DNA from: Lachnospiraceae bacterium
Lineage (GTDB): Bacteria; Bacillota; Clostridia; Lachnospirales; Lachnospiraceae
Length of the DNA stretch: 64,000 nt
Direction of reading: 5' to 3'
NCBI GenBank assembly: GCA_017626095.1
Contig: JAGAJL010000017.1
Span: 1 to 64,000 of the forward strand
The notes below the pieces were generated by a model. That model worked only from the letters and a program-made list of their open reading frames with translations, was not told where the DNA came from and did no database searches. Both the position numbers and the translations under genes were made by a program. Below, in pieces: positions 1 through 64,000 of the stretch; within the stretch, counting starts at the first letter, position 1, and every line of letters begins with the position of its first letter.

Positions 1-66
1 AGTATGACTTTGAGACCCGCAAAACATGAGAAAGTAGCCCGATTAGGGCGGATTTCGAATGTTTTA

Positions 67-134
67 GGATTGCGAGAGCACAAAGTGCGTAGCAATCCGT
101 TGGTATCATGGGGGCAAAATACCTTTTGACCCCA
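67..134. repeat. composite intergenic repeat of two hairpins upstream of fliF
   Basis: Two stem-loops lie side by side. The first (67-98) pairs GGATTGC with GCAATCC and nests GCAC/GTGC around a 3-nt loop. The second (109-134) pairs TGGGG-CAAAA with TTTTG-CCCCA around a TACC loop with one mismatch. The first stem recurs with the same arms at 46378-46403, so it is a dispersed repeat rather than a one-off. The first 129 bases also read as an open frame ending in TGA at 127-129. It matches no flagellar protein I know and runs through the hairpins, so I treat it as non-coding. The fliF ribosome-binding site AAAAGGAG (153-160) follows. Confidence 0.6.
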
Positions 135-169
135 ACATCATTAACATGTTATAAAAGGAGCAGTTTGCT

Positions 170-1777
170 GTGTTAGACAGAATAAGGGAAATTCCGAAAA
201 GAATATTGGAGTGGTGGGATAAATTTACAACACGTCAAAAAACCATCATCATCAGTATTGTGGCGGGTGTCGTTTTGGCACTGGCCCTTTTAGTGACCTT
301 ACTGACCAGAAAAACGTATGTAACTCTGGCTACCTGCGAGACAACGGCAGAAGCTGCAGAGATTGTTGAATTGTTAAAGAGCAATAATCTGGAATATCAG
401 ACAAGTACGGATGGAACTATAGTTTCTGTTTTGGAAAGTCAGGAATCACAGGCTAATTTATTGTTGGGAGCCAATAAGATTACGGCGGCCGGTTATACCA
501 TTGATGATGTGACTGCAGGCGGTTTTTCTACGACGGAATCGGACAAGCAGAAGAGATGGGTTTATTTGTTGCAGCAAAAGATGGAAACGGATTTAGAGGC
601 CAATGCGGTTGTTAAAAATGCCATTGTTACGTTAGATCTTCCGGAAAATGACGGCACCCTGATTTCTCAAGAGACGGATGCCTTTGCAGCCATTACCCTG
701 GAACTGGAAGGTGAAATGACCGAAGATGTTGCATCTGCGCTTGCGCGGTTTGCCGCATCCGCACTGGGCAATGAGACCACGGACAATATTACGATTATTG
801 ATACGGACGGAAATCTGCTCTTTTCGGGAGATGATGTGTCCTCTGTGGGAGGAGCAACGGCAACCACGCAGCTTTCCATGAAGAAAAAAGCGGAAGAACT
901 GGTAAAGAGTGAAGTAAAATCAGTTTTGCTTGGCACGGATTTGTATGACAGTATTGAAGTGGCAAGCAATCTGGATTTGGACTTTTCATCAACGCAGATT
1001 GTAGATCATCAATATACACCGGCAGAGGATCAGACGCAGGGTGTGTTAAGTCATTCCGAGACCTATGAATCTGAATCAACCGGCGGTACCGGTGGCGTTC
1101 CCGGTGTGACAAGTAATGATAGCGATAACGAGCCAAGCTATGTTATCGAAAATTATGATAATTCTTCCGAGACGGTAAATCAGCAGTCTTATGATTATCT
1201 GCCAAATGAAACGATTACCACAAAGGATGTGCCGGCAGGGCTTATCCAGTATTCGACATCTTCCATTTCGGTAGCAGCAAAATCTTTACATATCTACAAG
1301 GAAGAGGATGTTAAGGCACAGGGGCTTTTGACAGATATGACATGGGACGAATTCAAGGCAGCCAATGAAGCTTCCATAAAGCAGGAGGTCGACGCGGATA
1401 TTGTTGCATTGGTACAGACAGCAACCGGCATTCCGGCGGAAAATATTTCAATAGTTGCGTATGATGTTCCGATTTTTATTGATAAAGAAGGCCTGAATAT
1501 AGAAGCTACGGATGTTGTTCAGGTTGTCATCATTGTACTAATCCTTGGATTACTGGCATTTGTCATTCTGCGCAGTATGAAGGAGACAAAGACAGAAGAA
1601 ACCGAAGAAGAGCTTTCTGTGGAGAGTTTATTGCAATCCACGCCTACGGATACACTGGAAGACATTGAGCTGGAAGAAAAATTTGAGACACGCAGACTGA
1701 TTGAGAAATTTGTGGATGAAAATCCGGAGGCCGTTGCAAATCTTTTGCGAAACTGGCTGTCGGAAGATTGGGGGTAA
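170..1777 (+). CDS. fliF: flagellar MS-ring protein FliF
   Basis: Forms the membrane (MS) ring of the flagellar basal body, on which the switch and export gate are built. The 535-residue protein has the family layout: a first membrane helix at about 24-45, a YscJ/FliF ring-building domain at about 48-220, a second periplasmic-type domain to about 430, a second membrane helix at about 447-468, and a cytoplasmic tail. The tail ends in the FliG-binding segment (VDENPEAVANLLRNWL). The GTG start at 170 is chosen because AAAAGGAG lies 9 nt upstream. FliG follows after 6 nt, as expected for a protein pair that must assemble together. fliE and the rod genes would lie upstream, outside the window. Confidence 0.96.
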   Translation: MLDRIREIPKRILEWWDKFTTRQKTIIISIVAGVVLALALLVTLLTRKTYVTLATCETTAEAAEIVELLKSNNLEYQTSTDGTIVSVLESQESQANLLLGANKITAAGYTIDDVTAGGFSTTESDKQKRWVYLLQQKMETDLEANAVVKNAIVTLDLPENDGTLISQETDAFAAITLELEGEMTEDVASALARFAASALGNETTDNITIIDTDGNLLFSGDDVSSVGGATATTQLSMKKKAEELVKSEVKSVLLGTDLYDSIEVASNLDLDFSSTQIVDHQYTPAEDQTQGVLSHSETYESESTGGTGGVPGVTSNDSDNEPSYVIENYDNSSETVNQQSYDYLPNETITTKDVPAGLIQYSTSSISVAAKSLHIYKEEDVKAQGLLTDMTWDEFKAANEASIKQEVDADIVALVQTATGIPAENISIVAYDVPIFIDKEGLNIEATDVVQVVIIVLILGLLAFVILRSMKETKTEETEEELSVESLLQSTPTDTLEDIELEEKFETRRLIEKFVDENPEAVANLLRNWLSEDWG

Positions 1778-1783
1778 CAGTCT

Positions 1784-2800
1784 ATGGCAAAGATGGGAGA
1801 ACATTCGATTTCCGGTATACAGAAGGCCGCGATTTTACTGATTGCCCTCGGACCGGAAAAATCGTCTTTAATTTTTAAACATTTAAAAGAAGATGAAATA
1901 GAAGAATTGACATTAGAGATTGCGAATACGCGCAGTATTACACCGCAGTTAAAGGATGATGTCATCAACGAGTTTTATGAAGTTTGTCTGGCTCAGCAGT
2001 ATATTGCCGAAGGTGGTATCGGTTATGCTAAGGAGCTTCTTGAAAAAGCACTTGGTGCAGAAAAGGCAATGGATGTTATCGGCAAGCTTACTGCATCATT
2101 GCAGATAAAACCGTTCGAATTTGTCAGAAAAGCAGATGCTTCCCAGATTCTAAACTTTATTCAGGACGAGCATCCGCAGACCATTGCATTGATTTTATCT
2201 TATTTGGCTCCAAGCCAGTCTTCTTTGATTTTGTCTGCATTGCCACCGGATTGTCAGGCTGATGTAGCAAGGCGTGTGGCAACGATGGATCGAACAAGTC
2301 CGGATGTTATCAAAGAAGTGGAGCGTGTGTTAGAGACACAGTTGTCATCTTTGGTCAATCAGGATTACACGGTTATCGGTGGTGTCGATGCGGTTGTCGA
2401 GATTTTAAACACAGTAGACCGTGGAACAGAGAAACATATCATGGAGACTTTGGAAATCGAAGATCCCGAACTGGCAGACGAAATCCGCAAAAAGATGTTT
2501 GTATTCGAAGATATTCTGCTTTTGGACGACAGAGCAATCCAGCGTGTGCTGCGTGATGTTGAAAATTCCGATCTGGCAATCGCATTAAAGGGTTCGACAG
2601 AACAGGTTCAGAATGCGATTTTCAACAATCTTTCCAAACGTCTGGCTACCATGATACAGGAAGATATGGAATTCATGGGACCTGTACGTATGAAGGACGT
2701 TGAAGAAGCACAGCAGAAGATTGTTAATATCATACGTAAGTTAGAAGATTCCGCAGAAATTATTATTTCCAGAGGCGGAGGTGACGAGATTGTTGTCTAA
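1784..2800 (+). CDS. fliG: flagellar motor switch protein FliG
   Basis: Switch (C-ring) protein that couples the stator to rotation. It binds FliF with its N-terminus, FliM with its middle domain and MotA with its charged C-terminus. The 338-residue length is normal. The middle-domain motif EHPQTIALILSYL is visible near residue 127, and the C-terminal torque region carries alternating charges in KKMFVFEDILLLDDRAIQ. It starts 6 nt after fliF. Its last codons overlap the start of fliH, and the SD for fliH (GGAGG, 2777-2781) lies inside the end of fliG, indicating translational coupling. Confidence 0.97.
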   Translation: MAKMGEHSISGIQKAAILLIALGPEKSSLIFKHLKEDEIEELTLEIANTRSITPQLKDDVINEFYEVCLAQQYIAEGGIGYAKELLEKALGAEKAMDVIGKLTASLQIKPFEFVRKADASQILNFIQDEHPQTIALILSYLAPSQSSLILSALPPDCQADVARRVATMDRTSPDVIKEVERVLETQLSSLVNQDYTVIGGVDAVVEILNTVDRGTEKHIMETLEIEDPELADEIRKKMFVFEDILLLDDRAIQRVLRDVENSDLAIALKGSTEQVQNAIFNNLSKRLATMIQEDMEFMGPVRMKDVEEAQQKIVNIIRKLEDSAEIIISRGGGDEIVV

Positions 2801-3659
2801 AAAGTCCAATCTTTTAAAATATCAGTACGTCACGCTGAACGAAGAGGATGCCCGTATTATTGATTACAATGAACGAATTGCGAAAAAAATAGCGGAATTG
2901 TCACAAAATCTTCAGGAAACCATGGAAGGTGAAAGTGCTGAGGAGTTCGTGGATGGATTTTTAGGTGGACTGGATGCAGAACAGGTATCTGCATTGCTGG
3001 GCGATGATGCGGGAAATGTGATTAAGGCCGAGCCTGTTTATGATGGCCCGTCGCCGGAAGAACTGCTTGAAAAGGCGCAGGAGCAGATTGATTCTATGCT
3101 TGCTAACGCGCAGTCTGAGGCAGAGATGATAAAGAGTCGGGCCTATGAGGAAGGACAAAAGCAGGGATATCAGGATGGTCTGTTACAGGCAACGCAGGAA
3201 TTGGAATCAAAAGAGGATCTGCTACGCCGGGAATATGAAGAAAAAGAGAATCGGCTTACCAATATTTATCAGCAAAAATTGGAAGAATTAGAACCTGTTT
3301 TAATTGACACACTGACGGATATCTATGAGCATATTTTTCATGTAAAATTGTCGGATGATCGGGATTTGATTATCCATCTGATTGGAAATACTCTGCGAAA
3401 AACAGATAGCAGTAGTGAATATCTGATTCATGTTTCAGCTGAGGATTTGGCTTTTGTCAGTATGCACAAGGATGCACTGATGGAAGCAGGCGGAATTGTC
3501 AATTCCTCTGTAGAGTTTATTGAGGATGTGACCTTAAAGAAAAACCAGTGTCTGATTGAGACGGATGGTGGGATTTTTGACTGCAGTCTGGGCGTCGAAC
3601 TAAAAGAACTAAAAAAGCAATTACTGTTGTTGTCCTACGACGGTGTACAAAGGGGTTAG
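2790..3659 (+). CDS. fliH: flagellar export regulator FliH
   Basis: Stator-like regulator of the export ATPase FliI; it tethers FliI to the C-ring and docks it under the export gate. The 289-residue protein has a long charged coiled coil in the middle (LLEKAQEQIDSMLANAQ onward) and a C-terminal FliH/V-ATPase-E-like half. It overlaps the end of fliG by 11 nt. An in-frame GTG at 2781 is part of the Shine-Dalgarno sequence itself (GGAGG, 2777-2781), so the TTG at 2790 (8-nt spacing) is the better start; TTG 2793 is possible. fliI begins just after the stop. Confidence 0.9.
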   Translation: MLSKKSNLLKYQYVTLNEEDARIIDYNERIAKKIAELSQNLQETMEGESAEEFVDGFLGGLDAEQVSALLGDDAGNVIKAEPVYDGPSPEELLEKAQEQIDSMLANAQSEAEMIKSRAYEEGQKQGYQDGLLQATQELESKEDLLRREYEEKENRLTNIYQQKLEELEPVLIDTLTDIYEHIFHVKLSDDRDLIIHLIGNTLRKTDSSSEYLIHVSAEDLAFVSMHKDALMEAGGIVNSSVEFIEDVTLKKNQCLIETDGGIFDCSLGVELKELKKQLLLLSYDGVQRG

Positions 3660-3663
3660 AACA

Positions 3664-4977
3664 GTGGCAAATGCTGCAATTGATGCAAAAAAATATTCCA
3701 AAGCATTGGGCATGACTTATTTTAAAAAAATGGGAAAAGTGGTCAATGTTGTGGGACTCACAATAGAATCGGCCGGTCCTGATGCTAAAATGGGAGATTT
3801 ATGTAGAATCTACAAAGAAGGCAGAACCGGCGAATTTATTTTAGCGGAAGTGGTTGGATTTAAAAATCGTCATACCCTTCTGATGCCTTATGAAGCAACC
3901 GACCGTATCGGTGGCGGTTGTGTGGTGGAAGCAGAAGGTGAGCCGTTAAAGGTTTTGGTTGGGGAGGAACTGCTTGGTCGGACGTTAGATGGTCTCGGCC
4001 GTCCGATTGAAGGAGAAGAACTTCATTGCCTACAAAGTTATCCGATGGAAGCACCGGCTCCCGATCCGTTAAAAAGACAGATTATCGATACGATTTTGCC
4101 CCTGGGCGTAAAGGCGGTAGATGGTCTGATTACCATCGGAAAAGGACAGCGTATCGGTATTTTTGCCGGTTCCGGTGTGGGAAAATCCACTTTGATGGGG
4201 ATGTTTGCACGCAATACGATGGCGGATATCAATGTCATAGCCCTGATTGGAGAGCGTGGCAGGGAGGTACGTGAATTTATTGAAAGAGACCTCGGAACAG
4301 AAGGTATGGCTCGTAGTGTTGTAGTGGTTGCCACTTCGGACAAACCGGCACTGGAACGAAAAAAAGCTGCACAGACAGCCACGGCAATAGCAGAATATTT
4401 CCGTGATAAGGGAAAAGATGTTTTATTGATGATGGATTCGTTAACCCGTTTTTCCATGGCACAGCGTGAAATCGGTCTGGCCAGTGGAGAGCCCCCGGTT
4501 ACCCGAGGCTATCCGCCGAGCGTGTATTCGGAGATGCCGAAGTTGTTGGAACGGGCAGGACGCAATGAAAAAGGATCGATTACCGGGTTATATACGGTTT
4601 TGGTAGACGGCGATGATTTTAATGAGCCAATCACTGATACGGCGCGTAGTATTCTGGATGGACATATCATGTTGGACCGTCGGCTTGCGCATAAAAATCA
4701 TTACCCGGCGATTGATGTGCTACAGAGCATTTCCCGTTGTATGAGTCAGATTGCGGACCGCGATCATAAGCAGGCCGCCGGAAAGTTGAAAAATGTACTG
4801 GCAACTTATAAAGATGCAGAGGATCTGATCAATATCGGAGCCTATAAAAAAGGCAGCAATAAAAATATTGACTATGCAATGGAAAAAATCGATGCCGTCA
4901 ATGCATTTCTGATGCAGGAAACTGATGAAAAAATATCGTTTGAAGAAGAAATACAAAGGCTGCTTAATTTGTTCTAG
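3664..4977 (+). CDS. fliI: flagellar export ATPase FliI
   Basis: F1-beta-like ATPase that energises unloading of export substrates and chaperones at the flagellar type III gate. The P-loop GSGVGKST is at about 169-176 and the Walker B segment VLLMMDSLTRFSMAQREIG follows near 255. The ERGREVREF stretch is typical of FliI. From the GTG at 3664 the length is 437 residues, normal for the family. An earlier GTG (3643) would overlap fliH, but AAAGGGG at 3649-3655 sits 8 nt before the GTG at 3664 and decides for it. A 298-nt gap made of repeats follows before fliJ. Confidence 0.96.
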   Translation: MANAAIDAKKYSKALGMTYFKKMGKVVNVVGLTIESAGPDAKMGDLCRIYKEGRTGEFILAEVVGFKNRHTLLMPYEATDRIGGGCVVEAEGEPLKVLVGEELLGRTLDGLGRPIEGEELHCLQSYPMEAPAPDPLKRQIIDTILPLGVKAVDGLITIGKGQRIGIFAGSGVGKSTLMGMFARNTMADINVIALIGERGREVREFIERDLGTEGMARSVVVVATSDKPALERKKAAQTATAIAEYFRDKGKDVLLMMDSLTRFSMAQREIGLASGEPPVTRGYPPSVYSEMPKLLERAGRNEKGSITGLYTVLVDGDDFNEPITDTARSILDGHIMLDRRLAHKNHYPAIDVLQSISRCMSQIADRDHKQAAGKLKNVLATYKDAEDLINIGAYKKGSNKNIDYAMEKIDAVNAFLMQETDEKISFEEEIQRLLNLF

Positions 4978-5006
4978 TCTGATAATTATGGTAAAGTATT
5001 TGATTT

Positions 5007-5102
5007 CACAGATATGCAGTTTCACAGATATGCAGTTTTGCAGATATGTATTTTTGCAGATATGTATTTTTGCAGATATGTAGATTTGTAGATTTGTCGA
5101 TT
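5007..5102. repeat. six-unit 16-bp tandem repeat between fliI and fliJ
   Basis: Six consecutive 16-bp units start at 5007, 5023, 5039, 5055, 5071 and 5087. The first two are identical (CACAGATATGCAGTTT), the next two are TGCAGATATGTATTTT, and the last two decay to TGCAGATATGTAGATT and TGTAGATTTGTCGATT. The rest of the 4978-5275 gap is AT-rich with loose repeats (AAGCGTTTTT twice, TATAGTTTTA-like words several times). I see no gene or convincing promoter in it. Confidence 0.8.
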
Positions 5103-5275
5103 TTTGGGGTAAGCGTTTTTTTCAGATAAGCGTTTTTATATGTATATGGTTTTATAAGGGTATAGTTTTACAAAATATATAGTTTTAAAAAGCAGAATCA
5201 AGTTATGTAAACTACATATATTACATTTCATTTACGTGTTTGGATATGTCAAAAGGTTTCTTCAGAGGATTAATT

Positions 5276-5734
5276 ATGGCGAAGTTTAGTTATCGGATGC
5301 AGAATATTCTCGAAATAAAAGAAAAAATGGAAACGCAGGCAAAAAATGAATTTGCAGCTGCGGTTATGCACTTGTCGGAAGAAGAGGAAAAGCTTTCGAC
5401 AAAAGTACATTATCGTCAAAAGTTGGAAGAAGACGGGCGCGAATTGCTTTTGGCAGACAGACTGGATATTTTAAAAATCGATGAAAATAAAAAAATGGTT
5501 TCTTTTGCCGGTGAACAGGTACGTGCGCAGACGATACAGGTTCGCATGGCGGAAAAGCGCTTGGAAGAGCAGCGTGTGCGTATGCAGAAAGCCATGCAGG
5601 AACGCAAAACGCATGAAATTTTAAAAGAAAAAGCATTCGAAGAATTTAAGATGGAATTAAAAGCTTCTGAGGGAAAAGAGATAGATGAAATGACCAGTTA
5701 TACATATGGGCAGAAAACGAAAACGAATGGGTGA
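5276..5734 (+). CDS. fliJ: flagellar export chaperone FliJ
   Basis: Coiled-coil stalk protein of the export ATPase, comparable to the gamma subunit of F1, which links FliI to FlhA and recycles chaperones. The 152-residue protein is almost entirely predicted helix with heptad-like charge patterns and begins MAKFSYRMQNILEIKEKME, typical of FliJ. The frame is open further upstream to 5240, but AGAGGA at 5264-5269, 6 nt before ATG 5276, and the family N-terminus fix this start. It is separated from fliI by a repeat-filled gap, unusual for the pair, and nearly abuts the next gene. Confidence 0.9.
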   Translation: MAKFSYRMQNILEIKEKMETQAKNEFAAAVMHLSEEEEKLSTKVHYRQKLEEDGRELLLADRLDILKIDENKKMVSFAGEQVRAQTIQVRMAEKRLEEQRVRMQKAMQERKTHEILKEKAFEEFKMELKASEGKEIDEMTSYTYGQKTKTNG

Positions 5735-5739
5735 TTTCT

Positions 5740-6600
5740 ATGGCTGATAATATTGATACAAAAGCGGAAAAAAAGAGATTAAAAGAAGAAAAGAAAAAGT
5801 TAAAACAGGATCAGAAAGCACAGAAAAAAGAAGCCAAGCAACGTGCAAAGGAACTTGCACAGCAGGAAGCGAATCTGACAGAGGATGAAGAAAGTGGTGG
5901 TTTTTCTGTTTTTATCGTAACAGCGATTATTATTCTGGTATGGTTGGGCATCATTGCTCTATTAATCAAACTGGATGTGGGTGGATTTGGTTCTGAGGTT
6001 TTAGCCCCTGTTTTATCAGATGTGCCGGTTTTAAATAAGATTTTGCCGGAAAGCGAAGAAACAGAAACTATTTCAAGTGAAAGCTATGGTGGCTATACAA
6101 ATCTGAGAGATGCTGTAAATGATATTGAAAAATTAAAACTCCAGTTAGAGAGTGCGCAAAATACAGTGAATGCGGACGCTGAAAAAATCACGGAGCTTGA
6201 AAATGAGGTAACCAGATTAAAGACATTTGAAGAAAAGCAATTAGAGTTCCAGAGAATAAAGAACGAGTTTTATGAAGAAGTTGTATATGCCGAAAATGGT
6301 CCCGGAGCAGAAGAATATGTGAAGTATTATGAAACCATGGATCCGGAAACGGCAGAAAATTTGTATAAAGAGGTTGTGAAAGAAGAAGCAGTTTCTGAAG
6401 AAATTAAGCGCTATGCGCAGGCTTATTCTGAAATGAAACCCAAACAGGCGGCTACTATTTTTGAAGGCATGACAGACAATCTGGATTTAGTCGCTAAAAT
6501 TCTCGGTGTTATGGAACCAGATGACAGAGGTGCAATTCTTGGTGTCATGGATTCTGCGGTTGCTGCCAAAATTACGAAAATTATGGATCCCGACTCTTAA
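5740..6600 (+). CDS. MotE/YlxF-like membrane protein with MgtE-N-like domain
   Basis: Holds the place of ylxF between fliJ and fliK in Bacillus-type operons. The 286 residues comprise a very Lys/Glu-rich cytoplasmic N-terminus (about 1-50), one membrane helix (about 54-77, VFIVTAIIILVWLGIIALL), a coiled coil (about 125-165) and a C-terminal helical domain. That domain carries repeated phrases such as KYYETMDPETAENLYKEV and AATIFEGMT, resembling the intracellular N domain of MgtE magnesium channels. Related proteins include MotE, a chaperone for the stator-associated MotC of rhizobia. A role in stator or hook assembly is inferred. ATG 5740 is preferred to GTG 5731 because GGGTGA lies just before it. 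Confidence 0.75.
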   Translation: MADNIDTKAEKKRLKEEKKKLKQDQKAQKKEAKQRAKELAQQEANLTEDEESGGFSVFIVTAIIILVWLGIIALLIKLDVGGFGSEVLAPVLSDVPVLNKILPESEETETISSESYGGYTNLRDAVNDIEKLKLQLESAQNTVNADAEKITELENEVTRLKTFEEKQLEFQRIKNEFYEEVVYAENGPGAEEYVKYYETMDPETAENLYKEVVKEEAVSEEIKRYAQAYSEMKPKQAATIFEGMTDNLDLVAKILGVMEPDDRGAILGVMDSAVAAKITKIMDPDS

Positions 6601-6649
6601 GATATTGGTAAAAAAGACCGATATAATTTGAGAGAAAGGAGGTTTTGAT

Positions 6650-8218
6650 ATGACCAGTAGTTCTATACAGGATATTTCCGGATTAATGTATCAAAAGCAG
6701 GTCAAAGGACAGAAAAATACCGCATCGGATGACAATGATTTATCGGGAATGTTTCAAAATGCCATGAATTTGGCAAAAGATAACAGTACCCTGGGGAATT
6801 CCGATTACGGCAGGACGAAAGATTTGTCAGTTGAGAAACAACAGGGGACACAAAGTTTACATAACATGGTTTCTGGGACTCGACAATCATACGATTTCAT
6901 TAATCGGAAAGATAATGTTGCCTCAACGGAAAAGATGCAGAAAGATTCGTATGGAAATGTTGACAAAAACAAAGAATTACGAAATTCGGATGCTGATCGT
7001 GTCACGAAAAAAAGTGATGATGTAAATGAAACATCAGATGAGAAAAAGACAGATGCAGACGTGACGGACGAAGAAATAGCAGACGAAAAAGCGATTGAGA
7101 CAGAAGAAAAAATTGTTGAGAAAATCGCAGAAGAACTGAATGTTTCTGAGGAAGACGTGAAAGCTGCAATGGAGGCACTAGGACTTGGTTTTGCTGATTT
7201 AACAAATCAGTCCAATATGGCATTGTTGGTGACAAAACTTACGGCAGGTGGTGACAGTCTTGCCATGCTGACGGATGAAAATCTATTTGCAACGATTCAA
7301 GATTTGACAGAGACGATTTCCGATATGCTTCAGGAAGGATCATTAATCAGTTTACAAGGAAACGATGGATTTACAGAAGATGTAATTGTTTCTGAAACGG
7401 AAGATGATATGCCTTCTGTAGCAATGGAAGATATGTCAGAACATACAGATAAAGTGGAAGAACCGGCTTTTGAAAGAAATGTGGATTATGAAATACATCA
7501 GGAAGATGTGACTGCTGATGCGAAAGAAGTATCCGACGAGACTGTGCAAAATCAGAGTGGCACGGATAATGCCGCATCTGATTTTTCAGATACAAATCAA
7601 GAATTAACAGGAAATGGTAACAATCAAACAATGGCAGATTCGTCTGATGCGTCAGCTTTGGTAAATCCCTTTGATTTGACTAATGCCGGTGGTATGGATG
7701 CGGCGAATAAAACGGATGCTATATTTTCTTCTAATGTGAATGTCAAAGATATCATTGATCAGATAGCCGAACATGTTAAAATTAATAATTCAGCAGACTT
7801 TTCAGAGGTTGAGATTTCTTTACATCCTGCAACATTGGGCAATGTACATTTACAGGTATCGCAAAAGGCAGGTATTATCACAGCGGTAATTACAACCGAA
7901 AATGAAACGGTCAGAGATGCTTTACTGGTTCAGGCAATGGTGTTGAAGGAAGAATTAAATGAACAGGGCTTAAAAGTTGAATCTGTTGAAGTGACGATTG
8001 CCAGTCATGAGTTTGAACAAAACATGCAGCAATATGAAGGTCAGGAAGCCAGACAACTTTACGAAGAACAGCTCAATAAACAGACCCGTCGGCGCATAAT
8101 GATTTCAGGTTTGGAAGAGGCGCAGGAAATGCTTCAGGATGCAACACTTTCCGATGCGGAACGTATTCAAATCGACATGATGACGAAAAACGGCAGTAGC
8201 ATGGATGTCATGGCGTAG
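6650..8218 (+). CDS. fliK: flagellar hook-length control protein FliK
   Basis: Secreted ruler that measures hook length and switches FlhB from hook to filament export. The long N-terminal part (to about 360) is acidic, low-complexity and poorly conserved. The C-terminal Flg_hook domain (about 370-460) is clear: EVEISLHPATLGNVHLQV followed by a run of beta strands and ENETVRDALLVQ. The 522-residue length is normal. A strong SD (GAAAGGAGG) precedes the ATG. It sits between the MotE-like protein and flgD, as in other Firmicutes. A 272-nt gap follows. Confidence 0.92.
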   Translation: MTSSSIQDISGLMYQKQVKGQKNTASDDNDLSGMFQNAMNLAKDNSTLGNSDYGRTKDLSVEKQQGTQSLHNMVSGTRQSYDFINRKDNVASTEKMQKDSYGNVDKNKELRNSDADRVTKKSDDVNETSDEKKTDADVTDEEIADEKAIETEEKIVEKIAEELNVSEEDVKAAMEALGLGFADLTNQSNMALLVTKLTAGGDSLAMLTDENLFATIQDLTETISDMLQEGSLISLQGNDGFTEDVIVSETEDDMPSVAMEDMSEHTDKVEEPAFERNVDYEIHQEDVTADAKEVSDETVQNQSGTDNAASDFSDTNQELTGNGNNQTMADSSDASALVNPFDLTNAGGMDAANKTDAIFSSNVNVKDIIDQIAEHVKINNSADFSEVEISLHPATLGNVHLQVSQKAGIITAVITTENETVRDALLVQAMVLKEELNEQGLKVESVEVTIASHEFEQNMQQYEGQEARQLYEEQLNKQTRRRIMISGLEEAQEMLQDATLSDAERIQIDMMTKNGSSMDVMA

Positions 8219-8325
8219 GATGTTCAAAGCCGTTTAATTTGACAATTATATATTATTTCAGGCAGATGGAGTAATAAATGGCATAATTAATTGTTAAATA
8301 AAAATATTTCATATTATTTTACTAG

Positions 8326-8394
8326 AACCGGTAAAATGCAAAATAGTGAACCGATAAAATGCAAAATGGCAAACTGGTAAAATGCAATAACAAA
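8326..8394. repeat. three-unit 23-bp tandem repeat between fliK and flgD
   Basis: Three 23-bp units (8326-8348, 8349-8371, 8372-8394) share the core AACCGGTAAAATGCAAAAT with one to four changes each. AT-rich, more degenerate copies of the same words (ATGCAATAA, AAAACA) continue to about 8440. The rest of the 8219-8490 gap holds no recognisable gene or terminator. The flgD SD (AAAGGAGA) is at its end. Confidence 0.75.
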
Positions 8395-8490
8395 ATGAAA
8401 AAATAGCAAAACAATGCAATAATAAAACAGTAATTTATGCAATACTGTAAACCGTAATGAAACAATAATTTAACAGAAAGGAGAACCAAT

Positions 8491-9195
8491 ATGGTATCAG
8501 CCAGTGTGGTAGATGGAATTTTACAGCAGACTGCAACTACAAGTTCGGATAAATCGAAAAAAACATCAGGTGGTTCATCCCTTGGAAAAGATGATTTTCT
8601 GCAGCTTTTAGTGGCACAGATGAAATATCAGGATCCGTTGGAACCAACTTCCAATACAGAATATATTTCACAGTATGCTACATTTTCAGAATTAGAGCAG
8701 ATGCAGAATATGAGTTCAACAATGGAATTGTCAAGGGCATCGGATCTGGTAGGAAAAACAGTTGTTGTAGAAACAACAGATGCAACCGGAAAAACATCCA
8801 GTGACATGGGAGTTGTTGATTATATTAGTTACGAGAATAATAAAGCTTTAGTCTGGGTGAATGGACAATCCTGGTTGCTTGATGATGTAAAAGAGGTTGC
8901 GGACCCGGCTTATATTGAAGCATATTCCATGGCAGTAACCTTGAATACTGCATTAAATAAGCTTCCCAATATCAATGCATTAACGGTACAGGATAAAGAT
9001 GCGGTTGATTCTATTTCTCAAATGTATGAAGGAATGGATGAATATCAGCAGAGCTTTGTTGCACAGGAGAGTGTAGAAAAAATTAAAAATTATGTTCAAA
9101 AAATGCAGGAGCTTATTAAGTTACAGGAGCTTGCTGACGATAATAATAGGGAGGCGGCCGATGACGATACACAAACAAAAAAAACCACCGTATAA
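8491..9195 (+). CDS. flgD: flagellar hook-capping protein FlgD
   Basis: Scaffold cap needed for polymerisation of hook protein FlgE on the rod. The 234-residue protein carries the hallmark N-terminal segment KDDFLQLLVAQMKYQDPLEP and YISQYATFSELEQM near residues 30-75, then VGKTVVVETTDATGK and a beta-rich domain. The C-terminal part is longer than in E. coli and helical (EGMDEYQQSFVAQESVEKI). AAAGGAGA lies 7 nt upstream of the ATG. It is followed by the TIGR02530 protein and flgE, a conserved trio. Confidence 0.93.
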   Translation: MVSASVVDGILQQTATTSSDKSKKTSGGSSLGKDDFLQLLVAQMKYQDPLEPTSNTEYISQYATFSELEQMQNMSSTMELSRASDLVGKTVVVETTDATGKTSSDMGVVDYISYENNKALVWVNGQSWLLDDVKEVADPAYIEAYSMAVTLNTALNKLPNINALTVQDKDAVDSISQMYEGMDEYQQSFVAQESVEKIKNYVQKMQELIKLQELADDNNREAADDDTQTKKTTV

Positions 9196-9243
9196 GTTGT
9201 TGGCATAACAGATTTTTCGTGCGAATCGCAGGGAGGAAATAGA

Positions 9244-9645
9244 ATGAACGGAATCAATCAAACCTTTCTTTCGAGCGCTCAGATCATGGACCGGTATATC
9301 ACTGCCGGAAAAGTAAATCAAAGTCAGGAAACATCGAAAACCAATTCGTTTCAGGATGCTTTGCTGGAAGCTATGGACAGCAGCAGGGAAACAACTTTAA
9401 AGTTTTCCAAACATGCGAGTAGCCGGTTGGCAGACCGCAATATCGAATTGACAAAAGAACAAATGGATCGTCTGACAGAAGGAACCAATAAAGCGGGTTC
9501 GAAAGGAATTAAAGATTCGCTGGTCATGGTGGATCATCTTGCTTTTATCGTAAATATACCAAAGAATACGGTAATCACAGCAATGGATCAGTCACAGGCG
9601 GATGAAAACATTTTTACAAATATTGATGGAGCCGTAATCGCTTAG
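9244..9645 (+). CDS. TIGR02530-type flagellar operon protein
   Basis: Small protein always found next to flgE in Gram-positive flagellar operons and known as the flagellar operon protein family (TIGR02530/PF12611). The 133 residues include the signature KFSKHASSRLADRNIELTKE near 55-75, followed by KGSKDSLVMVDHLAFIVN-like text (here GIKDSLVMVDHLAFIVNIPK) and an ending that mentions FTNIDGAVIA. Its role is not well established; co-occurrence with FlgD and FlgE suggests hook assembly. A GGGAGGAA SD precedes the ATG. Confidence 0.85.
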   Translation: MNGINQTFLSSAQIMDRYITAGKVNQSQETSKTNSFQDALLEAMDSSRETTLKFSKHASSRLADRNIELTKEQMDRLTEGTNKAGSKGIKDSLVMVDHLAFIVNIPKNTVITAMDQSQADENIFTNIDGAVIA

Positions 9646-9720
9646 CCGGACCTTATGGAGGCTAACTTGTTTTCGAATGACAGAGAAAACAGACGGTGCA
9701 AAACAGGAGGTCGTTTAATT

Positions 9721-11382
9721 ATGATGAGATCACTCTACTCTGGTGTATCGGGATTGAAAACACATCAGGTCAAAATGGATGTAATTGGTAATAATATTGC
9801 GAATGTTAATACAACAGCATATAAATCTCAGTCCATAACTTTTTCGGAATTAATGTATCAGACAACACAGGCTGCCAGTGGACCGAATGCTACAAGCGGT
9901 ACTGCAGGTACCAATGCAAAGCAGATTGGTCTTGGTGTAAAATCAGGCGCTATCAGTACGGCAATTGAAACTGCAGGTGCTTCTCAGACAACCGGCAATC
10001 CGTTTGATATCCGTATTACCGGAGATTCATTTTTTATCGTTAGTGACGGTAGCAAAAACTTCTTTACCAGAGACGGATCTTTCTATGTAGACAGTGTCGG
10101 TAATCTGGCAATGTCATCCAACGGATATAATGTCATGGGATGGCAGGTTGATGAGACAACAGGAACTATCAAAAAAGATACGGTTTCCGCATTACGTATT
10201 ATGAGTGCGGAAAATATGACATATCCGCCGGAGGCAACAACCAAGGCATACGTTTCCGGTATTATTGATAAAAACGATGTTCAGGTTGCTTCCGAATCCG
10301 GTAAGATCATGAATTTAAGCTTTTTTGATAAGTTAGGATATGCTTATACTGCAAAATTGTCCATGAAAGAGACCGATACACTTGGTCTGTATTCTATAGA
10401 ATTGACTACGATACTGAATGAAAACGGGGAGGAAGTGAATATCCCCGGAGTACAGCTTGGCAGTGTATCAACAGCACCTCAGGTGCAGTCATTGGTTATG
10501 AGTTCCGCTTACACACTTGCTGGCAACAACTTGTCTTATGTGGATGATGGTGGTGCGACACAGACGATTGATTTGACAAGTACTGCATTGACGGATGCAG
10601 AGAAGGAAAAAGTTGCAAATGCATTTGGTTATTCTTCATATACGGAATTTGCAAAATTAACTTTGGCAGATGGAACAACGGTTGGTTCGTATGTGGACGC
10701 AGGTACTTTGACCACCACAGGCGTATTGACTGCCGGAACAGATGCAGAAGGCAATCCGATTACTATATTAAATACAGCAGGTCGTCAGGTAATAGGTGGC
10801 TTAATCCAGTATGATACTGCTACCGGTACGATTAAGAGTGTCAACGGATTGACCAATGATTTTGGATTGAATTTGTCCTTTGGTGCTTCTACATATCCAG
10901 CGGGACCTTATGAAACAATCAGTATTGATTTTTCTACTTCCACCAACTTTAACAATAACGGTACCAGTACCATCAGTGCAGATCCCGGTGATACACAGGG
11001 GAGAGGCACAGGCCGAAAACTTGGTGCAATGTCCGGTATTTCCATTCAGAATGACGGTATGATTTATGCTTCTTATGACAATGGACAGACCAGACTTTTG
11101 GGTCAGATGGCAGTAGCAGAATTTACCAATGCTTCCGGTTTGCAGAAAGAAGGCGACAATCTTTATTCTGCAACATTAAACTCCGGTGAGTTTGATGGCA
11201 TCGGTGTTGATATCTCTGCAAACGGTGGATATATGGAAACCGGTGTTTTGGAAATGAGTAATGTTGACTTGTCAGCAGAGTTTACCGATATGATCACCGC
11301 TCAGCGTGGTTTCCAGGCCAATTCCCGTATCATCACCGTATCCGATACCTTGTTGGAAGAATTGGTTAACTTAAAGAGATAG
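9721..11382 (+). CDS. flgE: flagellar hook protein FlgE
   Basis: Builds the flexible hook. The N-terminal rod/hook signature is MRSLYSGVSGLKTHQVKMDV followed by IGNNIANVNTTAYKS. The C-terminal signature MITAQRGFQANSRIITVSD is also clear. From ATG 9721 the length is 553 residues, longer than the 402 of Salmonella, with extra surface domains between about 170 and 400. The frame is open back to 9655, but AGGAGG at 9705-9710, 10 nt upstream, fixes the start at 9721 (or ATG 9724). It ends before a 1.2-kb non-coding region that separates it from flbD; in most relatives flbD follows closely. Confidence 0.95.
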   Translation: MMRSLYSGVSGLKTHQVKMDVIGNNIANVNTTAYKSQSITFSELMYQTTQAASGPNATSGTAGTNAKQIGLGVKSGAISTAIETAGASQTTGNPFDIRITGDSFFIVSDGSKNFFTRDGSFYVDSVGNLAMSSNGYNVMGWQVDETTGTIKKDTVSALRIMSAENMTYPPEATTKAYVSGIIDKNDVQVASESGKIMNLSFFDKLGYAYTAKLSMKETDTLGLYSIELTTILNENGEEVNIPGVQLGSVSTAPQVQSLVMSSAYTLAGNNLSYVDDGGATQTIDLTSTALTDAEKEKVANAFGYSSYTEFAKLTLADGTTVGSYVDAGTLTTTGVLTAGTDAEGNPITILNTAGRQVIGGLIQYDTATGTIKSVNGLTNDFGLNLSFGASTYPAGPYETISIDFSTSTNFNNNGTSTISADPGDTQGRGTGRKLGAMSGISIQNDGMIYASYDNGQTRLLGQMAVAEFTNASGLQKEGDNLYSATLNSGEFDGIGVDISANGGYMETGVLEMSNVDLSAEFTDMITAQRGFQANSRIITVSDTLLEELVNLKR

Positions 11383-11387
11383 TCTAA

Positions 11388-11459
11388 ATAGATAGTATAA
11401 AGACAATTGAAAGAGGTAATCAAAATAGATAGTCGAAGATGATTGAAAGAAAATCAAAA
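11388..11459. repeat. degenerate direct repeat after flgE
   Basis: Two copies of about 35 bp begin with ATAGATAGT (11388 and 11425) and contain ATTGAAAGA and AATCAAA at matching places. They start 6 nt after the flgE stop. More degenerate copies of the same words (ATTAAAGAAG, TTTCAAAGATTG) run to about 11500. They look like a decaying tandem array rather than coding sequence. Confidence 0.55.
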
Positions 11460-11536
11460 AAGAATGATTAAAGAAGTATTTCAAAGATTGTCTGAAAGAT
11501 TGTTAATTCTTTTGCAAGTTAATAAACAGATATATA

Positions 11537-11584
11537 GAAACATAGGGATGTTTTTCGTATAATCGAAGAGTGTCCCTATGTTTC
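11537..11584 (+). repeat. 12-bp inverted repeat, possible terminator or processing hairpin after flgE
   Basis: GAAACATAGGGA (11537-11548) pairs perfectly with TCCCTATGTTTC (11573-11584). The loop contains a second short stem, TTCG/CGAA, around TATAAT. No long T-run follows, so this is not a canonical intrinsic terminator. It could mark an RNA-processing site or weak terminator separating the fliF-flgE segment from flbD-motA. Confidence 0.6.
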
Positions 11585-11605
11585 GTTGGAGTGGTGCATT
11601 TTATG

Positions 11606-11858
11606 GTCAATTGGCGGTCGCCGGGAAAATATCATTTATTTCACGCACAGACTAACGTTGATAAGTTTATCTAAATATTTCGGGAAAGTAAATTTGTCTT
11701 CGTACGCACACGGTGCAAATTGGACGTCCTGTCCAATTGCACCTTTCGCGACATCCGTGTCGCGAAGTGCTGGTTTTAATTCGAAATATTAAGATAAACT
11801 AATCAACAGCGTCAAATGTGCGAGGAAATAAATGATATTTTCTCGGCTCGGAATTGAC
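11606..11858 (+). repeat. structured palindromic element A (three-stem layout)
   Basis: A 253-bp imperfect palindrome. The outer arms begin GTCAATT (11606) and AATTGAC (11852). They match again over AAAATATCATTTATTTC and over AAGTTTATCTAAATATTTCG (11663-11682) against its near-complement at 11782-11801. The centre has two hairpins: HP1 at 11712-11743 (GGTGCA, ATTGGAC / GTCCAAT, TGCACC, one bulged A) and HP2 at 11745-11766 (TTCGCGACA, loop TCCG, TGTCGCGAA, nine perfect pairs). An inverted copy is element B at 12309-12534. No credible gene lies inside. Confidence 0.85.
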
Positions 11859-11897
11859 TTGTGCAAAATGTTATTTGTGGAACTAATTTATAATATT

Positions 11898-12309
11898 CGA
11901 TTGGCACTTATTTAGACCCTTTAGCAAGAAAAGTGTCGGTTTAGCCTGACAGATGGATAGAGTCTGTAGGCCCAAAGCAAGAAAAAAAGTCAGCTTGGCA
12001 TGACTGGTGGATAGATGTAGTAGGTCCAAAACAAAAAATAGCTCAGCTTGGTCTGACTGGTATACAGGGGCTGTAGGCCCCAAGCAAGAAAAAAAGTCAG
12101 CTTGGCATGACTGATGGATAGATGTAGTAGGTCCAAAGCAAGAAAAAAGTCAGCTTGGCATGACTGGTGGATAGATGTAGTAGGTCCAAAACAAAAAAAT
12201 GGCCAGTTTGGCATGAAAGGTAGCTGGAGGTAGTAGGCCCCAAATTAGAAAAATAGTTGATTTGGTATGTCAGATAAATACAACCTGTAGCCCGAGCCCA
12301 AGAATAAAG
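11898..12309. repeat. array of seven 53/54-bp tandem units plus one partial unit
   Basis: A partial unit (11898-11935) is followed by units at 11936-11989, 11990-12042, 12043-12096, 12097-12149, 12150-12202, 12203-12256 and 12257-12309. The best-conserved words are TCAGCTTGGCATGACTG at the start, GTAGTAGGTCCAAA or CTGTAGGCCC in the middle, and an A-rich end (GCAAGAAAAAAAG). Units 2, 4 and 5 are nearly identical; units 1 and 7 have drifted most. Lengths alternate between 53 and 54, so no reading frame survives. There are no spacers of unrelated sequence, which excludes CRISPR. The array touches element B at 12309. Confidence 0.9.
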
Positions 12310-12534
12310 TTTTTGTAAATATTGTTTTTGAAAGTTTATTGTGCAGATGCATTAGTTTATCTTAATGTTTCATTCAAAAAACAGCAATTCGCAGCATGGA
12401 TGCTGCGAAAGGTGCACCGCGGACATGGATGTCCGAGTGCACCGGTGCGTCCGTTATCATAATTGTTACGATGAAACATTTAGATAAACTTATGCATCGA
12501 AACCTAAACTTGAAAAAACAATATTTACAAAAAC
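12309..12534 (-). repeat. structured palindromic element B, inverted copy of element A
   Basis: A 226-bp imperfect palindrome. The arms are GTTTTTGTAAATATTGTTTT (from 12309) and its complement ending at 12534, then GATGCATTAGTTTATCTTAA paired with the segment around 12471-12497. HP2 is TTCGCAGCA-TGGA-TGCTGCGAA (12388-12409). HP1 is 12411-12443 (GGTGCAC ... GTGCACC with an inner GGACA/TGTCC). Read on the minus strand it aligns with element A from end to end over the inner arms and both hairpins, in the same order. Confidence 0.85.
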
Positions 12535-12558
12535 GGGCCCCGAGAAACGGGCCCCGAG
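12531..12558. repeat. 14-bp GC-rich tandem duplication
   Basis: AAACGGGCCCCGAG occurs twice in direct succession (12531-12544, 12545-12558), followed by the partial copy AAAACGG. It overlaps the right end of element B and lies directly ahead of flbD. GGGCCC is self-complementary and the local GC is far above the surrounding AT-rich sequence. Confidence 0.8.
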
Positions 12559-12595
12559 AAAACGGAAAAACGTGAACCGGAAATGGAGGATTCGT

Positions 12596-12778
12596 ATGAT
12601 AGAAGTGACGAGATTGAATGGGACGAAAATTTTGATTAATCCGGATTTGATTGAGTTTGTTGAAGAAACGCCTGATACAGTCATCAGCTTTACAACCGGA
12701 CGCAAAATAATCGTAAAAGAAAGTAGACAAGAGATAAAAAATCTGGTAATATTGTACAGAAAGGATATTTTTACTTAA
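12596..12778 (+). CDS. flbD: flagellar protein FlbD (SwrD-like)
   Basis: Small cytoplasmic protein of the FlbD/SwrD family, which in Bacillus subtilis increases motor torque needed for swarming. The 60 residues show the family pattern: IEVTRLNGTKILINPDLIEF, then a threonine-rich middle and GRKIIVKESRQEI. TGGAGGA (12584-12590) fixes ATG 12596; an upstream GTG at 12572 has no SD. It lies directly ahead of motA, as in other Firmicutes, consistent with a stator-related function. Confidence 0.88.
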   Translation: MIEVTRLNGTKILINPDLIEFVEETPDTVISFTTGRKIIVKESRQEIKNLVILYRKDIFT

Positions 12779-12805
12779 GAGGTAAAAAGGACAGGAATTT
12801 TTTCA

Positions 12806-13600
12806 ATGGATTTAGCGTCGATTATTGGATTAGTAGTCTGTCTGGGTATGATTATTTTCGGTATCGTAACCGGTGATGAAGGCTTTGGAGCTATCAAGCA
12901 TTTTTTGCATGCACAATCTTTTATTATTACGGTTGGTGGTACATTTGCCTGTATTCTGGCAATGAATCCGATTCGGGATTTCATTAGTGGATTAAAGAGT
13001 TTCACATTGGTTTTAAAGACTCCTACCCTGGATACCCCGCAGATTATCAAAAAGATTATAGATTTATCAAATATTGCACGTAAAGAGGGACTTCTTTCTC
13101 TGGAAGAAGCAGCGGCCGATCTGGATGATCCTTTTTTGAAAAAGGGTATTTTATTAATTGTTGATGGTACAGATCCGGAATTGGTACGTGGTATTTTGGA
13201 AACCGAATTAACCTGTATAGAAGACCGACACAAGAAGAGGATCGATTTTTGGATGAACATCGCAGCCATGGGACCTGCCTGGGGTATGATTGGTACCTTG
13301 ATCGGCCTTATTTTGATGTTACAAAACCTATCGGATGCCAGTACCGTTGGTCCGAATATGGCAACAGCCCTGATTACGACTTTATATGGTTCCATGTTGG
13401 CAAACTGGATTGGAACTCCGGTTGCAACCAAATTAAAGGCCAATAGTGAAAATGAGACTATGGTAAAAGAGATTATGATCGAAGGTCTTTTATCCATTCA
13501 GGCAGGAGAAAACCCCAGAGTTATCGAAGAAAAATTGAAATCTTTCTTAGCTCCCAAAGATAGAGTCTCAGCAGGCTCAGAGGAGGGCGGTGAGCAGTAA
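12806..13600 (+). CDS. motA: flagellar stator protein MotA
   Basis: Membrane subunit of the ion-driven stator that pushes on FliG. The 264-residue protein has four membrane helices (about 4-23, 32-50, 150-170, 182-202) and a large cytoplasmic loop with the family phrases LLSLEEAAADLDDPFLKKG and FWMNIAAMGPAWGMIGTLIG. The latter holds the conserved Pro/Gly of the third helix. ATG 12806 follows the AAAAGGACAGGAA stretch. The next start codon (motB) comes immediately after its stop, indicating coupled translation. Confidence 0.94.
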   Translation: MDLASIIGLVVCLGMIIFGIVTGDEGFGAIKHFLHAQSFIITVGGTFACILAMNPIRDFISGLKSFTLVLKTPTLDTPQIIKKIIDLSNIARKEGLLSLEEAAADLDDPFLKKGILLIVDGTDPELVRGILETELTCIEDRHKKRIDFWMNIAAMGPAWGMIGTLIGLILMLQNLSDASTVGPNMATALITTLYGSMLANWIGTPVATKLKANSENETMVKEIMIEGLLSIQAGENPRVIEEKLKSFLAPKDRVSAGSEEGGEQ

Positions 13601-14413
13601 ATGGCCAGAAAAAAGAAAGAAGAAGGCGGTGGCGGCGGTTCTCCGGCGTGGATGACAACCTTTAGTGATTTGATGAACCTGCTATTATGTTTCTTTGTAC
13701 TTTTGTTTTCCATGTCGACCATGGATGCTCAGAAGTTACAGCAGGTAGCTGCTTCATTTAACCAGAATTTCAGTATTTTTTCAGGTGGAGCAACAGCAAT
13801 CGGTGATGGTATTTTGATCAGTAATGGTGTCAGCCAGTTAAATGAACTGGATGATTATATCAACAGTACCGGAAAGACAGCCGAAAGTGATCAAACGGTC
13901 AATGATTTAGAAGAATATGAACAACAGATGGCTGAAAAGCAATTAGAGGAAAGCGAACAGCTTGCCGAAAAAGTGGAAGAAGCCATTGATGAAAGTCAGT
14001 TTGCCAATGAAATAGATGTTGATTTTACATCCCAGTATGTATCTTTGACATTGAATGGTGCATTGTTGTTTGATTCAGGAAGTGCCGACATAAAAGAAGA
14101 AGCAAAACCGGTTCTTGATAAGATTGGACAGATCTTATCCCGATATGCGGAGAGTACGGTTGAAATAGAAGGACATACGGATAACGTTCCGATTCATAAT
14201 TCACGCTTTGCGGATAATAACGAATTGTCCAGTTTTCGAGCGTTGTCGATATTCAATTATTTAATGGAAACTACGTTTTTGGATCCTGCCAAAATAAAGC
14301 ATTCCGGCAGGGGAGAATATGTTCCGGTGGCTGATAATTCTACTGATCAGGGACGGGCTCAGAACCGTAGGGTGGAAATCAAGATTTATCATTCACTCAG
14401 TACTGGTGAATAG
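13601..14413 (+). CDS. motB: flagellar stator protein MotB
   Basis: Peptidoglycan-anchored stator subunit. The single membrane helix (about 20-40) begins TTFSDLMNLLLCFFVLLFS and carries the ion-binding aspartate at residue 23. The C-terminal OmpA-like domain (about 150-265) contains VEIEGHTDNVPIHNSRF and RAQNRRVEIKI, the peptidoglycan-contact motifs. Residues 40-130 form a linker rich in Glu/Gln that includes the plug region. Whether the ion is H+ or Na+ cannot be told from these motifs alone. The start abuts the motA stop. Confidence 0.95.
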   Translation: MARKKKEEGGGGGSPAWMTTFSDLMNLLLCFFVLLFSMSTMDAQKLQQVAASFNQNFSIFSGGATAIGDGILISNGVSQLNELDDYINSTGKTAESDQTVNDLEEYEQQMAEKQLEESEQLAEKVEEAIDESQFANEIDVDFTSQYVSLTLNGALLFDSGSADIKEEAKPVLDKIGQILSRYAESTVEIEGHTDNVPIHNSRFADNNELSSFRALSIFNYLMETTFLDPAKIKHSGRGEYVPVADNSTDQGRAQNRRVEIKIYHSLSTGE

Positions 14414-14424
14414 GAGGCACATAA

Positions 14425-14949
14425 ATGAAGAAGAATTTATTGTCTATTGTGATTTTGGCATTGTTGATTGTCAACTTGGTTATGACATCCATTATGATGA
14501 TCAGTGTGACAGGCACCAATAAAAAGACAGCTGCAATTGTTACGGATATTGCATCCATTTTAAAACTGGAATTGAATCCAACTGGTGAAGCAGAAACTCC
14601 TGAAGAAGTGGTATCTTTAGAAGATACGCAGGTATATGATCTGCCTGAGGAGATGACGATTCTGCTTGCAAAAGGAGAAGATGGCACCCAGCATTTTGCG
14701 ATGGTAAAGGTATCTTTATCATTGAACACCAAAAATGATGGTTATAAGACATACGGTGCAGATATCGGTACAAGACAAAGTCTGATTGAAAGTATAATCA
14801 CTGAGGTAATCGGTAAGTATACAGCGGATGAAATTCAACCTCGCAGTGCGGATATCCAAAAGGAAATTTTGGAAAGATTACAGTCAAAAGAAATGTTTGA
14901 CTCCGATTTTATTTATAAAGTGACTTTCAGTAAATTAATTGTACAGTAG
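14425..14949 (+). CDS. fliL: flagellar basal-body-associated protein FliL
   Basis: Single-pass membrane protein that rings the stator and supports torque under load. The 174 residues consist of an N-terminal membrane helix (about 5-27, LLSIVILALLIVNLVMTSIM), a linker, and a C-terminal stomatin/SPFH-like domain with the family ending LERLQSKEMFDSDFIYKVTFSKLIVQ-type strands. TAGGAGGC precedes the ATG. It follows motB by 11 nt. A repeat-filled gap of 126 nt follows before fliM. Confidence 0.88.
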   Translation: MKKNLLSIVILALLIVNLVMTSIMMISVTGTNKKTAAIVTDIASILKLELNPTGEAETPEEVVSLEDTQVYDLPEEMTILLAKGEDGTQHFAMVKVSLSLNTKNDGYKTYGADIGTRQSLIESIITEVIGKYTADEIQPRSADIQKEILERLQSKEMFDSDFIYKVTFSKLIVQ

Positions 14950-15039
14950 CTTAGTAATTTATTGTATGATAGTTCAGTAAATTTACTATACAGTAATTCA
15001 GTATATTTTTGTATGGTAGTTCAGCAAATTTATTGTACG
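14945..15039. repeat. four-unit 23/24-bp tandem repeat between fliL and fliM
   Basis: Units at 14945-14968, 14969-14991, 14992-15015 and 15016-15039 share (A/G)TAGTTCAGTAAATTTATT-like cores and end in GTATG, CTATAC, GTATG and GTACG. The first unit begins within the last codons of fliL. The fliM SD follows 22 nt later. Confidence 0.75.
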
Positions 15040-15075
15040 GAAGTGTCATATTAACACGAATAGGAGGTGAACTTG

Positions 15076-16056
15076 GTGAGTGAAGTTTTATCTCAAAATG
15101 AGATAGATAGTTTGCTGGCGGCACTAGACAGTGGTGAACTTGAAGTAGATGATTTGAAAGAAAACCAGGGGCCGCAGGTCAAAAACTATGATTTTAAGCG
15201 TCCCGCCAAGTTTTCAAAAGAGCATCTTCGAACGTTAGAAATTATTTTTGAACATTATGGTCGATTGTTATCAACCAATCTTCCGGTTTATCTTAGAAAA
15301 AATGTTCAGGTCAGTGTGGTCAGCTCCGAAGCGGTTACCTTTTCGGAATTTACCAATGCATTGAGTAATCCGGTTATTCTGGGTATTATCAATTTTAATC
15401 CTTTACCCGGAAATATCATTATGGAAATTCAGCCAAGTTTGGGTTATGCAATTTTAGACCGAATGTTAGGCGGTGCGGGTTTGCCGTTGGAAAAAAACCG
15501 TGATTTTTCAGAGATTGAGTTATCTATTCTGGATAAGGTTTTGGTAATCTGTATGGGATTATTCCGTGAGCCGTGGCGAAATGTTGTGTCGCTGGATCCT
15601 TTTTTGGAAAGGATAGAGACCAATCCGCAGTTTGCCCAGATTATTTCACCCAATGAAATGATAGCAATCGTAACATTAAACGTCCGAATTGGTTCAGTAG
15701 AGGGATTTATGAATGCTTGTCTTCCGTTTTTGACGTTGGAAAGCATTATGGATAAATTGAATACCAAGTACTGGTTTTCGACTATGCAGGAAATCAATGA
15801 TGATGCATATCATGACAATATTGAAGCTTTAATTAAAAGAGTGGATGTACCGATTAAAGCAGTGCTTGGACAGAGTGTTATTTCCGTTATGGACTTTGCT
15901 TCTTTACAGGTCGGGGATATTATCAGACTGGATCGGGGAGTTGAGGATGAGATGGAAATATATGTTGGAAATATAAAGAAATTTACCGCATTACCCGGTG
16001 TGAATAAAGATAAATATGCCGTAAGGGTAACATCGGTTATCAGAGAGGAGGATTAG
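15076..16056 (+). CDS. fliM: flagellar motor switch protein FliM
   Basis: C-ring protein that binds CheY-P through its N-terminal peptide (LSQNEIDSLLAAL, residues about 5-17) and changes motor direction. The middle CheC-like domain (about 45-230) and C-terminal SpoA domain (VGDIIRLDRGVEDEMEIYVG near 285) are visible. From GTG 15076 the length is 326 residues. AGGAGG at 15062-15067 is 8 nt upstream; the GTG at 15067 lies inside it and is not usable. It is followed after 4 nt by fliY. Confidence 0.95.
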   Translation: MSEVLSQNEIDSLLAALDSGELEVDDLKENQGPQVKNYDFKRPAKFSKEHLRTLEIIFEHYGRLLSTNLPVYLRKNVQVSVVSSEAVTFSEFTNALSNPVILGIINFNPLPGNIIMEIQPSLGYAILDRMLGGAGLPLEKNRDFSEIELSILDKVLVICMGLFREPWRNVVSLDPFLERIETNPQFAQIISPNEMIAIVTLNVRIGSVEGFMNACLPFLTLESIMDKLNTKYWFSTMQEINDDAYHDNIEALIKRVDVPIKAVLGQSVISVMDFASLQVGDIIRLDRGVEDEMEIYVGNIKKFTALPGVNKDKYAVRVTSVIREED

Positions 16057-16060
16057 ACGA

Positions 16061-17335
16061 ATGGACGGAGCATCATTATCTCAGGACGAGATCAATGCGT
16101 TATTAGCCGGAATGGCTATGGGAGAGGTTCCACAGGAGACATCCAATGAGAATTCGGCTCCAGTTGCAGACGTTCCACAGTCTGCTCCGATAATGGAAGA
16201 CGTTGAATTGACGGATATAGAAAAAGATGCCATTGGTGAGATCGCCAACATCAGCATGGGAACGTCAGCAACGACACTGTATTCGCTTGTAAACAAAAAA
16301 GTTAATATAACAACTCCTGTTGTATCCATGGCAAGATGGTCTAATCTCATGGAGGATTACGAAAAACCGTGTGTATTTATTCAGATAAAGTATACGGCGG
16401 GATTGGATGGAGCAAATATTTTAATTCTTCGGGAACAGGATGTAAAAGTCATTACCGACCTTATGATGGGTGGAGACGGAACAAATACGGAAGGTGAATT
16501 TTCAGAGCTTCATTTAAGTGCTATTTCCGAAGCGATGAACCAGATGATGGGTTCAAGTGCTACGAGCCTTTCTTCCATGTTGGGATGTATGATTGATATC
16601 AGTCCTCCGGAAGCCAGTCTTTTGAATTTGTTAGAGCAGAGAAAGCCGTCGGATATTGCTCCTTTCTTAGAAGGTGCGTTTGTAAAGATTGCATTTCGTA
16701 TGCAGATTGATGATTTGGTTGATTCGACAATCATGCAATTGTATCCGATTGATTTTGCAAAATCTCTTTATCAGATGTTTATCGGCAATCAGGAACCGGA
16801 GGTGTCAGCACCGGAGCCAGCACCGGCACCAGCACCGGAACCTTCACCATATGTTCCGCCGACCGTCGAACCGACACCGGCACCGATGCCACAGATGGGA
16901 ATGCCGCAGATGGGATATGACATGTCAATGCAGCAGCCGATGGGATACGGAATGCCGCAGATGGGAATGCCTCAAATGGGTATGCCACAGATGGGAATGC
17001 CGCAGATGGCAATGCCACCGCAGCAAAATCTAAACATTCAGCCGGCGCAATTCCAGTCATTCAATCAGGATTTTTCGGCAATGCCAAGTCAGGAAAATAT
17101 TGGATTGATCATGGATGTACCATTGGAGGTAACTGTCGAACTTGGAAGAACAAAAAAATCCATTGCAGAAATTTTGGACTTCGCACCCGGCACAATCATT
17201 GAGTTAAATCGGATTACGGGTGAACCTATAGATGTATTAGTTAACGGAAAGTTTGTTGCAAAAGGTGAAGTTGTTGTAATTGAAGAAAGTTTTGGTATCA
17301 GAGTAATCGAAATAGTAAATAATCAGGGAATTTAG
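16061..17335 (+). CDS. fliY: switch phosphatase FliY (FliN fusion)
   Basis: C-ring protein that also removes phosphate from CheY-P. The N-terminus repeats the CheY-binding peptide (LSQDEINALLAGMA). A CheC-like phosphatase domain follows (about 50-230; DAIGEIANISMGTSATTL with the E/N pair, and HLSAISEAMNQMMGSSATSL as the second site). The C-terminal FliN/SpoA domain is at about 350-422 (PLEVTVELGRTKKSIAEIL). Between them lies a Pro/Ala segment and then about 45 residues built from MPQMG units (16886-17025), so the linker is unusually methionine-rich. FliY replaces plain FliN in Bacillus, Thermotoga and Clostridia. Confidence 0.95.
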   Translation: MDGASLSQDEINALLAGMAMGEVPQETSNENSAPVADVPQSAPIMEDVELTDIEKDAIGEIANISMGTSATTLYSLVNKKVNITTPVVSMARWSNLMEDYEKPCVFIQIKYTAGLDGANILILREQDVKVITDLMMGGDGTNTEGEFSELHLSAISEAMNQMMGSSATSLSSMLGCMIDISPPEASLLNLLEQRKPSDIAPFLEGAFVKIAFRMQIDDLVDSTIMQLYPIDFAKSLYQMFIGNQEPEVSAPEPAPAPAPEPSPYVPPTVEPTPAPMPQMGMPQMGYDMSMQQPMGYGMPQMGMPQMGMPQMGMPQMAMPPQQNLNIQPAQFQSFNQDFSAMPSQENIGLIMDVPLEVTVELGRTKKSIAEILDFAPGTIIELNRITGEPIDVLVNGKFVAKGEVVVIEESFGIRVIEIVNNQGI

Positions 17336-17345
17336 GAGAGAAAAA

Positions 17346-17708
17346 ATGGCGAAAAATATTTTGATTTGTGATGATGCAGCATTTATGAGAATGATGATCA
17401 AAGACATTTTAACCAAAAATGGTTACAATGTAATCGGAGAGGCTGAAAACGGATTAAAAGCTGTAGAAAAGTACAATGAATTAAAACCGGATTTGGTATT
17501 GATGGATATCACAATGCCTGAGATGGATGGAATTCAGGCTTTAAAGAATATCAAAGCTTCAGATGCGGGGGCTATGGTAATCATGTGCTCTGCTATGGGA
17601 CAGCAGGCTATGGTAATTGAATCCATTCAGGCAGGTGCAAAAGACTTTATTGTAAAACCTTTCCAGGCAGATCGTGTTTTGGAAGCGGTAAAGAAGGTTG
17701 TCGGTTAA
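17346..17708 (+). CDS. cheY: chemotaxis response regulator CheY
   Basis: Single-domain receiver of 120 residues that carries the signal from CheA to FliM/FliY. The acidic pocket D9-D10, the phospho-acceptor D54 (LVLMDITMPEMDG), S82 in the position of the conserved Thr/Ser, and K104 (VKPF) are all present. TAGGAGAG lies ahead of the ATG. It sits between fliY, which dephosphorylates it, and fliO, as in Bacillus-type operons. Confidence 0.96.
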   Translation: MAKNILICDDAAFMRMMIKDILTKNGYNVIGEAENGLKAVEKYNELKPDLVLMDITMPEMDGIQALKNIKASDAGAMVIMCSAMGQQAMVIESIQAGAKDFIVKPFQADRVLEAVKKVVG

Positions 17709-17709
17709 T

Positions 17710-18117
17710 ATGCTTCTTGTTTCAACGTCAAAGATTGATTCGGTAGCACAGTTGCTTACCGTGATATTGCTTTTTATTGTAGTTTTAGGAGCTACCTGGC
17801 TGACAACACGATATGTCGCAGGTGTGCAAAAAGGCAAGATGAAAGGCAGTAATTTTGAAGTTGTTGATACCTTTCGATTGACGCAAAACAAATATGTCCA
17901 GATTTTGCGCATTGGAAAAAAGTATATGGCGGTTGCTATCTGTAAAGATACCGTTACCATACTGCGTGAACTGGACGAGAGTGAGATTGTATTTTATGAC
18001 AATGATTTGTCAAAAAAAGCAGTTTCGTTTGAAGATTTTTTTAATAAAGCAAAAGATTTTGCGGTAAATAAACCAAAGAAGGCGATTGAAGAAAGCGATG
18101 AGGATGATATTACCTAA
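17710..18117 (+). CDS. fliO: flagellar biosynthesis protein FliO
   Basis: Small membrane protein that helps assemble FliP in the export gate. The 135 residues have one membrane helix (about 13-35, LLTVILLFIVVLGATWLTT) followed by the FliO domain (FEVVDTFRLTQNKYVQILRI, then KYMAVAICKDTVTIL) and a charged tail. ATG 17710 comes 1 nt after the cheY stop; a TTG at 17698 would overlap cheY and lacks support. The end overlaps the start of fliP. Confidence 0.85.
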   Translation: MLLVSTSKIDSVAQLLTVILLFIVVLGATWLTTRYVAGVQKGKMKGSNFEVVDTFRLTQNKYVQILRIGKKYMAVAICKDTVTILRELDESEIVFYDNDLSKKAVSFEDFFNKAKDFAVNKPKKAIEESDEDDIT

Positions 18118-18997
18118 GATTCATAGTGCTCATTTTGGCAGTTGCCTCAAAAAGGGTTTGTTGCTTTTAGCATTTCTTGTTTGTGTTTTTTTCATAAATC
18201 CGACAAGTGTGCAGGCATCAACCATGGGAGCATTGGATTCAACATCCGATGCCGGAGAAACTGAGGACCGGACCAATATCAGAGAGCCCGGAGCTGCCGA
18301 AACGCCTGACGACTTAAAAGAACTGAATATTGCGAACGACTTAACCGTTACATACAATGATGGGAATGGATCTATTGCGGGTGCACTAAGGATCATGCTG
18401 ATCTTGACCGGCATCACTTTGGCACCTATTCTCATTATTTGTTTAACCTCTTTTACACGTATTCTGATTGTGCTTCATTTTACAAGAGCAGCATTAAATA
18501 CGCAGACCGCTCCGCCGAATCAGGTTTTAATCGCGTTATCTTTATTTTTAACATTTTTCATTATGAATCCGGTTATTACCCAGATTAATGAAGATGCAAT
18601 TAAACCGTTTGAAGCCGGAGAAATCACGCAGGAGATTGCATTGGAAAGAGGTGTTGCACCACTGCGGGAGTTTATGTATGCACAAACTCAGACAAAGGAT
18701 GCCAAGACATTTTGTGATATTGGTGGGTATGAATGGACCGGGGAATTGGATGACATTCCTACCAGTGCACTCATTCCGGCTTTCCTGGTCAGTGAGTTGC
18801 GTACGGCTTTTATTATCGGTTTTGTAATTTATATACCGTTTATTGTGATTGATATGGTTGTGGCTTCCGCACTGATGAGTATGGGTATGATGATGTTGCC
18901 GCCAACCACAATTTCCATGCCGTTTAAGATTTTATTGTTTGTTTTAGCTGATGGTTGGAATTTGGTCATTGTAAATCTTGTAAGGACATTTTACTAG
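18098..18997 (+). CDS. fliP: flagellar export gate protein FliP
   Basis: Core subunit of the FliPQR export pore. After a signal sequence (LKKGLLLLAFLVCVFFINP, about 15-33, then an Ala-Ser cleavage region) come the family helices. RIMLILTGITLAPILIICL and TSFTRILIVLHFTRAALNTQ precede APPNQVLIALSLFLTFFIMN, and the C-terminal pair carries MGMMMLPPTTISMPFKILLF. The start overlaps fliO by 20 nt; ATG 18098 or 18104 are both possible. The 299-residue length is normal with the long pre-sequence. A 259-nt gap follows. Confidence 0.93.
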   Translation: MRMILPKIHSAHFGSCLKKGLLLLAFLVCVFFINPTSVQASTMGALDSTSDAGETEDRTNIREPGAAETPDDLKELNIANDLTVTYNDGNGSIAGALRIMLILTGITLAPILIICLTSFTRILIVLHFTRAALNTQTAPPNQVLIALSLFLTFFIMNPVITQINEDAIKPFEAGEITQEIALERGVAPLREFMYAQTQTKDAKTFCDIGGYEWTGELDDIPTSALIPAFLVSELRTAFIIGFVIYIPFIVIDMVVASALMSMGMMMLPPTTISMPFKILLFVLADGWNLVIVNLVRTFY

Positions 18998-19256
18998 TTT
19001 TACTAATTTCACTGATTAATTATGCATTGTTATGATTACATATTTGATGGTTATTAAATGAATTATATTTAAAAAAAACATTGATTGGGCTAAAATAAAA
19101 TTCATTGTTTATAAAAATAAAGAATCATTCATTGATTGCAAGCGAATGAAAAATAATTTGATAATTGGATCAGAACAAAAAGAAGTAAAAAGACAGAAAT
19201 AAAAAAACAAACAGATAAACAGGATCAAACAGAAACAAACAGAAAGGAAGGGTTAT
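18998..19256. other. AT-rich gap between fliP and fliQ with short repeats
   Basis: No gene is seen. The last third is a run of about ten-base words, AAACAAACAGAT, AAACAGGATC, AAACAGAAAC, AAACAGAAAGG (19205-19247), ending in the fliQ SD. Upstream, CATTGATT and AAAATAAA-like words recur at 19080-19140. A weak promoter-like pair, TTGATT (19132) and TAATTT (19154) with 16-nt spacing, is too poor to call. Confidence 0.5.
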
Positions 19257-19526
19257 ATGTCAACAGATTGGGTCGTAGACATGGGAAGCGAAGCGCTTTT
19301 CCTCATAATCAAAACAGCGGCTCCGATTTTGCTTGTGTCATTGGCGGTTGGTCTGATTGTCAGCATTTTTCAGACCGTTACATCGATTCAGGAACAGACA
19401 TTAACCTTTATTCCGAAAATCCTGGCTGTTTTTTTGACACTTATGCTGTTAGGCGGATGGATTCTTGACAGCATCAGTGGTTATATGATTGAGTTGTGGT
19501 CCAATTTTTCGGTATATATAAGGTGA
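19257..19526 (+). CDS. fliQ: flagellar export gate protein FliQ
   Basis: Small 89-residue gate subunit with two hydrophobic helices (about 14-37 and 50-73). Family phrases include SEALFLIIKTAAPILLVSLA, VGLIVSIFQTVTSIQEQTL and FIPKILAVFLTLMLLGGWIL. GAAAGGAAGGG precedes the ATG. fliR follows 4 nt after its stop, the usual FliQ-FliR pairing. Confidence 0.95.
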   Translation: MSTDWVVDMGSEALFLIIKTAAPILLVSLAVGLIVSIFQTVTSIQEQTLTFIPKILAVFLTLMLLGGWILDSISGYMIELWSNFSVYIR

Positions 19527-19530
19527 TAGG

Positions 19531-20316
19531 ATGATTAATTATTCCTTTTCCATGTATGAATTTGAATTTTTTCTGCTGATTTTGGCCAGGGTAGCGAGTT
19601 TTGTGTTCGTTGCTCCCTTTTTTAGCATGAACAATACGCCACGGCGTGTAAAAACGGCATTTTCTTTTTTCTTTGCCATTTTGATTTATGAGACCACCAT
19701 GCCGCATGAAGCTATCGAATATCGTACGGTGCTTGAATATGCGTTAATTGTGGCACATGAGGTTTTTACAGGGTTAATTATTGGATTGGCCGTTAATATC
19801 TGCACACATATTGTTACGTTTGCCGGACGTATGATTGATATGGAAATTGGTCTTGCGATGGCAAGTGAATATGATCCCTTGACCAAGGAAAGTGTCAGTA
19901 TCTCCGGAATGCTTTATCAATATATGGTGCTTTTGATTTTGGTTGTATCAAACATGCATCAATATTTAATCAAGGCTTTTGTAGAAACATATACTTTGAT
20001 ACCGGTTAACGGTGCTGTTTTTCACAGTGACAGGATGCTTTCTGCCATCATATCATTTATGTCTGATTATATTAATATCGGTTTTCGAATCTGCCTGCCG
20101 GTGTTTTGTGTTTTGTTGATTACCAATGTTATTTTGGGAATTATGGCAAAGGTTGCTCCGCAAATGAATATGTTTGCGGTCGGCATGCAGATAAAATTGT
20201 TGTTTGGTCTTGGGGTAATGTTTTTGACCATCGGAATGCTGCCTTATATTTCTGATTTTGTCTTTACGGAAATGAAGACCATGATGGTAACGTTTGTGGA
20301 GGCGATGATGGCTTGA
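19531..20316 (+). CDS. fliR: flagellar export gate protein FliR
   Basis: Polytopic gate subunit of 261 residues. Recognisable segments are FFLLILARVASFVFVAPFFS at the N-terminus, the second-helix pair ending AFSFFFAILIYE, AGRMIDMEIGLAMASEYDP in the middle, and ITNVILGIMAKVAPQMNMF near 190-210. The last four nucleotides overlap flhB, whose SD GGAGG (20298-20302) lies inside fliR, so the two are translationally coupled; FliR and FlhB are fused in some clostridia. Confidence 0.95.
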   Translation: MINYSFSMYEFEFFLLILARVASFVFVAPFFSMNNTPRRVKTAFSFFFAILIYETTMPHEAIEYRTVLEYALIVAHEVFTGLIIGLAVNICTHIVTFAGRMIDMEIGLAMASEYDPLTKESVSISGMLYQYMVLLILVVSNMHQYLIKAFVETYTLIPVNGAVFHSDRMLSAIISFMSDYINIGFRICLPVFCVLLITNVILGIMAKVAPQMNMFAVGMQIKLLFGLGVMFLTIGMLPYISDFVFTEMKTMMVTFVEAMMA

Positions 20317-21422
20317 TACAATACAACCTGCAGTTCTTCGCAAAGGAAGGACCGGGCGGTGAAAAGACAGAAGAACCTACCGCCAAAAAATTAAGTGACG
20401 CCAGAAAAGAAGGCCAGGTTGCGAAAAGCAAAGAAATTGCCAATGCGACCGGGCTCATTGTATTGTTTTTAATTTTGAAATTTGGACTGGGTTATCTGGG
20501 TGAAAACTTCCTGTCTGTATTTTCATTTACATATAATCGCATGGGTGAATTAATCAAGATGCCCAACGGTTTTATACCGGCGGAAGCTTATTATACGCTT
20601 ATCCGTAGCGTAATGTTAAAAATTTTGTTGATTATTGCACCGTTTCTTATATTGGGATTTATCGTTGCATTTGTTTCCGATTTGGTTCAGGTAAAGTGGA
20701 AACCGACTGCAAAACCGATGCAACCAAAATTCAGTAAAATGAATCCGGTGAATGGATTTAAACGTATGTTTTCGGCACAGTCTCTGATGGAGCTGTTGAA
20801 ATCCTTTTTAAAAATCGGATTGATTGCATGGGTGGCTTATTCGACCTTCAAGGATAATATAGATATCATTTATTTGTTGTTTAACATGCCTTTATGGCAG
20901 GGAATTGCCGCAGCAGGAAAGCTTGCCATTGATTTCGGATTGAAAGTTTCTGTTATTTATATTGTCATTGCTGCTTTGGATTTTGCTTATCAGAAGCATA
21001 AATTCCATGAAAATCAGAAGATGACCAAGCAGGAAGTAAAAGATGAGTACAAGCAGGCAGAAGGAGATCCGCAGGTAAAAGGAAAAATCCGGGCAAAGAT
21101 GCAGGAAGCATCACGCAGGCGTATGATGCAGCAATTGCCGGAAGCGGATGTAGTTATTACAAACCCGACGCATTTTGCCGTTGCTATCAAATATGATACG
21201 GAAATTGCTCCGGCACCGATTGTGGTTGCCAAGGGTGAGGATTATCTGGCACAGAAAATTAAAGAAAAGGCAAAAGAGTATCATATCGAAATTGTGGAAA
21301 ATAAGCCTTTGGCGCGTATGCTTTATCACAATGTGGAATTGGGAGAGCAGGTGCCCCAGGAGTTGTATCAGGCGGTTGCGGAAGTACTTGCCATGGTTTA
21401 TCACATGCAGGGTAAGATTTGA
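20313..21422 (+). CDS. flhB: flagellar export switch protein FlhB
   Basis: Export gate protein that switches substrate class after self-cleavage. The 369 residues begin with a short peptide and then KTEEPTAKKLSDARKEGQVA, the family N-terminus, followed by four membrane helices (about 38-230) and the cytoplasmic domain with the cleavage motif NPTH at about 284-287 (VVITNPTHFAVAIKYD). The TTG start at 20313 overlaps the fliR stop and is 10 nt from GGAGG; no better start is seen. Confidence 0.95.
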   Translation: MIQYNLQFFAKEGPGGEKTEEPTAKKLSDARKEGQVAKSKEIANATGLIVLFLILKFGLGYLGENFLSVFSFTYNRMGELIKMPNGFIPAEAYYTLIRSVMLKILLIIAPFLILGFIVAFVSDLVQVKWKPTAKPMQPKFSKMNPVNGFKRMFSAQSLMELLKSFLKIGLIAWVAYSTFKDNIDIIYLLFNMPLWQGIAAAGKLAIDFGLKVSVIYIVIAALDFAYQKHKFHENQKMTKQEVKDEYKQAEGDPQVKGKIRAKMQEASRRRMMQQLPEADVVITNPTHFAVAIKYDTEIAPAPIVVAKGEDYLAQKIKEKAKEYHIEIVENKPLARMLYHNVELGEQVPQELYQAVAEVLAMVYHMQGKI

Positions 21423-21469
21423 TATAAAAAGAAACAGGGGATTATTTAAAGAGAAAGGAGAGGTACAGA

Positions 21470-23503
21470 ATGAAAAAAGCAGATGTTGGCGTAGCTTTGT
21501 ATATTGTTGCTGCATTTGTGATGTTGATTGTACCGATTCCTTCCGTACTTTTAGATATTTTACTGGCATGTAATATTGCTTTGGCATTTACGATTATGTT
21601 TCGTTGTATGTTTGCAAAAGAAGTACTGGAAATGTCCTATTTCCCTACTGTTTTGTTATTTACCACCATTTTCAGGATTGCACTGAACGTATCATCCACA
21701 AGATTGATTCTTACAACCGGAAGCCCGGGTAACGTGGTGGAAACCTTTGGTGGTTTCGTTGGTGGCGGTGACCTGATTATGGGTGCCATTGTATTTATTA
21801 TCCTGATTATTATCCAGTTTATGGTTATTAATAAGGGTTCTGAACGTGTTGCTGAAGTAACAGCACGTTTTACACTGGATGCTATGCCCGGTAAGCAGAT
21901 GGCAATTGATGCCGATTTGAATACCGGCGCCATCACAGATGCAGAGGCCAAAGTCAGAAGAGAAAAAATACAGTTGGAATCCAGTTTTTTTGGTAGCATG
22001 GATGGTGCGGTAAAATACGTAAAGGGTGATGCGACAGCCGGTCTGATTATCACGGTTGTTAACTTGGTCGGTGGTATTGCCATGGGAATGCTTCGAAACG
22101 GTATGGATATTTCCACCGCTTTAAGCCGTTACTCCATTCTGACAATCGGTGACGGACTAGTCAGCCAGATTCCCTCTCTTTTAATTTCTCTTTCCACCGG
22201 TATTCTGGTTACCAAAGGAAGTAAGGATTCGGATTTTGGTTCCGTCTTAATTAAGCAGGTTTTCGGTATGCCGAAGGCATGCTATCTGGTTGGATGTATT
22301 CTTTGCTTTTTAGGGGTTGTTACCCCATTAAATCCGCTATTGTTTCTGACACTTGGCTTTTGCTTTGTTTTATGCGGCAGAAATATGCAGGCACAGATTG
22401 AAACTGCAACCATTGAAGGTGCTGTGGATATGGAGGAAGCAGAAGCCGAAGAAATCCGTCAGCCGGAGAATGTCAATTCGCTTTTACAGGTCGATCCGAT
22501 CGAGCTGGAGTTTGGTTATGGTATTATTCCACTTGCCGATGTTAATCAGGGCGGAGACTTGTTAGACCGCGTTGTTATGATACGTCGTCAGGTCGCTTTA
22601 GAGCTTGGTACGGTGGTTCCCATTATCCGATTGCGAGATAATATCCAGCTAAATCCCAATCAGTATATTATCAAAATCAAGGGAATTCAGGTTTCGGAAG
22701 GAGAAATTCTCTTTGACCATTACATGGCGATGAATCCCGGATATGTGGAGGAAGAAATCACCGGTATTCCAACCTTTGAACCTTCTTTCCATCTGCCGGC
22801 TATCTGGATTACCGAAGGGCAGAGAGAGCGGGCAGAAAGCCTTGGATATACCGTAGTTGATCCACCAAGTATTATTGCAACTCATTTAACGGAGGTTATC
22901 CGTCAGCATATTGCGGAACTTCTTACCAGACAGGATGTTCAAAATCTGGTTAACAATCTAAAAGAAACCAATCCTTCTATTGTGGAAGAACTGGTTCCGA
23001 AATTGCTTGGACTTGGCGAGGTACAAAAAGTGCTGCAAAATCTGTTAATGGAGGGCGTTTCCATCCGCGATTTGTTGACTATTTTCGAGACCCTTGCAGA
23101 TTTTGCGACGTCTACAAGGGATACGGATATTTTGACAGAGTATGTAAGGCAGGCTTTAAAGAGAGCAATCTGTGCCAAATTCTTTGCACCAAATGAAACG
23201 ACCAGTGTTGTGACGGTGGATGCCAAAGTGGAACAGGAAATCATGGGCAGTGTCAAGCAGACAGAACAGGGTGCTTATCTGACACTGGATCCGGAAAAAA
23301 CGAGGGCGATTATCGAAAGTACCAAAGAGGAGATTGAAAAACTTGAAAGTCTGGGAAAACCGCCGATTGTAATCACTTCTCCCATAGTCCGGATTTATTT
23401 TAAAAAGATGACAGAGCAGTATTTAAACGATTTGATTGTTATATCCTATAATGAAATTGAGCCAAATGTGGAATTACAGTCAGTGGGGACGGTGAAGATA
23501 TAA
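21470..23503 (+). CDS. flhA: flagellar export gate protein FlhA
   Basis: Largest gate subunit; it conducts protons and binds chaperone-substrate complexes. Residues 1-310 hold about eight membrane helices and the FHIPEP-type signature region (MPGKQMAIDADLNTGAITDAEA, split here over 150-170). The cytoplasmic domain (about 330-677) contains VDPIELEFGYGIIPLAD and QNLVNNLKETNPSIVEELVP. The length of 677 is normal. AAAGGAGAGG precedes the ATG, and the flhF start codon follows the flhA stop directly. Confidence 0.96.
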   Translation: MKKADVGVALYIVAAFVMLIVPIPSVLLDILLACNIALAFTIMFRCMFAKEVLEMSYFPTVLLFTTIFRIALNVSSTRLILTTGSPGNVVETFGGFVGGGDLIMGAIVFIILIIIQFMVINKGSERVAEVTARFTLDAMPGKQMAIDADLNTGAITDAEAKVRREKIQLESSFFGSMDGAVKYVKGDATAGLIITVVNLVGGIAMGMLRNGMDISTALSRYSILTIGDGLVSQIPSLLISLSTGILVTKGSKDSDFGSVLIKQVFGMPKACYLVGCILCFLGVVTPLNPLLFLTLGFCFVLCGRNMQAQIETATIEGAVDMEEAEAEEIRQPENVNSLLQVDPIELEFGYGIIPLADVNQGGDLLDRVVMIRRQVALELGTVVPIIRLRDNIQLNPNQYIIKIKGIQVSEGEILFDHYMAMNPGYVEEEITGIPTFEPSFHLPAIWITEGQRERAESLGYTVVDPPSIIATHLTEVIRQHIAELLTRQDVQNLVNNLKETNPSIVEELVPKLLGLGEVQKVLQNLLMEGVSIRDLLTIFETLADFATSTRDTDILTEYVRQALKRAICAKFFAPNETTSVVTVDAKVEQEIMGSVKQTEQGAYLTLDPEKTRAIIESTKEEIEKLESLGKPPIVITSPIVRIYFKKMTEQYLNDLIVISYNEIEPNVELQSVGTVKI

Positions 23504-24736
23504 ATGATTATTAAAAAATTCCAGGGAAAAACAGAAAACGATGCAATCGAAGCCGCAAAAAAGGAGCTTGGAAACGGTGTCGTTGTCATGAATGTAAAAG
23601 AGGTGAAGAAAAAAGGTTTCTTTTCTTTCTTAAAGTCCAAATCCATTGAGGCAACCGTTGCCTTGGAGGAAGAACCCGACCGTATTTTACTCGTAAAAAA
23701 AGATGTGGTTAAGCCGATTCCTGAAAAAAGGACGGTTTCTTCCGAAAAGCAGGAACAGGTTGTACCGTCTCCAATGTCGGCTTCGGATGAAAGTAGCAAT
23801 GATAAAGTCCTTGAGAAGAAACTGGATAGTCTGCAGAATTTGATTGAAAAACAATTACAAAAGGACGAACCGAAAAAAAATGTTGTGGAAAATAAAACGG
23901 TCAAAAAAGAAGACAGAGATGAAGATGAAAACAGCAATGTCCGTTTTTTAAAACTGTTATACAATACCATGCTTGAAAACGAAATTACGGAGACCTATGC
24001 AAATCAGATTATTGATGAACTGGATTCGGTAATTAAGCCCAATATGCCGATTGATTTTATGCTATCCAATGTGTATCAAAAAATGATATTAAAATTTGAA
24101 CAGCCGGAGGGAATAACACTGGCTAAAAAAGGTCCGAAGGTCGTATTTTTCGTGGGACCCACAGGAGTTGGAAAGACCACAACGATTGCAAAAATCGCAT
24201 CCCGTTATTCTTTGGAACAAAAGAAAAAGGTAGCCTTGTTTACGATGGATACCTATCGTATTGCAGCCGCTGAACAGCTTCGTACTTATGCCAATATTTT
24301 GAATGTTCCGTTTTGTATCATCTATACAACGGATGAAATGCAGAAAGAAATCGAGAAATATAAGGATTATGACTATATTTTTATGGATACGGCAGGTCAT
24401 TCACATCACAATGAAAAACAGCGGGATGCCATGAATGAGTTTATTATGGCTGTTGATCCGTCCATTGAAAAAGAGGTCTATCTGGTTGTCAGTGTGACTA
24501 CAAAATATAAAGATTTACTGAGTATTGCGGATGCTTATGCGACCATAACCCAGTATAAATTGATTTTCACCAAGCTTGATGAGACCACCTGCTTGGGTAA
24601 TTTGTTAAATTTGAAACTTCATACAGGAGCAAAGCTTTCTTATGTGACATGTGGTCAAAACGTTCCTGATGATATGGAAGATTTCAATCCGCAAAAAACA
24701 GTGAAAAAGTTACTTGGCGGCAATAAAATTTCTTAA
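23504..24736 (+). CDS. flhF: SRP-type GTPase FlhF
   Basis: GTPase that places and counts flagella together with FlhG. The 410 residues have a basic N-terminal B domain, a variable charged linker (about 60-150), and the NG domain. In the NG domain the P-loop GPTGVGKTTTIAKIA is at about 218-232, followed by LFTMDTYRIAAAEQL and DTAGHSHHN (G3). FTKLDETTCLGN is the G4/closing motif. The start abuts flhA and flhG follows after 9 nt. Confidence 0.95.
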   Translation: MIIKKFQGKTENDAIEAAKKELGNGVVVMNVKEVKKKGFFSFLKSKSIEATVALEEEPDRILLVKKDVVKPIPEKRTVSSEKQEQVVPSPMSASDESSNDKVLEKKLDSLQNLIEKQLQKDEPKKNVVENKTVKKEDRDEDENSNVRFLKLLYNTMLENEITETYANQIIDELDSVIKPNMPIDFMLSNVYQKMILKFEQPEGITLAKKGPKVVFFVGPTGVGKTTTIAKIASRYSLEQKKKVALFTMDTYRIAAAEQLRTYANILNVPFCIIYTTDEMQKEIEKYKDYDYIFMDTAGHSHHNEKQRDAMNEFIMAVDPSIEKEVYLVVSVTTKYKDLLSIADAYATITQYKLIFTKLDETTCLGNLLNLKLHTGAKLSYVTCGQNVPDDMEDFNPQKTVKKLLGGNKIS

Positions 24737-24745
24737 GGAGGCAAT

Positions 24746-25621
24746 ATGGATCAGGCAGAAAACTTAAGAAATATCATAAAGATGAATCAACAACCCCAAC
24801 GACCGGTTGCCAGGGTAATTACGGTAACAAGCGGAAAAGGCGGCGTCGGTAAATCCAATACAGCCATCAACCTTGCAATTCAATTCAGACAGATGGGACA
24901 GCGCGTCATTATTCTGGATGCCGATTTTGGACTTGCCAATATTGAAATCATGTTTGGTACGGTTCCCCGTCACAATTTGTGTGATTTGATTTACCAGGGA
25001 AAAAATATTAAGGATATTATTACTTGGGGACCGGGAGAAGTCGGCTTTATTTCCGGCGGTTCCGGAATTGCCGGTCTTTCCAATCTGAGTAGAGAGTATT
25101 TGATTTATATTATACAGAATCTGGCAGAGCTGGATGCCATTACGGATATCGTGATTGTCGATACCGGAGCCGGAATCTCCGATGCTGTCTTGGAATTTCT
25201 GGTTGCCAGCGGAGAAATCATTCTGGTAACGACGCCGGACCCCACCTCCATTACAGATTCCTATTCCCTGTTAAAAGCCTTAAATCGGCATGACAGATTT
25301 TCATCTGATACCTCGCAGATTAAGGTGATGGCAAATAAGGTAGATAATAAAGAAGAGGGAAAAGCCCTGTTTACGAAGCTGAATGCGGTGGTTGCCAGAT
25401 ATTTGAAACTGCCTATTTCTTATTTGGGAAGTGTACCGCAGGATTCGCATCTTAGTCAGGCGGTTATGCAGCAGACACCGGTATCTTTAGCGAAACCGAA
25501 TGCAAAATCAGCAAAGGCATATCAGGAAATTGCACAGGTACTGATGTATGGCGAACAGTCTTTATTACCACAGAAACGAGGAATGGCAGCGTTCTTTTCC
25601 CACATAATAACCAAGAAATAA
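24746..25621 (+). CDS. flhG: MinD-like ATPase FlhG
   Basis: Deviant Walker-A ATPase (MinD/ParA type, YlxH) that activates FlhF GTPase and limits flagellar number. The 291 residues carry TSGKGGVGKSNTAINLAIQF (about 27-46), VIILDADFGLANIEIMFG, and DIVIVDTGAGISDAVLEFL. The N-terminal DQAENLR motif (residues 2-8), which in homologues stimulates FlhF, is present. The C-terminal amphipathic membrane anchor is plausible near the end. AAGGAGG precedes the ATG. Confidence 0.94.
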   Translation: MDQAENLRNIIKMNQQPQRPVARVITVTSGKGGVGKSNTAINLAIQFRQMGQRVIILDADFGLANIEIMFGTVPRHNLCDLIYQGKNIKDIITWGPGEVGFISGGSGIAGLSNLSREYLIYIIQNLAELDAITDIVIVDTGAGISDAVLEFLVASGEIILVTTPDPTSITDSYSLLKALNRHDRFSSDTSQIKVMANKVDNKEEGKALFTKLNAVVARYLKLPISYLGSVPQDSHLSQAVMQQTPVSLAKPNAKSAKAYQEIAQVLMYGEQSLLPQKRGMAAFFSHIITKK

Positions 25622-25681
25622 ATTTCTCAGACACCTAACCAAAAAAATGATTCATATCCCCCAAAACAGAGGAGAAACTTT

Positions 25682-26398
25682 ATGACTTTGACAGAATTAG
25701 TAAGACCCGGTGAAAAAATTGATATCATGGCTGTGGAAAGAGCTATTTTAGGCTCTTCATCTGACAAAAAAGTATATTCCTCCAAGATATACGATATCCT
25801 TGATGATAATCAGCTTGAGATTTTAATGCCGATGGAAGGTTCTAAATTGATTTTGTTGCCAAAAGATGGCCAATATCAGTTTTGTTTTTATACACAGAAG
25901 GGATTATATCAGTGTTTTGTACGGATTGCAGACCGCTATAAAAGTAATAATGTTTATATTCTGCTGGCTGAAGTGACTTCGGAATTGGAGAAATTCCAGC
26001 GCAGGGAATATTATCGCTATTCCGCCAGCCTGCCGTTAAAGGCCAGAACACTGATGGAAGAAGAAGTGAAAGATTTAGAAAAGAACAATTTCCATATGCA
26101 TCAGGGATTGATGATGAAGAAATGTGAAATTCGCGATATCAGTGGTGGGGGGCTGAAATTTGTTTCTCAGACTGTCTTTACGGTAGGAGAACAGATTGCA
26201 TTGTTATTTAGTCTTCATTCACATGGCAAGGAAACCGTGTATGAACTTGCCGGAGAAGTCTTAAGTTGCAGGGAAAATGATAATCAAAAAGGTGAATTCG
26301 AACATCGTCTGAAATTTACAAGCATATTGAGCAATCAAAGAGAAGCCATTATTCGGTTTATTTTTGAGGAAGAGCGGAAAAAACGTAGCAGAGTATAA
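25682..26398 (+). CDS. PilZ-domain c-di-GMP effector (YcgR-like)
   Basis: Likely a flagellar brake or motor modulator that answers to cyclic di-GMP. The 238 residues have an N-terminal YcgR/PilZN-like beta domain (to about 100) and a C-terminal PilZ domain. The PilZ domain holds the c-di-GMP motifs RREYYRY (about 102-108) and DISGGGLKF (about 153-161, the D/N-x-S-x-x-G box). Bacillus YpfA/DgrA-type proteins act this way on MotA. AGAGGAG precedes the ATG. Its place between flhG and cheB supports a direct motility role. Confidence 0.88.
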   Translation: MTLTELVRPGEKIDIMAVERAILGSSSDKKVYSSKIYDILDDNQLEILMPMEGSKLILLPKDGQYQFCFYTQKGLYQCFVRIADRYKSNNVYILLAEVTSELEKFQRREYYRYSASLPLKARTLMEEEVKDLEKNNFHMHQGLMMKKCEIRDISGGGLKFVSQTVFTVGEQIALLFSLHSHGKETVYELAGEVLSCRENDNQKGEFEHRLKFTSILSNQREAIIRFIFEEERKKRSRV

Positions 26399-26414
26399 TT
26401 AAAAAGGAATAAAA

Positions 26415-27515
26415 ATGAAAAAAATTTTGTTTATAGATGATTCTGCACTCATGAGAAGAATTTTTTGTGATATAATTAATTCAGATCATCGATTTGTGGT
26501 TGAAGATACAGCGGCAGATGGTTTGGAAGGACTAAAACTGGTAAAAGAAAAAAGCTATGATTTAATTCTTCTGGACTTGATGATGCCAAAGATGGATGGC
26601 ATTACCTTTTTAAAAAAGATGAATCAGATGCAGTATCCTGCCAAAGTTGTCATTTTCAGCATGGTCGCAGGAGAAGGAACGCATATTACAATTGAAGCTC
26701 TTTCGCAGGGAGCAGCTGATTTCATTACAAAGCCTCAGAGCATGGAAGAAATACAAAGTGAAAAGTTTAAAACTCTTTTTTTTAAGATTATTTCTTCGGT
26801 TGTTTTTGAGGATGAGACGGATATTAGTAATCTGTATGAGAGTGAGATGCATCTTCAAAAGCACAATGGAAATGTCATTTCGGACCTTATAAAAAAACAT
26901 GACAAAAGAAGTCATGGTCAACAGGCAAAAAAGATTGTTGCAATTGCCAGTTCGACCGGAGGCCCCAAAGCTTTGATGGAAGTGCTTCCTTATCTGCCGG
27001 CAGATTTAGATGCGCCGGTATTGGTTGTACAGCATATGCCGGCTGGATTTACCGATTCTTTGGCAAAAAGGATTGATTCGGTTTCTAATCTGAAAGTGCA
27101 AGAGGCGGCTGATGGCATGGTTCTTGAGAAAGGAAATGTCTATATCGCAAAGGGTGGTCTTCATATGGAAATCAAACATAAAAACCGCGCCGACAGGATA
27201 TGTTTGTTTGACGGATGCACAAGAGAGGGCGTAAAGCCCTGTGCCAACTATATGTTTGAATCATTAGCCAATTCCAAATTTCAGGAGGTCGTATGTGTTG
27301 TGCTGACCGGAATGGGAGCCGACGGTACTGAAGGGATTGAAAGGTTAAAACACAGTAAACCGGTATATGTGATCACACAAAGTAAAGAGACATGTGCGGT
27401 TTATGGAATGCCGCGAGCTGTTGATATGGCAGAGTTAACCAATGAAAGTGTGCCGCTTGATAAAGTGGCTGAAGCAATAATAAAGAACGTGGGGGTAATG
27501 AAAGATGGATGTTAG
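26415..27515 (+). CDS. cheB: chemotaxis methylesterase CheB
   Basis: Response-regulator methylesterase/glutamine deamidase acting on chemoreceptors. The receiver domain (1-125) shows FIDDSALMRR and LILLDLMMPKMDG with the phospho-acceptor Asp near residue 54. The catalytic domain (about 170-360) has ASSTGGPKALMEV (Ser), VVQHMPAGFTDSLAKR (His) and TGMGADGTEGI (Asp), the Ser-His-Asp triad. The stop overlaps the start of cheA. No cheR lies in the window, so the methyltransferase must be elsewhere. Confidence 0.95.
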   Translation: MKKILFIDDSALMRRIFCDIINSDHRFVVEDTAADGLEGLKLVKEKSYDLILLDLMMPKMDGITFLKKMNQMQYPAKVVIFSMVAGEGTHITIEALSQGAADFITKPQSMEEIQSEKFKTLFFKIISSVVFEDETDISNLYESEMHLQKHNGNVISDLIKKHDKRSHGQQAKKIVAIASSTGGPKALMEVLPYLPADLDAPVLVVQHMPAGFTDSLAKRIDSVSNLKVQEAADGMVLEKGNVYIAKGGLHMEIKHKNRADRICLFDGCTREGVKPCANYMFESLANSKFQEVVCVVLTGMGADGTEGIERLKHSKPVYVITQSKETCAVYGMPRAVDMAELTNESVPLDKVAEAIIKNVGVMKDGC

Positions 27516-29595
27516 CCAGTATCTTGAAATTTTCCTTGATGAGACCAAGGAACATCTGCAAAATTTAAGTGATCAGCTTATGAATTTAGAGCAGGATCCG
27601 GAAAATATGGATACGATCAATGAAATTTTCCGTGCTGCGCATACGTTAAAAGGTATGGCAGGAACTATGGGCTATAAGAGAATGCAGAATTTAACACATG
27701 ACATGGAAAATGTGTTTTCTGAGGTTCGTAACGGGACCATAAAAGCGGATGGAAGCATGATTGATATTTTGTTCCAGTGCCTGGATTCATTGGAGGAGTA
27801 TACAGAAAATATTCAGAACACCTCTGATGAAGGAACCAATGATAATGAGCATTTAATCAAAGCTCTCAATGATATTTTGGCTGGAAAAGGCTCTGCTCCT
27901 GTAGCAGCAGAATCTGTTAAAGCTCCGGTAGAAAGTGCTGCGCCTGCTACAGAACCGGCATCTGTTGCTACGCAGGCAGATGAAGCAAAAGAAAAATGGA
28001 GAGCTATTTCTTTTACAGACACAGACAAAAAGGTCTTGGGTGAAGCTAAAAAACAGGGGAAAAATGTATTTGGACTGACCGTATATGTTCAGGAAACCTG
28101 TATATTGAAAGTTGCCCGTGCGTTTTTGGTATATAAAGCACTGGAAGAGCTTGGAGAAACCGTGATTTCCGTTCCAAGTGCACAGGATATTGAAGATGAA
28201 AAATTTGATTTTGATTTCAGTGTAATCTTTATTACGGAAGCGGATATGGATAAGGTAAAGGCCGCTGTTATGAATGTATCTGAAATCGAGAATTGTTACA
28301 TAGCACCGGTTGCGTTAGAAGAAGTAAAACAGGACGAAGTTCCTGCTGTAGAAGAGAAAGTGGCTGAAGTATCAGCAGCACAGCATGCAACAGGTCAGAC
28401 ACCGGCTAAAACGGAAAAGAAAGCGGCTGCAAAACCGATTGTTAACAGAACAGTACGTGTGGACATTGAAAAACTGGATGTATTAATGAATTTGGTAAGT
28501 GAGTTGATCATTGCGAAAAACTCGCTTGTTTCTGCTGCACAGACCGAAGGTATCACTTCTAACAGCAGTGTAAATGAACCGATTGAATACTTGGAAAGTG
28601 TTACAACCAACTTACATGAATCAGTTATGAAAGTACGAATGGTTCCGATTGAATCAGTAGTACAGAAATTCCCAAAGATGATAAGGGATCTTTCCAAAAA
28701 GCTGGATAAGAAAATGCAGTTATTTATGTCAGGTGAAGAAACAGAATTAGACCGTACTGTGGTTGATGAAATCGGGGATCCGTTAATGCATCTGTTGCGT
28801 AATTCAGCCGATCATGGTTTGGAATCAGCTGAAATTCGAAAAAAACGCGGCAAACCGGAAGTTGGTTCTATTTTCTTAGATGCATACCAGGATGGAAATA
28901 ACGTTGTCATTGAGGTAAGGGATGACGGTAACGGAATTGATGTTGAATCAGTAAAAACAAAAGCTGTGGAAAAGGGAAAAATCACACAGGAGCAGGCTGA
29001 TGCGATGACAGACAAAGATGCGATTGATTTGTTATTCCAGCCCAGTTTTTCGACTGCAAAGCAGGTTACGGATGTATCCGGACGAGGTGTTGGTCTGGAT
29101 GTCGTAAAATCTAAAATAGAATCACTTAGTGGTGATGTTGAAGTAAAGACCAAGCTTGGAGAAGGTAGTACTTTCATTATTCGTCTTCCGTTGACATTAG
29201 CTATTATTCAGGCATTGATGGTAGAAGTTGGTGGAGAAAAATATGCGATTTCGTTAGGTTCTATTCAGACGATTGAGGATATTGCTCCAAACGAAATTAA
29301 GTTTGTTCAGAATGAAGAAGTTATTAATCTGCGTGGAGATGTTATCCCGTTGATCCGTTTGAATAAAGTACTGGATAACGAATCAACAAAGGGACCGGAT
29401 GATAATCTGATTGTTGCCATTGTGAAAAAAGGTGACAAGCTTGCCGGTCTGGTTGTGGATGAATTGATGGGACAGCAGGAAATCGTTATTAAGTCACTTG
29501 GAAAGTATATTAATAAGAGTAAAGTTATCAGTGGTGCAACAATTCTGGGCGATGGTGAGATTGCATTGATCATCGACGCAAATGCATTACTGTAA
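27505..29595 (+). CDS. cheA: chemotaxis histidine kinase CheA
   Basis: Kinase that relays receptor signals to CheY and CheB. The 696 residues hold a P1/HPt domain with the phospho-histidine H46 (AAHTLKGMAG), a linker, and a P2 CheY-binding domain (about 168-275). Next come a P3 dimerisation domain from about 315, and a P4 ATPase with the N box (LLRNSADHGLE), DDGNGID and GRGVGLDVV near 460-535. The C-terminal P5 is CheW-like. A second Ala/Pro/Glu linker separates P2 and P3. The start overlaps the cheB stop by 11 nt, implying coupled synthesis. Confidence 0.97.
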   Translation: MDVSQYLEIFLDETKEHLQNLSDQLMNLEQDPENMDTINEIFRAAHTLKGMAGTMGYKRMQNLTHDMENVFSEVRNGTIKADGSMIDILFQCLDSLEEYTENIQNTSDEGTNDNEHLIKALNDILAGKGSAPVAAESVKAPVESAAPATEPASVATQADEAKEKWRAISFTDTDKKVLGEAKKQGKNVFGLTVYVQETCILKVARAFLVYKALEELGETVISVPSAQDIEDEKFDFDFSVIFITEADMDKVKAAVMNVSEIENCYIAPVALEEVKQDEVPAVEEKVAEVSAAQHATGQTPAKTEKKAAAKPIVNRTVRVDIEKLDVLMNLVSELIIAKNSLVSAAQTEGITSNSSVNEPIEYLESVTTNLHESVMKVRMVPIESVVQKFPKMIRDLSKKLDKKMQLFMSGEETELDRTVVDEIGDPLMHLLRNSADHGLESAEIRKKRGKPEVGSIFLDAYQDGNNVVIEVRDDGNGIDVESVKTKAVEKGKITQEQADAMTDKDAIDLLFQPSFSTAKQVTDVSGRGVGLDVVKSKIESLSGDVEVKTKLGEGSTFIIRLPLTLAIIQALMVEVGGEKYAISLGSIQTIEDIAPNEIKFVQNEEVINLRGDVIPLIRLNKVLDNESTKGPDDNLIVAIVKKGDKLAGLVVDELMGQQEIVIKSLGKYINKSKVISGATILGDGEIALIIDANALL

Positions 29596-29609
29596 GAGGG
29601 AGGTAGCAA

Positions 29610-30077
29610 ATGGACGAATTAAAGGAACTCGAATCATATAATCCTATTCAGTATATTGTTGTAAAATTCGGTGATGAGCAGTTTGGTATCGATATTAAGT
29701 ATATTGACAATATTGTCCGTATGCAGAGAATTACCAGAGTGCCCAATGTACCTGCATATATCAAAGGTGTCATTAATCTTCGAGGTGAAGTGGTACCGGT
29801 TGTTTCACTCCGATTGAAAATGGGACTGGCAGAAGATGAAATCACAAAATTAACAAGAATTATTATCATCAAATTAGAAAACGGCGAGGTAATCGGCGTT
29901 TTGGTTGATGCGGTAAAAGAGGTTGTTACTCTCGATGCAAGAGAAATTGAAAAAGTCTCTTATGATTCTGGTGAAGAGAAAACGAATTATATTTCGGGAA
30001 TTGGAAAAGACAAAGGCGAGTTGATCTCCTTGTTTGATTTAAATCTTGTATTTGCCGAGAAAGAAAAAACAAACTAG
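29610..30077 (+). CDS. cheW: chemotaxis adaptor CheW
   Basis: Coupling protein that joins receptors to CheA. The 155 residues begin with a short tail, then QYIVVKFGDEQFGIDIKYID, followed by RITRVPNVPAYIKGVINLRG and VVPVVSLRLKMGL, the conserved CheW core. GAGGGAGG precedes the ATG, 14 nt after cheA. A long inverted repeat is found just after the stop. Confidence 0.96.
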   Translation: MDELKELESYNPIQYIVVKFGDEQFGIDIKYIDNIVRMQRITRVPNVPAYIKGVINLRGEVVPVVSLRLKMGLAEDEITKLTRIIIIKLENGEVIGVLVDAVKEVVTLDAREIEKVSYDSGEEKTNYISGIGKDKGELISLFDLNLVFAEKEKTN

Positions 30078-30083
30078 TTCCGT

Positions 30084-30131
30084 GTTTACATGTCCGGCTA
30101 ACGACAGAAAACGAAACAAAGTAATGTAAAC
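30084..30131. repeat. 8-bp inverted repeat between cheW and cheC
   Basis: GTTTACAT (30084-30091) and ATGTAAAC (30124-30131) are perfect complements separated by 32 nt, within the 85-nt cheW-cheC gap. No T-run follows. It could form a stem-loop in the polycistronic mRNA; a protein-binding site is also possible. Confidence 0.5.
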
Positions 30132-30162
30132 GTTGCAAAACAAAGAGAGATGGTTGAAATAT

Positions 30163-30771
30163 ATGCATGATTTTAGTTTGAATAATTCCGATCAGTATTT
30201 CGATGTTTTAAAAGAAATCGGTAATATTGGAGCAGGAAATGCAACAACAGCATTGGCACAGCTATTGCAGTGTAAAGTGGATATGAAAGTTCCTCAAATC
30301 CGGCTTTTGGATTTTTCAGAGGTAGGAGCTGCTATTGGCGGAGAAGAACAGCTGATGGCAGGTGTTTATCTGATTGTGGAAGGCGATGTTACCGGAAGTA
30401 TGATGTTTTTGTTAGAAGAAAAGGCAGCACATTCTCTGGTTGCAAAGCTGATGCAGTCAGAAGAAACGGAAGGCGATTTCACGGAGATGGAGCTTTCGGC
30501 AATGAAGGAAATTGGAAATATTATTGTTGCCTCATATCTCAATTCCCTGTCTACTCTGACGGGACTGTCGATTATGCCCTCGGTTCCTGATTTGTGTATT
30601 GATATGGCAGGAGCCATATTAAGTGTTCCTGCAATTGAGTTTGGAGAAATCGGAGATAAAATTCTGATGATTCAGACGGAGTTTTCAGATGAAAAGAGTT
30701 TAAACGGATATTTTATTCTGGTTCCGGATTTGGAATCCTATGATAAAATATTATCGGCATTAGGTATATAA
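30163..30771 (+). CDS. cheC: CheY-P phosphatase CheC
   Basis: Phosphatase that removes phosphate from CheY-P and is stimulated by binding CheD. The 202-residue protein has both active-site repeats: LKEIGNIGAGNATTALAQLL (about 14-33) and SAMKEIGNIIVASYLNSL (about 112-129), each with the E-x-x-N pair. ATG 30163 follows AGAGAGATGG; an upstream TTG at 30133 is in frame but weak. It is followed 1 nt later by cheD, its partner. Confidence 0.93.
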   Translation: MHDFSLNNSDQYFDVLKEIGNIGAGNATTALAQLLQCKVDMKVPQIRLLDFSEVGAAIGGEEQLMAGVYLIVEGDVTGSMMFLLEEKAAHSLVAKLMQSEETEGDFTEMELSAMKEIGNIIVASYLNSLSTLTGLSIMPSVPDLCIDMAGAILSVPAIEFGEIGDKILMIQTEFSDEKSLNGYFILVPDLESYDKILSALGI

Positions 30772-30772
30772 A

Positions 30773-31258
30773 ATGGGTGAAATTATTAAGGTGGGAATGG
30801 CAGATTTAAATATCTGCAAAAGTCCGGATGGCCTTACGACCTTAGGATTGGGTTCCTGTGTGGGTATTGCATTAAGAGATCCTATTACCAAAGTCGGTGG
30901 CTTGGCTCATATTATGCTACCGGACAGTACGGCCATTAAGGATAATACAAATATTCCGAAATTTGCAGATACCGGTATTGTTGAACTGGTAAACCGGATT
31001 ACATGTGCCGGTGGTTCAAAACCCCGGCTGGTTGCAAAAATTGCCGGTGGAGCACAGATGTTTGCATTTCAGAATAAATCGTCCTTGATTAAGGTCGGTG
31101 AAAAAAATGTAATGGCAGTAAAGAAAAAGTTAGAAGAATTGAATATTCCGATTCTGGCAGAGGATACCGGAGAAAATTATGGTCGTACAGTTATTTTTTA
31201 TCCGGAAACCGGAGATTTTGTGATCCGTGCTGTCGGAAAAACGGAAAAGGTGATCTGA
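30773..31258 (+). CDS. cheD: chemoreceptor glutamine deamidase CheD
   Basis: Deamidates receptor glutamines and binds CheC, linking adaptation to CheY-P level. The 161 residues show the catalytic cysteine C29 (LGLGSCVGIAL) and histidine H46 (GGLAHIMLP), and the KIAGGAQMF stretch of the family. The start lies directly behind the cheC stop. With CheC, FliY and CheB in the same operon it points to a Bacillus/Thermotoga-type adaptation system. Confidence 0.95.
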   Translation: MGEIIKVGMADLNICKSPDGLTTLGLGSCVGIALRDPITKVGGLAHIMLPDSTAIKDNTNIPKFADTGIVELVNRITCAGGSKPRLVAKIAGGAQMFAFQNKSSLIKVGEKNVMAVKKKLEELNIPILAEDTGENYGRTVIFYPETGDFVIRAVGKTEKVI

Positions 31259-31260
31259 TT

Positions 31261-31527
31261 ATGAATAATAAAAAAAGGTTCCCTTTGGCTCTTATGCTGA
31301 TAGCCGGCGCGGTTGTAAGCATTATCTTGTATATCAAAAATTTTGAATTAATTATGTTTTTATGGATTCTTTTGGCTTCTCTGGTTTTCTTTTATGTTAT
31401 GGGAAGGATTGCAGTAAGTGTTGTTGACCGGTTTGACCGTGAAAATGAAGAAGCAAATGCAGAAGCAGAAGATGAAGATGGTGCGGTGATTGAGAAGGAA
31501 GCTGTACCACAGGAACAGGATACGTGA
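31261..31527 (+). CDS. small two-helix membrane protein, unknown function
   Basis: An 88-residue protein with two membrane helices (about 7-25, PLALMLIAGAVVSIILYI, and 29-50, LIMFLWILLASLVFFYVMG) and an acidic tail (NEEANAEAEDEDGAVIEKEA). The start lies 2 nt after cheD, so it is co-translated with the chemotaxis genes. I do not recognise a named family; small proteins of this kind are common between cheD and the flagellar sigma gene in Clostridia. Confidence 0.75.
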   Translation: MNNKKRFPLALMLIAGAVVSIILYIKNFELIMFLWILLASLVFFYVMGRIAVSVVDRFDRENEEANAEAEDEDGAVIEKEAVPQEQDT

Positions 31528-31583
31528 CAATTAAAGCAGAGTATGGCTTTGCTTTTTAATTGTTATATCCGTGGAGGGTATTC

Positions 31584-32354
31584 ATGGACGAAGCAGGAAA
31601 AAAGAGACTTTGGCAGGACTATTATCGGTTAAAAAGTCCTGAATTAAGAGAAAAACTGATAATTGAATATGCACCGTTGGTAAAGTTAGTAGCCGGACGT
31701 TTGAGTATGTATCTGGGATACAATGTTGAATATGATGATTTGGTTGGATATGGTGTTTTTGGACTGATAGATGCAATCGATAAGTTTGATATGATGAAGG
31801 ATGTAAAATTCGAGACATATGCAAGCTTGCGTATACGTGGTGCTATCTTAGATCAAATCCGGAAAATGGACTGGATTCCAAGGACCATACGTCAGCGGCA
31901 AAAAAAGATCGAGACGGTTATGAAAGAGATTGAAGCAACAAAAGGTCGTGTGGCTACGGATGAAGAAATTGCATCTGCACTTGGTATTTCCGATGATGAG
32001 TATACGGATTGGCAGTCGCAGATGAAAATAACCGGTGTTGTCAGCCTGAATGAATATATGGAACAGGGCGGACCGGAGTTAGCTGCTGATAAAAGCCGCA
32101 GTGCCGGATTTGAAATGCCGGAAGAAGTAGTTGAACAGGTTGAATTAAAAGAAAAATTAAAGGAATCCCTGGAAGTTCTTACGGAAAAGGAACGAAAAGT
32201 TGTTGTTTTATATTATTATGAAGATTTGACACTAAAAGAAATCAGTCAGGTTTTGGAAGTCTCTGAATCAAGAGTTTCACAGTTACATACCAAGGCTTTG
32301 GTCAAAATGAGAACAAAAATGGGAGAGTATATGGGGATTTTATCTGACAGATAA
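31584..32354 (+). CDS. fliA: flagellar sigma factor sigma-28 (FliA/WhiG/SigD)
   Basis: Alternative sigma factor for late flagellar and chemotaxis genes. The 256 residues show region 2 (YNVEYDDLVGYGVFGLIDAI, then FETYASLRIRGAILDQIRKM), region 3, and region 4 (LTLKEISQVLEVSESRVSQL). DWIPRTIRQRQKKIE is typical of the FliA/SigD group. TGGAGGG (31572-31578) sets the ATG at 31584; an upstream in-frame TTG at 31560 is not needed. Placed late in the fla/che operon, as sigD is in Bacillus. Confidence 0.95.
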   Translation: MDEAGKKRLWQDYYRLKSPELREKLIIEYAPLVKLVAGRLSMYLGYNVEYDDLVGYGVFGLIDAIDKFDMMKDVKFETYASLRIRGAILDQIRKMDWIPRTIRQRQKKIETVMKEIEATKGRVATDEEIASALGISDDEYTDWQSQMKITGVVSLNEYMEQGGPELAADKSRSAGFEMPEEVVEQVELKEKLKESLEVLTEKERKVVVLYYYEDLTLKEISQVLEVSESRVSQLHTKALVKMRTKMGEYMGILSDR

Positions 32355-32405
32355 TGTAAGGAAATGAATCTGTATATTGTTTTGTTAAATTAGTTTTGGA
32401 GATAT

Positions 32406-34004
32406 ATGACGATGAATGCATATTTTCAGTTGGTTGCCGATGGCAACAGTACAGCCATTCGTTTGGTTCCACCTACGGACGGCGGTGAAAAATTGAATAT
32501 TGCCGAATTGACGGAGTATCTGCATTTAAAAAAGGTTGAAATTGCAGATTTAAAAATGCTATATCAGGTAGCATCCAACTATGATAAAGAAGTGATTGTA
32601 CCATTGTGTGCGAAACCGTGCTTTCCGCAACAAGAAATGCTTTCTGTTCGTGTTTCGGAAGATCGAATGGAAGTTATCGGAAGATTTTATCCGCCAAGCT
32701 CAAATGGAGCAGCTTATGATAAAAAAGACGACATCATCAGTGACTTGAAATTTAATAAGATCGTATATGGCTATGATGAAGCTGCAATGGAGCAATACTT
32801 GCAAAAGCGCAATTATTGTGCAGATATTGTACTTGCAAGAGGTACTGCTCCGATTCATGGAACAGATGCTTCTATTGAGTATTTCTTTAATACGGATTTA
32901 AGTACGAGACCAACCAGAAATGAGGACGGATCCGTCGATTTTTTCCACTTAAATACGATTAATCACTGTAAAACAGGTGATCTGTTAGCGCGTCTTACCA
33001 GAGAAGTACCCGGTGAAAACGGAACTACGGTATATGGAGAAATTATCAAGCCGCGTACAATTAAGAAGCTGACGTTAAAGTACGGTAATAATATTGAAAT
33101 TTCTGAAGACGGATGTGAAATACGTTCTTTAATCAATGGTCATGTGTGCCTGACTGAAAATAAGGTTTTTGTTTCGGATGTATATGAAGTGGAAAATGTC
33201 GGTACGGCGACCGGTAATATCGAGGCGGAAGGCAGCGTAAAGGTTAATGGTAATGTGCAGGCCGGATTTGCCATTAAAGCAAAAGGCAATGTGGAAGTAA
33301 AAGGGGTCGTTGAAGGCGCTACGATAGAAGCAGATGGGGATATTATTATTGCACGTGGTATGAACGGCATGGGAAAAGGAATCCTAAAAGCCGGTGGTCG
33401 CGTTATTTTGAAATTTGCGGAAAATGCTACCATTGTTTCCGGCGCATATATTGAATCAGAATCTATCATACATTCTACGGTAAGTGCCAGAAACTATGTT
33501 TTGGTTGACGGAAGAAAAGGATTTATTGCCGGTGGAATTGTTCGCGCGACAGAAAAAATCAGTTGTAAGACATTGGGGTCTCCCATGGGTGCTGATACCA
33601 TAGTTGAAGTTGGTGTCGACCCCGAAAGTAAGCTTCGTTATCAACAACTTCAGAAAGAACTGATGGAATCGCAGAAAAAGCTTGGACAGATTCAGCCCAT
33701 ATTGGTTAATCTGACGACAAAGCTAAAGCAGGGAGAAAAATTTACACCTGACCAATTAAAATATGTAAAATCTTTAGCGGCTGCTAATCAACAGTTGAGT
33801 GAAATGATTGAAAAAGACCGTGGTGAGTTAGAAGTTTTGGAAAAGGCTATGAGTAGCGAGGGTCAGGCTTGTGTTTGCGTATCCGAAGAAGCATATGCCG
33901 GCACAAAAGTTGCAATCGGAGATGGCTCTTTGGTTTTAAAAAATTCGGTGAAATTCTGCCGCTTTATCAAAGACCGTGGAGATATTAAGATTACCGCTTA
34001 TTAG
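32406..34004 (+). CDS. FapA-domain (DUF342) flagellar assembly protein
   Basis: A 532-residue FapA/DUF342 protein. The N-terminal alpha/beta part extends to about 170. A long beta-helix-like middle (about 200-400) has repeated short hydrophobic-glycine phrases: NVEVKGVVEGATIEADGDI, GMGKGILKAGGRVILKFA and KISCKTLGSPMGADTIVEVG. A coiled coil (about 405-480) and a short end follow. In Vibrio vulnificus FapA links glucose signalling to polar flagella; the role in Firmicutes is not settled. ATG 32406 and ATG 32412 are both close to TTGGAG. It belongs to the operon tail behind fliA. Confidence 0.85.
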   Translation: MTMNAYFQLVADGNSTAIRLVPPTDGGEKLNIAELTEYLHLKKVEIADLKMLYQVASNYDKEVIVPLCAKPCFPQQEMLSVRVSEDRMEVIGRFYPPSSNGAAYDKKDDIISDLKFNKIVYGYDEAAMEQYLQKRNYCADIVLARGTAPIHGTDASIEYFFNTDLSTRPTRNEDGSVDFFHLNTINHCKTGDLLARLTREVPGENGTTVYGEIIKPRTIKKLTLKYGNNIEISEDGCEIRSLINGHVCLTENKVFVSDVYEVENVGTATGNIEAEGSVKVNGNVQAGFAIKAKGNVEVKGVVEGATIEADGDIIIARGMNGMGKGILKAGGRVILKFAENATIVSGAYIESESIIHSTVSARNYVLVDGRKGFIAGGIVRATEKISCKTLGSPMGADTIVEVGVDPESKLRYQQLQKELMESQKKLGQIQPILVNLTTKLKQGEKFTPDQLKYVKSLAAANQQLSEMIEKDRGELEVLEKAMSSEGQACVCVSEEAYAGTKVAIGDGSLVLKNSVKFCRFIKDRGDIKITAY

Positions 34005-34015
34005 GAGGTCATGGT

Positions 34016-34333
34016 ATGGCAATTGGAATGATTGAATTTCAGGGGACGATACAGCGAACTCAGGATTATTCTGCCATGAAACACAATGAGGATATGAAAA
34101 CGAATGTGGATCAGGCGAATTATCAGTTGCAGTCCGCAAAAAAGGAGGATCAGAAGGCCAATCAGATTCAAAAGGGCGATGATTCCAATAAAAGTGAAAA
34201 TCGTGCGGATGCCAGAGAAAAAGGCAGTAATACATATGCCGGTGACGGTGGCAGTCAGCGGAAAAAACAACAGCCTCAAAGTGATGGAAAAGTGATCTTA
34301 AAAGGTACTTCCCACTTTGATATGTCTGTTTAG
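34016..34333 (+). CDS. small hydrophilic protein of the fla/che operon, unknown
   Basis: A 105-residue protein, rich in Lys, Gln, Asn and Asp, with no membrane segment or signal. It begins MAIGMIEFQGTIQRTQDYS and ends GKVILKGTSHFDMSV; the middle looks disordered. TAGGAGGT lies ahead of the ATG and the gene follows FapA by 11 nt. I do not recognise its family. The hydrophobic termini around a charged centre resemble small adaptor or chaperone proteins, but no function can be assigned. Confidence 0.7.
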   Translation: MAIGMIEFQGTIQRTQDYSAMKHNEDMKTNVDQANYQLQSAKKEDQKANQIQKGDDSNKSENRADAREKGSNTYAGDGGSQRKKQQPQSDGKVILKGTSHFDMSV

Positions 34334-34356
34334 TTACAGGAAACGGAGATAAGAGA

Positions 34357-35142
34357 ATGACAGGAATGGAAATAGCGCTTCTGATATTGGGTATCATAGT
34401 TTTTATTGCAAGCTTTGTTGTACCGGAAACCATGTACACACCGGACGAAGAAACGGTAAAACTTTCGGAAGATAAAATCAATGAAATGGTTGATGGAAAG
34501 ATAAGAGATGCCAAAGATCAGATTCAGGATACGATAGATGAGACGATATCATATGCGATGGAAAAAGCTGAGAGGTCTTTAGAGCGGGTTTCCAATGAAA
34601 AAATTACGGCTGTTTCTGAGTTTTCCGAGACGGTTCTTTCCGATATCAATAAAAATCATCAGGAAGTCATGTTTATGTATGATATGCTTCATGATAAGCA
34701 GAAGAATTTAAGAGAGACCGTGATACAGGCTGATAAAACCAATGCTATGGCAAAAGAAACGAAAACAGAGCTTGAATTGGTCACAAAACAGTTACAGGAA
34801 GAAACAAAAGCTGAAGAGATGATGCAGCAAACATTGGAAGAAGCAACGGATGAAGCTTTGGAAAATCAGTTTGAAACCATTGCTCTTGCTAAAGAAGTAA
34901 TAGAACCCAAGGCTACAAAGAAAACAAGGAAATCATCAAAAGGCGTAAGTGCCAAGACCGGCAAAATTATTGAGCCTGTATCCATGCCTGTTATCGGGGA
35001 TGCTAAAACAGAGAGCATCAATAATAATGACCGCATTTTGGAACTTCATAAAAAAGGCAAATCCAATATTGCAATTGCAAAAGAGCTGGGCTTAGGAGTC
35101 GGAGAAGTCAATCTTGTGATTGATTTGTTTGAGGTGATGTAA
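34357..35142 (+). CDS. membrane-anchored coiled-coil protein with C-terminal helix-turn-helix (DUF6115-like)
   Basis: The 261 residues consist of an N-terminal membrane anchor (about 4-22, EIALLILGIIVFIASFVV), a long helical, charged middle with coiled-coil character (about 35-175), and a basic hinge (KKTRKSSKGVSAKTGK). A C-terminal segment looks like a helix-turn-helix: DRILELHKKGKSNIAIAKEL followed by GLGVGEVNLVIDLF. Proteins of this shape follow fapA in many Lachnospiraceae. DNA binding is an inference from the C-terminal pattern only. The stop lies 2 nt before the next gene. Confidence 0.75.
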   Translation: MTGMEIALLILGIIVFIASFVVPETMYTPDEETVKLSEDKINEMVDGKIRDAKDQIQDTIDETISYAMEKAERSLERVSNEKITAVSEFSETVLSDINKNHQEVMFMYDMLHDKQKNLRETVIQADKTNAMAKETKTELELVTKQLQEETKAEEMMQQTLEEATDEALENQFETIALAKEVIEPKATKKTRKSSKGVSAKTGKIIEPVSMPVIGDAKTESINNNDRILELHKKGKSNIAIAKELGLGVGEVNLVIDLFEVM

Positions 35143-35144
35143 TT

Positions 35145-35882
35145 ATGAGAATGAGATATTACTTACGCGGACTTGGCATTGGAATTGTAGTTACGGCACT
35201 TTTGATGGGTTTTACAAAGGGTGGTCAGAAAGAAACTCTGACGGATGCAGAGATTGTAGAACGAGCTAAATCCCTTGGAATGGTAGAAAGCAGTGTTTTA
35301 TCTGCCGATTTGGGAGATAAAGAGGATATTTCCGTAAATGATATTTCTGAGGCAGATCAACAGGAAGTAATGCCTGAGACAGAACTGGAAACAGCAGATA
35401 ATACAGAGCAGACAGTGCCGGAAACGACAGATAATACGGAACAGTCAAAACCGGAAACGACAGATAATACGGAACAGTCAAAACCGGAAACAGCAGATGA
35501 TGCGGAACAGTCAAAACCGGAAACGGCAGATAATACGAAACAGTCAAAACCGGAAACGGCAGATGATACGGAGCAGACAGAGCCGGAAACAGCAAATAAT
35601 ACAGAACAGTCAAAGCCGGATAAGGAAACAGAAGCGGATAATCCGGAAAAAGTGGAAACTGTTACAGGAAATAGGTATGTTGTAACCATTTACAGTGGGG
35701 ACGGCTCCAGAACTGTAGCAAACCGTTTGGAAGAAATGGGAGTGATTGAAGATGCTGCAGAGTTTGACCGTTATTTATGCCAAAATGGTTATGATAAACG
35801 TCTGACGACCGGAAATCATGAAATCAATGCCGGTGCTGACGAGAAAGAAATCGCAGAAGCATTGGTAAAAAGAGTGAATTAG
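35145..35882 (+). CDS. membrane-anchored protein with 11-residue repeats and MltG-like tail domain
   Basis: The 245 residues begin with an N-terminal membrane helix (about 7-24, GLGIGIVVTALLMGFTK) and a short acidic region. About seven repeats of the 11-residue unit ETADNTEQSKP follow (35389-35620 in the DNA), then a C-terminal domain with GNRYVVTIYSGDGSRTVANR and LTTGNHEINAGADEKEIAEA. That tail resembles the LysM-like/N-terminal part of endolytic transglycosylases (MltG/YceG). No catalytic domain follows, so wall binding or sensing is more likely than cleavage. Last gene before the operon terminator. Confidence 0.7.
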   Translation: MRMRYYLRGLGIGIVVTALLMGFTKGGQKETLTDAEIVERAKSLGMVESSVLSADLGDKEDISVNDISEADQQEVMPETELETADNTEQTVPETTDNTEQSKPETTDNTEQSKPETADDAEQSKPETADNTKQSKPETADDTEQTEPETANNTEQSKPDKETEADNPEKVETVTGNRYVVTIYSGDGSRTVANRLEEMGVIEDAAEFDRYLCQNGYDKRLTTGNHEINAGADEKEIAEALVKRVN

Positions 35883-36001
35883 TTTATAAAAATAGATGCA
35901 AAGATAACTGCTGTATTTAGCAAAATAACTAAGCTGAATTGAGAAATGTGTAAAATAAATCAAAAAGTTAAATTATATTGTTATTATATGACAATTATAT
36001 G

Positions 36002-36029
36002 AAAAAAGGCTTGAAACGGCCTTTTTTTT
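36002..36029 (+). terminator. intrinsic terminator at the end of the fla/che operon
   Basis: AAAAAAGGC pairs with GCCTTTTTT around an 8-nt loop, followed by further T residues. It lies 120 nt after the last operon gene and before the rpsB leader. The gap 35883-36001 is AT-rich and otherwise featureless. Confidence 0.85.
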
Positions 36030-36058
36030 ATGTTATCATCAATCTGTTGTGAAAAAAC

Positions 36059-36130
36059 GGGCAGGATAATTCTGCCCCAAAAACACGTATGCGGATTAAA
36101 TGCCGGTGCTTTGTTAACGCCAAAGTGGCA
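36059..36130 (+). promoter_or_regulatory. structured leader of rpsB-tsf, candidate ribosomal protein S2 control region
   Basis: Two stem-loops precede rpsB: GGGCAG/CTGCCC (36059-36077), and TGCC...CTTTG / CAAAG...GGCA (36101-36130) with the loop TTAACGC. The frame of rpsB is open back to 36089 but has no SD there. S2 autoregulates rpsB-tsf through the mRNA leader in several bacteria; a similar role here is inferred from position and structure only. Confidence 0.45.
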
Positions 36131-36178
36131 GGAGAGTTGATGCATGCGGAAGAAAATAACCAAACGGAGGGAATAAAA

Positions 36179-36940
36179 ATGGGCGTTATTTCAATGAAAC
36201 AGTTACTCGAAGCAGGTGTTCATTTCGGACATCAGACAAGAAGATGGAATCCTAAGATGGCTCCTTATATCTACACAGAGCGTAATGGAATCCATATCAT
36301 CGACTTACAGACATCTGTAGGTAAAGTTGATGAAGCATACCAGGCAATCAGCCAGATCGTTTCAGCTGGCGGTACCGTACTTTTTGTTGGTACAAAGAAA
36401 CAGGCTCAGGATGCTGTTAAAACAGAAGCAGAGCGTTGCGGTATGTTCTATGTAAATGAAAGATGGTTAGGCGGTATGTTAACCAACTTCAAGACAATTC
36501 AGTCTCGTATTGACAGATTACGTGCAATTGAGCAGATGGCATCTGACGGTACTTTTGAAGCATTACCGAAAAAGGAAGTTGCTCAGTTACAGAAAGAATG
36601 GGATAAATTAGAGAAAAACATCGGTGGTATCAAGAATATGACACAGATTCCCGATTGTATTTTCGTTGTAGATCCGAAGAAAGAAAGAATTTGTGTTCAG
36701 GAAGCTCATGCTTTGGGAATTACATTAGTTGGTATGGCTGATACAAACTGTGATCCGGAAGAACTTGACTTTGTCATTCCCGGTAACGATGATGCTATCC
36801 GTGCCGTAAAATTAATCGTTTCTACCATGGCTGATGCTGTTATTGAAGCAAAACAGGGTGATGCTGCAGATGTAACAGAAGAGTTAGCAGAAATGGCTGA
36901 AGCAGCAGAAGAAGAAACAGTAGAAACAGAAGAAGCATAA
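36179..36940 (+). CDS. rpsB: 30S ribosomal protein S2
   Basis: Small-subunit protein S2. The 253 residues start [20 protein letters not shown], continue [20 protein letters not shown], and contain [13 protein letters not shown] and [12 protein letters not shown]. The C-terminus is an acidic Glu/Ala tail. GGAGG at 36166-36170, 8 nt upstream, and the family N-terminus fix this start over an upstream in-frame ATG at 36089. It forms an operon with tsf. Codon use is strongly biased, as for highly expressed genes. Confidence 0.98.
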
Positions 36941-36988
36941 TAGCTAATAGTGTTTCAGATTACAATTTTATATTAGGAGGATATAATC

Positions 36989-37915
36989 ATGGCAATCAGT
37001 GCTTCTATGGTTAAAGAATTAAGAGAAATGACCGGTGCAGGTATGATGGAATGTAAAAAAGCTCTTACCGAGACCGATGGTGATATGGATGCCGCTGTTG
37101 AAGTATTAAGAAAAAGCGGTGCTGCTAAAGCTGAGAAAAAAGCAAGCAGAATTGCAGCAGAAGGTATTTGTCGTGCAGCAATCGAAGGCAATACAGCAGC
37201 TGTAGTAGAAGTTAACTCAGAAACAGACTTCGTTGCAAAAAATGAAGTATTCCAGACTTATGTTGAAGCTGTTGCAAAACAGGCTTTGGCATCTTCCTTA
37301 AATGGCGGAAAAGACGGTCAGGATATTGAGGCTTTTGTTGCAGAAGCATGGAATGAAGATGCAAGCAAGACCGTAAAAGATGTATTGGTTGAAAAAACTG
37401 CTACAATCGGAGAAAAATTATCTATCAGAAGATTTGAAAAAGTATCCGGTGATGTCGTTGTTTCTTACTTACACGGTGGCGGAAGAATTGGTGTTTTAGT
37501 TGCAGCTGACGGTGCATCTGATGATGCAGCAAAAGAAGCTTTGGCAAATATTGCAATGCAGATCGCTGCTTTAAATCCGCAGTTCATTTCTGACAAAGAT
37601 GTTGATCAGTCTTATATCGATCATGAAAAAGAAATCATCAAAGCTCAGATTGAAAACGATCCCAAAGAAGCTGCAAAACCTGACAAGGTAAAAGACGGCA
37701 TGGTTATGGGTCGTATCAACAAACAGTTAAAAGAAGTTGTATTAATGGATCAGGTATATGTAAAAGCAGAAGACGGAAAACAGTCTGTTGCTAAATATTT
37801 AGAATCTGTTAACAAAGACTTAGTTGTAACAAAATTCGTTCGTTTTGAAGTTGGCGAAGGTATGGAGAAAAAGAACGAAGATTTTGCAGCAGAAGTTGCA
37901 GCTCAGCTTGGCTAA
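36989..37915 (+). CDS. tsf: translation elongation factor Ts
   Basis: Nucleotide-exchange factor for EF-Tu. The 308 residues begin MAISASMVKELREMTGAGMM and contain ECKKALTETDGDMDAAVEVL (the UBA-like N-terminal domain) and EVNSETDFVAKNEVFQ, the EF-Tu-contact signature, then a core domain to the end. TAGGAGGA precedes the ATG. It is the second gene of the rpsB operon and is followed by an intrinsic terminator. Confidence 0.98.
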   Translation: MAISASMVKELREMTGAGMMECKKALTETDGDMDAAVEVLRKSGAAKAEKKASRIAAEGICRAAIEGNTAAVVEVNSETDFVAKNEVFQTYVEAVAKQALASSLNGGKDGQDIEAFVAEAWNEDASKTVKDVLVEKTATIGEKLSIRRFEKVSGDVVVSYLHGGGRIGVLVAADGASDDAAKEALANIAMQIAALNPQFISDKDVDQSYIDHEKEIIKAQIENDPKEAAKPDKVKDGMVMGRINKQLKEVVLMDQVYVKAEDGKQSVAKYLESVNKDLVVTKFVRFEVGEGMEKKNEDFAAEVAAQLG

Positions 37916-37984
37916 TGGAAGAAATGGTAGAAATGCCAGTAAGAAGTGTCAGTAAGCTGATGAATTCAGACATATGTTAAAAGT

Positions 37985-38014
37985 AAAGCCGGTTCCCAAT
38001 AGGAATCGGCTTTT
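37985..38014 (+). terminator. intrinsic terminator after tsf
   Basis: AAAGCCG-TTCC pairs with GGAA-CGGCTTT (12 pairs including one G-T) around CAATA, followed by TTTT. It ends the rpsB-tsf operon 70 nt after the stop. In many Firmicutes pyrH would follow tsf, but it does not here. Confidence 0.85.
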
Positions 38015-38033
38015 ATAATGTGATATTTTTTGA

Positions 38034-38062
38034 TTGCTTTTTTTAAAAAAGCAGACTATAAT
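38034..38062 (+). promoter_or_regulatory. sigma-A-type promoter for the PP2C-kinase pair, with palindromic spacer
   Basis: TTGCTT (38034-38039) and TATAAT (38057-38062) are 17 nt apart. The spacer with the -35 edge contains the palindrome GCTTTTTTTAAAAAAGC (38036-38052), which could be an operator or affect DNA bending. The leader then has CGGTAC/GTACCG (38079-38095). The start codon is at 38142. Confidence 0.65.
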
Positions 38063-38141
38063 AACGTTATCTGATAAACGGTACGTTCTGTACCGCAACC
38101 ATCCGTTTCGGATGTGTTTTTTCACAGAAAGGAAACTGAAT

Positions 38142-38864
38142 ATGGTATTTGGTTATGTCTATGAGGACGGCTTGCGTCGCAATAATCAGGACGCACTCTT
38201 AGTTCGTAGTACAAAGCTTTCACAGGGGGAACTTGTAATGGCTGTTGTATGTGACGGAATGGGTGGCGAAGAGTACGGTGAGCAGGCATCGTACGAATGT
38301 GTACAATATCTGGATTGCTGGTTTGATCGTGAACTTCTGCCTGTTTTTATGAATGAACATTACACGTTCTACGAAAAAAGAAAAATCATTCGCACAAAAG
38401 GAAATTCAGCTTTTTATCAAATCAATCAGAAATTGTTTCATATGATGCGAAAACATATGGGACGGATGGGAACCACCGTATCTATGCTAATTCTGTATGG
38501 AAATAATTATTATCTGTTTCATTTGGGGGACAGCAGAGTTTATTTTGTACACTCTGTTTTTGGCAAGACGTACTTCAAACAAAAAACAACCGATCATGCT
38601 GTGGGACACCGGCTGCGAAGATGTCTTGGTTTGAACAAGGATTACAGGCCCGATTTTGATTATGGCATTACAACCTGCAAAAACTTTGTGCTTTGTACAG
38701 ATGGTTTTTCCAATTTGTTTGATCCTAACATCTGGTCTGTGTGCCTTACCACGAAAAGCATGACTGACAGTGGCAGAATAAGTCGCAGGCTGAAAGAGTT
38801 AGCTGAGGATAACTTGCGAAGAGGTGAAACAGATAATATTTCTGCGTTATGGATGAAAGTATAA
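38142..38864 (+). CDS. PP2C-family serine/threonine protein phosphatase
   Basis: Metal-dependent phosphatase, likely the opponent of the kinase encoded next. The 240 residues have the PP2C motifs: NNQDALL, VVCDGMGGEEYGEQAS (metal-binding Asp-Gly), MGTTVSMLIL, FHLGDSRVYFV, VLCTDGFSNLF and DNISALW at the end. AAAGGAAA before ATG 38142 and the domain start decide against a longer frame from 38034. In contrast to PrpC-PrkC pairs it is not next to rsgA or the rlmN cluster, so it is a separate, extra pair. Confidence 0.9.
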   Translation: MVFGYVYEDGLRRNNQDALLVRSTKLSQGELVMAVVCDGMGGEEYGEQASYECVQYLDCWFDRELLPVFMNEHYTFYEKRKIIRTKGNSAFYQINQKLFHMMRKHMGRMGTTVSMLILYGNNYYLFHLGDSRVYFVHSVFGKTYFKQKTTDHAVGHRLRRCLGLNKDYRPDFDYGITTCKNFVLCTDGFSNLFDPNIWSVCLTTKSMTDSGRISRRLKELAEDNLRRGETDNISALWMKV

Positions 38865-38972
38865 ACAAAATACATTACTTTTATTAATAACCACATTTAT
38901 AAAAAGTGCTAGTTTTAATGATTATTATCGGCTCGTGACATGATGGAATTTTTCAGAATAAGGAGGAGTTGT

Positions 38973-40040
38973 ATGACAGAAAAATATGAATTGGTTCGGG
39001 AAATTGGTCATGGAAGCAGGGCAAAAGTATATCTTGTGCGAAACAACAATACAGATGAAATGCTTGCTATGAAATCCTACCCTTATGTTGGACAGGAAGG
39101 CCAGAGAGAGTTACAAGTATTAAAAGAAATAAAAAGCCAAGGCATACCTTTTTTATTTGATTGTATTAAGAAAGACGGAAGCATGAATATTTTCATGGAA
39201 TATATCCCGGGAAAGAATTTGAGACAGATACTTCAGACAAAACATGTCTTTACAGAAAAAGAAGTGTTATCAATTGGTAAAAAAGTTCTGCATATTATTC
39301 AGTTGTTTCATGCGCATTCGCCTCAGTGGATTTATGGAGATTTAAAGCCGGAAAATATTATGATTACAGAAAAAGGAGAAGTGTATCTGATTGATTTTGG
39401 CTCGGTAATGATTGATGGTGAAAAGCATATGGATGTGCATGGAACAAAGGCATATTATTGCGAAACAGCAGGAGCGATGCTTCCGTTTCGGGATACTTAT
39501 GCTCTGGGGCTGATTATGTATGAAATGCTTACCGGATGTTCTTATCAGCAGGGCATACAAAATGGGAAAGCGGATGTATGTCATTTGTCAGAAGTATGTC
39601 AAGATATTATGAAAAAAGCCGTTCGATTAAATCCAAAAGAGGGATATAAAGATGCGATGCATATGTTGCAGGAATTTGATTTATGGGAAAATAATATGAC
39701 AGAGGGACGTGTTTCTTATCGTAGAAAAAAAGGAAATGATGTAATTGGTGATACCTGTCGTTTTATTATGCATGGATTTTTAAAGCCGGCATCGCAGGGT
39801 ATGCTAATTTTGTTGGTGATTGCCGGACTTTTGTTTATGAAATTTGAGGGATACAGACATTTTGTAAAAGAGGCACAGCAGTATGAAGAAAAGATTGAAA
39901 CCGTAACGGTTTATAATAAACAAATCGGGAATCATTATCGTCTGGACGTTGACAGTGTCCGTGCAGTACAAGAAGAACAGAATGCAGAAGATATGGTGGA
40001 AAAAGATAGTTATGGGAGAAGCATAATGCGGAGAAAATAA
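38973..40040 (+). CDS. membrane-anchored Ser/Thr protein kinase, RD-lacking (YGD)
   Basis: Eukaryotic-type kinase. The 355 residues hold a catalytic domain (about 1-245) with the Gly-rich loop GHGSRAKVYLV, the lysine strand LAMKSYP, and the catalytic loop YGDLKPENIM. In that loop the usual HRD is replaced by YGD, but the catalytic Asp, Lys and Asn remain. IDFGSV carries the magnesium Asp. One membrane helix lies near 275-295 (GMLILLVIAGLLFMKF), with a short outer tail and no PASTA repeats. The activation segment lacks a normal APE. AGGAGG at 38961-38966 fixes ATG 38973. It follows the PP2C gene by 108 nt. Confidence 0.88.
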   Translation: MTEKYELVREIGHGSRAKVYLVRNNNTDEMLAMKSYPYVGQEGQRELQVLKEIKSQGIPFLFDCIKKDGSMNIFMEYIPGKNLRQILQTKHVFTEKEVLSIGKKVLHIIQLFHAHSPQWIYGDLKPENIMITEKGEVYLIDFGSVMIDGEKHMDVHGTKAYYCETAGAMLPFRDTYALGLIMYEMLTGCSYQQGIQNGKADVCHLSEVCQDIMKKAVRLNPKEGYKDAMHMLQEFDLWENNMTEGRVSYRRKKGNDVIGDTCRFIMHGFLKPASQGMLILLVIAGLLFMKFEGYRHFVKEAQQYEEKIETVTVYNKQIGNHYRLDVDSVRAVQEEQNAEDMVEKDSYGRSIMRRK

Positions 40041-40053
40041 TGTTCTTAGTCAT

Positions 40054-40355
40054 CGTTTCTCACTTATTATTCGCAACTTTGGAGATATAGCCGGTTGTCC
40101 TTACAGAAATACATATCTTTGTTGCGGAATTTGGCGAGGTTTCTTGACATTTCTTAGCGGCATATGCGAACAAAAATAATCCCCAGTTTCAACTGTTTGA
40201 AGACGAAGTCTGAGTTTTGAAACCGGGGATTTAATATATACTTTGTGAGCATGCCGCTTAGAAATGACGGAAACCGAAGTATGAAGCGGCAAAGATATGT
40301 ATTTCTGTAAGGGCGACCGGCATCACACAAAGTTGCGAATAATAAGTGAGAAACG
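40054..40355. repeat. 302-bp imperfect palindrome (element C) between the kinase gene and ispG
   Basis: The outer 28 bp (40054-40081) are perfectly complementary to 40328-40355. The arms match again over the stretch around TTACAGAAATACATATCTTT and CATTTCTTAGCGGCAT, with few changes. The core is AATCCCC-GTTTCAA (40178-40192) paired with 40217-40231 around a small AGAC-GAA-GTCT stem. All pairs share one axis near 40204.5. A small minus-strand frame inside is explained by the palindrome. In RNA it would be one very long hairpin. Confidence 0.92.
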
Positions 40356-40410
40356 TGACGGAGAATTAGGATTAAATGGTTATAGCATAATCGGAAGAAA
40401 GATTCAAGTA

Positions 40411-40440
40411 TTGACTGTAAAAATGAAGGATGACTATAAT
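40411..40440 (+). promoter_or_regulatory. sigma-A-type promoter upstream of ispG-polC
   Basis: TTGACT (40411-40416) and TATAAT (40435-40440) are separated by 18 nt. The start codon of ispG is about 160 nt further on. The leader is AT-rich with repeats of AGAATA and no clear riboswitch. The promoter lies about 55 nt after the end of palindrome C. Confidence 0.75.
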
Positions 40441-40607
40441 ATGATGTAGGCTCAAAAACAGAACATACTAAATATTGCTAATAGATGTTAGGAGCAAAAG
40501 GTGCTTTGTCTCCAAGATACCAATGGATTGCTACAGATGTTTTTTCGAAAATAGAAAATAGAATAAAGAATATAGAATATAAAATAAAGAATAAAGGGGT
40601 AAATAAC

Positions 40608-41663
40608 ATGTATCGAGATGAAACCAAAGTCATTAAAATCGGAAATAAAATCATTGGTGGAGGAAATCCCATCCTGATTCAGTCCATGACCAATACCAGA
40701 ACGGAAAATGTCAAAGATACGGTTGCGCAAATTAAACGGTTAGAAGAGGCAGGTTGTGATATTGTGCGTAGTACGGTCCCGACCATGGAAGCCGCAAAAG
40801 CCTTTCGGGAAATCAAAAAAGAAATATCTATTCCGTTGGTAGCCGATATTCATTTTGATTATCAAATGGCCATTGCTGCCATGGAAAACGGAGCAGATAA
40901 GATTCGGATTAATCCGGGCAACATCGGCGGAAAAGAAAAACTCTGTGAAGTAGTTGCCTGTGCAAAAGAAAGAAATATTCCCATCCGTGTTGGCGTAAAC
41001 GGCGGTTCGTTAGAAAAGGAACTGGTGGAAAAGTATCATGGTGTTACCCCGGAGGGAATTGTAGAAAGTGCTTTGGATAAAGTACATATGATAGAAGATG
41101 CCGGATATGACAATATGGTAATCAGTATCAAATCATCCAATATTCCGATTTGTGTAAAAGCCCATGAAGAACTGGTAAAAAAGACCAATTACCCGCTTCA
41201 TATCGGTATTACAGAAGCTGGTACCCTGTATGGCGGCAATATCAAGTCGGCAGTCGGACTTGGCATTTTACTGCATGAAGGAATAGGCGATACCATGCGT
41301 GTTTCTTTGTCGGGTGATCCGGTGGAAGAAATCCGCTCGGCACAGACGATTTTACGTTCTTTAGGACTGTATCATAAAGGAATTGAGGTCATTGCATGTC
41401 CGACCTGTGGTCGTACCAAAATTGATTTGATTGGACTTGCCAATAAAGTAGAGGAAATGGTTGCCGGTATGCCGCTTAATTTAAAGGTGGCCGTTATGGG
41501 ATGTGTGGTAAACGGACCCGGAGAAGCGAAAGAAGCGGATATCGGAATTGCCGGTGGAGACGGTGTCGGTTTGTTAATCAAAAAAGGTGAGATTATAAAA
41601 AAAGTTCCGGAAGAAGATTTGCTTAACGTATTGCGTTATGAACTTGAGCACTGGAATGCATAA
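40608..41663 (+). CDS. ispG: 4-hydroxy-3-methylbut-2-en-1-yl diphosphate synthase IspG
   Basis: Iron-sulfur enzyme of the non-mevalonate isoprenoid pathway (MEcPP to HMBPP). The 351-residue length is that of the short bacterial type. The TIM-barrel start has GGGNPILIQSMTNTRTENV, then DIHFDYQMAIAAMENGADKI and RINPGNIGG. The cluster ligands are C264 and C267 (ACPTCGRT) and C299 (MGCVVNGPGEAKEADIG). AAAGGGG (40593-40599), 8 nt upstream, sets ATG 40608; the frame is open to 40485 but the extra part is AT-rich leader. dxr and rseP, its usual upstream neighbours, are not here. Confidence 0.95.
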   Translation: MYRDETKVIKIGNKIIGGGNPILIQSMTNTRTENVKDTVAQIKRLEEAGCDIVRSTVPTMEAAKAFREIKKEISIPLVADIHFDYQMAIAAMENGADKIRINPGNIGGKEKLCEVVACAKERNIPIRVGVNGGSLEKELVEKYHGVTPEGIVESALDKVHMIEDAGYDNMVISIKSSNIPICVKAHEELVKKTNYPLHIGITEAGTLYGGNIKSAVGLGILLHEGIGDTMRVSLSGDPVEEIRSAQTILRSLGLYHKGIEVIACPTCGRTKIDLIGLANKVEEMVAGMPLNLKVAVMGCVVNGPGEAKEADIGIAGGDGVGLLIKKGEIIKKVPEEDLLNVLRYELEHWNA

Positions 41664-41725
41664 TAGGTAATTATATATGGATAAATGATATCATAACGGA
41701 ACAATGATATACGGATGTATGCTAC

Positions 41726-44700
41726 ATGGAACCAAAAGATTTTTTTGCGGCCTTTCCAACCCTGCAGCTAAAAGAAGAATTAAAGAATGAACTGGCAGGA
41801 ATTAAGGTCACACATATCACAACAACAAGAAATAAGGACATTCTGCGTATCTATATTGCAGCAGACAGATTGATTGCAAAAAAAACAATTATTGCGGTGG
41901 AAAAGCAGATTAAGGAGCAACTGTTTGAACAGACCAATATTGTAATCAAGATTTATGAGCGTTTTACGCTTTCGAAGCAATATACACCACAGAATTTATA
42001 CAAAGAATACCGGGACAGTATTTTGCTGGAGCTTAGAAATTACAGTCCGGTTTTATTTAGTATGCTCAAAAAAGCGGATGCGGAATTTTCAGAGGAACAT
42101 TTGTTGTTGACGGCAGAGGATATTCATGTCTATCATGACCGTGCCACAGAGCTTACGGATATTTTAAACAAGATTTTTACAGAGCGTTGCGGTGTTTATG
42201 TGGATATCGAGATTGCTTTTAAGCCGGCAGAAGAAAGTGCTACCAAAAAAGATGATGAAATTAAGCTGAAAAGGCAGATTGAAGAAATTGAGATGCGCTT
42301 AACATCATCTGCACAAAATGATTCTTTGGATGATAATTCTTCTATGAGTGAGACCGATGAAGGTGCAAAAACAGGTCAAATGGCAGATGTAAAAGAGAAG
42401 CAGTCTGAAAAGACAAAGGTTGCATCTGCTAAAAATGATGAAGGAAGAGTTTCAAATGATCGAAGTGCCGGTCAGACGAAAGCACAAAATGGCAGTTTTT
42501 CGAAATCGGAAGGAAGAAAATATAATAAAGATTATCCCAGGAAAAAAGATTTTTATCCCAAAAAATCAGATGATCCCAGTATTATCTGGGGTATGCATGA
42601 TATTGAAGAAGAACCGATTCCGATTGAAGATATTGTTGGAGAAATCGGAAATGTTGCCATAAGGGGAAAGGTTATTGGTGTAGATACAAAACCGATTGCC
42701 TCTTTAAAAAAGACGATAATGATATTAACTGTGACCGATTTTACGGATACGATTATGGTCAAACAGTTTGTGGAAGATGAACGCATTGACGAAGTACTCA
42801 AGCGTTTTGATACCAAAAAAGGAACCTTTGTAAAAATCAAGGGTGATGTTTCCGTTGACAAGTTTGATCATGAACTGACGATTGGCGGTCGTGGACTGAT
42901 TATCAAAGAAATCGACGATTTTACGACCAAGCGGATGGATTACTCTGCTAATAAAAGAGTGGAACTGCATTGCCATACCAAAATGAGTGATATGGATGGT
43001 GTTTCCGATGTTATTGATATTGTCAAGTGTGCCTATAAATGGGGACATCCTGCGATTGCCATAACAGACCACGGAGTAGTGCATGCGCTTGCGGATGTGT
43101 TTCATACCTGGTGTGATTTGTGGGATGCGGAAAAGAAACGTTGCAAAGAAGCAGGTATTGTTCCTGACAGACAGAATTTCTTTAAGATTATTCTGGGGGT
43201 AGAAGGATATCTGGTTGATGATTCCAAACAAATCGTGGATAACCCCAAAAATCTGGATATTCACCAGGATTATGTGGTATTTGATATTGAGACTACCGGT
43301 TTTTCGCCGGTTAAGAATAACATTATCGAAATTGGCGCTGTAAAGGTGCAAAACGGACAGATTACAGAGCGGTATTCCACTTTTGTAAATCCGAGAGAAC
43401 CGATTCCTTACCGGATTACCCAGCTGACATCCATTACCGATCACGATGTGATGGATGCTCCGGGCATTGAAGAAGTACTTCCTGCGTTTTTGGATTTTTC
43501 CAAGGACTGTGTTATGGTTGCTCACAATGCATCGTTTGATATGAGTTTCATCAAAGAAAATGCTGCAAGACAGAATCTTTTGAGAGAGTTTACTGTTGTT
43601 GATACGGTAGGAGTAGCCAGAATCCTTTTGCCCAATCAGGCAAAGCATACCTTGGATGCCTGTGCCAAGTCCATGGGTGTGTCTTTGGAAAATCATCACC
43701 GGGCAGTGGATGATGCGGAAGCGACAGCAGAGATTTTTGTGAAGTTTTTACCTTTGTTAGAAGCAAAGGGTGTAGAAAAATTAATGGATATCAATCTGTT
43801 AGCTGAAGATAACAAGGATACGGTTAAAAAACTGCCTTATTATCACATTATTATTCTGGCTAAAAATGAAGTGGGACGTATTAATCTTTATCGATTGATT
43901 TCCGAATCCCATATTGATTATTTTTATAAAAAACCAAGGATTCCCCGCAGCCTTTTGCAAAAATACCGGGAAGGGCTGATCTTGGGCAGTGCCTGTGAAG
44001 CAGGCGAGTTGTTCCGCGCCATGTTGGATGGAAAAAGCGATGCCGAATTATATAAGATTGCCGGCTTTTATGATTATCTGGAGATTCAGCCGCTTGGCAA
44101 CAACAAGTTTATGATTGGATCAGACCGCCATGAGAATATTGAATCCATGGAAGATTTGATGGAATTAAATCGCAAGGTTGTAGAAATCGGAGAAGCACTT
44201 CATAAACCGGTCTGTGCAACCTGTGATGTCCATTTCCTGAATCCGGAGGATGAAATTTACAGACGAATTATTCAGGCCGGTCAGGGGTATAAGGATGAAG
44301 AACAGGCTCCTTTGTATCTTCGTACGACAGAAGAGATGTTGGAGGAATTCCAGTATCTGGGAAGTGATAAAGCAAGAGAGGTTGTCATTACCAATACCAA
44401 TCTGATTGCGGATTGCATTGAATCGATTGATCCGGTGAGACCTGATAAGAGTCCGCCTATTATTCCAAATTCGGATGAAATACTGACCACAATCTGTCAT
44501 AACAAGGCGCATGAGATATATGGCGAGGTTCTTCCTGAAATTGTTGAAAAACGAATGGAAAAGGAATTGAATGCCATAATCAAAAACGGATTTGCCGTAA
44601 TGTATATTATTGCCCAGAAGTTGGTGTGGAAGTCTGTGGAAGACGGTTATCTGGTTGGTTCGAGAGGATCGGTTGGATCTTCTTTTGTTGCCTACCTTTC

Positions 44701-46363
44701 CGGAATTACAGAGGTAAATTCTCTCAGTCCGCATTATTATTGCAAAAAATGTCATTATTATGATTTTACTTCTGATGAAGTCAGAGCATACTCCGGTAAA
44801 TCCGGATGTGACATGCCGGATAAAATGTGCCCGCAGTGTGGAGAATTACTGGTAAAAGACGGATTTGACATTCCGTTTGAAACCTTCCTCGGATTTAAGG
44901 GGGATAAAGAGCCGGATATTGATCTAAACTTCTCCAATGAATATCAGAGTAAAGCGCATAAATATACGGAAGTTATTTTTGGATACGGACAGACTTATCG
45001 TGCCGGAACGATTGGTTCGGTTGCCGATAAGACGGCATATGGTTTTGTGCGTAAATATTTTGAAGAGCGTGGTATTTCAAAACGCGGATGTGAAATTGAC
45101 CGTATTTCCGTTGGCTGTACGGGAGTAAAGCGTTCTACCGGTCAGCATCCCGGAGGTATTGTTGTTTTGCCGGTAGGTGAGGATATCAATTCTTTTACAC
45201 CGGTTCAGCGTCCGGCAAATGATATGACAACCGATATTGTTACCACCCATTTTGATTATCATAAAATTGATCACAATCTTTTGAAGCTGGATATTTTAGG
45301 ACATCTGGATCCAACCATGATTCGTATGCTTCAGGATTTGACCGGTGTCGACCCGGTTAAGATTCCGTTGGACGATAAAGACGTCATGTCCCTGTTCCAA
45401 AATACGGAGGCATTAAAGATTACACCGGATGATATCGGCGGTATTTTACTGGGCTCTTTGGGAATACCGGAATTTGGTACGGAGTTTGCTATGCAGATGC
45501 TTTTGGATACCAAGCCGACTTCCTTTACCGACTTAGAGCGTATTGCGGGACTGGCACACGGAACCGATGTATGGTTAAACAATGCCCAGACCTTGATTCA
45601 GGAAGGGAAAGCTACCATTTCCACAGCAATCTGTACCCGTGATGATATTATGATTTATCTGATTGATAAGGGATTGGATGAAAGTACCTCCTTTAAGATT
45701 ATGGAGGCCGTTCGTAAGGGAACCGTAGCAAAAGGCAAGTGTGCCAACTGGGCTGAGTGGAAAGAGCTGATGAAGGAGCATGATGTCCCGGACTGGTATA
45801 TCTGGTCCTGTGAACAGATCAAATACATGTTCCCGAAAGCACATGCGGCAGCCTATGTTATGATGGCATGGAGAGTTGCTTATTTTAAGGTAAATTATCC
45901 ATTGGCTTATTATACGGCATATTTCAGTATTCGTGCGAGCGGTTTTTCCTATGAAATCATGTGTCAGGGAATAGGAAAAATCGATGCGACACTCGAAGAC
46001 TACAATTCCAGAAAAGACGATTTGTCAAAAAAAGAAGAGGATTCGTTAAGAGACTTGCGTATTGTGAAGGAAATGTATGCGCGTGGCTTTGAATTTGTAC
46101 CGATTGATATTTATAAAGCACATTCCAGATTGTTCCGGATTGTGGACGGAAAAATCATGCCTTCCTTTAACTGTATTGACGGAATGGGTGACTCGGCAGC
46201 AGAATCCTTGATGGAAGCCGCCAAAAACGGACCCTTTTTATCCCGTGATGATTTATGTGAGCGTGGTAAAATTTCTAAGACGACGGCAGAAAAAATGGCA
46301 GAGATGAATCTGCTCGGAGATATTCCGATTTCCAACCAGTTTAGTTTATTTGATTTTATGTAA
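41726..46363 (+). CDS. polC: PolC-type DNA polymerase III alpha subunit
   Basis: Replicative polymerase of low-GC Gram-positives with its own proofreading exonuclease. The 1545 residues comprise an N-terminal domain, a charged linker (about 175-290), an OB fold, and a PHP domain from about 411 (RVELHCHTKMSDMDG, AITDHGVVH). The inserted DEDD exonuclease spans about 515-680 (YVVFDIETTGFSPVKNNIIE, then ENHHRAVDDAEATAEIF). The polymerase part has a Cys4 zinc site (CKKCHYYD ... CDMPDKMCPQCG, about 1005-1042) and the catalytic region EPDIDLNFSNEYQ near 1063. The SD is weak. It follows ispG by 62 nt. Confidence 0.97.
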   Translation: MEPKDFFAAFPTLQLKEELKNELAGIKVTHITTTRNKDILRIYIAADRLIAKKTIIAVEKQIKEQLFEQTNIVIKIYERFTLSKQYTPQNLYKEYRDSILLELRNYSPVLFSMLKKADAEFSEEHLLLTAEDIHVYHDRATELTDILNKIFTERCGVYVDIEIAFKPAEESATKKDDEIKLKRQIEEIEMRLTSSAQNDSLDDNSSMSETDEGAKTGQMADVKEKQSEKTKVASAKNDEGRVSNDRSAGQTKAQNGSFSKSEGRKYNKDYPRKKDFYPKKSDDPSIIWGMHDIEEEPIPIEDIVGEIGNVAIRGKVIGVDTKPIASLKKTIMILTVTDFTDTIMVKQFVEDERIDEVLKRFDTKKGTFVKIKGDVSVDKFDHELTIGGRGLIIKEIDDFTTKRMDYSANKRVELHCHTKMSDMDGVSDVIDIVKCAYKWGHPAIAITDHGVVHALADVFHTWCDLWDAEKKRCKEAGIVPDRQNFFKIILGVEGYLVDDSKQIVDNPKNLDIHQDYVVFDIETTGFSPVKNNIIEIGAVKVQNGQITERYSTFVNPREPIPYRITQLTSITDHDVMDAPGIEEVLPAFLDFSKDCVMVAHNASFDMSFIKENAARQNLLREFTVVDTVGVARILLPNQAKHTLDACAKSMGVSLENHHRAVDDAEATAEIFVKFLPLLEAKGVEKLMDINLLAEDNKDTVKKLPYYHIIILAKNEVGRINLYRLISESHIDYFYKKPRIPRSLLQKYREGLILGSACEAGELFRAMLDGKSDAELYKIAGFYDYLEIQPLGNNKFMIGSDRHENIESMEDLMELNRKVVEIGEALHKPVCATCDVHFLNPEDEIYRRIIQAGQGYKDEEQAPLYLRTTEEMLEEFQYLGSDKAREVVITNTNLIADCIESIDPVRPDKSPPIIPNSDEILTTICHNKAHEIYGEVLPEIVEKRMEKELNAIIKNGFAVMYIIAQKLVWKSVEDGYLVGSRGSVGSSFVAYLSGITEVNSLSPHYYCKKCHYYDFTSDEVRAYSGKSGCDMPDKMCPQCGELLVKDGFDIPFETFLGFKGDKEPDIDLNFSNEYQSKAHKYTEVIFGYGQTYRAGTIGSVADKTAYGFVRKYFEERGISKRGCEIDRISVGCTGVKRSTGQHPGGIVVLPVGEDINSFTPVQRPANDMTTDIVTTHFDYHKIDHNLLKLDILGHLDPTMIRMLQDLTGVDPVKIPLDDKDVMSLFQNTEALKITPDDIGGILLGSLGIPEFGTEFAMQMLLDTKPTSFTDLERIAGLAHGTDVWLNNAQTLIQEGKATISTAICTRDDIMIYLIDKGLDESTSFKIMEAVRKGTVAKGKCANWAEWKELMKEHDVPDWYIWSCEQIKYMFPKAHAAAYVMMAWRVAYFKVNYPLAYYTAYFSIRASGFSYEIMCQGIGKIDATLEDYNSRKDDLSKKEEDSLRDLRIVKEMYARGFEFVPIDIYKAHSRLFRIVDGKIMPSFNCIDGMGDSAAESLMEAAKNGPFLSRDDLCERGKISKTTAEKMAEMNLLGDIPISNQFSLFDFM

Positions 46364-46377
46364 GCAGAGGTGTTTGT

Positions 46378-46403
46378 GGATTGCGAGAATTGCGTAGCAA
46401 TCC
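46378..46403. repeat. dispersed hairpin repeat after polC
   Basis: GGATTGC (46378-46384) and GCAATCC (46397-46403) form a 7-bp stem around GAGAATTGCGTA. The same arms and the flanking GAG and CGTA occur at 67-98 upstream of fliF. No T-run follows, so it is not a clear terminator; it sits between the polC stop and the methyltransferase gene. Confidence 0.6.
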
Positions 46404-46436
46404 ACATACATCATTCTATGTAAGTAGGAAACGAAA

Positions 46437-47219
46437 ATGAATCAGTTAGAAGAATACTACAATAAATTTAATGAAGAGAAGCGACTGAATTCCAGACATG
46501 GGCAGGTAGAATATCGTATTTCCATGCAGTATATTCACCAGTATCTTCCCAAAGACAGGAAACCGGAGGAAATCAAAATTCTGGATATCGGAGCCGGTAC
46601 CGGCAGATATTCCATTCCGCTTTTTGAAGAAGGATATGATGTGACAGCTGTGGAACTGGTACAGCACAATCTGGGTATTTTAAAACAGAAGAAACCGGAA
46701 ATCAAAGCATACAAGGGAAATGCTCTGAAATTGAAAAGATTTCAGGATGAAACATTTGATCTGACGCTTTTGTTTGGCCCGATGTATCATTTGGGTAGTT
46801 TTGAGGAAAAATTACAGGCACTTTTGGAAGCCAAGCGGGTTACGAAAAAAGGTGGCATGATTTTGGTTGCCTATTGTATGAACGAATACAGTATTATTAC
46901 CTATGCCTTTAAAGAGAAGCATGTATTGGAATGTCTGGAAAACGGGATGATTGATGCGGATTTTCATACTCGTTTTAAGGAAGGAGAATCACTTTATGAT
47001 TATGTACGGACGGAAGATATTGAAAGATTGAATGCGGTAGCAAATCTTACCCGGATAAAAATCATTTCTCCCGATGGTGCTGCCAATTATATCAGGCCGT
47101 TTCTGAATGCCTTAAGCGAAGAGGAATTTGAAGCTTTTGTACAGTATCAGAAGACTGTCTGTGAAAGAGCGGATTTACTTGGAGCAGGCGCTCATGTTGT
47201 GGATATTTTGAAAAAATAG
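46437..47219 (+). CDS. class I SAM-dependent methyltransferase
   Basis: The 260 residues carry motif I ILDIGAGTGRYSIPLFEEGY (about 48-67), motif II VTAVELVQHNLGILKQ, and motif IV/VI FDLTLLFGPMYHLGSFEEKL. The C-terminal half (about 150-260) has no recognisable target-binding motif. The substrate is unknown; proteins of this kind occur as stand-alone genes in many Clostridia. GTAGGAAAC is the likely SD. It lies between polC and tRNA-Glu with no operon partner. Confidence 0.8.
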   Translation: MNQLEEYYNKFNEEKRLNSRHGQVEYRISMQYIHQYLPKDRKPEEIKILDIGAGTGRYSIPLFEEGYDVTAVELVQHNLGILKQKKPEIKAYKGNALKLKRFQDETFDLTLLFGPMYHLGSFEEKLQALLEAKRVTKKGGMILVAYCMNEYSIITYAFKEKHVLECLENGMIDADFHTRFKEGESLYDYVRTEDIERLNAVANLTRIKIISPDGAANYIRPFLNALSEEEFEAFVQYQKTVCERADLLGAGAHVVDILKK

Positions 47220-47229
47220 CAAAAAGTTC

Positions 47230-47258
47230 TTGCATTCTTTTGCATTATTTAGTAAGAT
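47230..47258 (+). promoter_or_regulatory. promoter of tRNA-Glu
   Basis: TTGCAT (47230-47235) and TAAGAT (47253-47258) are 17 nt apart, 32 nt before the tRNA. Between promoter and tRNA the pre-tRNA leader can form AAAGGAC/GTCCTTT (47262-47283). Confidence 0.6.
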
Positions 47259-47289
47259 AGCAAAGGACGCGTGAGTGTCCTTTGTAAAT

Positions 47290-47361
47290 GGCTTGTTGGT
47301 CAAGAGGTTAAGACGCCGCCCTCTCACGGCGGAATCAGGGGTTCGATTCCCCTACAAGCTG
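47290..47361 (+). tRNA. tRNA-Glu (anticodon CTC)
   Basis: A cloverleaf of 72 nt. The acceptor stem is GGCTTGT/ACAAGCT (first pair G-T) and the D stem GTC/GAC. The anticodon stem CCGCC/GGCGG encloses the 7-nt loop CTCTCAC, giving anticodon CTC. The T stem is AGGGG/CCCCT with TTCGATT, and the discriminator is G. CCA is not encoded. It reads GAG codons. Confidence 0.93.
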
Positions 47362-47379
47362 TTTTTTAAATTTTTAGTA

Positions 47380-47409
47380 TTGACATTCCTAAAACATTAG
47401 GTGTAAACT
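47380..47409 (+). promoter_or_regulatory. promoter of the rimP-nusA-infB operon
   Basis: TTGACA (47380-47385) and TAAACT (47404-47409) are 18 nt apart. The spacer and flanks contain CCTAA-AACA-TTAGG and TCCTAAA ... TTTAGGA, inverted repeats that embrace the -10 region and could be an operator. Confidence 0.65.
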
Positions 47410-47436
47410 AATTTAGGATAGTAAAAACGATGATAG

Positions 47437-47463
47437 AAAGTGGGCTTGCAAGTCCACTTTTTT
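47437..47463 (+). terminator. attenuator-like hairpin in the rimP leader
   Basis: AAAGTGG-CTTG pairs with CAAG-CCACTTT (11 pairs, one G-T mismatch, no real loop) and is followed directly by more T (T run 47458-47463). It lies between the promoter and the rimP start and has all parts of an intrinsic terminator. Since the downstream operon includes nusA, whose product acts at such sites, feedback attenuation is a fair inference. Confidence 0.7.
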
Positions 47464-47495
47464 CTATTGTTGGAATGAAAAACAGAGGTGAATCT

Positions 47496-47963
47496 ATGTC
47501 AAAACGCGATACCTATGAAAGCCGTACCGAAGCATTGCTTTTACCGATTATGGAAGCCAATCAATTTGAGCTGGTGGACGTGGAATATGTTAAAGAAGGA
47601 AGCAGCTGGTATTTACGGGCTTATATTGACAAAGAAGGTGGAATTTCAATTGATGACTGTGAACTGGTCAGCAGAGCCTTATCCGATCTTTTGGATCAGG
47701 AAGATTTTATTGAAGAAGCTTATATTTTGGAAGTCAGTTCTCCCGGTTTGTTAAGGCCGATTAAAAAAGATAAGGACTTTCAGAGAAATGTTGGAAAAGA
47801 GATTGAAGTTCACTTATTTAAAATGATGGATAAGAAAAAAGAACTGATCGGTACTCTGATAGCATTTGATGCAGATACGCTGACCATTCAGACAGAAGAA
47901 AAAGAAATCAGGTTGAACCGAAAAGAAGCAGCGCTGATCAGACCTTATATAGAATTTGATTAA
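47496..47963 (+). CDS. rimP: ribosome maturation factor RimP
   Basis: Needed for 30S maturation. The 155 residues have the DUF150 N-terminal domain (ELVDVEYVKEGSSWYLRAYI, then GGISIDDCELVSRALSDLLD and LEVSSPGLLRPI) and a C-terminal SH3-like domain (EIEVHLFK ... LIGTLIAFDADTLTI). AGAGGTG (47484-47490) before ATG 47496 rules out an in-frame start further upstream inside the attenuator. First gene of the nusA-infB operon. Confidence 0.95.
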   Translation: MSKRDTYESRTEALLLPIMEANQFELVDVEYVKEGSSWYLRAYIDKEGGISIDDCELVSRALSDLLDQEDFIEEAYILEVSSPGLLRPIKKDKDFQRNVGKEIEVHLFKMMDKKKELIGTLIAFDADTLTIQTEEKEIRLNRKEAALIRPYIEFD

Positions 47964-47991
47964 CATTTATTATCAGGAGGAAAAAGGAAAA

Positions 47992-49203
47992 ATGAACAAA
48001 GAATTATTATTGGCACTGGATATGTTGGAGAAGGAGAAAGAAATCAGTAAAGATGTTTTGTTTGATGCAATCGAAAATTCATTGATTACAGCCTGCAAAA
48101 ATCATTTTGGTAAATCTGACAATATTACCGTGGAAATGGATCGTGAAACCGGTGATTTCATGGTATGGGCCAACAAAGAGGTCGTTGAAAGCGAAGAAGA
48201 TGTAGAAGATGATGTATTACAGATTCCTTTAGAAAAAGCGCTTGAATATGATAAAAAGGCAAAGGTCGGAGACACTGTTAAAATTGAAGTCAGAAGTAAA
48301 GAATTCAGCCGAATTGCCGCACAGAATGCAAAAGGCGTGATTGTTCAGAAAATCCGCGAGGAAGAAAGAAACATTCTTTACAATCAGTATTTTGAAAAAG
48401 AAAAAGATGTGGTAACCGGTACATTCCAGAGATATCTCGGAAGAAATGTCAGCATCAATCTTGGTAAATGTGATGCCGTTTTGGATGAAAAGGAAATGGT
48501 TCCCGGTGAAACCTTTAAACAGGGCGAAAGAGTTAAGGTTTATGTGTTGGAAGTTCGCAATACTTCCAAAGGACCGCGCGTACTTGTCAGCCGTACACAT
48601 CCCGAATTGGTGAAAAGACTGTTTGAAGAAGAAGTTGCAGAAATTGCAGATGGTACGGTTGAAATCAAGAGTATTGCAAGAGAAGCCGGAAGCAGAACAA
48701 AAATGGCAGTTTATTCCGAAAATCCCAATGTGGATCCGGTCGGTGCCTGTGTTGGTATGAACGGTGGCAGAGTAAATGCCATTGTTAATGAGCTTCGTGG
48801 TGAAAAAATTGATATTATCAACTGGGATGAAAACCCCGGTGTATTAATCCAGAATGCGTTGTCTCCTGCAAAAATTGTTGCGGTATTCGCAGATCCGGAT
48901 GAGAAAACAGCTAAAGTCGTTGTTCCGGACCATCAGTTATCACTGGCAATCGGTAAAGAAGGACAGAATGCGCGTCTTGCAGCCAGACTTACCGGTTACA
49001 AGATTGATATCAAGAGTGAGACCCAGGCAAAGGATGCTCCCGGATTCCATTATGAAGATTACATCGATGATGAAGAGTATTATGAAGACGGTGAGTATGA
49101 AGGCGAATATGAAGATGGTGAATATGAGAGCAGTGAATATGATGAAAATGCCGAATATTCAGAGGAATCAGAAGTAATAGAAAATTCAGAAACAGAGGAA
49201 TAA
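47992..49203 (+). CDS. nusA: transcription termination/antitermination factor NusA
   Basis: RNA polymerase-bound factor for pausing and termination. The 403 residues include the N-terminal domain (MNKELLLALDMLEKEKEISK), S1 (VVTGTFQRYLGRNVSINLG), KH1 (DPVGACVGMNGGRVNAIVNE) and KH2 (LAIGKEGQNARLAARLTGYK). The tail after about residue 350 is acidic and tyrosine-rich (DGEYEGEYEDGEYESSEYD) instead of the acidic-repeat domains of E. coli. AGGAGG at 47975-47980 leads ATG 47992; a frame open from 47956 is not supported. Confidence 0.96.
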   Translation: MNKELLLALDMLEKEKEISKDVLFDAIENSLITACKNHFGKSDNITVEMDRETGDFMVWANKEVVESEEDVEDDVLQIPLEKALEYDKKAKVGDTVKIEVRSKEFSRIAAQNAKGVIVQKIREEERNILYNQYFEKEKDVVTGTFQRYLGRNVSINLGKCDAVLDEKEMVPGETFKQGERVKVYVLEVRNTSKGPRVLVSRTHPELVKRLFEEEVAEIADGTVEIKSIAREAGSRTKMAVYSENPNVDPVGACVGMNGGRVNAIVNELRGEKIDIINWDENPGVLIQNALSPAKIVAVFADPDEKTAKVVVPDHQLSLAIGKEGQNARLAARLTGYKIDIKSETQAKDAPGFHYEDYIDDEEYYEDGEYEGEYEDGEYESSEYDENAEYSEESEVIENSETEE

Positions 49204-49211
49204 GTGGTTTT

Positions 49212-49481
49212 ATGGCAAAAAAAATTCCGTTACGGCAGTGTGTCGGATGCGGTGAAATGAAAAGCAAAAAAGAAATGATGCGTGTGATAAAAACACCGGA
49301 AGATGAAATCCTACTGGATGTTACCGGAAAGCAGAACGGACGGGGCGCATATCTGTGTAAAAATGCAGATTGTCTTAAGGCTGCCCAAAAGTCGAAAGGA
49401 TTGGAGCGTTCCTTAAAGCATGCCATTTCCAAAGAAGTATATGACAACCTGTTAAAGGAGTTTGATAAGCTGAATGAGTAA
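49212..49481 (+). CDS. rnpM: RNase P modulator RnpM (YlxR)
   Basis: Small RNA-binding protein of the YlxR/DUF448 family. The 89 residues contain LRQCVGCGEMKSKKEMMRV and GRGAYLCKNADCLKAAQKS, the family signature with its Cys pairs. In Bacillus the protein binds RNase P RNA and modulates its activity. It starts 8 nt after nusA and its end overlaps the ylxQ start by 8 nt. Confidence 0.92.
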   Translation: MAKKIPLRQCVGCGEMKSKKEMMRVIKTPEDEILLDVTGKQNGRGAYLCKNADCLKAAQKSKGLERSLKHAISKEVYDNLLKEFDKLNE

Positions 49482-49788
49482 ACCCGACAGAGTTTTGTCC
49501 ATGATGTCTATTGCGGCAAAAGGACGCAATTTGGTAAGCGGCGAGTTCGCGGTCGAAAAAGCGGTAAAGATGGGGATGGCCTATCTGGTCATTGTTGCAG
49601 AGGACGCATCGGATAATACGAAAAAGCAATTTAGAAATATGTGTGAATTTTATGAGGTTCCAATGGTCGTTTACGGAAATAAAGATGTTTTAGGCCATTT
49701 CATCGGAACACAGATGAGAGCGAATGTTGCAATCACGGATGCCGGAATTGCAAAAAGCATCTTAAAATCGGTAAATAACGGCAAATGA
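49474..49788 (+). CDS. L7Ae-family RNA-binding protein YlxQ
   Basis: The 104-residue L7Ae/L30e/S12e-fold protein binds kink-turn-like RNA. Visible features are the N-terminal RVLSMMSIAAKGRNLVSGEF, AYLVIVAEDASDNTKKQF and CEFYEVPMVVYGNKDVLGHF. In most Firmicutes it lies in the same place between rnpM and infB. The exact RNA target is not known. The start overlaps rnpM. Confidence 0.9.
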   Translation: MSKPDRVLSMMSIAAKGRNLVSGEFAVEKAVKMGMAYLVIVAEDASDNTKKQFRNMCEFYEVPMVVYGNKDVLGHFIGTQMRANVAITDAGIAKSILKSVNNGK

Positions 49789-49804
49789 ATTTCGGAGGTA
49801 GAAT

Positions 49805-52672
49805 ATGGCGAAAATAAAAATACATGAGCTTGCAAAAGAACTGGATGTATCCAGCAAAGAGGTAATAACATTTTTAAATGATAAAGGCATGGAAGTAAAG
49901 AGCCACATGAGCAGCATTGAAGATGATGCGATTGCATTGGTGAAAAAGCAATTTGGAAAACAGGCTGAAAAACCGGCAGAGAAAAAGGAAGAAAAGCCGG
50001 AAGTAAAAGCAGAGGCTCCAAAGACGGAAGAAACAAAAGCAGAAGCTCCAAAAGCCGAAGCTTCAAAGGCAGGAGCACCTAAGACAGATGCAAAACCGGA
50101 AGCTGCCAAAACCGGTGAAGCTCCAAAGAAAAAGAAAAATATTATTTTTGTTTCCAATATGCAGAACAGTTCCATGCAACAGCGCAATGGAAACCGTCCC
50201 CAGAATGGCGGAAATCGTCCGAATGGCGGTAACGGCAACAATGGACAGCGCCCCGGAAACGGAAAGCCGGTTATTCAACAGCAACAGCAGTACAGACCGT
50301 TGCCGAAACCGGTTATCAAACCTGCAGTCCTGCCGAGTTATGAAGAAGAATTCGGTGTACCGGAAAAAGCTCCTGTCGCAAAGCAACAGGAAAATAGAAA
50401 AGACGGTTTTAACCGTAACGATAATCGGGATAATCGAGGCGGTAACAGAAATGATGGACGAAATGAAAACAGAGGCGATTTTAAAAACAACCGAAACGAT
50501 GACAGAAGAGGAAATGGTCAAAATTATGCCAAATCCGGAAACGGAGAAAGACGTCAGGGTGGTTATCATGAAAATCGCCAGGATAATCGAGGCGGGGATG
50601 GTTCTCGCGAAGCTAACCGCGATAATAAGAGGCCTTTTGGCAATAATGAACGCCCTAACAGAGGAGATGGCAAACCGGGGAACAACAATTTCAGAAAGCC
50701 TTCTTCCGCAAATAAAGGCTTCGTTACGGACGCTCCAATCAAAGAGCAGGAAAAACACCGAGATGAAGAAAAACGCCGTCAAAGCCAGGAAAGAGATAAA
50801 CGTTCCAAAAAAGACCATCTTTACGAAGATGATGAAATGATGGGTCAAAAGGGCAAGATGAACAAACCCGGCAGATTTATCAAACCGGAAAAGAAAGTGG
50901 AGAAAAAAGAGGAAGAACAGATTAAAGTAATCGTTATTCCCGAAAACCTGACCATTAAGGATCTTGCCGATAAAATGAAAATCCAGCCTTCAACCATTGT
51001 GAAAAAGCTTTTCATGCAGGGACAGATTGTTACGGTAAATCAGGAAATTTCTTATGAAACTGCAGAAGAAATTGCAATGGAATATGAAATCCTTTGTGAA
51101 AAGGAAGTAAAAGTTGATATTATCGAAGAGCTCTTAAAAGAAGAAGAGGAAGATGAAGCAACATTGACACAGAGACCTCCGGTTATCTGTGTTATGGGTC
51201 ACGTTGACCATGGTAAAACTTCTCTTTTGGATGCTATTCGTAAAACCAATGTTACGGATAGAGAGGCCGGTGGTATTACACAGCATATCGGTGCGTATAC
51301 GGTAACGGCAAATGGTCAGAAAATCACGTTTTTGGATACACCCGGACATGAAGCATTTACAGCCATGCGTATGCGTGGTGCCAATTCGACGGATATTGCC
51401 GTATTGGTTGTAGCTGCCGATGACGGTGTTATGCCACAGACAATAGAGGCGATTAATCATGCCAAGGCTGCAGGTATTGAAATCATTGTTGCAGTCAATA
51501 AGATTGATAAGCCGAATGCCAATATTGACAGGGTTAAACAGGAGCTGACAGAGTATGAATTGATTCCGGTTGATTGGGGCGGAAGCACAGAATTTGTTCC
51601 CGTGTCTGCAAAGAGTGGCGAAGGAATTGCCGATTTGCTGGAGACCATTATATTAACCGCAGAAATTTTAGAGTTAAAGGCAAATCCCAATCGTAAAGCA
51701 AGAGGTCTTGTCATTGAGGCTGAGCTTGATAAAGGAAGAGGACCGGTTGCAACGGTTTTGGTACAGAAAGGTACGTTAAAAGTGGGAGATTTTATCTCTG
51801 CAGGAGCAGCTCACGGTAAAGTTCGTGCCATGATTGATGATAAGGGACGTCGTGTAAAAGAAGCTACACCTTCTACTCCGGTAGAAATCTTAGGTTTATC
51901 CGATGTTCCGAATGCAGGTGAAATTTTCATTGCACACAACAGCGATAAGGAAGCCAGAAACTTCGCAGAAACCTTTATTGCACAAAATAAAGAGAAAAAA
52001 CTGGAAGAAACCAAGGCTAAAATGTCATTGGATGATTTATTTACCAAGATTCAGGAAGGTAATCTGAAAGAGTTGGATCTGATTATCAAAGCTGATGTTC
52101 AGGGGAGTGTGGAAGCTGTAAAACAGAGCTTGGTTAAGCTTTCCAATGAAGAGGTAGTTGTAAAATGTATTCATGGTGGTGTAGGTGCCATTAATGAATC
52201 GGACGTTTCCCTTGCTGCCGCATCCAGCGCGATTATTATCGGTTTCAACGTTCGTCCGGATGTAATGGCAAAGGCAACCGCGGAACGAGAAGGTGTCGAT
52301 GTCCGTCTGTATAAAGTTATTTATCAGGCAATCGAAGATGTGGAAGCTGCTATGAAGGGAATGTTAGATCCTGTCTATGAAGAACAGGTTATCGGTCATG
52401 CTGAAGTGCGTCAGCTCTTCAAGGCATCTGCAGTTGGTAACATTGCCGGTTCTTATATACTGGACGGTAGATTTGACAGAGGATGTAAGGTTCGTATCTC
52501 ACGTGGAGAGGAGCAGATTTACGAAGGAGAACTGGCCAGCTTAAAACGTTTTAAAGATGACGTAAAAGAAGTTAAAGCAGGCTTTGAGTGCGGTCTTGTA
52601 TTTGAAGGTTTTGATCAGATGCAGGAAGGTGACATTGTAGAAGCATATATTATGGTAGAGGTTCCCAGATAG
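49805..52672 (+). CDS. infB: translation initiation factor IF-2
   Basis: GTPase that loads initiator tRNA. The 955 residues start with an IF2-N domain (about 1-53). A very long disordered linker (about 55-375) follows, first Lys/Ala/Glu/Pro-rich, then rich in Asn, Arg, Gly and Asp ([19 protein letters not shown]). A second IF2-N domain lies near 380-445. The GTPase has the P-loop [15 protein letters not shown] near 464, [16 protein letters not shown] and [13 protein letters not shown]. Domains II-IV close the protein. GGAGGT precedes the ATG. rbfA follows after 1 nt. Confidence 0.97.
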
Positions 52673-52673
52673 T

Positions 52674-53030
52674 ATGAAAAAAAACAGTATTAAAAATACT
52701 CGTATCAATAATGAAGTTCAGAGAGTACTTGCAAACATTATCAGAGGTGAAATCAAAGATCCGCGTATTTCACCCCTGACAAGTGTTGTTGCGGTTAACG
52801 TTGCGCCGGATTTAAAGACGGCAAAGGTCTGGATTTCCACATTGGGTGACGAGAAAGCGCAGGCAGATACGTTAGCAGGATTAAAAAGTGCCGAAGGTTA
52901 TATTAAAAACTGTCTTGCAAAAGAAATCAATTTAAGAAATACACCACAGTTACATTTTGTCATGGATCAGTCCATTGCCTATGGTGTGGATATGACAAAG
53001 AAAATTGATGAGGTAAATAAAAACTTATGA
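52674..53030 (+). CDS. rbfA: ribosome-binding factor A
   Basis: KH-like 30S maturation and cold-shock factor. The 118 residues contain RINNEVQRVLANIIRGEIKD, then RISPLTSVVAVNVAPDLKTA and LRNTPQLHFVMDQSIAYG, the RbfA core. The gene sits between infB and nrnA as usual. It overlaps the nrnA start by 4 nt (ATGA), which couples their translation. Confidence 0.95.
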   Translation: MKKNSIKNTRINNEVQRVLANIIRGEIKDPRISPLTSVVAVNVAPDLKTAKVWISTLGDEKAQADTLAGLKSAEGYIKNCLAKEINLRNTPQLHFVMDQSIAYGVDMTKKIDEVNKNL

Positions 53031-53989
53031 TCAATTTATTGGAATTATGCAAAAATGCAGATGCCATTGGTATCAGTGGACATATTCGTCCGGATGGGGA
53101 TTGTGTCGGCTCTACCATGGCACTTTGGCAGTTTTTAAAAAACGCCTATCCCGATAAGCAGATTCATGTCCGTATTGAAGAGGTTCCCGAAGCATATGCT
53201 TTTATTAAGGGAGTCTCTGATATTGTGACAAAAAAGGACGGACAGCATTACGATGTCTTTATTGTTGCGGATTCTGTTCCTGAAAAAGACAGAATTGGTG
53301 ATGCCTATCCTTATTTTGCGGATGCAGATTTAAAAATTAATATTGATCATCATATCACGAATGAAGGAATTGGTGATGCTTGTTATATCGATGCAAAAGC
53401 AAGTTCGGCAAGTGAACTTGTGGCGGATTTAATCCGATATGCAGATCCGGATAATTCTTTTATGGACATCAATATTGCTGAGACATTGTATTTTGGTATT
53501 ATTCAGGACAGCGGCGTTTTTCAGTATTCCAATACATCACCGAAAACTTTGGAAATTGCGGCATGGCTGATTGGCTACGGATTTGATTTTCCAAAGCTGA
53601 TTGAAAAGACGTTTTATGAAAAAACATATGCACAGTCAAAGCTGTTGGGATATGTACTTCAAAATTGCGAGCTTTCTTTAGATGGCCAGGTTTGTTTCAT
53701 GGTTGTAACGATGGAAGATATGAATCGTTTACAAGTAGATGCAAAGGATTTTGAAGGTATTGTCAGCCAGATGCGGTACGTCAAAGGTGTTGATGTTGCT
53801 ATTTTGCTAAGAGAAAATGAGAATGGTACTTTTAAAGGAAGTCTACGTAGCAAGGAATATGTTGATGTTTCAGCAGTTTGTTCTGCTTTTGGCGGCGGCG
53901 GACATATAAGAGCTGCCGGATGTACGATGTCAGGAGATAAAAATTCTATGATTCATAATCTGCTGACCGAAATAAAAAAGCAAATTTAA
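53027..53989 (+). CDS. nrnA: DHH/DHHA1 nanoRNase/pAp phosphatase NrnA
   Basis: DHH-family phosphoesterase that degrades 2-5 nt RNAs (nanoRNAs), pAp and, in some cases, c-di-AMP/c-di-GMP products (pApA, pGpG). The 320 residues show motif I GISGHIRPDGDCVGSTMAL, motif II FIVADSVPEKDRIG, motif III NIDHHITNEG (the DHH), and the DHHA1 motif GGGGHIRAAGCTM near the C-terminus. The start overlaps rbfA. An intrinsic terminator follows the stop. Confidence 0.93.
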   Translation: MINLLELCKNADAIGISGHIRPDGDCVGSTMALWQFLKNAYPDKQIHVRIEEVPEAYAFIKGVSDIVTKKDGQHYDVFIVADSVPEKDRIGDAYPYFADADLKINIDHHITNEGIGDACYIDAKASSASELVADLIRYADPDNSFMDINIAETLYFGIIQDSGVFQYSNTSPKTLEIAAWLIGYGFDFPKLIEKTFYEKTYAQSKLLGYVLQNCELSLDGQVCFMVVTMEDMNRLQVDAKDFEGIVSQMRYVKGVDVAILLRENENGTFKGSLRSKEYVDVSAVCSAFGGGGHIRAAGCTMSGDKNSMIHNLLTEIKKQI

Positions 53990-54009
53990 GATACAACTAA
54001 AAATTTAAC

Positions 54010-54040
54010 AAAGGGTCGCTTAAAACCGACCCTTTCTTTA
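54010..54040 (+). terminator. intrinsic terminator after nrnA
   Basis: AAAGGGTCG pairs with CGACCCTTT around CTTAAAAC, followed by CTTTAT. It ends the rimP-nrnA operon 20 nt after the nrnA stop. The large palindrome D starts 32 nt further on. Confidence 0.8.
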
Positions 54041-54071
54041 TAAAAAGGGATGCTGGTCCATTTTTATCATT

Positions 54072-54226
54072 TTGTGCATCAGAGAAATTTATATATTCTA
54101 CTAACAGACTGTATGACAACGTCAGCACTTAATGAGCAATTTATTGCGAATTTAGTACTGTTACGTTGTCATCCAAGTGAGAACGCGTCTGTGAGTAGAA
54201 TATATAAATTTCTCAGATGCACACAA
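54072..54226. repeat. 155-bp imperfect palindrome (element D) between nrnA and the next gene
   Basis: The outer arms (54072-54109 and 54187-54226) match over GAGAAATTTATATATTCTAC and the flanking GTGCAT and GTCTG, with two changes and a 2-nt insertion. The inner arms pair TGACAACGT (54114-54122) with ACGTTGTCA (54163-54171), and AGCACT with AGTACT. The centre is GCAAT-TT-ATTGC (54136-54147). An open frame through it is a product of the palindrome. Confidence 0.88.
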
Positions 54227-54252
54227 TTGGCAAAGAACACAATTGGCAAAGA
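54221..54252. repeat. 16-bp tandem duplication at the edge of palindrome D
   Basis: ACACAATTGGCAAAGA occurs twice head to tail (54221-54236, 54237-54252), beginning inside the right arm of palindrome D and ending 26 nt before the next start codon. It may mark the junction left by an insertion or a slippage event. Confidence 0.8.
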
Positions 54253-54278
54253 AAAATGAAAAATACAGGAGAAAAAAG

Positions 54279-54689
54279 ATGTTAAAAGACGAAATTGGTA
54301 AATACTATTTTGACGGAAATTATAATTGTGCGGAAACTATCATCCGTGCGGGAAATGATTACTATCATCTTGGTCTGCATGATGAAGATATGAAAATGTT
54401 GGGCGTTTTCGGAGCCGGTATCCAGTGTGGTAATACCTGTGGTGCTATTTTGAGTGCTGCCTCCATTTTATCTATGAAATATATTGAGAAGAATGCTCAT
54501 GAAAGTGAGGATATCAGACCGGTTACGGTCCTGCTTATGAAGAAATTTCAAGAAAAATATGGTTCCCATTTGTGTAAGGATATTAAACCGCAGTCATTTA
54601 GCAAAGAAAATCGTTGTTTAAATACTGTAGAAACAGCATGTGAGATTTTAGAACAGACAATTTCAGAATATGAAGCTTCAAAATCATAG
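54279..54689 (+). CDS. C_GCAxxG_C_C-family protein
   Basis: A 136-residue helical protein of the C_GCAxxG_C_C type (redox-active cysteines, often near oxidoreductases). Cysteines appear in GNYNCAETIIRAG, FGAGIQCGNTCGAILSAASI, GSHLCKDIKP and ENRCLNTVETACEIL. The middle motif is CGAILSA rather than GCAxxG, so it deviates from the textbook pattern. AGGAG (54267-54271) favours ATG 54279 over an in-frame TTG at 54243. It stands alone between nrnA and truB, where most relatives have no gene. Confidence 0.8.
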   Translation: MLKDEIGKYYFDGNYNCAETIIRAGNDYYHLGLHDEDMKMLGVFGAGIQCGNTCGAILSAASILSMKYIEKNAHESEDIRPVTVLLMKKFQEKYGSHLCKDIKPQSFSKENRCLNTVETACEILEQTISEYEASKS

Positions 54690-54706
54690 GCAGACAGAGA
54701 GAAACG

Positions 54707-55618
54707 ATGATCAATGGAATTGTAATTATCAATAAAGAAAAAGGTTATACCAGTCATGATGTATGTGCAAAGGTCCGTGGGATTCTACGCCAGAAAAAAG
54801 TCGGTCATACCGGCACACTCGACCCGGATGCAACAGGCGTTTTGCCGGTTTGTCTGGGCAATGCAACCAAGCTTTGTGATGTTTTAACGGACAAGACCAA
54901 GGAATATGTTGCAACGCTTCTGTTAGGGACGGTTACGGATACGCTGGATATCGGAGGAGTGGTTCTTTCTCAAAATCCGGTATTGGTGTCCGAGGAAGAA
55001 GTAAGAGAGGCTGTTTTGCCTTTTTTGGGGAAATCCATGCAGATTCCGCCTATGTATTCGGCTTTAAAGCAAAACGGGAAAAAATTGTACGAGTTGGCCA
55101 GAGCAGGAATTGAAGTCGAACGCCAACCCAGACCGATAGAAATATTTGAAATAGAAATATTGGACATAAATCTTCCAAGAGTTGAGATTCGGATTTTGTG
55201 TTCGAAGGGAACCTATATTCGTTCGCTTTGTGATGATATCGGAAAAAAACTTGGCTGTGGTGCATGTATGGAAAATTTACAGCGTACCAGAGTGGAAAAT
55301 TTCTATTTAAAAGATGCTTGTCTGTTACAGGAATTGGAACAGCTTAAAAAAGAAGACAGACTTTGTGAAGTGATCATTCCGGTGGACCGGGTTTTCAATG
55401 ATCTATGCAAGGCTACGATAAAGTCTGAATTCAATAGAATTCTGGAAAATGGAAATACCTGCACCAAAGAGATGTTGTTATCGGAATGGGATCTGAATCT
55501 GTTAAGAAACGGGCAGCGAATTCTCGCATATCACAGCAATGGTGAATTCTACGGAATATATGAATATTTTGAAGGGGAAAATATTCTGAAACCATATAAA
55601 ATGTTTATACCCGGATAG
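54707..55618 (+). CDS. truB: tRNA pseudouridine-55 synthase TruB
   Basis: Makes pseudouridine 55 in the T loop of tRNAs. The 303 residues have KKVGHTGTLDPDATGVLPVC, with the catalytic Asp in the LDPDATG motif near residue 38, and the later KEYVATLLLG and IPPMYSALKQNGKKLYELA signatures. The RSLCDDIGKKLGCGACM motif and a short C-terminal extension (about 230-300) follow. truB-ribF is the common pair; the 12-nt gap supports one operon. Confidence 0.95.
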   Translation: MINGIVIINKEKGYTSHDVCAKVRGILRQKKVGHTGTLDPDATGVLPVCLGNATKLCDVLTDKTKEYVATLLLGTVTDTLDIGGVVLSQNPVLVSEEEVREAVLPFLGKSMQIPPMYSALKQNGKKLYELARAGIEVERQPRPIEIFEIEILDINLPRVEIRILCSKGTYIRSLCDDIGKKLGCGACMENLQRTRVENFYLKDACLLQELEQLKKEDRLCEVIIPVDRVFNDLCKATIKSEFNRILENGNTCTKEMLLSEWDLNLLRNGQRILAYHSNGEFYGIYEYFEGENILKPYKMFIPG

Positions 55619-55630
55619 AGGAGAAATATT

Positions 55631-56551
55631 TTGCAAATTATTGAGCAGACTACAGAATTTCATATAGAGGAGCCGACTGCTATTGCCATTGGAAAATTTG
55701 ACGGCATCCATCGTGGTCATAAGGAAATCTTTTCCAATCTTTTTCAGGCAAAAAAAGAGGGGTTAAAGACGGCGGTTTTTACATTTGATCCTTCGCCGGA
55801 ATCTTTTTTTTGTAAAAAGCAGATACCGGAACTGACAACACGTGAAGAAAAGAGAAAATTGTTTGAAAATATGCAGATTGATTATCTGGTGGAATATCCT
55901 TTTGCACAGGCTACGGCGGATGTTTTACCAAGAGATTATGTGACGGACTTTTTGTTGCATAAAATGAATGGAAAACGAATTGTCGCCGGAACCGATGTCT
56001 CCTTTGGAAAAGGTGGAAAAGGTGATGCGTCTTTATTAAGAGCTATGGAGAAGGAGTATCATTTCCAACTTGTGATTATTGATAAAATACTCAGGGGGCA
56101 GAAGGAAATCAGTTCTTCGTATGTGCGAGAGGAAGTTGCAAAAGGCAATATGGAGCTTGTGGAAGAATTGCTGGGGACACCATATTTTATAAGCGGAATC
56201 GTGGAAGAAGGCAAAAAGCTTGGACGGACTTTGGGCATCCCGACTGCGAATATTTATCCTTCCAGTGAAAAACTATTACCTCCCAACGGGGTCTATTTTT
56301 GTAATGTTCTTTGTGATGGAGTAAAATACCACGGAGTTACCAATATCGGATGCCGACCGACAGTACAAGATGGAAATCGAATGAGTGTAGAGACCTATCT
56401 GCTGGATTTTGATGATGATTTGTACGGCAGGGAGCTTTTGGTCGAATTGTTACATTTTTCCCGCAAAGAAGAGAGGTTTGAATCAGTCCGTGAATTAAGT
56501 CTTTATATTAAAAATGATATTTGTCTGGCAAGGGACTTTTTTGAAAAATGA
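55631..56551 (+). CDS. ribF: bifunctional riboflavin kinase/FAD synthetase RibF
   Basis: Makes FMN and FAD. The 306 residues have the nucleotidyltransferase half (IGKFDGIHRGHKEIF near 20, TFDPSPESFF, ISSSYVREEVAKGN) and the kinase half (LGRTLGIPTANIYPSSEKLL, PPNGVYFCNV near 205-225). The likely start is TTG 55631 because GAGGAG lies 6-9 nt upstream and no ATG is available. It follows truB in the usual order. Confidence 0.93.
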   Translation: MQIIEQTTEFHIEEPTAIAIGKFDGIHRGHKEIFSNLFQAKKEGLKTAVFTFDPSPESFFCKKQIPELTTREEKRKLFENMQIDYLVEYPFAQATADVLPRDYVTDFLLHKMNGKRIVAGTDVSFGKGGKGDASLLRAMEKEYHFQLVIIDKILRGQKEISSSYVREEVAKGNMELVEELLGTPYFISGIVEEGKKLGRTLGIPTANIYPSSEKLLPPNGVYFCNVLCDGVKYHGVTNIGCRPTVQDGNRMSVETYLLDFDDDLYGRELLVELLHFSRKEERFESVRELSLYIKNDICLARDFFEK

Positions 56552-56690
56552 ATTTCGAATAAATTGATTAATAAAAATTCATCAGATATATGACAAAAAA
56601 TTTAGCAAAATTTAAAAATAAATGTTGTATCTTGTTTTTACATACTTTATTATTTATTTGTAAAACTCTTGTAAGGAAAAGGTAAAATAT

Positions 56691-58325
56691 ATGAGTAGCT
56701 CAATCTTATTATCTATGGCCGGTGGGCTTGGTCTGTTTTTGTTCGGAATGCATACAATGAGTGAATCCATTGAAAAAGCAGCCGGTGCCAGATTAAGAAG
56801 TATCTTAGAGTTTTTTACAACAAACCGTTTCACGGGTATGTTGGTTGGTATGCTTTTTACCGCCATTATTCAGTCTTCATCAGCCTGTACGGTAATGGTT
56901 GTCAGTTTTGTTAACTCCGGACTTATGAATTTGTATCAGGCGGCAGGGGTTATCTTTGGTGCCAATATCGGTACCACCATCACATCGCAGCTGGTTTCCT
57001 TTAACTTATCGGAATATGCTCCCATCTTTTTGCTGGTCGGTGCTGTTTTTGTCATGTTTTGTAAAAATCCCAAAATTGTGAAGATGGCAGAAGTGGTTTT
57101 GGGATTTGGTGTTTTATTTACCGGTCTTAGTAGTCTGAGTAGTGCTATGAGTGCGTTGAGAGATGTTCCTGTTGTTGTAAATATGCTCAGCACCTTAAAG
57201 AGCCCTTTGCTTGCTGTATTGGTCGGCACGCTATTAACTTCCATTATTCAGAGTTCTTCGGTAACGGTCAGCATTGCATTACTGATGTGTAATCAGGGGT
57301 TACTCAGTTTGAATATTTGTTTATTTATTATTCTTGGATGTAACATCGGTGCCTGTACGCCGGCGGTTTTAACATCCATGACCGGTAAAAAAGATGCAAA
57401 GCGAGCTGCTATGATTCATCTTTTATTTAATATTATCGGAACCATCATTGTATTCTTTATATTCCTGTTCGGTATGGGCTTTGTATTGGAATTATTGCAT
57501 GGAATATCAGGAGATAATCCGGGACGTTGTGTTGCAAATGCACATACGGCTGTTAAGATTTTCCAGGTTATTATTTTGCTTCCTTTCTCGACATGGATTG
57601 TAAAATTGACATATTTGGTTGTTCCCGGAGAAGAAAAATCGGTAAATTACCGCGAAAATATGCAATTAAAATATATTGGAGAAAAAGCCGTATTTAATCC
57701 TGCAACTGCCGTAGTGGATGTATTAAAAGAAGTAGAACGTATGGCATGTCTGGCAAGTGAAAACTTAAACCGTGCGATGAATTCGTTGATTACTCTGGAT
57801 GAGGATGATATGAAAGAAGTCTACGAAGTGGAAAAGAATATCAATTTCTTGAATAAGTCCATCACAGATTATCTGGTAAAGATCAATCAGACGACACTTC
57901 CAATCGAAGACTTAAAGAGTTTGGGCGCCTTATTCCATGTCGTCAATGATATTGAGCGAATTGGCGACCATGCAGAAAATTTTGCAGAAGCGGCTCAAAG
58001 AAGAAAAGAAGGAAAATTAAGCTTTAGTAAAGAAGCCATCAAAGAGCTTGGAGATATTTTGAATATGGTTAATACCATCATGCAGTTTTCCATTGATACC
58101 ATTCATGATTCCGGTGATGAGCATATGGAAGATATTATACGGTTAGAGCAGGCGGTAGATGAAAAGGAGAGAGAACTCCAACAGGCACATGTGAACCGTT
58201 TGACAAGAAACGAATGTACACCTGAGGCCGGTATGTTGTACTCTGATGTGGTATCCGGATTAGAGCGTGTTGCAGATCATGCAACAAATATTGTTTTATA
58301 TCTGAATAATGTTGAAACGACATAA
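56691..58325 (+). CDS. Na+/phosphate cotransporter with PhoU-like domain
   Basis: NptA/YjbB-type symporter for phosphate uptake or efflux. The 544 residues have two homologous PF02690 halves (about 1-130 and 155-290), each with the QSSSA/QSSSV motif (IIQSSSACTVMVV and IIQSSSVTVSIALL). About nine membrane helices and a C-terminal PhoU-like helical domain (about 335-540, DIERIGDHAENFAEAAQ and GLERVADHATNIV) follow. The 139-nt AT-rich stretch before it probably holds the promoter, but no clean -35/-10 pair can be singled out. It ends in a terminator. Confidence 0.92.
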   Translation: MSSSILLSMAGGLGLFLFGMHTMSESIEKAAGARLRSILEFFTTNRFTGMLVGMLFTAIIQSSSACTVMVVSFVNSGLMNLYQAAGVIFGANIGTTITSQLVSFNLSEYAPIFLLVGAVFVMFCKNPKIVKMAEVVLGFGVLFTGLSSLSSAMSALRDVPVVVNMLSTLKSPLLAVLVGTLLTSIIQSSSVTVSIALLMCNQGLLSLNICLFIILGCNIGACTPAVLTSMTGKKDAKRAAMIHLLFNIIGTIIVFFIFLFGMGFVLELLHGISGDNPGRCVANAHTAVKIFQVIILLPFSTWIVKLTYLVVPGEEKSVNYRENMQLKYIGEKAVFNPATAVVDVLKEVERMACLASENLNRAMNSLITLDEDDMKEVYEVEKNINFLNKSITDYLVKINQTTLPIEDLKSLGALFHVVNDIERIGDHAENFAEAAQRRKEGKLSFSKEAIKELGDILNMVNTIMQFSIDTIHDSGDEHMEDIIRLEQAVDEKERELQQAHVNRLTRNECTPEAGMLYSDVVSGLERVADHATNIVLYLNNVETT

Positions 58326-58356
58326 AAAAGATGAGAGCTTGTCTCTCGTCTTTTTT
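58324..58356 (+). terminator. intrinsic terminator after the Na/Pi cotransporter
   Basis: AAAAAAGATGAGAG (58324-58337) pairs with CTCTCGTCTTTTTT (58343-58356) around CTTGT, with one G-T pair. The T-run is contained in the right arm and the left arm starts within the stop codon. The symmetric A/T ends could also work for the opposite strand. Confidence 0.88.
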
Positions 58357-58488
58357 GTTACAAAAGTTTTATTGCTTTTATATTTTGGTGATTGTATTTT
58401 GATGCAATTTTATTGCATAAATTGCGTTATTTGCTGATTTTCAATATATATAGTACTTTTTTGGAATATATTAGTATATATTTTGTGG

Positions 58489-58516
58489 TTGACGTAATAT
58501 TATTATGTGCTATAAT
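58489..58516 (+). promoter_or_regulatory. sigma-A-type promoter of the NlpC/P60 gene
   Basis: TTGACG (58489-58494) and TATAAT (58511-58516) are 16 nt apart, 54 nt before the ATG. A WalR-type direct repeat begins 5 nt after the -10 box, at the expected transcription start. Confidence 0.78.
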
Positions 58517-58521
58517 TAGTT

Positions 58522-58538
58522 TGTAACATTTTTGTAAC
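58522..58538 (+). promoter_or_regulatory. WalR (YycF)-type box at the NlpC/P60 promoter
   Basis: TGTAAC (58522-58527) and TGTAAC (58533-58538) are direct repeats with a 5-nt spacer, exactly the WalR consensus TGTWAH-N5-TGTWAH known from Bacillus and Staphylococcus. The site overlaps the probable transcription start, which would suit repression more than activation, since activating WalR sites lie upstream of -35. Confidence 0.6.
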
Positions 58539-58569
58539 AAATTATGTTAGATATAAAAAAGGACATGAT

Positions 58570-60087
58570 ATGAAAAATAATATTATAAAATTGTTAATTG
58601 GAGTTGTGGCAATTTCTACGGTTGCAGGTACTACGGTTGCAGCACAGAATTATATTTCCGGTTTGTCAGTCGGAGGTGCAACCTTGATTGAGGGTGGTAT
58701 CGTATGTACCACATCCACGCCTCAGGAAAACAAAAGTACAAAAGCTTCCACTACTGTTTCATCAGATAATAATGGTGTGGGTGTGGCTGGAATGTCTGTT
58801 GCAACGGATGCATCGATTACAATGAAAGAATCTGACAATCAAAATATAGTTGTACAGGATAGTGTTTCTTTAGATGATGTAGCACAGAATGCTTCAGAAG
58901 ATAATATTACAAGTGAAAATAACAATGTCATCACGATATCCGGTGATGTTACAACAGAAATATCAACGAATACATTGGCAGATACATCAGCAGATACATT
59001 GGCAGATACATTGGCAGATACATCAGCAGATGTGATAGAAGAACAGCCCGAGATGATAATACAGACGGGATCAGCTCCGGAAGGATCCAAAATTGCAGCT
59101 TTGGAAGAAACATTAACCGCTGAAATCGAGGCAGAAGCAGAGGCACAGGCTATAGCTGATTCCATTTTGATTTCTGCAGGCGCAACAGACAACGGTTTGG
59201 AAATCTCGCTTCCGGCGGAAGGCGAAGAAGAGGATGATGTTGATACCCTTTATGGATATACAAACCTAGGTATTGCCATTGTTGATGATCATTTAAATGT
59301 TCGTGAGACTGCAGATGACAATAGTAAAATCGTTGGAAAAATGTCAAACGATTCCGGCTGCGAAATTTTAGAGGTGGTTGGAAATAAAGCTCATATTGTT
59401 TCCGGTTCAGTTGAAGGATATGTATCAACCGATTATATTTTGACTGGAGATTTAGCGGCTACGTATGCCAATCAAATTGTAAAAAAATTAGCAACCGTTT
59501 CTGCGGATGGATTAAAGGTCAGAACTGCTCCGGATTTGGAAGCAGAAGTTGTGAATATGGTTGCATATGGTGAAGAGCTTGAAGTTGTTGAAGAGCTTGA
59601 AGGCTGGGTAAAGGTTTTATATGATGGTCAGGAAGCCTATGTAAATGCAGAATTTGTTTCTGTCGGTGAGGATTTAAAGACGGCATTAAATATGAGTGAA
59701 TTCTTATTTGGTGAAGGAGTATCCGATGTCCGTGTATCTCTTTGCGAATATGCAAAAGAGTTCCTTGGTAATCCCTATGTATGGGGTGGAACAAGTCTTA
59801 CAAAAGGTGCTGACTGTTCAGGATATGTTCTCAGTATCTTTGGAAAATATGGATATTCACTGCCTCATTCATCCAGAGCACAGGCTAATATGGGAACAAA
59901 GGTTACACTTGCTGAAGCAAAACCCGGTGATTTGGTATTTTATTCAAAAGGTGGCAGGATTAACCATGTTGCGATTTATATCGGTGGTGGACAGGTTATT
60001 CATGCAAGTAGCCCGAAATATGGTATTCGTATTACCAGTGTGTATTACCGTACACCTACCACAGTGCGTCGAATTATTCAGGATTGA
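58570..60087 (+). CDS. secreted NlpC/P60 peptidoglycan hydrolase with two SH3 domains
   Basis: Cell-wall endopeptidase. The 505 residues start with a signal peptide (LLIGVVAISTVAGTTVA). A disordered linker has TLAD/TSAD repeats (12-bp DNA unit five times, 58969-59028). Two bacterial SH3 domains follow (about 235-290, NVRETADDNSKIVGKM, and 310-365, LKVRTAPDLEAEVVNM). The C-terminal NlpC/P60 domain has the catalytic C416 (KGADCSGYVLSIFGKYG), H466 (INHVAIYIGGG) and H478 (VIHASS) nearby. AAAAGGA lies ahead of the ATG. The promoter carries a WalR-type box. Confidence 0.93.
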   Translation: MKNNIIKLLIGVVAISTVAGTTVAAQNYISGLSVGGATLIEGGIVCTTSTPQENKSTKASTTVSSDNNGVGVAGMSVATDASITMKESDNQNIVVQDSVSLDDVAQNASEDNITSENNNVITISGDVTTEISTNTLADTSADTLADTLADTSADVIEEQPEMIIQTGSAPEGSKIAALEETLTAEIEAEAEAQAIADSILISAGATDNGLEISLPAEGEEEDDVDTLYGYTNLGIAIVDDHLNVRETADDNSKIVGKMSNDSGCEILEVVGNKAHIVSGSVEGYVSTDYILTGDLAATYANQIVKKLATVSADGLKVRTAPDLEAEVVNMVAYGEELEVVEELEGWVKVLYDGQEAYVNAEFVSVGEDLKTALNMSEFLFGEGVSDVRVSLCEYAKEFLGNPYVWGGTSLTKGADCSGYVLSIFGKYGYSLPHSSRAQANMGTKVTLAEAKPGDLVFYSKGGRINHVAIYIGGGQVIHASSPKYGIRITSVYYRTPTTVRRIIQD

Positions 60088-60111
60088 TGTTTTAACGATT
60101 ACAAGATAAAG

Positions 60112-60142
60112 CGCTTAGGAGAACATTTCCTAAGCGTTTTTT
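60112..60142 (+). terminator. intrinsic terminator after the NlpC/P60 gene
   Basis: CGCTTAGGA pairs with TCCTAAGCG (60128-60136) around GAACATT, followed by TTTTTT. It lies 24 nt after the stop codon. Confidence 0.9.
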
Positions 60143-60222
60143 ATGGCACAATTCGGGAAACAGATGATAAATACTGTTCCCATTATACGACTATGTTGTT
60201 ATACTGATAACATAGTTTTGAA

Positions 60223-60251
60223 TTGGCAACAGGATATGTTGGCATTTTAAT
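60223..60251 (+). promoter_or_regulatory. candidate promoter of the D-Ala-D-Ala carboxypeptidase gene
   Basis: TTGGCA (60223-60228) and TTTAAT (60246-60251) are 17 nt apart, 52 nt before the start codon. An inverted repeat, ACTATGTT / AACATAGT (60190-60216), lies just upstream. Confidence 0.5.
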
Positions 60252-60302
60252 ATGTATGAATGATGTGATATAGAAACAATTGTTGTAAAGAAGGAAATGA
60301 GA

Positions 60303-61493
60303 GTGAGTAAAAACAGAGATTATCATTATACACCCGAACAGCTTAAGCGTATGGAAATGCGAAAAAGGAGAGTGGCCCTGCGCAGAAAGAAGGAACGTCA
60401 GAAACGAATACTCTTTGCAATTGGAATTCTGATTTTTGTATTGCTTTGTATCGGTGGGATATCAGCATTGCGCAAACCGGATGACAAAGTAAAGGAAAAC
60501 GGGCGTGCGGATGCGGCAACGATGGTGGATGCAAATATCGGAAATACAGGAAATTCGGATAAACCAGGAGAATTAACGGATGTTTCTCAATTGAATCAGA
60601 CGATGGATGGTACAGAAGCAGAACCGATGGTAGCGGAAACAAATAGTACGGTAAACAGTGCGGTATATCAGTTAAAGTCGGATGCGGCGACCGGATTAAA
60701 CAGTCCGGAGGTGACCAGTACGTATGCGTTGATGGTGGATTTATCCAAGAAAGAGGTTGTTGCACAAAAAAATGCATATGAGCGGATTAATCCGGCATCC
60801 ATGACAAAGATTTTGACATTGTTGGTTGCGAGTGAACATGTGAGCAATTTGGATGATACCTTTACCATGACCTTGGATATTACGGATTATGCATATGTCA
60901 ATGACTGTAGCAGTGTCGGATTTCTGGATGGTGAAGTAGTTACGGTAAAGGACCTTTTATATGGCACCATTTTACCATCCGGTGGAGATGCGGCTGTGGG
61001 TTTGGCTACCTATGTTGCCGGCTCCCAGGAAGCTTTTGTTGATATGATGAATCAAAAGATAGAGGAACTTGGACTCGCTGACAGCGCTCATTTTACCAAT
61101 TGTGTCGGATTGTATGATGAAAATCATTATTGCTCTATTTATGACATGGCAGTTATGCTCGAAGCGGCGATGGAAAATGATTTATGCAGACAGGTTTTAA
61201 ATACACGTTCCTATACGACTTCCCTGACAGAGCAGCATCCGGAAGGGATTACTGTTTCCAATTGGTTCATGCGTAGAATTGAAGATAAGGAAATGGGCGG
61301 CACAATTCTTGGCGCCAAGACAGGATATGTGGTTCAGTCAGGTAGCTGCGCGGCCAGTTGTTATGAAAGAAATGATGGGGCCGAATTTATTTGTGTGACG
61401 GCGGATGCACATAGCAGCTGGAGAGCGATCTATGACCATGTTGCGGCATACAACATTTATGCTGCCGGAAATACTTCATATACGAAGCAATAG
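60303..61493 (+). CDS. D-alanyl-D-alanine carboxypeptidase (peptidase S11, DacA-like)
   Basis: Trims the stem peptides of peptidoglycan (a low-molecular-weight penicillin-binding protein). The 396 residues start with a basic cytoplasmic region and one membrane helix (about 35-57, ILFAIGILIFVLLCIGGI), then a disordered linker to about 135. The catalytic domain has SxxK as S166-M-T-K169 (NPASMTKILTLL). The SxN position reads S226-G-G228 (ILPSGGDAAVGLA) instead of SGN. K339-T-G (LGAKTGYV) is present. AAGGA (60291-60295) favours GTG 60303 over ATG 60297, which is only 1 nt away. Confidence 0.9.
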   Translation: MSKNRDYHYTPEQLKRMEMRKRRVALRRKKERQKRILFAIGILIFVLLCIGGISALRKPDDKVKENGRADAATMVDANIGNTGNSDKPGELTDVSQLNQTMDGTEAEPMVAETNSTVNSAVYQLKSDAATGLNSPEVTSTYALMVDLSKKEVVAQKNAYERINPASMTKILTLLVASEHVSNLDDTFTMTLDITDYAYVNDCSSVGFLDGEVVTVKDLLYGTILPSGGDAAVGLATYVAGSQEAFVDMMNQKIEELGLADSAHFTNCVGLYDENHYCSIYDMAVMLEAAMENDLCRQVLNTRSYTTSLTEQHPEGITVSNWFMRRIEDKEMGGTILGAKTGYVVQSGSCAASCYERNDGAEFICVTADAHSSWRAIYDHVAAYNIYAAGNTSYTKQ

Positions 61494-61622
61494 AAAATGA
61501 CCACAACAGTCAATGCTTGTAATGATATTTGGTTAGTTTAAATTGATTTTTAATTGAATTTTAATGATGAAATTTTTAATTTTTTATTGAACTATAATTG
61601 AAATATTATGACAAATATAGTC

Positions 61623-61651
61623 TTTACAAGTTCTGTAAACCATGGTAAAAT
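61623..61651 (+). promoter_or_regulatory. promoter of rpsO
   Basis: TTTACA (61623-61628) and TAAAAT (61646-61651) are 17 nt apart. The S15 leader structure starts about 20 nt later. The preceding stretch, 61494-61622, is very AT-rich, without a gene or clear terminator. Confidence 0.65.
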
Positions 61652-61670
61652 ACGATTTGTATGAATTTTA

Positions 61671-61717
61671 GCCGATACTCGGTTTCGGGAATGCCTAGAC
61701 CCGATACTTAGATTGGC
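61671..61717 (+). promoter_or_regulatory. candidate ribosomal protein S15 leader
   Basis: GCCGAT (61671-61676) pairs with ATTGGC (61712-61717), and an inner TCGGG (61685-61689) pairs with CCCGA (61100-offset, i.e. 61700-61704) around AATGCCTAGA. CGATACT occurs twice, so an alternative pairing is possible. The element lies between promoter and rpsO SD, where S15 controls its own synthesis in many bacteria. Confidence 0.55.
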
Positions 61718-61745
61718 CATATGAAAAGAACAGGAGGATTTAGAA

Positions 61746-62021
61746 ATGATTTCTAAAGAAAAGAAACAGGCAATTATCAACGAATATGCAAGAACACCCG
61801 GCGATACAGGTTCACCGGAAGTTCAGGTAGCTGTATTATCAGCTCGTATCAAAGAATTAACCGATCACTTAAAAACACATCCGAAGGATCATCATTCAAG
61901 ACGCGGTATGTTAAAAATGGTAGGTCAGAGACGTGGTCTTTTATCTTACTTAAAGAAAACAGATATCAACAGATATCGTGCATTGATTGAAAAACTCGGA
62001 TTAAGAGATTCAATTCAGTAA
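61746..62021 (+). CDS. rpsO: 30S ribosomal protein S15
   Basis: Small-subunit protein S15, which binds the central domain of 16S rRNA. The 91 residues begin [20 protein letters not shown] and contain [20 protein letters not shown], then [20 protein letters not shown], the standard S15 signature. AGGAGGA lies ahead of the ATG. rpsO-pnp is the common gene order. Confidence 0.98.
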
Positions 62022-62042
62022 TTCAAATAATAATCATATCGG

Positions 62043-62070
62043 GGACGGATATTTTCAGTATCCGTCCTTT
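62043..62070 (+). terminator. hairpin after rpsO, probable weak terminator
   Basis: GGACGGATA (62043-62051) pairs with TATCCGTCC (62059-62067) around TTTTCAG, followed by only TTTG. The short T-run suggests partial readthrough into pnp. Confidence 0.7.
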
Positions 62071-62100
62071 GTATGTTTATTAACAGGCGGAAGGTTCATT

Positions 62101-62196
62101 CCGAGACCACTGACGGGAAGATTAAGAAATATGATTAAAAGAAAGATTGATACAAAACACAAATAAGATGTATAATCTTTCGGTCAGTAGTTTCGG
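62101..62196 (+). promoter_or_regulatory. long stem in the rpsO-pnp interval, with an internal pnp promoter
   Basis: The outer arms CCGAGACCACTGAC (62101-62114) and GTCAGTAGTTTCGG (62183-62196) pair at 13 of 14 positions. An inner stem pairs GAAAGATT-ATAC (62141-62153) with GTAT-AATCTTTC (62170-62181). The inner part also reads as a promoter: TTGATA (62147-62152), 18 nt, TATAAT (62171-62176). Transcripts from this promoter would lose the stem, while readthrough from rpsO keeps it, reminiscent of the RNase III/PNPase-controlled pnp leader of E. coli. Confidence 0.6.
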
Positions 62197-62239
62197 CATC
62201 TTCTGCCTGATTATAAAAATCAGAAAAGGAGAAAACAGA

Positions 62240-64000
62240 ATGAGTTACAAAACATTCAGTATGGAGCTTGCAGGACGTACTTTGTCCGTTGATATCGGAA
62301 GAGTTGGTAAGCAGGCAAACGGATGTGCATTTATGCACTATGGAGAGACAACAGTGTTGTCTACCGCAACAGCAAGTGAGAAACCACGTGATGGAATTGA
62401 TTTCTTCCCCTGCTCTGTTGAGTATGAAGAGAAATTTTACTCCGTAGGAAAAATCCCCGGTGGATTTAACAAACGTGAAGGAAAGGCAAGTGAAAATGCA
62501 GTTTTAACAAGCCGTGTGATTGACAGACCTATGCGTCCGTTATTCCCCAAGGATTACAGAAATGATGTTACATTAAATAACATGGTAATGAGCGTTGATC
62601 CTGAGTGCAGACCGGAACTTGTTGCTATGCTTGGTACATCCATTGCAACCTGCATTTCAGACATCCCGTTTGACGGTCCTTGTGCTATGACACAGGTTGG
62701 TATGGTGGATGATGAATTCATCATTAACCCGAGCCAGGAAGTATGGGACAAAGGTCAGATGAGACTGACAGTTGCATCTACAGCAGAAAAAGTAATTATG
62801 ATCGAAGCAGGATGTAATGAAATTCCTGAAGCAAAAATGATTGATGCGATTTACAAAGCGCATGAAGTGAACCAGACAATTATTGAGTTCATCAATAAAA
62901 TTGTTGCAGAGGTTGGAAAACCGAAACACAGCTATGAAAGTTGTGCAATTCCGGAAGAATTGTTTACAGCAATCAAAGAAATCGTTTCTCCTGCAGAGAT
63001 GGAAGAAGCTGTATTTACAGATGAAAAGCAGGTGCGCGAAGAAAATATCCGCAATATTACGGCCAAATTGGAAGAGGCATTTGCAGATAAAGAAGAATGG
63101 CTTGCCATTTTAGGCGAAGCGATTTATCAGTATCAGAAAAAGACTGTTCGTAAGATGATCTTAAAGGATCACAAACGTCCGGATGGCAGACAGTTAAATC
63201 AAATCCGTCCTTTAGCTGCAGAAGTTGATATTATTCCCCGTGTTCATGGTTCTGCCATGTTTACACGTGGTCAGACGCAGATTTGTAATGTTACAACTCT
63301 TGCTCCTTTGTCTGAAGCACAAAAAGTAGATGGACTGGATGATAATATTACTACAAAACGTTATTTACATCATTACAATTTCCCGGCTTATTCTGTTGGA
63401 GAAACAAAGGTAAGTCGTGGACCCGGACGTCGTGAAATCGGACATGGTGCTTTGGCTGAAAGAGCTTTGCTTCCTGTTTTACCCAGTGAAGAAGAGTTCC
63501 CTTATGCAATCCGTACTGTATCTGAAACATTCGAATCAAACGGTTCCACATCTATGGCATCTACCTGCGCATCTTGTATGTCTTTGATGGCTGCCGGTGT
63601 TCCGATTAAAAAGATGGTTGCAGGTATTTCCTGTGGTCTTGTAACCGGTGATACAGATGATGATTTTGTATTGTTGACAGATATTCAGGGATTGGAAGAT
63701 TTCTTTGGTGATATGGACTTTAAGGTTACCGGTACAACCGAAGGTATTACAGCAATTCAGATGGATATCAAAATCCATGGATTAACCAGACCAATCGTAG
63801 AAGGCGCAATTGCAAGATGCCGTGAAGCAAGAGAATTTATCATGGACACTTGTATGAAACCTACTATTGCAGCTCCTCGTGAAACCGTGGGCAAATATGC
63901 ACCCAAGATTGTTCAGACAAAGATTGATCCTGAAAAGATTGGCGATGTTGTCGGACAGCGCGGTAAGACAATCAATGCTATTATTGATCAGACCGGTGTT
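62240..64000 (+). CDS. pnp: polyribonucleotide nucleotidyltransferase (PNPase), 3' end outside window
   Basis: Phosphorolytic 3'-5' exoribonuclease of the degradosome. The first 587 codons are present. The N-terminal RNase PH domain runs from MSYKTFSMELAGRTLSVDIG, with IDRPMRPLFPK near 95. A helical linker (about 225-310) follows. The second RNase PH domain has RPDGRQLNQIRPLAAEV, FTRGQTQICNVTTL, and the catalytic region ALAERALLPVLP and GDTDDDFVLLTDIQGLED. The KH domain begins at IGDVVGQRGKTINAIIDQTG, where the window ends; the S1 domain is missing only because of the window edge. AAAAGGAGA precedes the ATG. Confidence 0.97.
   Translation, partial: MSYKTFSMELAGRTLSVDIGRVGKQANGCAFMHYGETTVLSTATASEKPRDGIDFFPCSVEYEEKFYSVGKIPGGFNKREGKASENAVLTSRVIDRPMRPLFPKDYRNDVTLNNMVMSVDPECRPELVAMLGTSIATCISDIPFDGPCAMTQVGMVDDEFIINPSQEVWDKGQMRLTVASTAEKVIMIEAGCNEIPEAKMIDAIYKAHEVNQTIIEFINKIVAEVGKPKHSYESCAIPEELFTAIKEIVSPAEMEEAVFTDEKQVREENIRNITAKLEEAFADKEEWLAILGEAIYQYQKKTVRKMILKDHKRPDGRQLNQIRPLAAEVDIIPRVHGSAMFTRGQTQICNVTTLAPLSEAQKVDGLDDNITTKRYLHHYNFPAYSVGETKVSRGPGRREIGHGALAERALLPVLPSEEEFPYAIRTVSETFESNGSTSMASTCASCMSLMAAGVPIKKMVAGISCGLVTGDTDDDFVLLTDIQGLEDFFGDMDFKVTGTTEGITAIQMDIKIHGLTRPIVEGAIARCREAREFIMDTCMKPTIAAPRETVGKYAPKIVQTKIDPEKIGDVVGQRGKTINAIIDQTGV

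What the first reader, a model, noticed from the sequence alone, without database searches (positions are those of the whole stretch)
11606..12534. Two inverted copies of a three-stem palindromic element with compensatory changes
Element A (+) and element B (read on the - strand) share outer arms (AAGTTTATCTAAAT and its partner) and two internal hairpins in the same order. In HP2 the stem is TTCGCGACA/TGTCGCGAA in A and TTCGCAGCA/TGCTGCGAA in B: the inner pairs changed on both sides and the loop stayed TCC(G/A). HP1 shows the same kind of paired change (ATTGGAC/GTCCAAT versus GGACA/TGTCC inside a kept GGTGCA/TGCACC). This is what selection for structure, in RNA or single-stranded DNA, would leave. 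No transposase is nearby, so this looks like a non-autonomous mobile or regulatory element.
Basis: seen in the sequence. Interest (0 to 1): 0.78.

Follow-up and report, generated by a model that had tools for sequence, protein, structure and literature searches.

The report
Paired palindromic repeats with CsrA-type hairpins
Two back-to-back copies of a known but unexplained hairpin family (Rfam TwoAYGGAY) sit between flagellar genes; in this group of bacteria the family behaves like a dispersed DNA repeat whose tips look like landing sites for the RNA-binding regulator CsrA.

Summary
A (11650-11814, minus) and B (12339-12505, plus) are full-length copies of Rfam RF01731 TwoAYGGAY (111 and 107 bits), a family of unknown function. 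The genome has 29 copies; 8 of 9 genomes of the genus carry it. Neighbours within 1.4 kb are inverted doublets in 30 of 31 cases, joining two sequence types in 21 of 26. Outer arms pair within a copy, hardly with other copies. Paired changes are strong (38 of 42 pairs), but G-U exceeds A-C only weakly in cores and not in arms, unlike a SAM-riboswitch control, so much of the pairing may be kept at the DNA level. The tips carry hairpins fitting the published CsrA/RsmE site, and carriers have CsrA more often than non-carriers (42 of 46 against 25 of 82 genomes), which supports a CsrA link proposed in 2014. Best reading: REP/BIME-like dispersed palindromic repeats, spread by an unknown agent, whose transcripts can bind CsrA. 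Mobility, transcription and binding are inferred, not shown.

The parts
11650..11814 (-). Element A, TwoAYGGAY core (type b / cluster 1)
   Evidence: cmscan RF01731, 111.2 bits, gathering 43; cluster 1
11620..11642 (.). Element A left outer arm (pairs with 11825-11847)
   Evidence: 96% complementary
11825..11847 (.). Element A right outer arm
11712..11743 (-). Element A second hairpin in Rfam direction; CAGGACG, one loop base short of AYGGAY
11745..11766 (-). Element A first hairpin in Rfam direction, CACGGATG (fits CANGGANG)
11947..12237 (.). Tandem repeat, period 53, 5.4 copies, in the spacer between A and B
   Evidence: TRF; among the loci searched it matches only the same site in G002 and G008
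12339..12505 (+). Element B, TwoAYGGAY core (type a / cluster 2)
   Evidence: cmscan RF01731, 107.1 bits; cluster 2
12309..12338 (.). Element B left outer arm (pairs with 12505-12534)
   Evidence: 93% complementary
12505..12534 (.). Element B right outer arm
12388..12409 (+). Element B first hairpin, CATGGATG
12411..12443 (+). Element B second hairpin, CATGGATG
11537..11584 (+). Hairpin after flgE, also seen in the relatives printed that lack the elements (terminator-like); element A begins just after it
9655..11382 (+). flgE (flagellar hook family)
   Evidence: Pfam PF06429, PF00460
12596..12778 (+). flbD
   Evidence: Pfam PF06289

Best explanation
A and B are one inverted doublet of a dispersed palindromic repeat family, TwoAYGGAY. 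Each copy is a long DNA palindrome (core of about 165 nt plus arms, in most copies 20 to about 200 nt) with two hairpins at its tip. The repeats have spread between genes by an unidentified agent and gather as inverted doublets, as REPINs and BIMEs do. On one strand the tip is a pair of near-optimal CsrA/RsmE sites. Whenever that strand is transcribed, by read-through from a neighbouring gene, one copy can bind CsrA at two sites, so that tens of copies together act as a scattered CsrA sink or local CsrA target. Shown: copy number, doublets, two types, copy-specific arms, paired changes, CsrA-type loops, and co-occurrence with CsrA. Inferred: mobility, transcription, CsrA binding and its effect.
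For: 29 copies in this genome, all above the Rfam cut-off; 8 of 9 genus genomes carry it, G005 has none; 21 of 150 family and 22 of 391 class genomes, a patchy spread. Within 1.4 kb, 30 of 31 neighbour pairs are minus-left/plus-right. In G000, G002 and G008, 21 of 26 inverted pairs join cluster 1 with cluster 2, 10 of 10 in G000 (orthologues not independent). Outer-arm pairing score: median 27.8 within a copy, 3.8 with other copies of the genome, 1.0 shuffled; own score best in 197 of 230. Covariation: 304 cells changed on both sides against 75.6 +/- 9.2 shuffled, at most 69 when slid. Tip hairpins: CANGGANG 320 plus CAGGANG 76 of 450 counted; 165 of 236 copies have two, 66 one, 5 none; the reverse strand has 3 CANGGANG against 321. 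The published high-affinity site is an ANGGAX loop directly on a stem, closed by C-G in the structure described (PMC4005645, passages). CsrA: 26 of 27 carriers against 10 of 21 non-carriers, and in a second set of genomes 16 of 19 against 15 of 61; Fisher 1.4e-4 and 5e-6. Window site: filled in G000 and G002, and with B plus part of the spacer before the contig ends in G008; RF01731 is absent from 17 further flagellar loci.
Against: No promoter enrichment in front of copies. In tandem-gene settings (single copies of the genus plus the other-genera copies) the CsrA-type strand is sense in 53 and antisense in 46, so no orientation bias. Strand preference in folding is slight: 128 of 236, Wilcoxon p 0.024, less than in mononucleotide shuffles, 145 of 232. 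No excess of G-U over A-C in arms (91:124 and 198:241) or between orthologues (50:61). G002 (24 copies) has neither csrA nor fliW found; G334, G414 and G476 carry copies without a CsrA match. CsrA co-occurrence may reflect shared ancestry or motility and is not corrected for either. Non-carriers may hide weak copies, since the large searches scored at most 17 or 7 candidates per genome. The model that found the copies favours GGA loops. Doublet spacers printed do not look alike (by eye, apart from same-site pairs), so the doublet may not move as a unit.
Confidence: 0.5

Rival explanations
1. Pure DNA element: a REP/MITE-like non-autonomous mobile palindrome recognised as folded single-stranded DNA by an unidentified enzyme; the GGA loops are protein-recognition features in DNA and the CsrA link is an accident of phylogeny.
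For: Doublets, high copy number, copy-specific arms and nearly strand-neutral pairing; no orientation bias to genes and no promoter signal; site differences among relatives.
Against: CsrA co-occurrence in two sets of genomes; loop and closing pair match the CsrA consensus on one strand only; no Y1 transposase match in G000 or G008, the latter listed 100% complete with 31 copies; G-U above A-C in genus cores and the inner stem.
Confidence: 0.3
2. Classical structured RNA (CsrB/RsmZ-like small RNA or cis-regulatory leader) selected as RNA; the repeats are duplications of it.
For: Rfam classes it as an RNA; covariation is very strong; CsrA-type loops; G-U over A-C in genus cores (133:62), G129 (13:2) and G012 (7:1) and in the inner stem of 236 cores (162:97).
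Against: No own promoter signal, no sense bias to genes, little strand preference in folding against a SAM control, G-U about equal to A-C over other genera (12:13) and in arms, arms that differ between copies, and copies at many sites.
Confidence: 0.12
3. Bidirectional transcription terminator or 3' end protector maintained next to gene ends.
For: Copies are enriched between convergent genes (43 convergent and 22 divergent of 164, against 16 and 32 of 141 in background, test); the Rfam 3' side is nearer to a gene in 47 of 70 singles.
Against: A run of five T within 12 nt outside the arms is rare: 8 of 235 copies at the 3' end, 9 of 235 at the other end read antisense. At the window site a separate hairpin already follows flgE. 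Conserved GGA loops are not needed for termination.
Confidence: 0.08

Closest known systems
Rfam RF01731 TwoAYGGAY (Weinberg et al. 2010, PMC2864571; one table passage seen)
   Same: Both elements match the whole model far above cut-off; two GGA hairpins on a long stem.
   Different: In the passage seen it is listed as probably an RNA, not cis-regulatory, not a switch; inverted two-type doublets, copy-specific outer arms and repeat-like dispersal are not mentioned there. One loop of A is a base short of AYGGAY.
REP / BIME / REPIN repeats (PMC3116915, passages seen)
   Same: High-copy, extragenic palindromes in inverted doublets with less conserved spacers.
   Different: Units here are about 165-560 nt with a two-hairpin tip, and spacers between arms run from 32 to 1258 bp; no Y1 (RAYT-type) transposase match in G000 or G008.
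CsrA-binding small RNAs (CsrB, RsmY, RsmZ); CsrA hypothesis for TwoAYGGAY (PMC4333381, passages seen)
   Same: ANGGAN loops closed by C-G, two per element in most copies; most carriers have CsrA.
   Different: Dozens of dispersed copies, no detectable own promoter, no orientation rule to genes, no binding data seen.

Membership tests
RF01731 TwoAYGGAY | Covariance-model score above gathering cut-off over the full model | tested here: met
   111.2 and 107.1 bits against 43, positions 1-168
RF01731 TwoAYGGAY | Two AYGGAY terminal loops | tested here: met
   B: ATGGAT twice; A: ACGGAT once, the other loop AGGAC is one base short, so A meets it in part
RF01731 TwoAYGGAY | Stems kept by paired changes | tested here: met
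   38 of 42 pairs, 0 of 500 shuffles as high (34 copies)
REPIN/BIME | Inverted doublets over-represented, extragenic | tested here: met
   30 of 31 neighbour pairs within 1.4 kb; cores lie between genes in the loci mapped, apart from some overlaps with simple ORF calls
REPIN/BIME | Short REP unit of 20-40 bp (size from the abstract of PMC3733652, listing) | tested here: not met
   Core about 165 nt plus arms
REPIN/BIME | RAYT / Y1 transposase in the genome | tested here: not met
   0 matches at E <= 1e-5 in G000 (86.6% complete) and G008 (100%), both rich in copies; present in some other carriers
MITE (TIR plus target duplication) | Clean empty site with target duplication | tested here: inconclusive
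   Site differences look like deletions or diverged flanks
CsrB/RsmZ-like CsrA-binding RNA | ANGGAN-type hairpin loops, several per RNA | tested here: met
   Two per element in 165 of 236, one in 66, none in 5
CsrB/RsmZ-like CsrA-binding RNA | CsrA encoded in carriers | tested here: met
   42 of 46 carriers; exceptions G002, G334, G414, G476
CsrB/RsmZ-like CsrA-binding RNA | Own promoter and discrete transcript | tested here: not met
   No sigma-70-type enrichment upstream of copies; the transcript itself is not testable here
CsrB/RsmZ-like CsrA-binding RNA | Physical binding of CsrA | not testable with these tools
   Needs an experiment

The most novel reading that the evidence does not exclude
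TwoAYGGAY is a spreading palindromic DNA repeat that has captured, or depends on, the host CsrA system: its doublets seed genomes with dozens of paired high-affinity CsrA sites, giving these Clostridia a scattered CsrA sink built from mobile repeats instead of a dedicated CsrB gene, or making CsrA a factor the repeat needs in order to persist.
Probability: 0.25. Interest if true: 0.82.

Novelty: new variant of a known kind. Interest (0 to 1): 0.57.

Why it matters
TwoAYGGAY has had a name and a structure since 2010 but no established function in the papers seen. If the CsrA link holds, it would be a CsrA-binding RNA family in Clostridia and a case where a repeat family supplies regulatory sites genome-wide. 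The nearly strand-neutral stems also warn that covariation in long palindromes may come from DNA-level copying and need not prove an RNA.

Tried and rejected
Y1/RAYT transposase as mover: presence does not follow the elements and is nil in G000 and G008. A common gene beside copies that could be the autonomous partner: shared ORF clusters were listed but not identified, so this is not excluded. Own promoters: no enrichment. Composite unit with a conserved spacer: spacers of different doublets look unrelated (by eye). Spacer tandem repeat as a structured RNA: z -1.4 and +0.3. Clean empty sites: at the L114 site G000 and G002 keep a left half-arm, which I read as a remnant left by deletion; the C55 and C38 sites look like deletions. 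The window site's relatives have diverged flanks.

Corrections: notes entry 2 and the binomial used 29 of 30 doublets; the recount gives 30 of 31. One search also tested type pairing per site with hand counts (12 of 15, 11 of 14); I report the 21 of 26 instead.

Dropped rows: three matches below the Rfam cut-off (G007:C3, G003:C40, G003:C41) were left out of the 135; 4 of 240 fetched copies shorter than 150 nt were left out of the 236 cores. From the listing 105 copies of 13 other genomes were used; several printed copies of G150 (contig ends) and G074, and those not printed, were not fetched. CsrA non-carriers are 61 handles taken as negative because one search did not list them as positive. 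G011's CsrA match below cut-off was not counted.

Full report
What is there. The locus lies between flgE and flbD-motA-motB (Pfam). A and B fold as described. Both are full-length Rfam RF01731 TwoAYGGAY: A 11650-11814 minus, 111.2 bits; B 12339-12505 plus, 107.1 bits; cut-off 43. No other family reaches its cut-off in 11380-12805. Inverted repeats with arms of 22 nt or more within 800 nt are rare: one search lists 7 arm pairs in 64 kb, 3 of them from A and B.

Copies. G000 has 29 matches, all over the cut-off. In the genus 8 of 9 genomes have it: 29, 16, 24, 26, 5, 0, 3, 4 and 31 matches, of which the 135 over the cut-off were used. In the family 21 of 150 genomes, 20 genera, in the class 22 of 391; these two searches scored at most 17 and 7 candidates per genome, so copy numbers and presence are lower bounds. 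None of 14 control genomes has it.

Doublets. Of 34 neighbour pairs less than 3 kb apart, 31 are minus-left/plus-right and one each has the other three arrangements; within 1.4 kb it is 30 of 31. Orthologous doublets in G000, G002 and G008 are counted separately, so these are not independent. Cores of these three genomes (84) fall into clusters of 33, 40, 6, 3, 1 and 1; 21 of 26 inverted pairs join the two large ones, 10 of 10 in G000; the other 5 join like with like. Spacers of different doublets look unrelated. In three pairs a gene or two lie between the copies: a GntR/aminotransferase-type regulator and an N-acetyltransferase in G002:C19, a CAAX-protease-like gene in G004, and an ORF without Pfam match in G002:C44.

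Arms. Own pairing score has median 27.8, against 3.8 with other copies of the same genome and 1.0 for shuffled flanks; the own arm wins against up to 8 others in 197 of 230. Some copies do share arm sequence (266 of 1684 cross-copy scores reach 15). Arms are thus fast-changing but paired.

How the pairing is kept. On 34 copies and 42 pairs, 95.5% of cells pair, 38 pairs show changes on both sides, 304 such cells against 75.6 +/- 9.2 in shuffles, and sliding partners gives at most 69. One-sided changes are few (18 against 303 two-sided; SAM-riboswitch control 23 against 41; the SAM set is less diverged, 0.86 against 0.60 identity). For an RNA one expects G-U to be tolerated on one strand. SAM gives G-U:A-C 31:7. 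TwoAYGGAY gives 20:14 on the same 34 copies, 133:62 on genus cores, 12:13 over other genera, 13:2 in G129, 7:1 in G012, 9:5 in G050 and 12:10 in G045; by a strand-neutral pairing of 236 cores it is 9:4 and 12:15 in the two hairpins and 162:97 in the inner stem. In arms the counts are 91:124 and 198:241. Between 59 orthologous copy pairs at 95% identity there are 59 paired Watson-Crick changes and 11 other doubles where 5.3 doubles are expected for independent sides, and single changes give G-U 50, A-C 61, other 67; stems diverge 3.4% per side, unpaired bases 9.3%. The MFE is lower on the Rfam strand in 128 of 236 copies (Wilcoxon p 0.024; shuffled cores 145 of 232) and in 28 of 30 for SAM. So the core shows a weak RNA-like asymmetry and the arms none: much of the pairing looks like a property of the DNA, for example kept by template switching in palindromes (mechanism recalled, not tested), with selection at the tip.

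The tip and CsrA. Of 450 tip hairpins counted in 236 copies, 320 fit CANGGANG and 76 CAGGANG; 165 copies have two, 66 one, 5 none. The model that found the copies itself favours such loops, so this is not an unbiased count. The GGA of both loops is invariant or nearly so in the 34-copy alignment while most stem pairs vary. The published high-affinity site is an ANGGAX hexaloop directly on a stem; leaving out N lowers affinity (PMC4005645, passages). A 2014 paper proposed CsrA binding for TwoAYGGAY (PMC4333381, passages). Here carriers have CsrA in 26 of 27 genomes against 10 of 21 non-carriers, and in a second set sharing no genome with the first in 16 of 19 against 15 of 61; Fisher 1.4e-4 and 5e-6, uncorrected for phylogeny or motility. 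Exceptions: G002 lacks both csrA and fliW matches although flagellar genes are present, which may be an assembly gap; G334 and G414 are 84 and 88% complete; G476 is 98% complete with one copy at 50 bits. G005, same genus, lacks elements, csrA and fliW.

Position and mobility. The window site is filled in G000 and G002; in G008 the contig ends in the spacer, with B present. Rfam finds no copy in 17 further flagellar loci; where both gene ends could be read by pattern (10 of the 17) the flgE-flbD gap is 73-207 nt, against 1139 in G002. In the five of these printed, a terminator-like hairpin follows flgE, then a short spacer to flbD. The flanks have diverged, so no target duplication can be read. 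Other sites differ between G000, G002 and G008 by presence of one or both copies; several look like deletions. Copies sit more between convergent and less between divergent genes than background (43 and 22 of 164 against 16 and 32 of 141; simple ORF calls). In tandem-gene settings the Rfam strand is sense in 53 and antisense in 46, and no promoter-like enrichment lies upstream. No Y1 transposase was found in G000 or G008.

Conclusion. The elements are members of RF01731. They work like a REP/BIME-type dispersed palindrome in arrangement, but fail the size and transposase tests for that class. The tip most likely binds CsrA when transcribed; that step and the agent of spread are inferred. Papers were searched for TwoAYGGAY and RF01731 (7 and 4 papers held the terms); in the passages read from five of them none describes doublets, repeat-like copy number or co-occurrence with CsrA; PMC7682815 was seen in the listing only.

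Noticed in passing
window 40050-40358: Another long palindrome (outer arms 28 nt 100%, inner arms 32 nt 94% complementary, folding z -19.5) that is not TwoAYGGAY and has no Rfam match near a cut-off; pieces of it recur in L179, L110, L096 and L095.
   Followed up: partly
window 54069-54227: Inverted repeat with 41-nt arms, 93% complementary, 77 nt apart; partial matches in L189 and L398, which are the same place in a genome of another genus.
   Followed up: no
window 11947-12237: 53-nt tandem repeat, 5.4 copies, between A and B, 98.7% identical over the spacer in G002; several units hold TGGATAG.
   Followed up: partly
window 1-108: Clostridiales-1 RNA (RF01699), cut by the window edge.
   Followed up: no
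L093 2280-4669 (G002:C19): A GntR/aminotransferase-type regulator and an N-acetyltransferase lie between a type-b and a type-a copy where G000 has only a 229-bp gap.
   Followed up: partly
L097; L120 and L121 (G002:C44, G008:C8): A third type of copy with nearly identical ends (94% in G002) brackets 1.3 kb in G002 and about 8 kb in G008, a variable interior between inverted copies.
   Followed up: no
L387 (G050:C54): A second CsrA-like ORF (132 aa) lies about 1.2 kb from a TwoAYGGAY copy; several carriers have two or three CsrA-like matches.
   Followed up: no
   Followed up: no
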